A stretch of 26,116 nucleotides of DNA from positions 1 to 26,116 of IMG/VR virus record IMGVR_UViG_3300021368_001347; one strand, given 5' to 3'. The translations under genes were made by a program, and so were the position numbers. The notes under the pieces are model-generated. The model searched no databases, had not been told where the DNA came from, and saw only the letters and a list, made by a program, of their open reading frames with translations. How positions within the stretch are numbered: the stretch's first letter is position 1; every line of letters starts with the position of its first letter. This stretch comes from a virus. Of this stretch, positions 1 through 26,116 are shown one piece after another.

Positions 1-1528
1 ATATAGTTAATCCAGTACTTACGCCCCAAAAACTACCCCCCCAGTGATATTGATATTCATTACTATTTTTAAATCCAAGAATATTAGTACCACCTACTCC
101 ATATCTAAAACCAAGTAGTGCAGCCCAACTATTCTGGGATGCATTATGTGGTCTGTGCCAAACTATCCAAGTACAATCAGTTGTATTTGAAACACTAAAA
201 GATCGAGTTGCCCAATCATTAGATCCATCTAAATTAAAATGTTTTGGACTAGAAGATACAAAATTCATTCCATTTTGTAAAGTCCAATCATTATTATTAG
301 AAGTTAAATCATACCATGTTGTACCACTTCCCCCATAAGAAGATGAATCGTCAGCTCTCAAACTCATGTATAAATTACTTGTTGGAAACGTACTATATGG
401 GATAGATGCACTAATGGCATTATTACCAAGATTTCCAGCATTAACTGATGCACTTGTAGCAACTGATATACTTACTGTACTGTTAGTACTAGTTGGAGTA
501 ATAACGAGAGTATAAACTTTTTTACTAACTGCTGTAAAAGTACCTTTGGATCCTCCCGACACTGTTACATCATTAGTATCGAATAAACCAACATTTTGAT
601 CAAAAGTAAATGTTGCAGTGAATGCACTTCCTTGATGTGAAGATGGAGTAACAGATAATGTAGATGCAGATGGAGAAACACCTCCGGTACAATTAGCATA
701 ATTAGTGGTTACATTAGATGCACTTAGTGCAGAACTATACATTCTAACAACTCTCAGTTCACCATCAGCCCAAAGTCCCCAACTACCATTGCCTGGATCT
801 AGTGCCATAAGACGTAGTGGGGCAGTATTATCTCCAAAATCTTTTCCAGTACCACTAGTATAAACTAAACTTCCATCATAATACATTCTACATATATCTC
901 CATCATAAGTGTAAACAAAATGATGATAAGCCCCCTCAAAATTAGCTGCAGAAGTTTCAATTACATGGCTTTCATCTGCATTTGCTCCCGCCGAACCTGA
1001 GAACTTCATTTCTATACCACTACTAGTCTCATCAACTCCACATTGAAAATGAGTATTACTTGGTGAAGTCTTAGAAATAAAACATCTAAGAGAAGCATTA
1101 TGAGAAGTTGGACTCATATCATGAATTTTAGCATAACATTCAAATGAGAAAGGATCATGATCCTCGGGTATCCAGGATGCATCAGAAAGTTGAGCATAGT
1201 CATTTGTTCCATCAAAAACAACTTCTGTAGATGTTCCGGTAGGACCGTTGACTAATGTAAAATCACGGTTATTTGATGTAGTATCATACCAAGTAGTAGC
1301 ACCATTTCCAGAATAAGAACTACTCTCTCTAGCATCCAATTCAAATAATAAATTACTAGTTACAGCGTTAGTAGAAGCTGGTGCATAAAAATCTGCTAAG
1401 TCAATAGTACCTGACGCTGGTGCTTGTGCCTCACCATAAAATTCATCCAAAGAAGTTGGAGCAGTATCATCATACTCCAACTGAAGGTTCAATAAACTAA
1501 TTGGGTTTCCAGACTGTGGTAATACCAT
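1..1528 (-). CDS. LamG/Ig-like tail or adhesin protein, N-terminal part
   Basis: The frame stays open from an ATG at 1528 to the left edge, giving 509 codons with no stop, so the C-terminus lies outside the window. The N-terminus (MVLPQSGNPISLLNL) resembles the start common to cyanophage tail-fibre and adhesin proteins. Two LamG/concanavalin-A-like regions share the pattern SSSYxGxGxTTWYDxTSNN (about 1270-1360 and 285-375). Between them, at about 450-690, is a bacterial Ig-like segment containing NDVTVSGGSKGTFTAVS. Beta-rich repeats of this kind usually bind glycans or host surfaces in tail fibres. A late-promoter-like TCTAAATA lies 24 nt upstream of the start, and tRNA-Asn ends just before that. 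A virion structural role is inferred; the exact position in the particle is unknown. Confidence 0.8.
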   Translation of the reverse strand, partial: MVLPQSGNPISLLNLQLEYDDTAPTSLDEFYGEAQAPASGTIDLADFYAPASTNAVTSNLLFELDARESSSYSGNGATTWYDTTSNNRDFTLVNGPTGTSTEVVFDGTNDYAQLSDASWIPEDHDPFSFECYAKIHDMSPTSHNASLRCFISKTSPSNTHFQCGVDETSSGIEMKFSGSAGANADESHVIETSAANFEGAYHHFVYTYDGDICRMYYDGSLVYTSGTGKDFGDNTAPLRLMALDPGNGSWGLWADGELRVVRMYSSALSASNVTTNYANCTGGVSPSASTLSVTPSSHQGSAFTATFTFDQNVGLFDTNDVTVSGGSKGTFTAVSKKVYTLVITPTSTNSTVSISVATSASVNAGNLGNNAISASIPYSTFPTSNLYMSLRADDSSSYGGSGTTWYDLTSNNNDWTLQNGMNFVSSSPKHFNLDGSNDWATRSFSVSNTTDCTWIVWHRPHNASQNSWAALLGFRYGVGGTNILGFKNSNEYQYHWGGSFWGVSTGLTI

Positions 1529-1551
1529 TGTAAAATATTACTTATCATAAG

Positions 1552-1559
1552 TATTTAGA
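1552..1559 (-). promoter_or_regulatory. Late-promoter-like octamer TCTAAATA
   Basis: On the minus strand the octamer reads TCTAAATA, one base from the T4 late -10 box TATAAATA. It lies 24 nt upstream of the ATG at 1528, close to the 26-30 nt seen for the exact TATAAATA boxes in this window. It falls between the tRNA-Asn 3' end and the structural gene, where a late start would be needed. Inferred from sequence and position only. Confidence 0.4.
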
Positions 1560-1560
1560 A

Positions 1561-1632
1561 CTCCCCCGGCAGGATTCGAACCTGCGACCAATCGATTAAC
1601 AGTCGATGGCTCTACCGCTGAGCTACAGAGGA
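1561..1632 (-). tRNA. tRNA-Asn (GUU)
   Basis: The minus strand folds as a 72-nt cloverleaf. Acceptor arms TCCTCTG and CGGGGGA pair with two G-U pairs and leave discriminator G. The D arm (AGCTCAGCGGTAGAGC), anticodon arm (loop CTGTTAATC, anticodon GTT) and T arm (GGTTCGAATCC) are all present. No CCA is encoded. It lies 6 nt after tRNA-Arg, so the two are probably cotranscribed with the lysozyme upstream. Phage tRNAs often supplement codons used more by the phage than by its host. Confidence 0.95.
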
Positions 1633-1638
1633 ATAAGG

Positions 1639-1712
<74 letters not shown>

Positions 1713-1724
1713 AAGAAAAGGGGA

Positions 1725-2249
1725 TTACCCCAGAGTGAACTTTTTAGTATAGTCCCAAGCATAAGTTTCCCTATACCCTTTGATTCCCCATCCTAACCAG
1801 AGATAAGCAGGTCTCATGTAATAGGAAACCGTTTGTCCATGACCTTCAAATTGAGGTAGGACATCTTGAAATTGCTTTTCGTTAATCATATAACGAACTT
1901 GACAATCAAGAGAACTGGCATCACAAGAATATTTCTTTGCAAATTTACCCAGTCCATTATATCGAGAAAGAGTAGTCCATTGAATCAAACCATATCCTCC
2001 ACGATGGCAATCATTGTAAGGCACACGAGCACCACCTTCGCAGATATTTGAAACAAATCGACTCTCTTGTTGAATGTTACCCATGATCGTTGCAAGAGCA
2101 TTACGATCAGAAATCTTTGTTTTTTCTTGAAGAAGTTTTAAAACAAACTTCTCTTCTGGTGTACATTCGGGACATTTCCATGTCTTCACCACTGGTGCTT
2201 CTGGTGCAGCAACAGCAGGTGGAATGGGAAATAAAAAATCAAGTATCAT
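1725..2249 (-). CDS. Phage tail-lysozyme-like peptidoglycan hydrolase
   Basis: A 174-aa protein matching the phage tail lysozyme (Phage_lysozyme2-type) pattern. IMGNIQQESRF at 55-65 contains the likely catalytic Glu62, and GGYGLIQWT at 84-92 is the second hallmark. The first 15 residues are hydrophobic and end AVAA, which looks like a short signal or anchor segment, so export is possible. Six cysteines (26, 29, 70, 81, 109, 115) could form disulfides. It could act as a virion hydrolase during entry or as an endolysin. The start overlaps the stop of a 49-aa membrane protein as ATGA, and a perfect sigma-70 promoter lies about 30 nt upstream. Early-type transcription together with a membrane partner leaves lysis open. 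Family is fairly secure; stage of action is not. Confidence 0.8.
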   Translation of the reverse strand: MILDFLFPIPPAVAAPEAPVVKTWKCPECTPEEKFVLKLLQEKTKISDRNALATIMGNIQQESRFVSNICEGGARVPYNDCHRGGYGLIQWTTLSRYNGLGKFAKKYSCDASSLDCQVRYMINEKQFQDVLPQFEGHGQTVSYYMRPAYLWLGWGIKGYRETYAWDYTKKFTLG

Positions 2250-2395
2250 AAAGAAGACTTGCTTTCGACACCATCTATTATACTACCTCTATGAGCAGGT
2301 GTCAAGGGCAAATTCAAAACCAATAAAATGAATGTCCCAAACAGAAGTCCGATAAGAACCCCCGAAATTAGTCCTGAACGATCATGCTGTACCAT
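2246..2395 (-). CDS. Small single-pass membrane protein coupled to lysozyme
   Basis: A 49-aa ORF beginning MVQHDRSGLI with ATG at 2395. Residues 9-30 form one hydrophobic helix (SGVLIGLLFGTFILLVLNLP). A polar tail of about 17 residues follows. Its TGA overlaps the lysozyme ATG (ATGA), which suggests translational coupling. Its 5' end overlaps the preceding 52-aa gene by 28 nt, and its coding sequence contains the lysozyme promoter. Size, topology and position would fit a holin, antiholin or spanin-like lysis accessory, but no family motif proves this. Confidence 0.55.
   Translation of the reverse strand: MVQHDRSGLISGVLIGLLFGTFILLVLNLPLTPAHRGSIIDGVESKSSL
2277..2305 (-). promoter_or_regulatory. 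Sigma-70 consensus promoter for lysozyme and tRNAs
   Basis: The minus strand shows TTGACA (2305-2300), a 17-bp spacer and TATAAT (2282-2277), a perfect match to the bacterial housekeeping consensus. Expected transcription start is near 2270, about 20 nt before the lysozyme ATG. The element lies inside the 49-aa membrane protein gene, so lysozyme, tRNA-Arg and tRNA-Asn can be made without that protein. Confidence 0.85.
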
Positions 2396-2526
2396 TCTTC
2401 ACTCATCCCATCAATAATGCTCTCAGCGCCTTCTCTGTCCCTTGTATACCCCTCTGAAATAAGGTGTTCAACTACTCTCTCGTAGTATTCAGTCGCTTCT
2501 CTGAGTTCTCTAGGTGTTGGTTTCAT
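2368..2526 (-). CDS. Conserved 52-aa cyanophage protein with SEEW module
   Basis: The ORF starts at ATG 2526 and encodes 52 residues beginning MKPTPRELREATEYYERVVE and ending SEEWYSMIVQD. It is helical and acidic. The pattern VVEHLISEG...A...MSEEW resembles residues 250-285 of the 336-aa late protein at 14035-15045 (VVAYLLDEE...A...LSEET). It may therefore be a free-standing copy of a helical module found in cyanophage virion-type proteins. The gene overlaps the next one by 28 nt. I recognise the type from cyanophages but know no function. Confidence 0.65.
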   Translation of the reverse strand: MKPTPRELREATEYYERVVEHLISEGYTRDREGAESIIDGMSEEWYSMIVQD

Positions 2527-2551
2527 TTCTATACAAAAGGTTGTGTTTTAT

Positions 2552-2743
2552 TTATTCTGATACTACTGATGCACCATTAAACGCACCATTGCTACCGTCA
2601 TCATTAATGATTAAGGTATTAGCCTCAGACTCATTCTCAATAATCAATCTATTGTCATATTGATCAGACCATCTGAGATTTCCAACATAATAAACAGTCA
2701 TTTCTGGGACAAGTCTACTCTGCTTTTTAATATGATATGGCAT
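2552..2743 (-). CDS. Hypothetical 63-aa protein
   Basis: A 63-aa ORF with ATG at 2743, beginning MPYHIKKQSRLVPEMTVYYV. It is polar, has no membrane segment, and ends in a Gly/Asn/Ser-rich stretch. It follows the nuclease gene by 14 nt and precedes the 52-aa protein, in a run of small same-strand genes. It resembles short conserved cyanophage ORFs, possibly a small beta protein given the alternating hydrophobic pattern around VYYVGNLRW. No function can be assigned. Confidence 0.55.
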   Translation of the reverse strand: MPYHIKKQSRLVPEMTVYYVGNLRWSDQYDNRLIIENESEANTLIINDDGSNGAFNGASVVSE

Positions 2744-2757
2744 GGTTTTTTAAATAT

Positions 2758-3096
2758 TTAGATTATCTTTCCACATAATGAAATAAAATATTCAGCATCA
2801 AGAACTACAAGTGGTTTCTTATGATTCTTTTTCATAACTACAATCGGTTCATAGTTTCCAGCATTTGCTTTTGCTTGATCATATGCATCCCATACATTGA
2901 GTCTTTCTACATTCTTACACTCAACACTATATGGAAACTTTTCCCTTGCTGCTCTCGCCATAACTACATCTTCACCTCCAGCACCCATAGAACACGATTT
3001 GATATCTTCTGGATGTATATCAAATGTCTCTATGAGTTGTTTCACAACCCATTGCTGTAGTCTACGGCCCTTTCCTTTGGCACTTTGTGTCTTCAT
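2758..3096 (-). CDS. PD-(D/E)XK nuclease, Holliday-resolvase-like
   Basis: A 112-aa protein read from ATG 3096; the extra TTG codon upstream is not needed. The PD-(D/E)XK core is visible: KGKGRRLQ near the N-terminus, Asp43 in GAGGEDVVMA, Glu59-x-Lys61 in YSVECKN, and Gln74 in DQAKANA. The order and spacing resemble archaeal-type resolvase-like nucleases. Likely roles are processing of recombination intermediates or degradation of host DNA; the substrate cannot be read from sequence. It has its own sigma-70-type promoter, whose -35 box lies inside the terminator of the preceding gene. Confidence 0.75.
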   Translation of the reverse strand: MKTQSAKGKGRRLQQWVVKQLIETFDIHPEDIKSCSMGAGGEDVVMARAAREKFPYSVECKNVERLNVWDAYDQAKANAGNYEPIVVMKKNHKKPLVVLDAEYFISLCGKII

Positions 3097-3147
3097 CAAG
3101 TATTCATTAGCTCTATATACTAGTTATCTATGAACCCTGACAGAGTT

Positions 3148-3176
3148 ATTGTACACAAAAAAAGAGGGTTTGTCAA
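3148..3176 (-). promoter_or_regulatory. Sigma-70 promoter interleaved with a terminator
   Basis: TTGACA (3176-3171), a 17-bp spacer and TACAAT (3153-3148) on the minus strand. The -35 box occupies the loop and one stem edge of the terminator at 3157-3181, and the spacer contains the second stem arm and the T tract. Expected start is near 3141, giving a leader of about 45 nt before the nuclease gene. Confidence 0.75.
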
Positions 3177-3181
3177 CCCTC
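3157..3181 (-). terminator. Rho-independent terminator after the NrdB-linked small gene
   Basis: The minus strand forms a perfect 7-bp stem GAGGGTT/AACCCTC with a 4-nt loop, followed directly by seven T. The stop codon of the 71-aa gene (3173-3175) lies inside the hairpin. It would end the primase-NrdA-NrdB transcript. Confidence 0.85.
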
Positions 3182-3388
3182 CTCAACTGCAAGTTTGTAT
3201 GCTTGGTATGCATCGTAATCACCAAAAAGGAATGCATCCGATTTGGCTGCCTCCCTGTAGGATTCTAAACATTTTTCTTTCCAGGTTTTATCATTGGGAA
3301 TAGGTTCGGTACCATATTCCCATGTATCATAATCATCTTCGTTTCTGGGATCAGAGACTGAATCCTGCGAATGTGTCTTTTGTGACAT
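3173..3388 (-). CDS. Conserved 71-aa acidic protein downstream of NrdB
   Basis: A 71-aa protein starting at ATG 3388 (MSQKTHSQDSV) and overlapping the nrdB 3' end by 38 nt in another frame. A longer TTG-started version to 3421 exists, but ATG is preferred, with a G-rich stretch about 10 nt upstream. It is acidic and aromatic, with motifs YDTWEYG and FGDYDAYQAYK. No enzyme family is recognised. Its place at the end of the RNR operon is compatible with a helper role, but that is only context. The gene ends inside an intrinsic terminator. Confidence 0.6.
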   Translation of the reverse strand: MSQKTHSQDSVSDPRNEDDYDTWEYGTEPIPNDKTWKEKCLESYREAAKSDAFLFGDYDAYQAYKLAVEEG

Positions 3389-4529
3389 CTTGCTTAATAC
3401 CCCCAACAATATACGATTCAACCTCAGTCTCCTGAGGTGCTACTTGTAGTCCCTTAGAAGAGATCCAGTGCTCCGTCCATGGCAGTGGATTATTCTTCGC
3501 TGGTATATCGTATATAGGTTTGAGTCCAATCCCTTTCATTCTACGATTTGCAATCCACTCAACATACTGGTGCAGCAGTTTGTCATTCAGACCGATCATA
3601 GATCCATCTTTAAACAGATACTCTGCCCATGCTTTTTCTTCGTCAACTGTCTTACGGAACATCTCATAAGTGTTCTCTTGTTCTTCCTTGGCAATCTCCT
3701 GCATTTCAGGATCATCACCTTCCTTCCACTTGTTAATGATGTTCTGTGTCAGCACCAGGTGCTGGTTCTCATCACGAGCAATCAGAGAGATGATCTTGGC
3801 AGATCCCTCCATGAGTTTCAGTTCACCAAAGGCAAAAGAGCAAGCGAATGAAACGTAGAAGCGGATACCCTCAAGGATATTCACATTCATCACTGCACGA
3901 TACAGTTTACGTTTCAGTTCCCTACGCTCTTCCAGCATGTTAGGAGAGTCTTTCCAGTCTCCAGTCCACATACCACTGGAACCCCAGCGCTGGGCAGCGT
4001 TGAGGAAGTCATCATATGCCTCTGTGACGCTCTTGGCACGCTCAATGATCTTCTCGTTATCCAGAATCTTATCAAAGACCTCAGAGGCATCTGGATAGAC
4101 ATTCTTGATGATGTAGGTATAGGAGCGACTATGGATCATCTCCATGAATCCCCAGACCTCCATACATGCCTCAAGTTCAGGGAGGGAGCAATAAGGCATG
4201 AATGCCATACCAGGACCACGACCCTGAACAGAATCTAAGAGGATTTGATACTTTAAATTAGAAGTGAAGATGTGCTTTTGCTCTGGACGCAATTGTGCAT
4301 AATCTGCTCTATCTTTTTGAAGGGAGACCTCCTCGGGTCTCCAGAAATAACCTAATTGTTGTTGAGTTAGTTTGTCAAAAACTGGATATTTGTAAAGATC
4401 ATATCTCTGAACTCCAAGAGGTTTTCCAAAAAACATTGGTTGTTTTTTTCTCTCAACCTTCTCTGCGTTGAAGACCGTCATGCCTTCCATATGATCTTTC
4501 TCCTTTGTAGTAAACTTGTATTCTTTCAT
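3351..4529 (-). CDS. nrdB: Ribonucleotide reductase class Ia, beta subunit
   Basis: A 392-aa protein and the radical-generating subunit that partners NrdA in making deoxyribonucleotides. Di-iron ligands can be placed: Asp76 (RADY), Glu130 and His133 (EMIHSRSYT), Glu220 (ILEGIRFY), Glu254 and His257 (RDENQH). Tyr137 in SRSYTYI matches the E. coli radical Tyr122. The hydrophobic, acidic C-terminal tail ending TFAGFSL would dock onto the alpha subunit. It starts one base after the nrdA stop, so the two are one operon. All key residues are present, so it should be active. Phages use it to feed replication beyond host nucleotide pools. Confidence 0.97.
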   Translation of the reverse strand: MKEYKFTTKEKDHMEGMTVFNAEKVERKKQPMFFGKPLGVQRYDLYKYPVFDKLTQQQLGYFWRPEEVSLQKDRADYAQLRPEQKHIFTSNLKYQILLDSVQGRGPGMAFMPYCSLPELEACMEVWGFMEMIHSRSYTYIIKNVYPDASEVFDKILDNEKIIERAKSVTEAYDDFLNAAQRWGSSGMWTGDWKDSPNMLEERRELKRKLYRAVMNVNILEGIRFYVSFACSFAFGELKLMEGSAKIISLIARDENQHLVLTQNIINKWKEGDDPEMQEIAKEEQENTYEMFRKTVDEEKAWAEYLFKDGSMIGLNDKLLHQYVEWIANRRMKGIGLKPIYDIPAKNNPLPWTEHWISSKGLQVAPQETEVESYIVGGIKQDVTKDTFAGFSL

Positions 4530-4530
4530 T

Positions 4531-6843
4531 TTAAATCTTGCAACTTTCGCAATCTTCTTCCTCCGCTCCTTCTAATTCTCCTACAAGATTATCTAGCAAA
4601 TTAGAATCTTCTGGGTTCTCATCAGACTTAAAGTCGTAGGTGTTCTGGTAGTAACTAGTCTTCCAACCGAACTTGTATGTACGCAGAAGATCCTGTGCCA
4701 TTTCAGATACGGGAACCTCATTATCAGCATAGTTCATTGGATTGTAACTCCAGTTTCCACTGATGGCCTGATCAAAGAACTTTTGCATGACTGCAACCAC
4801 ATTGATGTACCCTGTATTATCAGGCATATCCCAAAGAAGAGTGTAATTATTTTTAAGGTACTGATAACCGGGGACAATCTGCTTAAGAGGTCCTTTCTTG
4901 GACTTTTTAATGGACAGATAACCTCTAGGTGGTTCGATTCCATTTGTTGCGTTTGACACAACGGAACTGCTCTCTGATGGCATCTGAGCAGACAATGTTG
5001 AGTTCCGTAATCCGTGGGTGGCGATAGATCCTCTAAGAGTTTCCCAATCATAATTATACTCTGGTTTTACAATTTCGTCTATATCTTTTTTGTACGTATC
5101 GATCGGAAGAATACCGTCAGCATATTTAGTGCGAGAGAAATAACCACAAGCACCCTTCTCTTCTGCAAGTTTATTAGATGACTTCAGAAGATAGTATTGG
5201 AATGCTTCAGTAAGTTTATGAACTGCATTCCATGCATCTTGTGAGTCATATTTGTGTCCGTTCTTTGCGAGGTAGTGTGCCAGACCAATATAACCGACTC
5301 CAAGAGATCTGCGATTCTTAGTTGCAATCTCTGCTGCGGTGATGGGATAATCCTGATAATCAATCAGTTCATCCAAACCACGAACTGCCAGATCACAGAG
5401 TTCCTCAAGTTCAGTCAGTTTGTTGACCTTACCAATGTTCACAGCGGAAAGAATACACAATGCAATCTCACCATCTCCATCAATATGCTGAAGGGGAACT
5501 GTGGGTAGAGTGATCTCCTGACACAGATTACTCATCTCTACCTTGTCCTTGAAGGACGAGTGAGAGTTGCAGTGGTCGATATTCATAATATACAAACGAC
5601 CAGTCTCTGCTCTCTCCTTTAGCAGATTCAAGAACAATTCCTGTGCGGGAAGAGTCTTGCGCGGAATCGATCCATCAGATTCATAACCTGTATAGAGATC
5701 ATCAAATGATTCAGTTCCAAAAGCATCATAAAGACCTGGAACATCGTGAGGTGAGAAGAGCGAGATGTCTTCTCCTTTGATGAATCTTTCATAGAAGAGT
5801 TTACTAATTTGGATGCTGTAATCCAGTTTTCGGACACGGTTATCTTCCGTCCCTTTATTGTTTTTAAGTACAAGGATATCCTCTATTTCTTGGTGCCAGA
5901 TTGGGAAGTGGACAGTCGCTGAGCCACCTCGAATTCCATTTTGTGTACAACAGCGGACAGTTGATTCAAACTTTTTAAGGAATGGTACAACACCTGTGTG
6001 TTGAACTTCTCCGCCTCGGATCTTACTGTTGATGCCACGGATTCTGCCTGCGTTGATACCGATTCCCGCCCTTTGTGCAACATATCTGCCGATAGCCATA
6101 TCGCTACTAAAGATGCTATCGAGGGAGTCATCAACATCAACAAGCACACAACTAGCAAATTGTCGAAGTGGGGTTCGCACTCCTGCCATGATGGGGGTTG
6201 GGATGTTGATCTTGTGTTTGGAGATTGCATTATAGTACCTATGTACATAGTCCATCCTACTATCTATCGGATACTTTGCAAAAATTGTTGCAGCAATTAA
6301 CATATACATGTACTGAGGAGTTTCATATAACTCTCCAGAACTTCTATCCTGTACCAGATACTTGTCAACTACCTGACGTAATCCAGCATATGTGAACAGG
6401 AAATCACGATCATGGTCAATCCAAGAATCAATCTTGTCCCACTCTTCATCAGTATAGGACCCAGACAGTTCCTTGTCATAGATGCCCCTCTCGGCACCAA
6501 TGACAAGGTGTTCTTGAATGTGAGGGAATCCCTGATTCCAATCGGCACCAAAGACCTGCTTATAGAGACCGAAAAGAAGCAGTCTAGCAGCGACAAACTG
6601 GTAGTTGGGGGAGTCCAGGTCAATCAAGTCAGAAGCAGACCTTACAAGAATCTCCTGAATCTCTGCGGTGGTGATGCCATCGTAGAACTGAATGCCTGAT
6701 TGAATCTCTACCTGAGAAGCAGAGACACCCGCTAGACCTTCACAGGCGCTTTCAACCATAATATGAATTTTATCCAAATCAAGAGAAGCAGTTGTACCGT
6801 TTCTCTTAAGTACCTTTGTCCCGTTGGTCATACTCTTTTCCAT
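4531..6843 (-). CDS. nrdA: Ribonucleotide reductase class Ia, alpha subunit
   Basis: A 770-aa catalytic subunit reducing ribonucleoside diphosphates. An ATP-cone (about residues 9-97, KVLKRNGTTASLDLDKIH) indicates allosteric control. Cys232 (SCVLVDV) and Cys463 (IALCILSAVN) match the active-site disulfide pair. Asn439, Cys441 and Glu443 form the NLCxE radical motif. The C-terminus DCESCKI carries the swinging CxxC reduced by thioredoxin or glutaredoxin. Start choice: ATG 6843 overlaps the primase gene by 16 nt. The internal ATG at 6831 gives a clean ATGA overlap and an N-terminus closer to relatives, so it may be the true start. Cotranscribed with primase and nrdB. Confidence 0.97.
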   Translation of the reverse strand: MEKSMTNGTKVLKRNGTTASLDLDKIHIMVESACEGLAGVSASQVEIQSGIQFYDGITTAEIQEILVRSASDLIDLDSPNYQFVAARLLLFGLYKQVFGADWNQGFPHIQEHLVIGAERGIYDKELSGSYTDEEWDKIDSWIDHDRDFLFTYAGLRQVVDKYLVQDRSSGELYETPQYMYMLIAATIFAKYPIDSRMDYVHRYYNAISKHKINIPTPIMAGVRTPLRQFASCVLVDVDDSLDSIFSSDMAIGRYVAQRAGIGINAGRIRGINSKIRGGEVQHTGVVPFLKKFESTVRCCTQNGIRGGSATVHFPIWHQEIEDILVLKNNKGTEDNRVRKLDYSIQISKLFYERFIKGEDISLFSPHDVPGLYDAFGTESFDDLYTGYESDGSIPRKTLPAQELFLNLLKERAETGRLYIMNIDHCNSHSSFKDKVEMSNLCQEITLPTVPLQHIDGDGEIALCILSAVNIGKVNKLTELEELCDLAVRGLDELIDYQDYPITAAEIATKNRRSLGVGYIGLAHYLAKNGHKYDSQDAWNAVHKLTEAFQYYLLKSSNKLAEEKGACGYFSRTKYADGILPIDTYKKDIDEIVKPEYNYDWETLRGSIATHGLRNSTLSAQMPSESSSVVSNATNGIEPPRGYLSIKKSKKGPLKQIVPGYQYLKNNYTLLWDMPDNTGYINVVAVMQKFFDQAISGNWSYNPMNYADNEVPVSEMAQDLLRTYKFGWKTSYYQNTYDFKSDENPEDSNLLDNLVGELEGAEEEDCESCKI

Positions 6844-7820
6844 CCGTTGAATTTTACTTTTGCGTTAAGACCGTGATATGTATTAGATTCTACCACTTTT
6901 TTTACTTTTAATCCAGAGAGAACCATATCATTTAGATCCTTCTGTTTTATTTCTGAGTTCCAGATAACTACTTTCTGTCCTCTATCGATGAGTTTTGATA
7001 TTCTATCGACGATTTGTTTGTTGCGTGGTTCATTATCAAGAACCCAAATATAATCGCTCCAACCAAGCGTCCCAATATCAACGTCGGACCCACACATAGC
7101 AACAGCGTTTTCGATAAACGTGGAGTCGAAGGGTCCTTCAACAATGTAAATGGGTTTCGACACATCAACTTTATCCAGTCCATAAATTTTTGGTGATTCA
7201 TCATTGAGCATCACGGTAATGTATCTAAGTTTGGACTTTGGATTGAGTGTCCTGCCCTGGAATCCGAAGATCCCATTTTTATCTTTAAGTGGAATAATGA
7301 TCCTCGGCTCGTCATTCTCCTCACTCTCAAACATTTGTTTTTGAGTGTTAGTCCATTGTTTAAACCTTTCACAAAAATATAATTCCCGTAAATATTTGTC
7401 GGGTATTTTTCGATTTTGTAAGTATATCTTTGCCGGGTGAGAATTATTTAGTTCTGAGATTCTTGGCAGATCAAAGTCTTTCTTCTTAAAGTGTGGTTTG
7501 CTACTAGGTAACACTGGATCTGGTGTATTTGATGACCTACCAGTCAATCCTTCCTTGTAACGCTCCATAACATATTGGTCATAGAGCACCACATCCTGAT
7601 CCCTCAAGAAGTTAGTAAAACTCTTGGATGCACCACAGTTATGACATTTGAAGTTATGATCGTTCTTATGCTTGTAGATGTATCCCCTAGTTCGGTTCTT
7701 GTTCTTCTGCGAGTCTCCGCAGTAGGGACATCTGAAAGTATAGAGACCTTCTTTCTTCTTACTAAACTTCTGCAACCGAACTGAAATCAGTCCGATATAC
7801 TTACTGTCAATGAAACTCAT
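6828..7820 (-). CDS. 61: T4 gp61-like DNA primase
   Basis: A 330-aa primase that makes RNA primers for lagging-strand synthesis with the gp41 helicase. The N-terminal zinc ribbon uses Cys31 and Cys34 (CPYCGDS) and Cys59 and Cys62 (CHNC). A TOPRIM domain follows, with Glu228 in YIVEGPFDS and an acidic cluster near 262 (WVLDNEPRN). Length is close to T4 gp61. It begins right behind a sigma-70 promoter and its end overlaps nrdA, tying primer synthesis and dNTP supply into one early unit. Confidence 0.93.
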   Translation of the reverse strand: MSFIDSKYIGLISVRLQKFSKKKEGLYTFRCPYCGDSQKNKNRTRGYIYKHKNDHNFKCHNCGASKSFTNFLRDQDVVLYDQYVMERYKEGLTGRSSNTPDPVLPSSKPHFKKKDFDLPRISELNNSHPAKIYLQNRKIPDKYLRELYFCERFKQWTNTQKQMFESEENDEPRIIIPLKDKNGIFGFQGRTLNPKSKLRYITVMLNDESPKIYGLDKVDVSKPIYIVEGPFDSTFIENAVAMCGSDVDIGTLGWSDYIWVLDNEPRNKQIVDRISKLIDRGQKVVIWNSEIKQKDLNDMVLSGLKVKKVVESNTYHGLNAKVKFNGWKRV

Positions 7821-7829
7821 TACGAAGGA

Positions 7830-8216
7830 CTACTTTCCTCGTTCTATTATAACCTGCTGAGCGTTGGAAGTCAAGATGTTTGCCATCATCCTTTGACCTG
7901 GTATGCTCACCAAAAAGGATATGATCGTAAGAGCACCTGCGATACTCCACAACTTCTTTTCTAATAATCTAAGTCTTTCATCAATTTTCTTTATATCTCT
8001 TTCGCACCCATGTTTTATCATTTCTGCTTGTCTGTTTACTTCTCTGTGGACACTTTCCACTTTCTCGAAAAGCACAGCATCGATTCTATCTTGCTTATCT
8101 AACTTCTCATTATGAACAGCAAGTAACTGTCCCATCTTCACAGAGTTATCTTGTAGAGATTCTACAACTCTTTCCAATCTTTCTAAAATTGCAGAATTTA
8201 CGTTATGATCTTCCAT
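7830..8216 (-). CDS. Coiled-coil protein with C-terminal membrane segment
   Basis: A 128-aa protein with ATG at 8216. Residues 1-88 are charged heptad-rich helix (LERLERVVESLQDN, HNEKLDKQDR, KIDERLRLLEKK), expected to form a coiled coil. A hydrophobic stretch follows at about 90-108 (LWSIAGALTIISFLVSIPG), consistent with one membrane helix. The layout is like XhlA-type haemolysin/holin-associated phage proteins, but that assignment rests on architecture only. It overlaps the previous gene by 14 nt, and the primase promoter is embedded in its 3' end. Confidence 0.65.
   Translation of the reverse strand: MEDHNVNSAILERLERVVESLQDNSVKMGQLLAVHNEKLDKQDRIDAVLFEKVESVHREVNRQAEMIKHGCERDIKKIDERLRLLEKKLWSIAGALTIISFLVSIPGQRMMANILTSNAQQVIIERGK
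7846..7874 (-). promoter_or_regulatory. Sigma-70 promoter for primase-nrdA-nrdB
   Basis: TTGACT (7874-7869), 17-bp spacer, TATAAT (7851-7846) on the minus strand. It lies in the last codons of the preceding membrane coiled-coil gene. Expected start is near 7839, about 19 nt before the primase ATG, with GAGGAAAG in the leader. Confidence 0.82.
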
Positions 8217-8397
8217 TTCCCTTTAAATTTTGAATCCACATTTTCCTAGATCCATATCTACCCACAGGCGTAGGTTTTCTCTTCTTTTTCCTTACGGGAG
8301 GTTCATCTGGTGGAAGTCCTGCAATAGAACCACCAGATGCAGTGTTTGCAATCTCTTCTTTGACAAGATCAATAATTTTTTTAAGTCTATAGTCCAT
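8203..8397 (-). CDS. Conserved small basic protein
   Basis: A 64-aa protein from ATG 8397 (MDYRLKKIIDLVKEEIA), which overlaps the preceding stop as TGATG. An upstream TTG would add nine residues but is less convincing. A helical N-terminus is followed by a flexible Gly/Pro segment (GGSIAGLPPDEPPV) and a basic tail (RKKKRKPTPVGRYGSRKMW). The basic tail could bind nucleic acid, which is inference. It resembles short cyanophage ORFs of unknown function. Confidence 0.6.
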   Translation of the reverse strand: MDYRLKKIIDLVKEEIANTASGGSIAGLPPDEPPVRKKKRKPTPVGRYGSRKMWIQNLKGNGRS

Positions 8398-8768
8398 CAA
8401 AGTTCCCTTAAGAGTTGCATACAATCATAATTTATTGGAATATTATGTATTTCTGACTTCGGATACTCTGGAAGTCTTTCAAGATATACAATAAAGGTTT
8501 TCAAAATGCTCCAGAGTTCCTTATCTATTCGGTAAAAAAGTAAAGGAGTTGTTGCCTCACCAAAGATATTATATAAGATTATAAAATGATTTAACAGGAG
8601 ATGTATATTTAAATCTCCTGTATTATTATACTTGTTAAGTATTCTTTTAATCCACTTGAACCTCTTCATGTCATCATAAAAATCCTCTTGCGTCACTGCT
8701 TGAGGATTTTCATAATGTTTGATAGCGAACATTATGTAGTTCGATTCATTTAATTCATCAAATCGCAT
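8397..8768 (-). CDS. Conserved phage protein, unknown function
   Basis: A 123-aa protein with ATG at 8768, beginning MRFDELNESNYIMFAIKHYE. It is mostly alpha-helical and mixed hydrophobic/charged, with blocks such as LLLNHFIILYNIFGEATTPL and WSILKTFIVYLERLPEY. I recognise this pattern as a widely conserved T4-like phage protein without known function. The hydrophobic helices are amphipathic rather than clearly transmembrane. The stop codon is shared with the next gene's start (TGATG). It follows the 92-aa probable structural gene by 17 nt. Confidence 0.65.
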   Translation of the reverse strand: MRFDELNESNYIMFAIKHYENPQAVTQEDFYDDMKRFKWIKRILNKYNNTGDLNIHLLLNHFIILYNIFGEATTPLLFYRIDKELWSILKTFIVYLERLPEYPKSEIHNIPINYDCMQLLREL

Positions 8769-8785
8769 ATTAAATCATTCAGTTA

Positions 8786-9064
8786 TCATTCTGGAAATAC
8801 TGCGTCATCAGACTGGTCGAGACCAGTAATGCCGATTGCAACTATAGTTTCAGACTTAACTCTGAGATTTCCATGCATATCAGTGTAAGTTGTAATGCCA
8901 ACCCAGCCACCGTGAGAAACAGCATATGCGGTTGTTGCAGCAAGACCTACCTCAGTCTCATCCACACCATAAACAGTCAAGTTGGAAGTATCCATACTTT
9001 CATGGTGTGCAGCAAATTTTGGCTCGTCGGCAGCAGAGTCTCCTGATCCCCAAAGTGGTGCCAT
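8786..9064 (-). CDS. Probable late structural protein, 92 aa
   Basis: A 92-aa protein starting MAPLWGSGDSAADEPKFAAH, a start I associate with a conserved cyanophage protein. It is Gly/Ala/Thr-rich with beta-like segments (GGWVGITTYTDMHGNLRV, SETIVAIGITG) and no cysteine. An exact late promoter box TATAAATA lies 30 nt before the ATG, so expression with virion genes is expected. A structural or particle-associated role is inferred from that timing and composition. Confidence 0.65.
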   Translation of the reverse strand: MAPLWGSGDSAADEPKFAAHHESMDTSNLTVYGVDETEVGLAATTAYAVSHGGWVGITTYTDMHGNLRVKSETIVAIGITGLDQSDDAVFPE

Positions 9065-9093
9065 GTTTCTTTACCTTATAGTTTCTATAATGA

Positions 9094-9101
9094 TATTTAT
9101 A
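9094..9101 (-). promoter_or_regulatory. T4-type late promoter box TATAAATA
   Basis: An exact TATAAATA on the minus strand, 30 nt upstream of the 92-aa gene's ATG and immediately after the stop of the preceding 67-aa gene. T4-like late promoters need only this -10 element with the phage sigma factor gp55. Confidence 0.7.
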
Positions 9102-9102
9102 A

Positions 9103-9306
9103 TTATTCAGTTTCTCTCGCTTTAATCGCGTTAGTGACAACTTCCAATAATTTGTCATCCATATCAGTCTTGGTCAATTTAACTGCCTTACTGAGAATGA
9201 CTAAACAAATTTCAATGAGTTTTTCACCAAGTTCTTCGTTTTCTGGAATCTTGGCAATTGCATCAGAAATAATTTTTGATGCTAGTGGTAGTAAAAATGC
9301 TAACAT
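9103..9306 (-). CDS. Small helical protein, hydrophobic N-terminus
   Basis: A 67-aa protein with ATG 9306 (MLAFLLPLASKIISDAIAKI). The first 19 residues are an amphipathic hydrophobic helix. The rest forms further helices (LGEKLIEICLVILSKAVKLT). It resembles a small conserved cyanophage ORF. It could associate with membranes, but no holin motif or full transmembrane span is clear. A late-like TCTAAATA lies 27 nt upstream, so it may be late. Confidence 0.55.
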   Translation of the reverse strand: MLAFLLPLASKIISDAIAKIPENEELGEKLIEICLVILSKAVKLTKTDMDDKLLEVVTNAIKARETE

Positions 9307-9332
9307 GTCTTTAATATAATAACAATCGATTA

Positions 9333-9340
9333 TATTTAGA
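9333..9340 (-). promoter_or_regulatory. Late-promoter-like octamer TCTAAATA
   Basis: TCTAAATA on the minus strand, 27 nt upstream of the 67-aa gene's ATG. This is the same variant and nearly the same spacing as the element at 1552-1559. It overlaps the stop of the preceding 60-aa gene. Inferred by likeness. Confidence 0.4.
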
Positions 9341-9518
9341 CAATCTCTTCCTTTTTCCTGGTATCAAGATATTTAATAATTTCTTCTCTCCATTCCATCA
9401 ACTCGTCGTAGCATCCCTCATCGTACGCATAAAGTCGGAGTTCATGATCTGGTTTCAATACGCTTTCATAAAAAATATAAAAAGCATCCTTCCGTTTGAC
9501 TTCTTTGCTGTCTTCCAT
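9336..9518 (-). CDS. Hypothetical 60-aa charged protein
   Basis: A 60-aa ORF with ATG 9518, preceded by an AGAGGA Shine-Dalgarno-like sequence about 6 nt upstream. The protein is highly charged and helical (MEDSKEVKRKDAFYIFYESV, MEWREEIIKYLDTRKKEE). It lies 38 nt after the end of the frameshifted 517-aa gene on the same strand. No family is recognised. Confidence 0.5.
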   Translation of the reverse strand: MEDSKEVKRKDAFYIFYESVLKPDHELRLYAYDEGCYDELMEWREEIIKYLDTRKKEEIV

Positions 9519-9556
9519 GGGATTTCCTCTAGTGGGTCAATTTTAGCACAAGGCGA

Positions 9557-11109
9557 TTATTTTTTCAAGTTCTTTTCCTTTTGTCTTTTGGCAATTCTTG
9601 CTCGGACATCATCCATAGCGCCTGTACCTGGTGTTGGTCTCAGATCGTTCTTGCGCTTAGCAAACGCTGGATGATCTAATGGAAGATCCCTAGTCAATTT
9701 AGTAGCAATATCTCTGGTCTTTATCCTTTCTTCTCTTTTCTTATCACTTTCTTCACCAATTGTATTGAGTTCACTTCTCCAATCAGATGGATTAAGTTTT
9801 TCAGGTTCAATCAAATTAGTTGTTTCTATTTCAAGGGGTTTGTAATCATCTTTCCAATTCATAGACTCTTTAATCTTTGGATTGATCTCAATCTTATTCT
9901 TACCCTTCATAATATTAATAACTTTATTGATTTTCTCATCTTGCATTTTTTGTACCTCGTGAATAAACTCTTCTCTTTGTTGAATTAGTTTTCTCCTATA
10001 CTCTGGATCTAATCTAGCCCTTTGTCCTTTTGATCGAGGACCAGATTTCACTATTGCAGTGCTATCCCTCTTAACATTAGGACTGCTATTTCCACGATAT
10101 GCAGGTGATCCTTTGCTACGAAGAGATTCTCTTGCTTTATCCAATGCAGTGCTTCCCTTGGCGCGAACTGCTAAAGCACCTCCTCTTTCTCTGGGCCCTT
10201 GCATTGCCTTTGGGCCCTGCATTGGGTTTGGACCCTGCGTTGGACCTGATTGATTAGCACCTTGCTTATATTTTGCAAACCTTTCTCTCTTTGCTTCTCC
10301 TGCTTTTTTAATTGATTTCGCCCTTTGTCTAATACCCGCTTCCCTTGCTTTTGCAACTCTATCCTTAGACTTTTCAAGTTTCCTCTGTCTCGAATATTCA
10401 TCCTTTCTTCCTAATCTAGATCCAAGTTTTCTAACAATCCCAGATTCAACTTCATCCTTTCTGTTAAGTCTTGCAACTCGTGCTTGTGCTGGAAGCGCTG
10501 CTGCTTTCTTGACTGCTGCCTTACCAAGATTAACTGCTGACCTTGTAGTACCAACAGCAAGTTTTCCAACATTACCAAGCATTTTGGACATTGCTGTACC
10601 ATCACCCATCTCCTTATCAATCTTTTCAAGATTTCTAGGAGCAACACTTTGGGCTCGTTTAATACTTTTTTCTACACCTTTCTGGCGCCTATCAGCAATT
10701 GCTTCGATTCTCTTTCTTTTAGCAGTCTCTATTGCGTCCTTTTTATTCTCTTTAGTTCTTTGTGCCTTTCTTTCTCTCTCTGCCTGAAGTTCCTTCAATC
10801 TTTCCCGATTGAGTTTAGTTCTTGCTTCTTTATCTGCTATTTCTCTGTTTTGACGCTCAGCACGTTGGGCACGTTGTTGTTTAAGTGTTTCTTCTGCATC
10901 CTGTTTGGACTTCTCTCTATCAGGATCCGCAACTTTTTCAGTCAGGCTTTTTTTTTACCGATCGCCTTGCCAATTGCTTTACGACGATTCTTCAGATATG
11001 AGTCTGTACTATCTACCTTTCCATCATTATTGACATCAGAATCTTCCTGACCTACGGGGTCAAGTTTCTTCTCTTTAAGATCCTGATTAAACTGCTTCCA
11101 AGACTTCAT
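9557..11109 (-). CDS. 517-aa lysine-rich virion-type protein made by -1 shift
   Basis: Translation starts at ATG 11109 ([15 protein letters not shown]), with a late promoter box 28 nt upstream. The zero frame ends after 55 codons. A -1 shift within the nine-A run at 10948-10956 opens a frame of 463 further residues to 9557, for about 517 aa. The long frame has no ATG near its 5' end and is closed by TAA immediately before the A run, so it cannot start independently except at rare codons. An EF-hand-like loop ([12 protein letters not shown], residues 25-36) is followed by a very long Lys/Arg/Glu/Ala-rich helical region with QGP repeats and GGAL/AIVK motifs. This composition is typical of cyanophage virion-associated proteins. 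Either real frameshifting or a one-base homopolymer error explains the break. Confidence 0.7.
10942..11109 (-). CDS. Zero-frame 55-aa product of the frameshift gene
   Basis: Without a frameshift, ATG 11109 gives a 55-residue protein ending KAIGKKKA, with TGA at 10944-10942. It holds an EF-hand/dockerin-type calcium loop with Asp25, Asn27, Asp29, Gly30, Asp33 and Asp36, then a basic helix ([17 protein letters not shown]). If shifting is partial, both short and long products are made. If the A run is miscalled, this short protein does not exist. Confidence 0.45.
10948..10956 (-). promoter_or_regulatory. A9 slippery site, candidate -1 frameshift
   Basis: The minus strand reads GGT AAA AAA AAA GCC TGA in the zero frame. 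The run contains A AAA AAA, the homopolymer form of the X XXY YYZ slippery heptamer. The -1 frame is closed (TAA) just upstream and the zero frame closes (TGA) just downstream, so a shift must happen within this run. No obvious downstream stem or upstream Shine-Dalgarno stimulator was established. Confidence 0.6.
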
Positions 11110-11135
11110 TATCGCCAAAATGTCGTTCCTATGTT

Positions 11136-12317
11136 TTATTTATACGCTTTCCCACCTTTAACAATATATCGCTTATTCAATCCTAAAGCACCAGGAGTCA
11201 TCATGGCAACGTACTTAAACATTCCCTTTGTACCAACAAGTGTATTGGGATGCTTCTTATCACGCATCACTCTATCCATCTTAACTTCAGTATATTCTTT
11301 AATATCACGCAACCAAGACTTAAACATCAAACCATTCTCAGTTACACAGATAATATGATTAGTTCCACGACGAGTAATCTTACCAACCAAACCAGTATTA
11401 AGGTTCTCTACAACATCACCAATATTAAAAATTTCTCCCTTACGATATGATTCACGCAATGCTTCTTGATTAAACTTAGGAGCAATTTGCCACAATTCAA
11501 GATTTTCTTTGATATTCATTTGTTTACGCACTGCATTATACAGTTCACGCTTTTGCATTTGACCCAAAGTATTTGGAACTCCTCGTACAAATGCATTGTA
11601 ATCTCCAGACGCTGCATGTGCTCTCAACTTAGATGCAGACATACCAGATACATCATCAGCATCAGGATCACGAGATCCCCCAGAAAGAACCATGATGTTT
11701 TCAAAGTTATACAACTCAGAACCATTATACTTTTGTGCAAGACTCTGAAATTCAGATAACCGATCCTGACCCACCATAATGGTCACATCTGTTATACCTT
11801 TATTATATGCAGAAGAAAGAACATCAAAAATAGTTTTAGAACCAGGATCATCCATGATCTGTTCATCATACTCAGGAAACATTTTTTTCATGTATCCAAT
11901 CTTAGATCCTGCATCCAAAGGATTCTTCTTCTTGTCTTGAGTTCTACTTGGATAGATGGCAAGACCAAAACCTGTTCTTTTTGCTTCAGTTGCTGCTGCC
12001 TTTAATAGTTTCTGGTGGCCAACAGTTGGTGGGTTGAAACGTCCAAACACAACAACCATACCTTTTGGTTGCTTTTCTACCTTCTGTTGTTTGACTTCTG
12101 GTTTCGTTTGAGGTTTCTTAGGTTCTACTTTCTCTTCTTCTTTCTTCTTCTCAGTACGATCAAAGACCTTTAACTCTCCATCGACAGTCTTTGCAATCAA
12201 TTCACCTTTACTATTATACCAATCTCCATGACCATTACCAGTCAATCCCATCTTCTTTGCTTGAGCAGAAGCAGAAGTTTCTACCGCCTCATCCACAAAC
12301 TGTTTGAAATTTTTCAT
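11136..12317 (-). CDS. Cytidylyltransferase-like (HxGH superfamily) protein
   Basis: A 393-aa protein. The N-terminal 85 residues are a lysine-rich, probably disordered arm starting [11 protein letters not shown], as in cyanophage virion-type proteins. Residues 88-250 form a nucleotidyltransferase domain: [10 protein letters not shown] (92-101, with TVGH in place of HxGH) binds nucleotide phosphates, and [11 protein letters not shown] matches the ISSTxxR-type second motif. This fold transfers AMP or CMP to small molecules such as NMN or phospho-alcohols; the substrate is unknown. The C-terminus (about 290-393) has a KOW-like stretch ([20 protein letters not shown]) and LRDIKEY. An AATAAATA late-like box lies upstream. 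Late timing and the basic arm suggest it may be packaged in particles. Confidence 0.8.
11137..11144 (-). promoter_or_regulatory. T4-type late promoter box TATAAATA
   Basis: An exact TATAAATA on the minus strand, 28 nt upstream of ATG 11109. It overlaps the last codons and stop of the cytidylyltransferase-like gene. It marks the frameshifted lysine-rich protein as a late gene. Confidence 0.72.
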
Positions 12318-12357
12318 GATTACTGTGATAGGAAGTAACTTGTTACACCATTATACA

Positions 12358-13257
12358 CTATTTATTCCACTGCTTTTGTGCAGTGAAATTAGCGTAAGAA
12401 AACTGTTTGCGGTTGACCAATTTGAAAGTGCCATGCTGGTTCGTCATGACGTAACCCTCGTGAGATGATTCATCACCACCAATATAGCATGAAACCTTCT
12501 CTGATGATTCGATTCCCTCCATCAAAAGTTCCTTGATGTAAGAGACCAATTTGTATGCATAAAATACAGCAGGATTCATCCTGACAGAAATTTCACGCTG
12601 GTCACGGATACAACGATTAATTTCTACTTTGAGTTCTGCTGCTCGTTTGTCAGAAGGGAATCTAGCAAAATTAATAATCGTACTCGCAATATTGCAAAGG
12701 TAATCAATCCTACGACGACGAGAAGTGATTTTAGCATCAGTATCCAAATACTTTACCTTCTTATCTATCGACCAGTGATCAAACTTTGAAGTAAAGTTTG
12801 CTTGCATCTCAGGCATTGTGTTGCCACTGTAACTCGTATGAACTGCAACTACAATAGAATGTTCAACCTTCTCGTCAAACTTGTAGGTGATTGTATTGGG
12901 AGTAAACGTGTCAGTTCCACCATAACCAATGAAGTCACCCTGCCAAACACCTGCACGGTCAGGAAGACACTCAAGACAAGTATGCAGAATCGCTGCTACT
13001 CGTGGCATGTGACCATGATTTTCTTCAATGTCATGGTGTGTGTAATTGATTTTGATCTTCTTCTTGTTGAATACTGATTTTGTTCCAACAAATCGTTGAC
13101 CATTCTCTGGATTGTGACCAAAGACAATAGCAGGAGCACCGTCCCATTTGACGGAAACTTTGCTGTTTTGCTCTTTCAAAAACTCGATAACCTGTAGCGC
13201 AGACTTGCGACCCATCAAAACAGCGTCTTCTGGATGCTCAAGGTGTTTGTTTTTCAT
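12358..13257 (-). CDS. Protein with DNA/RNA ligase-type nucleotidyltransferase motifs
   Basis: A 299-aa protein I recognise as a recurrent T4-like marine phage protein without established function. Its motifs fit the covalent nucleotidyltransferase (ligase/capping enzyme) superfamily. VSVKWDGAPA holds motif I, with Lys37 as the likely nucleophile in KxDG. GVWQGDFIGY (103-112) resembles motif III. HEGYVMTNQ (Glu267-Gly-Tyr-Val) resembles motif IV. KLVNR (279-283) resembles motif V. About 150 residues separate III and IV, an unusually long insertion, and no OB fold follows. It begins 16 nt after tRNA-Ser and probably shares that promoter. Substrate, DNA or RNA, is not predictable. Motif reading is mine and moderately sure. 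Confidence 0.7.
   Translation of the reverse strand: MKNKHLEHPEDAVLMGRKSALQVIEFLKEQNSKVSVKWDGAPAIVFGHNPENGQRFVGTKSVFNKKKIKINYTHHDIEENHGHMPRVAAILHTCLECLPDRAGVWQGDFIGYGGTDTFTPNTITYKFDEKVEHSIVVAVHTSYSGNTMPEMQANFTSKFDHWSIDKKVKYLDTDAKITSRRRRIDYLCNIASTIINFARFPSDKRAAELKVEINRCIRDQREISVRMNPAVFYAYKLVSYIKELLMEGIESSEKVSCYIGGDESSHEGYVMTNQHGTFKLVNRKQFSYANFTAQKQWNK
12359..12366 (-). promoter_or_regulatory. Late-promoter-like octamer AATAAATA
   Basis: AATAAATA on the minus strand overlaps the stop codon of the ligase-like gene, 42 nt upstream of ATG 12317. It differs from TATAAATA only in the first base. A TATAAT at 12350-12355 has no matching -35 box. Confidence 0.5.
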
Positions 13258-13272
13258 AGTAAAGTTTGGGAA

Positions 13273-13355
13273 CGGAGAGAACAGGAATCGAACCTGCGAA
13301 GGTTTTACCCCCAGCCGCTTTCAAGGCGGTGTCCTCGACCAACCGGACTCTCTCC
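13273..13355 (-). tRNA. tRNA-Ser (UGA)
   Basis: An 83-nt class II tRNA on the minus strand. Acceptor GGAGAGA/TCTCTCC pairs perfectly, with discriminator G. Anticodon loop CTTGAAA gives UGA, which reads UCN serine codons, mainly UCA. A long variable arm (CTGGGGGTAAAACCTTCG region) and T arm GGTTCGATTCC are present. CCA is not encoded. A strong promoter sits about 8 nt from its expected 5' end, and the ligase-like gene starts 16 nt after it. Confidence 0.95.
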
Positions 13356-13369
13356 TCACTTACAAGCAT

Positions 13370-13398
13370 ATTATACCACGGAAGGTCTAAGGCGTCAA
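13370..13398 (-). promoter_or_regulatory. Sigma-70 promoter for tRNA-Ser
   Basis: TTGACG (13398-13393), 17-bp spacer, TATAAT (13375-13370) on the minus strand, preceded by TGG as an extended -10. It lies between the 211-aa gene and tRNA-Ser. The predicted start near 13363 leaves a leader of about 8 nt before the tRNA. Confidence 0.82.
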
Positions 13399-13399
13399 C

Positions 13400-14035
13400 T
13401 CATGCTTTTACGCAACGGTTATAAGTTTTACCAAACAGTGTCTGAGTTCCTGCTTTCTTATAACCCTTCCAGCACTTTTTTCCGGCTTCATCCAGAATCT
13501 TTTGAACTAAAGGATCTCTACTCTCTGAGTAGTTACTACGTGCTTTTTCATCTGCCATCTTAGCAAAACGCTCATCCTCTTTCTGTGAAGAAATTGCGGA
13601 AACAATCGTTGCAGATTTTTTAGCAGTCTCTAACTTTTTCTTTCCTTTTGAAGAAAGAGATGTACGTGCTAAGTTTCCAGCACGACGATACATTTCATTC
13701 TCTTTCTTTTTATCAATGGGTTTGTAACCCTCTTCTGTATATTGTTCCATGGGAAGTTCGGGCCCTTTTACTTTTTTCTTTGCTACTTTTGCTTCATTCT
13801 CATTTGGAGACTTCATCATATTACGAATCTTCTGATTTTTTTGTGCTGCCTTGTGCTTCTTAGGATCAATCTCAAAAGACTCAGACTTATTACCCCAGTT
13901 GGCAGCACCAACTTTACGGCACTTCACCAGAGCACCAGAGGCATATGCAGAAGGCCACACAGAATAGCGTGACTTGACCTTATGGTAGCAAGCATCCTTT
14001 GTACCGCTACCTTTTCCTTTCTTGTCCTTTGCCAT
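13400..14035 (-). CDS. Lysine-rich virion-type protein with conserved Cys motifs
   Basis: A 211-aa basic protein. Residues 11-47 carry a conserved marine-virus motif (GTKDACYHKVKSRY then WPSAYASGALVKCRKVGAA). A helical Lys-rich middle has the module MYRRAGNLARTSLSSKGKK (115-133). The C-terminus has a second Cys motif, CWKGYKKAGTQTLFGKTY followed by NRCVKA (188-211). Similar modules recur in cyanophage and giant-virus proteins of unknown function. It overlaps the 336-aa gene stop as TGATG, so both share the late promoter at 15071. A particle or DNA-associated role is inferred from charge and timing. Confidence 0.72.
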   Translation of the reverse strand: MAKDKKGKGSGTKDACYHKVKSRYSVWPSAYASGALVKCRKVGAANWGNKSESFEIDPKKHKAAQKNQKIRNMMKSPNENEAKVAKKKVKGPELPMEQYTEEGYKPIDKKKENEMYRRAGNLARTSLSSKGKKKLETAKKSATIVSAISSQKEDERFAKMADEKARSNYSESRDPLVQKILDEAGKKCWKGYKKAGTQTLFGKTYNRCVKA

Positions 14036-15045
14036 CAGTCATTCTCCTTCATGTGATCAGCTGCCTTATACAAAGGTTTGCCGTCCTTACCCTTCATACC
14101 TGCTTTATAATTTTTGTATGCCTGGGTGTTACCCTTCTTATCAGCATTGGTTACAGTGTATGCTTCATCAAGAAGTTGAAGTTGAGCAGCATGAATCTTG
14201 GAGACTGTTTCTTCAGAAAGTTTTGTCATCTTTTGAACTGCTTCGGTAAAGTCAGAAGCAATCTCCTCATCCAGAAGGTATGCAACTACAGTATCAAAGG
14301 AATCAAGTTCACCACCTTCCTCAGAAAGTTTCTTAGCAAGACCCATTAATGACTTACCTGCTTTCTTTTTAAGATTACGGGCACCAACTCTCACTGCACT
14401 TGCTGCATCCTTTACTTTATCCTTTACAGATTTTGGTTCTGCACTCTTGACATCTCTTCTATTTGCTCTCTTCAGATCTGCCTTAGACATACGATAGGTT
14501 GCTGCCTTTCTAACACCATCCTTAACTTCTGCCTTAGGACCGATTGTTTCGTTTCTCTTGACAATTGCACCACCCTTTTTACCAGCAGGTAAAGACTTTT
14601 GACCTGACTCACCAGACTGAGTTTTCTTCTTGAATGTAACTGGTTTTACTAAAGCACCTGCTTTTTGTGCTGGTGTGATAGCAGAACCCTTTGACTTAAC
14701 AATGGCACCACCTGGTTTCTTCGCTTCTCTTGCTGCTTTCTTTGCAGCTTCCTTAGCATCAATCTCTGCCTTAACTTGCTCGTATGACTTAGCGCCCTTT
14801 CTTGCTTTCTTTGCTGCTCTTGCTTCAGTCAATAAAGCAGATTGCTCATCAATATAATCTCCAAATCCCTCAATAATACAATCCAAATCAAAACCTTCCT
14901 CAAGGAGTTCCTCAATGATTTCTTGAGTGAAATCATTAACTTCTTCCTGAGAAAGGTCTTCAAAAATAATTTGATTTTCTTCTACTACCTCTTCTTCTTT
15001 CAAGTAGATAGATTGATATGCGGACGCAATTTCCCTGAGATCCAT
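14035..15045 (-). CDS. Late Lys/Ala-rich virion-type protein, 336 aa
   Basis: ATG at 15045, 26 nt after an exact TATAAATA late box. The first 65 residues are acidic and helical (EEVNDFTQEIIEELLEEGF). Residues 75-230 are Lys/Ala-rich, with repeated short motifs GGAIVK (112-117, 158-163) and GALVK (130-134). Residues 245-300 are again acidic (VVAYLLDEE, MTKLSEETVSKIHAAQ) and resemble the free-standing 52-aa protein at 2368-2526. The C-terminus YKNYKAGMKGKDGKPLYKAA is basic. The alternation of acidic and basic modules is typical of cyanophage particle proteins. Its exact role is unknown. Confidence 0.7.
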   Translation of the reverse strand: MDLREIASAYQSIYLKEEEVVEENQIIFEDLSQEEVNDFTQEIIEELLEEGFDLDCIIEGFGDYIDEQSALLTEARAAKKARKGAKSYEQVKAEIDAKEAAKKAAREAKKPGGAIVKSKGSAITPAQKAGALVKPVTFKKKTQSGESGQKSLPAGKKGGAIVKRNETIGPKAEVKDGVRKAATYRMSKADLKRANRRDVKSAEPKSVKDKVKDAASAVRVGARNLKKKAGKSLMGLAKKLSEEGGELDSFDTVVAYLLDEEIASDFTEAVQKMTKLSEETVSKIHAAQLQLLDEAYTVTNADKKGNTQAYKNYKAGMKGKDGKPLYKAADHMKEND

Positions 15046-15070
15046 TTTGTGGCAATTTTGACGTTATCTT

Positions 15071-15078
15071 TATTTATA
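15071..15078 (-). promoter_or_regulatory. T4-type late promoter box TATAAATA
   Basis: An exact TATAAATA on the minus strand, 26 nt upstream of ATG 15045 and next to the stop of the preceding 72-aa gene. It opens the late block of the 336-aa and 211-aa proteins. Confidence 0.72.
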
Positions 15079-15292
15079 ACTTTCCGCCAACAACTCCACT
15101 ATTCACAACACGAGATTGTTCAACATCCCAACCATCTTGCCTGCCTTTAAGGTAGAACCGTGTCATATCAATGCACATTTGTCTGTCCAATGATGTGACT
15201 AATTTTTCACCATCCTTTAAAGTACTCATCCACAAACCATACTTTTCTTCGACGTAAAAGCAATCATCGATGTATACGATATCAGAGTTCAT
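15074..15292 (-). CDS. Conserved 72-aa protein
   Basis: The chosen start is ATG 15292 (MNSDIVYIDDCFYVEEKYG), which overlaps the preceding gene by 11 nt. A longer frame to 15343 lies wholly inside that gene and is unlikely. The protein is acidic, with beta-like N-terminal strands and a helical C-terminal part (CIDMTRFYLKGRQDGWDVEQ). It resembles a short conserved cyanophage ORF. No function is known. Its stop is adjacent to the late promoter of the next gene. Confidence 0.55.
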   Translation of the reverse strand: MNSDIVYIDDCFYVEEKYGLWMSTLKDGEKLVTSLDRQMCIDMTRFYLKGRQDGWDVEQSRVVNSGVVGGKL

Positions 15293-15590
15293 ATGCTGCC
15301 CATTGGTTATCAGTGTAGATTGCAACCGTGCCAGGCGGTGCATCTGCTGGAGAGTCTACAATTGGTGCTCCATCTTCATTAGTTTGATCACGAACGAAAC
15401 CAAAAGGTCCAACATTACCTTTTTCTTCTGCTCGTTTCATCATGACGACACCAGCAAGAGATTCCATAATTTTAAGAATGTCTTCTGCCTTGGATCCTTC
15501 TCCTAGTTGCTTAGCAATGTAAAAATACTTGTCGAAGAACTCATCACTATACTTTTCGTAGTCATCAACTGTAATAGGTTTATTCTTCAT
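15282..15590 (-). CDS. Conserved 102-aa protein, unknown function
   Basis: Start ATG 15590 (MKNKPITVDDYEKYSDEFFD) overlaps the preceding 56-aa gene by 11 nt. A TTG-started extension to 15626 is judged spurious. The N-terminal half is helical and acidic (YFYIAKQLGEGSKAEDILKI, ESLAGVVMMKRAEEKGNVGP). The C-terminal part is Pro/Ala/Asp-rich and flexible (GAPIVDSPADAPPGTVAIYT). It belongs to the small coupled gene string after MazG. No family is recognised. Confidence 0.6.
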   Translation of the reverse strand: MKNKPITVDDYEKYSDEFFDKYFYIAKQLGEGSKAEDILKIMESLAGVVMMKRAEEKGNVGPFGFVRDQTNEDGAPIVDSPADAPPGTVAIYTDNQWAAYEL

Positions 15591-15750
15591 TGAGGGCCTC
15601 TTCAATCTTTTCATCAAGTTGTACAATTACAGAACGAATATCTTTAGTTCGTTCTGAAGGATATTCGTAACTATCTTGTGCTGTGGAACGAAACAGTTGC
15701 TCACGAACTGCAGCAGCTGCACGTAGTTCCAGTTCTACTGTGACTTTCAT
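15580..15750 (-). CDS. Small 56-aa protein in the MazG string
   Basis: ATG 15750 overlaps the preceding stop as ATGA. The 56-residue product starts MKVTVELELRAAAAVREQLF and ends EKIEEALNEE. After a short beta strand it is a charged helix. Tight coupling on both sides supports it being a real gene despite its size. Function unknown. Confidence 0.6.
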   Translation of the reverse strand: MKVTVELELRAAAAVREQLFRSTAQDSYEYPSERTKDIRSVIVQLDEKIEEALNEE

Positions 15751-15890
15751 TTGCCAACTCCATAGTCGCCGCCTTCTTCGGCATGTTTACGTTCAGTCTC
15801 GTGTAACACTTTCAGTGCTTCAAGAACCTCAGGGGTTTCATCCCACTCAAAGGTATCGCCGGATTTAGTTGTATAAGTTCGTTTAGTCAT
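15747..15890 (-). CDS. Small 47-aa protein coupled to MazG
   Basis: ATG 15890 overlaps the mazG stop as ATGA, and its own stop overlaps the next ATG the same way. The product MTKRTYTTKSGDTFEWDETP...GDYGVGK has 47 residues, with a beta-hairpin-like start and a charged helix. It is clearly within a translationally coupled string. Function unknown. Confidence 0.6.
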   Translation of the reverse strand: MTKRTYTTKSGDTFEWDETPEVLEALKVLHETERKHAEEGGDYGVGK

Positions 15891-16297
15891 CGATCATCAG
15901 AAGCACGGTTTTCAGAATAATAGGCATCAAAGGTACCAGCAGGATAACGCTTAGATAGTTTCTTAATGTTCTGATCAATGACATCAACCAGAGGAACTTC
16001 AAGTGCCATACATGCTTGAGCAACATACCACATCAGATCACCAAGTTCAATGATCATGTGTTCTTTATTATCTTCATTAAATGGTTTGCCTTGGAATACC
16101 ATCTTTTTGACAATCTCAAGGAACTCACCACCTTCAGCATTAATGCCAATACCAGCAGTCATCAAGCGTTCAATGTTAGCACCTTTCTCATCCAGTTCAA
16201 CCAGACGATCAGAAAGGGCAACGAAATCAGTTGATGCTTCAGAAGTCACTTCATTGACGAACTTCTGGTAGTTATTGAAATCGATAGTTTTGGTCAT
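15887..16297 (-). CDS. mazG: MazG-like nucleotide pyrophosphohydrolase
   Basis: A 136-aa all-alpha NTP pyrophosphatase. The metal-binding signature ExxE...ExxD is present: Glu55 and Glu58 in AEGGEFLEIVKK, Glu84 and Asp87 in IELGDLMWYV. Such enzymes hydrolyse (d)NTPs to monophosphates. Cyanophage MazG has been linked to nucleotide recycling and alarmone control, but the substrate is not readable here. It starts just after the gp41 stop and has a perfect sigma-70 promoter inside the gp41 3' end, so it can be expressed separately as an early gene. Confidence 0.92.
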   Translation of the reverse strand: MTKTIDFNNYQKFVNEVTSEASTDFVALSDRLVELDEKGANIERLMTAGIGINAEGGEFLEIVKKMVFQGKPFNEDNKEHMIIELGDLMWYVAQACMALEVPLVDVIDQNIKKLSKRYPAGTFDAYYSENRASDDR

Positions 16298-16299
16298 AA

Positions 16300-17682
16300 T
16301 TAGAATTTCAGTGCTGCGAATTTTTTAACAAGTTTGTCTCCGTCTTCCCCATTATACTCTTCTTCCTGTCCGCTGTCAAGAATGTTCTCTTGGGCGGACT
16401 GTTCACAATCATACAATCTCATCTTGGCACGGTCAATACCAACTACAAATCTCTTATTAACTGACAAATCATTATAACGATTCTTCAGTTGCTTCACCAT
16501 AATTTGTCCCAACTCCTCAAGCTCATCTGTAGAAATAAGGGCAAACATAAGATCAGCAGTAGCAGGGAGACCAAAGGACTCACTAGTATCAGTAAGCTCA
16601 ACATCAGAGCTACCATAACCAGAACGAGTGGTCTGCGTGGCAGAAATGATAGGGACGTTTGCTTCGACAGCCAGTCCTCTAAGTTCTTCAGCAATACTTT
16701 TGACAATAGTATATGAATTGACAGCACCGCCTCCGCGATACCTAGAGGAAGCACATATATTAAGGTAATCAATAAAAATAATATCAGGTCTAAATGACTT
16801 CTTAAGTGCAAGTTCATTAAGAAGTGCTTTAAAGTGTCCACTATGAGCGGTAGCAGTTGGGTATTCTTTAATTATAAGAGACCCTTGCGTTTTTTGTGAA
16901 ATGTTAGCAACCTTTGACTCAAACATCTGACGTGGCAGGTTTGCAATCTCTTGGATGTTAACGTTCAGAAGATTTGCGTCAATACGTTCCGCAATCTTTT
17001 CTTCTGCCATCTCACATGTGATATACAAAACATTTTTATTTTGTAACAAGCAAGAAGCGGCAACATGACACATAAACAGAGACTTACCCACACCAGTACC
17101 TGCAAGAGCAATGTTGAGAGACTTATTACAAAGTCCACCTTTTGTGATCTTGTTGAAGAAGTCCAGGTCGAATGGAATCTTTTCCTCAGTCTGATGGTAG
17201 AAGTCGTATCGTTCTTCATAGTCATTCAGATAATCGTGTCCAATATGATTATCAAATGAAACTGCAAGTGCATCAGAAAGAATAGATGGAATAGCATCTG
17301 GGCCTTTTTTCTGCTCCTCACCACCATCTGCAATAGAGATTGACTCTACCAATGCCAGATAGATAGCACGATCTCGGCACCACTTCTCCGCAGTATCAAG
17401 CAACCACTGCTTATCATTTGGATCATTCTGAAGATTAACAATAGATTCATGTGCCTGCTTATAAACTTCATCACTCAAATCAGTTCTCTTCTCAATCTCA
17501 ATTAGAAGAGCAGCAGTTGTGGGAAGACTATTATATTTGATCATGAACTTTGAGATCTCCTCAAAGATGATCTTCTCATGATAATTTTCAAAATATTCTG
17601 TTCTAACAAATGGAAGCACTTTGCGGGAAAAGTCTTCATTGAAGATCAGATTTTGAATGATTGTAGATTCAATCTTTTCCAT
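16300..17682 (-). CDS. 41: T4 gp41-like replicative DNA helicase
   Basis: A 460-aa DnaB-family hexameric helicase that unwinds the fork and works with gp61 primase. A helical N-terminal domain (1-150) precedes the RecA-like motor. Walker A is GTGVGKS (195-201), and Walker B is IIFIDYLNI (301-309). VPIISATQTTRSGYGSSD and the later arginine-rich motif (KNRYNDLSVNKRFVVGIDRA) complete the core. Length is close to T4 gp41. Its ATG overlaps the preceding oxygenase stop by one base (TAATG). Confidence 0.95.
   Translation of the reverse strand: MEKIESTIIQNLIFNEDFSRKVLPFVRTEYFENYHEKIIFEEISKFMIKYNSLPTTAALLIEIEKRTDLSDEVYKQAHESIVNLQNDPNDKQWLLDTAEKWCRDRAIYLALVESISIADGGEEQKKGPDAIPSILSDALAVSFDNHIGHDYLNDYEERYDFYHQTEEKIPFDLDFFNKITKGGLCNKSLNIALAGTGVGKSLFMCHVAASCLLQNKNVLYITCEMAEEKIAERIDANLLNVNIQEIANLPRQMFESKVANISQKTQGSLIIKEYPTATAHSGHFKALLNELALKKSFRPDIIFIDYLNICASSRYRGGGAVNSYTIVKSIAEELRGLAVEANVPIISATQTTRSGYGSSDVELTDTSESFGLPATADLMFALISTDELEELGQIMVKQLKNRYNDLSVNKRFVVGIDRAKMRLYDCEQSAQENILDSGQEEEYNGEDGDKLVKKFAALKF
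16351..16379 (-). promoter_or_regulatory. Sigma-70 consensus promoter for mazG
   Basis: TTGACA (16379-16374), 17-bp spacer, TATAAT (16356-16351) on the minus strand, a perfect consensus. It lies within the last 30 codons of gp41. The expected start near 16344 gives a leader of about 47 nt before mazG. Confidence 0.85.
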
Positions 17683-18230
17683 TACTTATAATGTAGATAT
17701 GTGCTCAGAATGTATTTGGGACATTCTTTCACTGATTCTCCCCGATGAGGAAATAACCACAGAGGTGGGAAGACGACCAGTTTACCCCTTTCGGGTTTAA
17801 TTGTCAATCCTTCAAAGACAGTATTACCGCCATGAGGAACATCATTAAGATACCACATGAAAGACAAAAATCTCTTTGCAGATGCATGATCTTGTACATC
17901 TACATGAGTATCAAACATATCTTCCCCGTCTGGTTCATACCTCTTGATGCGAAAATGCTCAAAGGCATGTGATTCAGGGAAGACACGTTTGTCTGTGAAT
18001 TCATAATAATCATTACGATACTGAAGAGTTTTTTGTATCAAAAGATTATGTATGTCTGTATAATCTGCAGAGTTCGCTGTCAGATTAAACTGAGTGAACG
18101 AAGGTTTCTTTTGTTGGTCAAGTCGTTCATGCTTATCTGAATTATCATCAAAGATTTTAATGAGTGTCTCGCAAGTTTCTTTGTCTAGAATATCATCATA
18201 AACACGAACGAACTCATTAAGGAGAACCAT
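17682..18230 (-). CDS. 2-oxoglutarate/Fe(II)-dependent oxygenase
   Basis: A 182-aa dioxygenase of prolyl-4-hydroxylase type. His109 and Asp111 (DTHVDVQD) with His162 (FPHRGE) form the HxD...H iron triad. GGNTVF and RGKLVVFPPLW are typical surrounding motifs, and basic residues near 172 may bind 2-oxoglutarate. The start at ATG 18230 is chosen because GAGGTGAG lies 7 nt upstream. The longer frame to 18251 starts at TTG. It overlaps the uvsX end by 14 nt. Such enzymes are common in cyanophages and their substrate, protein or nucleic acid, is unknown. Confidence 0.87.
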   Translation of the reverse strand: MVLLNEFVRVYDDILDKETCETLIKIFDDNSDKHERLDQQKKPSFTQFNLTANSADYTDIHNLLIQKTLQYRNDYYEFTDKRVFPESHAFEHFRIKRYEPDGEDMFDTHVDVQDHASAKRFLSFMWYLNDVPHGGNTVFEGLTIKPERGKLVVFPPLWLFPHRGESVKECPKYILSTYLHYK

Positions 18231-19224
18231 AAGAGAACTCACCTCTGGCAATTACATCCAGTTTCTCCATCACTTCTGGAGTGAAATATGTCTCTGGATC
18301 TTTGTAGATCGCTTTAGCGTAAACTTTCTTACCGTCTATCTCATAGCGTCCGGCAACGTTCTTCCAAAGTCCGCCAATCTCACCGAGTTCAAGAAGACCG
18401 TAATATCGATCAAGACCACGCTCATCGTAATACAGACGCACCGTAACATCCTTGTTCTCCTTACTTAAACGCGACTTAGCAGTCTTAGCTTTGATAAGAT
18501 TGCCGACCACTTCTGTTCCATCCTTTTCTTTTTTCTTGCCGAGATGAATGATTGTAGACGCTGCATATTTGAGTCCACTGCCTCCTCCCATTTCTTTTGT
18601 AGGTACATAAGCTCCGATAACATCATAAGTGTGGTTGGTGACAATCATGGGGATGTTTGCTTGACCCAACTTAAGAGTAAGCATCCTAAACGCACCTTTG
18701 ATAAGTTGGGATTTAGTCATATCCCGAACTTGCTTGTCGTTGAGTGCGTCAGTAATCTCTTTCTCAGTAGAAAGCATTCCTAAGGAGTCTAACACGAACA
18801 TACAGGGTTTGCGATCTTCTGTGTTCTTTTTCAAATACATGTCCACTGCCTTGAGGGCCTTGCTACGGAACTCTTCGACAGTGACGACATTCACCACAAC
18901 AACACGTTCCAAATCTAAACCACGACTCGCAAGAAGAGATTTATTAATTGCTGCTTCAGTGTCAAAGTACAGACAGTAACCGTCAGGATTACTATCCAGA
19001 AAATTCTTAACAACGGCGAGACTAAAGAAAGTCTTGCCAGTAGAAGACTCCCCAGCAATGGCAGTAATCTTATTCCCAGATACACCACCAAAAATACTAC
19101 CTGATACAAGTCCGTTAAAAATGTACGAACCCGTGTCCACAAACTGTTCAGTATCGTCGATGTCTGCGGCGAGTTGGGTATATTCATCACCTATTTCTTT
19201 TACAATATCTTTAAGAAAATCCAT
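18217..19224 (-). CDS. uvsX: UvsX RecA-like recombinase
   Basis: A 335-aa strand-exchange protein for recombination-dependent replication and repair. Walker A is GESSTGKT (58-65), and Walker B is CMFVLDSLGM (141-150). The conserved EMGGGSGLKYAASTIIHLGK region supplies the L2/monomer interface typical of T4-like UvsX. Length is slightly below T4 UvsX. It sits after a 55-aa gene and before the oxygenase, with an early promoter in the 3' end of gene 43. Confidence 0.95.
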   Translation of the reverse strand: MDFLKDIVKEIGDEYTQLAADIDDTEQFVDTGSYIFNGLVSGSIFGGVSGNKITAIAGESSTGKTFFSLAVVKNFLDSNPDGYCLYFDTEAAINKSLLASRGLDLERVVVVNVVTVEEFRSKALKAVDMYLKKNTEDRKPCMFVLDSLGMLSTEKEITDALNDKQVRDMTKSQLIKGAFRMLTLKLGQANIPMIVTNHTYDVIGAYVPTKEMGGGSGLKYAASTIIHLGKKKEKDGTEVVGNLIKAKTAKSRLSKENKDVTVRLYYDERGLDRYYGLLELGEIGGLWKNVAGRYEIDGKKVYAKAIYKDPETYFTPEVMEKLDVIARGEFSYGSP

Positions 19225-19237
19225 AATTATATTTTAA

Positions 19238-19405
19238 TTAAAGTACAAATCCAAATTGTTCACGAGCAAGTTCTTTATATGAAGTAGGATGCTCTTCCTT
19301 CAGGTCTTTGATGTTTTTCATCTTCTGATAAAGTGCAGCATCACCACCCAATCGCAGTGCGCTTACAATAGTATTCAGTTCTTTGTCGTTGATAGGCAGT
19401 TCCAT
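19238..19405 (-). CDS. Conserved 55-aa protein between gp43 and UvsX
   Basis: Start ATG 19405 (MELPINDKELNTIVSALRLG) with ACGGAAC just upstream. A longer frame to 19510 lies mostly inside gene 43 and is not favoured. The product is helical with basic and acidic clusters (LYQKMKNIKDLKEEHPTSYK) and ends REQFGFVL. It follows an early promoter and precedes uvsX by 13 nt. I recognise it as a recurrent small cyanophage ORF of unknown function. Confidence 0.62.
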   Translation of the reverse strand: MELPINDKELNTIVSALRLGGDAALYQKMKNIKDLKEEHPTSYKELAREQFGFVL

Positions 19406-19444
19406 TAATGTTCCGTAAAAAGTTTTACACCCAGAGTTTTTATC

Positions 19445-19474
19445 ATTATACCAATTAAGTGAAGAAACTGTCAA
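19445..19474 (-). promoter_or_regulatory. Sigma-70 promoter for the uvsX unit
   Basis: TTGACA (19474-19469), 18-bp spacer, TATAAT (19450-19445) with an extended TGG before the -10, on the minus strand. The -35 box is within codons for the gp43 C-terminal SLDSFFT tail. Expected start is near 19438, 33 nt before the 55-aa gene. Confidence 0.83.
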
Positions 19475-21950
19475 GACTGACTTTCTTCTCCACAGACCAA
19501 CCGATGGCATCCAGAATCACTTTAAGTGGATCCAAGAATGCCTTATTAAATTGCATTTCGTAATCGACGAATCGAGTAAGATCAAGTTCCTTAGGAAAGT
19601 CTTGAATAAAAGATATCACATTTTCTCTGGTTGGGTTTGGGTTCTTTAAGTAACAGAATTTAATCTTCTCCCCGTTGTTAATCAGGGCATACTTCTTTTC
19701 CAAACCACGCTCTTTTATATAGAAGTTATAAAGAAGTGATCCCCTTACATGCATTGGTGTACCCTTTGCATAAATCGTATTCGAACCTTTATACTTATCG
19801 ACAGAAGAAACTGAGCGGGGGAACGCTACCTCTTCTGGTGGTAACTTCTGAAAATCCTTACGAGAGTCTTCAATGAACTTAATGACTTCATCCTCAGTGC
19901 CACTCATGACCAGTTTCAGACCATCCTTAATCATCTGGCGACAAGGTGCCGGGGTAGATGACTTGACTGCCTCAATGCCCATGATCTTGAGTTTAGGTTC
20001 TGCGTAACGCACACCCTCACTGTCCCAGACGTTCAGGATGTATCGCTTCTTCGCAGTCCAGATGCCACGATCTGCGATGTTCTCTCGCTTCATCTGCATC
20101 TTCTGGTCATAGGCGTTTACGTAGTCGGCCAACGCTTGATAAGAACTCTCAATATAAGGCTCAAATTCCACTTCACAGACCTTGTTAAGGAAATCGACAA
20201 TGACCTCAGGAGTTTTCTCTCGGTCTTTGAATACCCAATCAACAAAAGGGCCCAAATTAAGATAAATGGAATCAGTATCTGAAGCAATAACATAATCTAC
20301 ATTCTCAGTTTTAAGAATTTTATTCAATCGTTTGTTCATACGATTCTCAATCCAGCGGATAGATACCTGACCGGACAGAGTGATCGCCTCTGCATTTGCT
20401 AGTTTGAAATACCTGAAGTATTGATTACCAATAGCACCATAAGCAGAGTTAAGAGAAATCTTTTTCGCCATTTGAATGTTGTTACATCTGGCGATCTCCT
20501 TTTCAAGTGCTTTAGTAGGAGTCTTCTCATACTGCTGCTTGGCAGCGAGCATTTTCTTTTTGAAGATAACTCGGTCACCATACATCTTCTCCATCAACTC
20601 AGGTAAAAACCCTTTGACATCCTTGCGATACATTGCACCATTGGCACAGACCGCATAGTCCTTATACATCTCGAACGTTAGTTCTTCATTAAGTATTTTA
20701 TTAACTGTTGTTGTTGGGTGCCTGGTGTCCTGTAATGTCTCTGGTGAGATATTGTATTGCATAATAAGATGAGGATACAGAGAGTTAAGGTCAAAAGAGA
20801 CCACCCAATCATACTTTCCTGGAATCGGTTCCTTGACATAAGCGCCTGCGTACTGAGAGTCTTTCTCAGATCTCTCCTTTGGAGGGATGACAATGTTTTT
20901 CCTCTTTAAGTAGTTATAGATAATCGCATCCCAAGTTCGTACCTGAAAGAATACATCGTTATAATTTACCTTGGCGTCATATGCCATAGTCAATGCCAAC
21001 TCAATCAGTTTCATCTTGTCTTCCAGACGGTCAACAAGTTCCACGTCAATGATGTTGTATTCGATGAACTTCTGCCAGTTTCCTGTATAGAAGTCCTTAA
21101 AGGTATCAAACTCAGAGTGGTCTAACTTACGTTGACCCAGTTCCACAAATGCAATGTGATCCAAACGATACGACTCTTGATTAGTATAGGTAAACTTCTT
21201 ATACAAGTCAAGGTAGTCAATCACACTGATACCTGCCAACTCACAGGTAATCTGTGGGCGACCATGCATCTGAATCTCACGTTGACGAACATTACCCCAA
21301 GGAGAAAGTTTCCTAACAACCTTCTCACCCATCAAACGCTCAATGCGTCTTACGATGTATGGGATATCATACAGTTCACAGTTCCACCCTGTGATGACAT
21401 CAGGGGAGACCTGTTGCCACCATTCTAGGAAGCGATCGATAAGGTTATACTCATCCTCACACAAGACAAAGGTAACATCCTTGCGTGTGTTGTTAAATGG
21501 TCGAGAAGCAAAGCAGGTGATATGTTTGGTGGCGGCATCCTGCAATGTGATGGCAAGAAGTTCCTCCGCAACATTGTGAATGTCAGGGAAACCTTCCTCA
21601 GCAGCAACCTCAATGTCAATCGTGTAGAGTCCAATCTTGGAGATATCAAACTTGATTTCATCCTCAGGATACTTGTCAGAAATATACTGAGCAACATACC
21701 GGTCATTACCATAAATGGCAAATCCCTGAACGTCCTTGTATTTCTCTACAAACTCCTTACAGTCTGAAATCTTACCGGGTTTGATTGGTTCTACATTCTC
21801 ACCATCGAGTGTCTTCCACTTAGACTCTTTCTTTGATGGAACATAAAAGGTTGGAGCAAACGGTTCCCTGTAAGAGAATTGCTTGCCATTCTCATATCCA
21901 CGTACCAGCATTTCATTGAACCGCTGGTAGACATTAGTATAGAATCTCAT
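19455..21950 (-). CDS. 43: T4 gp43-like family B DNA polymerase
   Basis: An 831-aa replicative polymerase with proofreading. Exonuclease motifs: Exo I YTIDIEV, Exo II DVITGWNCELYDIPY, Exo III YNIIDVELV. Polymerase motifs: A is FDLNSLYPHLIM, B is KKISLNSAYGAIGN, C is ASDTDSIYLNLG. The C-terminal KVSLDSFF resembles a sliding-clamp (gp45) binding peptide. It is about 65 residues shorter than T4 gp43 (898), as is usual in cyanophages. Its ATG overlaps the preceding Sm-like gene stop (ATGA), so the two Sm-like genes and gp43 probably form one message. Confidence 0.97.
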   Translation of the reverse strand: MRFYTNVYQRFNEMLVRGYENGKQFSYREPFAPTFYVPSKKESKWKTLDGENVEPIKPGKISDCKEFVEKYKDVQGFAIYGNDRYVAQYISDKYPEDEIKFDISKIGLYTIDIEVAAEEGFPDIHNVAEELLAITLQDAATKHITCFASRPFNNTRKDVTFVLCEDEYNLIDRFLEWWQQVSPDVITGWNCELYDIPYIVRRIERLMGEKVVRKLSPWGNVRQREIQMHGRPQITCELAGISVIDYLDLYKKFTYTNQESYRLDHIAFVELGQRKLDHSEFDTFKDFYTGNWQKFIEYNIIDVELVDRLEDKMKLIELALTMAYDAKVNYNDVFFQVRTWDAIIYNYLKRKNIVIPPKERSEKDSQYAGAYVKEPIPGKYDWVVSFDLNSLYPHLIMQYNISPETLQDTRHPTTTVNKILNEELTFEMYKDYAVCANGAMYRKDVKGFLPELMEKMYGDRVIFKKKMLAAKQQYEKTPTKALEKEIARCNNIQMAKKISLNSAYGAIGNQYFRYFKLANAEAITLSGQVSIRWIENRMNKRLNKILKTENVDYVIASDTDSIYLNLGPFVDWVFKDREKTPEVIVDFLNKVCEVEFEPYIESSYQALADYVNAYDQKMQMKRENIADRGIWTAKKRYILNVWDSEGVRYAEPKLKIMGIEAVKSSTPAPCRQMIKDGLKLVMSGTEDEVIKFIEDSRKDFQKLPPEEVAFPRSVSSVDKYKGSNTIYAKGTPMHVRGSLLYNFYIKERGLEKKYALINNGEKIKFCYLKNPNPTRENVISFIQDFPKELDLTRFVDYEMQFNKAFLDPLKVILDAIGWSVEKKVSLDSFFT

Positions 21951-22273
21951 TTAGTCAGGGACTCGTAATCATCAAGTAATTTTTTGTTGGGGTCAACCAT
22001 TGTGAGTATCTTATCAGAACTCATCATGACAAACTCATCGTCTGTCACATCAATTAACCAAGGCGAGAGTTCTCCATTCTCAAGTAAGTGAGGTTTGGTC
22101 AGTTTACAATCGGGCATACCGATCTCTGCAGCAACCTCCTCGATATTACTCACTAAAAGTAACTTGTTCGTTAAGACTAGAACTTGTACTATCGGTGGAT
22201 CCGGTTCCAGACTCTCCGGCATCGAGTCTGATGGTAGCATCATCTCGTCCGTTGCTTTCGTAACCTCTTCCAT
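21947..22273 (-). CDS. Sm-like small phage protein, copy 2, 5' overlapped
   Basis: A 108-aa protein from ATG 22273, preceded by AAGGAGAG at ideal distance. The first 27 residues are acidic and probably disordered (MEEVTKATDEMMLPSDSMPE). The core from about 28 onward (IVQVLVLTNKLLLVSNIEEV) and the end (MSSDKILTMVDPNKKLLDDY) parallel the other two Sm-like proteins here. Residues 1-42 are encoded within the 3' end of the preceding gene in another frame. A role in RNA binding or assembly is suggested by fold likeness only. It directly precedes and is coupled to gp43. Confidence 0.65.
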   Translation of the reverse strand: MEEVTKATDEMMLPSDSMPESLEPDPPIVQVLVLTNKLLLVSNIEEVAAEIGMPDCKLTKPHLLENGELSPWLIDVTDDEFVMMSSDKILTMVDPNKKLLDDYESLTK

Positions 22274-22562
22274 TTTCTCTCCTTGTATATGAATCTAAAA
22301 TTGAATCCAGTGGATCAGTAATACAAACCACCCAATCCTTATTTACAAAAAAATCTGTGTCCTTTGAAAGAGACATCCATTTACGAAATACTACATGATA
22401 CTTTGGTGTTGCATCTTCTGTTAGCAATTCAGGAGTTTTGATTTGTACAGTGTGCGGATCTGTAAACAGATACTGCACCAGATTATCGTCAGAGTCACGA
22501 AACTCTTTAATATCTGCAATTACTTCTTCATTAGACTTCAATAGTGCTAGTTGTACGCTCAT
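22146..22562 (-). CDS. Sm-like small phage protein, copy 1
   Basis: A 138-aa protein from ATG 22562. Its N-terminal core MSVQLALLKSNEEVIADIKE matches the start of the 94-aa protein at 25290-25574 (MNVKLLRISTGEEVVAEIVE). VNKDWVVCITDPLDSILDSY parallels the C-terminal block of the other copies. The last 45 residues are Ser/Gly/Asn/Asp-rich and probably disordered, and that tail overlaps the next gene by 128 nt. A promoter at 22585 lies 23 nt upstream, with AGGAGGT in the leader. I recognise the family from cyanophages; no tested function is known to me. Confidence 0.72.
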   Translation of the reverse strand: MSVQLALLKSNEEVIADIKEFRDSDDNLVQYLFTDPHTVQIKTPELLTEDATPKYHVVFRKWMSLSKDTDFFVNKDWVVCITDPLDSILDSYTRRENGRGYESNGRDDATIRLDAGESGTGSTDSTSSSLNEQVTFSE

Positions 22563-22584
22563 AATCAGTGCTTACCTCCTATAC

Positions 22585-22613
22585 ATTATACCACAAAAAA
22601 ATGGGGGTAGCAA
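22585..22613 (-). promoter_or_regulatory. Early-type promoter inside the Hsp20 terminator
   Basis: TTGCTA (22613-22608), 17-bp spacer, extended TGG-TATAAT (22590-22585) on the minus strand. The -35 and spacer coincide with the 3' stem arm and T tract of the terminator at 22595-22636. The -35 matches consensus in four of six positions. Followed by AGGAGGT and the Sm-like gene. Confidence 0.7.
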
Positions 22614-22636
22614 CTGGATTTTGCCAGTTGCCCCCC
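22595..22636 (-). terminator. Strong rho-independent terminator after Hsp20
   Basis: The minus strand forms a long GC-rich hairpin. GGGGGGCAACTGG pairs with CCAGTTGC and CCCCC, with a TA bulge and a 6-nt loop. A short A and then seven T follow. It sits after the late promoter at 22655 and before the Sm-like gene, and would end transcripts from the RegA/Hsp20 side. Confidence 0.88.
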
Positions 22637-22654
22637 AGCGGCGACGATATGCTC

Positions 22655-22662
22655 TATTTATA
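22655..22662 (-). promoter_or_regulatory. T4-type late promoter box between hsp20 and a terminator
   Basis: An exact TATAAATA on the minus strand, between the Hsp20 stop (22685) and the terminator (22636-22595). Predicted start is near 22649, so unless the terminator is passed the product would be an RNA of about 50-55 nt. Confidence 0.55.
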
Positions 22663-22684
22663 ATCTATGCTCAACTGTTTCTGT

Positions 22685-23119
22685 TTAAAGATAGTCTTTA
22701 CGTTGATGGTGTTCTGGAACAACCTTACCTAAGGTAATTACTAGAAGCCCATCCTCAAACTCAACTGATCTAACTTCCGTTTCGTCACTGAGTGTCCATG
22801 ATCGTGTGAAAGATCTTTGAGCCACTCCTCTGTGGACATAATTTGTTTCAGATTCTTTGTCTTCTTTTTTTCCATCGACAAAGAGTTTACCGTCTTGTGT
22901 GTAGACATTAACTTCTTCTTTTTTAAATCCTGCTAGTGCTAATTCAAGTCTCGACTCTACGTTACTAACTTGAACTAAGTTGTATGGTGGATAATTAGTT
23001 GTTGTTTCGTGCTGGTTAAACAACCTAGTAAAGTATTCATCCATACCAATACTATGCTTATTTATGCGGTCAATCAAGGCAGGCAGATCCGCAGCGTGAT
23101 ATCGGGTGACTTCTTCCAT
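22685..23119 (-). CDS. Small heat-shock protein (Hsp20/alpha-crystallin)
   Basis: A 144-aa protein typical of T4-like cyanophages. After a 45-residue N-terminal arm, the alpha-crystallin domain reads PPYNLVQVSNVESRLELALA, GFKKEEVNVYTQDGKLFVDG, YVHRGVAQRSFTRSW and VEFEDGLLVITLGK. It would hold unfolding proteins during infection, and a role in assembly or in protecting host photosystems has been proposed for phage homologues. Start ATG 23119 follows AAAGGAGC. It lies after the RegA terminator and so must have its own promoter; a GTTAAATA late-like box is present at 23180-23187 (weak). Confidence 0.92.
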   Translation of the reverse strand: MEEVTRYHAADLPALIDRINKHSIGMDEYFTRLFNQHETTTNYPPYNLVQVSNVESRLELALAGFKKEEVNVYTQDGKLFVDGKKEDKESETNYVHRGVAQRSFTRSWTLSDETEVRSVEFEDGLLVITLGKVVPEHHQRKDYL

Positions 23120-23197
23120 GGTTTTAGCTCCTTTAAAAGCGAGTTTGTGTTTTGTGTACCCTTTCGGCGTACATCATTATTTAACCACAAAGCATAA

Positions 23198-23220
23198 AAA
23201 AAGGGAACCGTAGTTCCCCT
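23198..23220 (-). terminator. Rho-independent terminator after regA
   Basis: The minus strand folds as GGGAAC/GTTCCC (6 bp) with a TACG loop and then seven T. It lies just past the RegA stop codon (23227-23229) and separates the clamp-loader/RegA unit from hsp20. Confidence 0.85.
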
Positions 23221-23226
23221 ACTTTT

Positions 23227-23658
23227 TTATTCGGTTGCTTCTACTTTTTTCTTCTTCCCGATGTTGTATTTGGTCTCAAGTATCCACTCATTCTTCTCTT
23301 TATATGCTAACACCTTGATTTGATTCAAGGGTGCAATATCTGTAACTTTCTCTGGTTCAATTACAGTAACCAGACCCCAATCACAAAGCAGTTGAATAAT
23401 TCTGTTACGTCTCTGAACATCATTCACTGTCAGGTTGGCGTGCTTACCATCCAAGGCAAACAGTTCCTTAAAGTGTACGATGTAATACCGTCCCTGCTTG
23501 TGCAGGATATGACATGACTGGTAGATTTTTTTCTCTTTACGAGATGCGACTCCAATTCTCGTCAGAGTTTCACGTACCTTTAGAAAGTCGTCGGGTTCAT
23601 TCAAGGTAACTTCAATCATTTGGTCGGCAGACCAACGAACTTCAGGTTCAGTAATCAT
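23227..23658 (-). CDS. regA: RegA translational repressor
   Basis: A 143-aa RNA-binding protein that represses early phage mRNAs by occluding their start regions. The RegA hallmark CHILHKQGRYYIVHFKELFA is at about 49-68, followed by LDGKHANLTVNDVQRRNRI. Length is near T4 RegA (122) with a slightly longer basic C-terminus (KYNIGKKKKVEATE). It overlaps gp62 by 4 nt and is followed by a terminator. The order 62-regA-43 follows T4, but here hsp20 and Sm-like genes sit between regA and 43. Confidence 0.93.
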   Translation of the reverse strand: MITEPEVRWSADQMIEVTLNEPDDFLKVRETLTRIGVASRKEKKIYQSCHILHKQGRYYIVHFKELFALDGKHANLTVNDVQRRNRIIQLLCDWGLVTVIEPEKVTDIAPLNQIKVLAYKEKNEWILETKYNIGKKKKVEATE

Positions 23659-24029
23659 CTTTTTCCTCCAGTCTCAAATTTAGATTTAATGAATAACAAT
23701 TGTTCTTTGGTTAGGATGCTCAGAGCCTGTTTTGCTTTTTCGTTATTATATCCATAATAACGTTTTACATAATCTAAATCTCTGATCTCGTCCTTGCGGA
23801 GCCAGGGAGAGAATCTCTTCCGTTTCCTCACACTATTTAGATAAAATGAATATTGAAGTTTTGGATCCAGATGTGAATTCAAATTCATTTCATTAGCAAA
23901 TAGAACCGTATCTAAATGACCAGACATGCAGCGATTTACAATATACGCTGGAAATTTTGCTGAAGGATCTTCCTCAAGAAGATTCTTCTTATTCATATTA
24001 ATCGAGTTCAACCAATCTTTTAGTTCCAA
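23655..24029 (-). CDS. 62: Clamp-loader small subunit, gp62-like
   Basis: A 124-aa protein in the position and with the character of T4 gp62, the small subunit that with gp44 loads the gp45 clamp. It begins MELKDWLNSINMNKKNLLEE and contains FPAYIVNRCMSGHLDTVLFA and SFYLNSVRKRKRFSPWLRK, all familiar from cyanophage gp62. It is shorter than T4 gp62 (187 aa), as usual in cyanophages. The upstream neighbour is a small membrane protein rather than gp44. Confidence 0.87.
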   Translation of the reverse strand: MELKDWLNSINMNKKNLLEEDPSAKFPAYIVNRCMSGHLDTVLFANEMNLNSHLDPKLQYSFYLNSVRKRKRFSPWLRKDEIRDLDYVKRYYGYNNEKAKQALSILTKEQLLFIKSKFETGGKR

Positions 24030-24214
24030 TGTCGAATCACTCCGCTAATAATAAAAATGTTAGTAACCATGTAAGACACAAAAATAACGGTGCGTATGCT
24101 AGCAACGTAATTGTCATAAGGAGCTGTTTTGTCGTCACTGAAACTTCCCAATGCATACTTCCATATTCTCCATATCCTCAACGAATAATTTGAATGTCGT
24201 CGTCTTCTGTCCAT
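24020..24214 (-). CDS. Small membrane protein upstream of gp62
   Basis: A 64-aa ORF. The recognisable core WKYALGSFSDDKTAPYDNYV is followed by a hydrophobic helix (TVIFVSYMVTNIFIISGVI) and the tail RHWN. I know this protein type from beside clamp-loader genes in cyanophages. Start: ATG 24214 gives a basic arm (MDRRRRHSN) overlapping the preceding gene by 37 nt. A TTG at 24181 overlapping the preceding stop as TTGA would give a shorter form nearer the usual N-terminus. It overlaps gp62 by 10 nt. Function unknown. Confidence 0.65.
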   Translation of the reverse strand: MDRRRRHSNYSLRIWRIWKYALGSFSDDKTAPYDNYVASIRTVIFVSYMVTNIFIISGVIRHWN

Positions 24215-25293
24215 AGTTCAACCTTATCTCTAAATCTTCCTTCTGCCTTGAGTTTCTCATATCTCTTAGTTGCCTTTTTCTTCCACCAAGCAATAATATT
24301 CTCAAGGTAAAACTTATCAAAGTTTTGTCCAGGAATTAATTTATCTTGCTCTCCAAGAATCACTTCACGGACATTTGAATATCCATAGTCTGAGATGTAG
24401 AAACGTTTCTTTTGTGTGAGACCAAAAGCAGTTTTAATAACATCATTAAAGTGAATCAACTTGTCTTGGTCTTGAAGAGAGTTTTTAATGATAGAGATCA
24501 TCTTTGTCTGTCTCTTCATCTTTTTAGAAGATGCTTTGTTGTCAGTCAAAGGTGTATTATCATTCAGTCTTGTAAACTCATTGTGGAGTTTATGAAACTG
24601 TTTGTCATGCATCAGAGGAAGGAATTTACTCTCAGTTAGTCCTTTATACCTCATGAATGGTTTAAGACCATCATACTGTGAGGCACTGGTAGCAGACCCG
24701 TAGAGAGACGTTGTTTCAAACAGAGCAATGTCCTTCTCGAATACTTCATTCAAGGTCTCACGGGCAAAATGGGAGCAACACAGCAATGCTAGAAGTTTGC
24801 CACCAAGATAGTTATATCCAAATGGTTGAGATGGAACAATGACAAATCCCATAGCAGCATGTCTATTAAAGATAGACAGATCTGGTTGATGCCCCAACCA
24901 CAGATTCCTAGGTTTAGAATTAATTGTTGGAGATCCAAATCGGATAAACCCCAACACTTTCTTTGTATTTTTCTCAAAGATCATCCAACGCAGTTCCCTT
25001 CCAGGGATGTTAGATTCATTATTATGAGAAGAAACTGCTCTCAAAAGATTGACATAATGTTCCTGAGGAACGCCGCCCTGAAAGCGGTTACCTACAAACT
25101 TAATGTCAAATTCCATATCTTGAGGATGAATATCTTCATTAAAGAACTCATCCTCAAGAGACACCAAAGATGATGAAGAAGAGATAACTTCTTTCTTCAC
25201 AAACCTTAGGTAGTCTTCAATATTAGTAAAGTGGGAGAAATAGTTAATAAACTCATCTGCTGCCCACTGTGCAACTTCTTCAGATACAATCAT
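24178..25293 (-). CDS. Unassigned 371-aa protein, possibly DUF4338/DruA- or GNAT-like
   Basis: ATG 25293 overlaps the Sm-like stop (ATGA). The central part VLGFIRFGSP..RNLWLGH..., then GFVIVPSQPFGYNYLGGKLL and FETTSLYGSATSASQYDGL, follows the order of motifs in DUF4338 (Druantia DruA-type) and Mom/GNAT-like proteins: a G-F-x-S-P strand, a WLG strand, an F-I-x-P strand before a G+LL helix, then E-T and YG. The C-terminal 140 residues are charged and helical (KMKRQTKMISIIKNSL, WWKKKATKRYEKLKAEGRFR). The family call is tentative. It sits among replication genes, where gp44 often lies in relatives. Possible roles include DNA modification or counter-defence, which are inference. Confidence 0.6.
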   Translation of the reverse strand: MIVSEEVAQWAADEFINYFSHFTNIEDYLRFVKKEVISSSSSLVSLEDEFFNEDIHPQDMEFDIKFVGNRFQGGVPQEHYVNLLRAVSSHNNESNIPGRELRWMIFEKNTKKVLGFIRFGSPTINSKPRNLWLGHQPDLSIFNRHAAMGFVIVPSQPFGYNYLGGKLLALLCCSHFARETLNEVFEKDIALFETTSLYGSATSASQYDGLKPFMRYKGLTESKFLPLMHDKQFHKLHNEFTRLNDNTPLTDNKASSKKMKRQTKMISIIKNSLQDQDKLIHFNDVIKTAFGLTQKKRFYISDYGYSNVREVILGEQDKLIPGQNFDKFYLENIIAWWKKKATKRYEKLKAEGRFRDKVELWTEDDDIQIIR

Positions 25294-25574
25294 AGAATCA
25301 ATTTTTTATCGGGGGTAGTAATTCCGCCAAACATCTCACAATACTTGTTTTTCACAGAAGGGTCAAGTGATGCGATATAAACAATGAATTGCTTTGAAAC
25401 TGTAATCTCAGGTTCCTGCTTGTCAACTACAGAGGCCCAAGGAATAAATCCAACACTCTGTTGTTGAGGAATACAAACCAATCCATTTCTTACGGTGATG
25501 GTATCATCAGATTCTTCAACGATTTCTGCAACTACCTCTTCACCAGTGCTAATACGTAATAGTTTTACATTCAT
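25290..25574 (-). CDS. Sm-like small phage protein, copy 3
   Basis: A 94-aa protein from ATG 25574, overlapping the preceding stop as ATGA. MNVKLLRISTGEEVVAEIVE and a GFIPWASVVDKQEPEITVSK stretch look like an Sm/Hfq-type beta barrel common in cyanophages. VSKQFIVYIASLDPSVKNKY aligns with the C-terminal blocks of the two copies before gp43. It could bind RNA or serve as an assembly scaffold, which is unknown. Coupled to the 54-aa membrane protein and the 371-aa protein. Confidence 0.72.
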   Translation of the reverse strand: MNVKLLRISTGEEVVAEIVEESDDTITVRNGLVCIPQQQSVGFIPWASVVDKQEPEITVSKQFIVYIASLDPSVKNKYCEMFGGITTPDKKLIL

Positions 25575-25735
25575 TTGATTATAAACTCCAAAAGGGTGGT
25601 CATTCTATTAAAACTTTGGGACATTTCTCTATATCCAGACCCAACATAAATTTGTCCAAGGACAACGGAAACCGTAGCGATTCCCCAAAAAATATAATAA
25701 TGTTTTGATTTCATTTGATGATTCTTGTTTTTCAT
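25571..25735 (-). CDS. Small single-pass membrane protein, 54 aa
   Basis: ATG 25735 overlaps the PurN stop (ATGA), and its own TGA overlaps the Sm-like ATG. The product starts MKNKNHQMKSKHYYIFWGIA. A transmembrane helix spans about 13-32 (YYIFWGIATVSVVLGQIYVG). A polar helix follows (SQSFNRMTTLLEFIIK). I recognise this as a recurrent T4-like cyanophage protein. Function unknown. Confidence 0.65.
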   Translation of the reverse strand: MKNKNHQMKSKHYYIFWGIATVSVVLGQIYVGSGYREMSQSFNRMTTLLEFIIK

Positions 25736-26116
25736 AATGTTAAACTGTTAATCACTAAAGGGAATAAGCGGTGTTCTGCCTGTTGGACTCTATTGGTGAG
25801 TGTTTCGATAGTGTCCTTTGGGCAGATGGGAACCACAGACTGCTCTATTATTGTACCAGAATCTAGTTCTTCTGTCACGTAGTGAACCGTACATCCAGTA
25901 ATTTTATCTCCACTTTCCAATGCCTGCTGGATGGCATTCAGTCCTTTATATTTGGGAAGGAGTGATGGGTGAATATTAATGATATTCTTAAATGATGAAA
26001 TAACTTTTGGTTTTAAAATCCTCATCCAGCCAGCAAGAACAACTAAATCTACCTTGTATCTTTTTAGAATAGAAATAATCTTATCTTCTTCTGTTGATTT
26101 GCATCTTACATATGGA
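25732..26116 (-). CDS. purN: Phosphoribosylglycinamide formyltransferase, C-terminal part
   Basis: The frame runs from the right edge to 25732, about 127 residues, so the N-terminus is outside. VVLAGWMRILKPKVISSFKN, NIHPSLLPKYKGL and ELDSGTII match PurN. The Asn and His of NIHPS and the Asp of ELDSG correspond to the catalytic Asn106, His108 and Asp144 of E. coli. The enzyme transfers formyl from 10-formyl-THF to GAR in purine synthesis and would supply purines for phage DNA. It heads an ATGA-coupled string. Confidence 0.93.
   Translation of the reverse strand, partial: PYVRCKSTEEDKIISILKRYKVDLVVLAGWMRILKPKVISSFKNIINIHPSLLPKYKGLNAIQQALESGDKITGCTVHYVTEELDSGTIIEQSVVPICPKDTIETLTNRVQQAEHRLFPLVINSLTL

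Follow-up and report, generated by a model that had tools for sequence, protein, structure and literature searches.

Transcriptional slippage on poly-A has been described for spa13 of Shigella and tssM of Citrobacter rodentium, where the tract follows the first ORF (58 codons in spa13) and an extra A leads to a C-terminally extended protein, in tssM without translational stimulators (PMC5009743; PMC4256274). At the tssM site, transcriptional slippage amounts to ~20-25%, and the absence of stimulators was part of the argument for it (PMC4256274). Poly-A cassettes of 7, 9, and 11 A gave 10, 40, and 63% frameshifting in reporters, and A_AAA_AAA is also a listed slippery site for the ribosome (PMC3711429). 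Two further systems come from tailed phages. In the tail chaperone gpG/gpGT of phage lambda, the ribosome shifts by −1 shortly before a short ORF ends, which yields a minor extended form, and in gene 10A/10B of T7, a −1 frameshift yields a second, longer structural protein. To our knowledge, recoding in tailed phages is known chiefly from tail chaperones and a few capsid genes.

The locus described herein combines elements of these systems. It shares with spa13 and tssM a poly-A tract after a short first ORF and, as read here, an extra A that would lead to a C-terminally extended protein; unlike these bacterial secretion genes, for which RNA and protein data exist, it is a phage late gene known from its sequence alone. 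As in lambda, the proposed shift would occur in a tailed phage just before a short ORF ends, and, as in T7, it would lead to a second, longer structural protein. However, the slip site differs from both. The gene and its neighborhood are also different from those of lambda, with no homology found—neither the short nor the long product resembles a tail assembly chaperone in Pfam or PHROG—and, compared with the capsid gene of T7, the extension is ~465 codons long.

The sequence under study, referred to as the window, is an IMG/VR virus record taken over its full stretch of 26,116 bases. It encodes a B-family DNA polymerase, a RecA-like protein, a helicase, and a ribonucleotide reductase and also carries late promoters; by this gene content and these promoters, the source virus is identified as a T4-like cyanophage. 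Its polymerase gene shows ~71% DNA identity to the Synechococcus phages S-SSM6a, S-SSM7, and S-SCSM1. Directly upstream of the locus lies a cytidylyltransferase/NMNAT-like gene (11136-12317, minus strand; Pfam CTP_transf_like, PHROG 395), which serves as the syntenic anchor. Its last codons overlap a T4-type late promoter at 11144-11137, an exact match to TATAAATA, as the original prediction had it. There are four exact matches to TATAAATA in the window, all on the minus, gene-bearing strand, with the other three located at 9094-9101, 15071-15078, and 22655-22662. As to tRNA genes, tRNA-Asn and tRNA-Arg at 1560-1712 are called by both ARAGORN and Rfam, and a tRNA-Ser (tga) at 13272-13358 on the minus strand is called by ARAGORN and not by the Rfam tRNA model at gathering score.

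The central element is a run of exactly nine A at 10948-10956 on the minus strand, which forms the heptamer A_AAA_AAA (10954-10948) in the zero frame. The zero frame runs for 55 codons from ATG 11109 to the TGA at 10944-10942; a TAA at the 5′ edge of the run (10955-10957) closes the −1 frame, and a TGA after it (10938-10940) closes the +1 frame. Past its TAA, the −1 frame reads AAA AAA AGC CTG ACT GAA and then stays open until the stop at 9559-9557. The run, the short frame, and the stops of the zero and −1 frames are thus all where the original prediction had placed them. The long frame (9557-10954, minus strand) exists as well, with a length of 465 codons plus stop if counted from the first AAA, the 463 codons given earlier being the count from AGC. 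It is lysine-rich and, as had been noted, lacks an ATG at its 5′ end; GTG and TTG are likewise absent nearby, the first TTG being codon 52 and the first ATG codon 115 (0-based).

The A9 run stands alone in the window, as every other A or T run of at least seven is exactly seven long. It is also more than the lysine content would bring about by chance. In the large ORFs of the window used for this comparison, AAA makes up 45% (210/465) of the lysine codons; of 13 other Lys-Lys-Lys stretches, not one is written AAA AAA AAA. Given this codon use, the all-AAA run is beyond chance. All relatives described below use AAA for the three lysines of the run, and only three of the 16 other fully conserved lysine columns of their group A are all-AAA.

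Because a dockerin-like module is frequent in cyanophage genes, matches to this module alone mean little; relatives were therefore sought in IMG/VR by the DNA upstream of the run only, namely the end of the cytidylyltransferase gene with the late promoter, GGTGGGAAAGCGTATAAATAAA. This search returned nine contigs, and a more degenerate query returned the identical nine. One of them (L187) stops short of the run; the other eight each come from a different IMG metagenome, and the −1 break is present at the run in all eight. Four contigs (group A: L092/L014, L093/L012, L013, and L094) carry A9 in the context GGTAAAAAAAAAGC[C/T]T[A/G]A, with the zero frame ending in GKKKA-stop and the −1 frame reading KKSLT[E/D]. 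The other four (group B: L186, L188, L189, and L190) carry A10 in the context GCTAAAAAAAAAAG[T/C]T[A/G]A, with AKKKS-stop and KKKL[T/S]E, respectively. In group B, the stretch between run and stop is shorter by one base, which balances the tenth A and keeps the frame broken with an offset identical to that of group A. Throughout, T precedes the run, and A_AAA_AAA in the correct frame is followed by GC[C/T] or AG[C/T] and then by TGA or TAA. Within group A, A9 is kept while the flanking codons vary (CTG, TTA, or CTA for the leucine after the run, TGA or TAA for the zero-frame stop). A pattern scan that allowed a variable run length returned A9 only. The cytidylyltransferases of the members are 76-79% identical to that of the window (81% over one partial sequence); hence, they do not represent one clone. 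The independent observations are nevertheless fewer than the contigs, of which there are only nine, since some are close kin (L186 and L188 are nearly identical). Group B has two N-terminal modules that differ from that of the window, so that the break persists under three modules in all and the slip site outlasts the exchange of the module upstream of it.

Relatives were also reached with the dockerin-like module as query and profile and with a C-terminal profile. The lysine-rich ORF as a single query against IMG/VR retrieved no relatives, and the upstream-DNA query gave no match in the genome contigs collection. A loose poly-A pattern returned mostly chance matches and was left out of the results.

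Both frames bear signs of coding constraint. The zero frame is conserved among relatives with dN/dS of about 0.08-0.24. For the −1 frame, dN/dS ahead of any ATG, GTG, or TTG is about 0.47 between the window and L094 (44 codons), about 0.47 between L092 and L013 (97 codons), and about 0.34 between L186 and L190 (127 codons), values that stem from divergent, lysine-rich alignments over short stretches. Differences between L186 and L190 fall 31/24/44 on positions 1/2/3 of the −1-frame codons. The first in-frame ATG of the −1 frames is scattered (codon 21, 97, 113, 115, or 127). These comparisons indicate that the −1 frame is under purifying selection at the amino acid level directly from the slip site onward, ahead of any start.

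The short zero-frame ORF spans 10942-11118 (minus strand) at its longest and ends in GKKKA-TGA. TTG 11118 is a possible start besides ATG 11109 because relatives have either TTG or GTG at this codon and, in group A as in the window, it is preceded at ~8 nt by an AGGA; by these signals, either start may be used with about equal likelihood. The product contains a single loop with a 12-residue calcium-loop motif (11002-11037, minus strand; Pfam Dockerin_1, E 1.1e-4). The match to PF00404 (Dockerin type I) is partial and, with 22.7 bits, just under the gathering cutoff of 22.9, so that the predicted protein is named dockerin-like only, as opposed to a full Dockerin type I domain. Dockerin-like is also the better name for what had earlier been labeled "EF-hand-type." The long part has no match in Pfam or PHROG.

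Taken as recoding as such, without regard to the machine that slips, the A9 tract of this T4-like cyanophage is very probably a programmed −1 site within a late gene, with the break conserved in eight of eight contigs and both frames constrained. Standard decoding would produce a dockerin-like protein of 55-58 residues with a KKKA end, and a fraction of events would produce a fusion of ~520 residues that runs on into the lysine-rich frame, both products presumably being made from one gene. The addition of one A by RNA polymerase would turn A9 in the DNA into A10 in the mRNA; a −1 slip of the ribosome on A_AAA_AAA would give the identical protein. The tract shows what is expected of slippage genes, a homopolymer at least about 8-9 long that lies where the frames change and is kept in relatives (A9 or A10 in all nine sequences), and also what is expected of −1 frameshifting, an in-frame X_XXY_YYZ heptamer with a zero-frame stop soon after.

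Between the two machines, slippage of the RNA polymerase is slightly favored, with a chance somewhat above even, since no conserved stimulator was found. Downstream of the run, single-sequence folding gave z values of −2.1 to +1.2 and no helix shared among members, and inspection by eye found no conserved Shine-Dalgarno-like site upstream. The slippage at tssM, likewise without stimulators, and the frameshifting of the poly-A cassettes also speak for the polymerase. Large column-shuffle z values were given no weight, as this null model suits such alignments poorly. Group A has a small hairpin just 5′ of the run, which the repeated codons of AIGKAIG explain; it is not seen in group B and hence not counted as an element. 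The preference for the polymerase is only slight because the bacterial enzyme slips less readily on A tracts than on T tracts (PMC6260861). Ribosomal frameshifting—a tandem tRNA-Lys slip on A_AAA_AAA without a strong stimulator, differing only in the slipping machine—is a serious contender, though at less than even chance. It is supported by the heptamer, which is listed as slippery and which every member carries in the correct frame, and by a remote relative (L055/L057) with an in-frame A_AAA_AAG and a plausible −1 ORF. The missing stimulators count against it, and so does the retention of an unbroken A9/A10, as A_AAA_AAG shifts far more readily than A_AAA_AAA in E. coli (PMC5009743). Some known ribosomal frameshift sites have no stimulators. 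Their absence here thus lowers the probability of the ribosomal reading without deciding against it.

The other explanations do without recoding. With only one metagenome contig at hand, a homopolymer would naturally be suspected of being a miscalled base or part of a decayed gene, and the original prediction had held that a miscall of A10 would remove the effect and that ten A would restore one uninterrupted frame. The persistence of the break in eight contigs from eight other metagenomes removes the miscall, and A10 is itself found in four contigs with the frame broken in all four. The coding constraint on both sides likewise speaks against a miscall or decay, and this explanation is extremely improbable. 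Hardly more probable is a phase-variable tract that toggles the long protein on and off by replication slippage: A9/A10 tracts are prone to such slippage (PMC3711429), but none of the eight contigs nor the window is in the ON state, and the bases downstream make up for the change from A9 to A10 between the groups. A layout of two separate genes, in which the long ORF would be translated without fusion, either coupled or reinitiated at an internal or non-AUG codon, is unlikely as well, even though it is exactly what a sister clade (L015-L018) presents. Both ORFs recur in these contigs with their relative frame unchanged but without a long A run, and the second one begins with an ATG that overlaps the TGA of the first (ATGA) and is preceded by an SD-like AAGGGC. 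The methionine of this second ORF aligns with the leucine of the A-run clade, which is encoded by CTG, a conceivable weak start, in L094, L189, L190, and the window. However, L092, L093, L013, L186, and L188 have CTA or TTA at this position with no canonical start for 21-127 codons, the −1 frame is constrained upstream of the first start, and the A run would be left unexplained.

Recoding remains the preferred reading for the A-run clade; other layouts occur elsewhere among cyanophages. The cytidylyltransferases of L015, L016, and L018 are 68-70% identical to that of the window. In the isolates S-E7, Syn19, S-CAM22, S-SCSM1, Bellamy, and S-SCSM2R, the ORF that follows the cytidylyltransferase is uninterrupted and contains the dockerin-like module; the gp185-type genes of S-E7, Syn19, and S-CAM22 directly follow the cytidylyltransferase and carry the module near the N terminus as in the window, yet in a single frame without an A9 run. 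S-BM3, S-SSM7, and S-SRM01 have uninterrupted ORFs of other content at this place, and in RB11-B the module is found within the cytidylyltransferase gene itself. Together with the sister and A-run clades, these phages show that fused, coupled, and, as read here, frameshifted versions all exist, and, with one uninterrupted ORF in most isolates examined, the split gene is not universally required. Compared with S-E7, the gp185-type gene of Syn30 (L010, near 2941-3106) lacks one A in GGAAAAGAAAAA(A)TTAG at its 5′ end, and the annotated CDS begins downstream of the dockerin-like module; the missing A may be a sequencing error, a mutation, or recoding.

The products of the window are suggested to be virion proteins by synteny with S-SCSM1. 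The NMNAT-like protein encoded upstream in this phage was detected in virions by mass spectrometry (PMC9602691), and the next gene, which shares the dockerin-like module with the window (55% over 49 residues), is annotated as a virion protein in its record. Virion location is hence only inferred from these two observations.

A parallel A9 site is found in L055 and L057 (~3108-3400), a different phage pair whose dockerin-like ORF ends in NIKKKKK-stop (ATA AAA AAA AAG AAA AAG TAA). The in-frame heptamer here is A_AAA_AAG, and the −1 frame, ~77 codons long, looks coding (EKVTEDFRVPFDTKRRVVPNYKK...), possibly marking an independent frameshift site. As a more speculative reading, with a chance below even, the slip site would be a conserved module boundary, at which the N-terminal module is exchanged among cyanophages and the poly-A break is kept; L055/L057 would then be a second, independent case. 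If so, a fraction of a long, lysine-rich late protein would bear an interchangeable N-terminal tag that is also made free.

Among the titles and abstracts returned from an open-access library, none reports poly-A recoding in a cyanophage. The case is also a warning that such genes are split or dropped by gene callers and that an A9/A10 tract in a phage contig is not to be written off as an error. If true, the finding would extend recoding to a late gene of an abundant marine group, the T4-like cyanophages, and the site would allow one to ask whether the slipping is done by a cyanobacterial RNA polymerase engaged in the late transcription of the phage or by the ribosome of the host.
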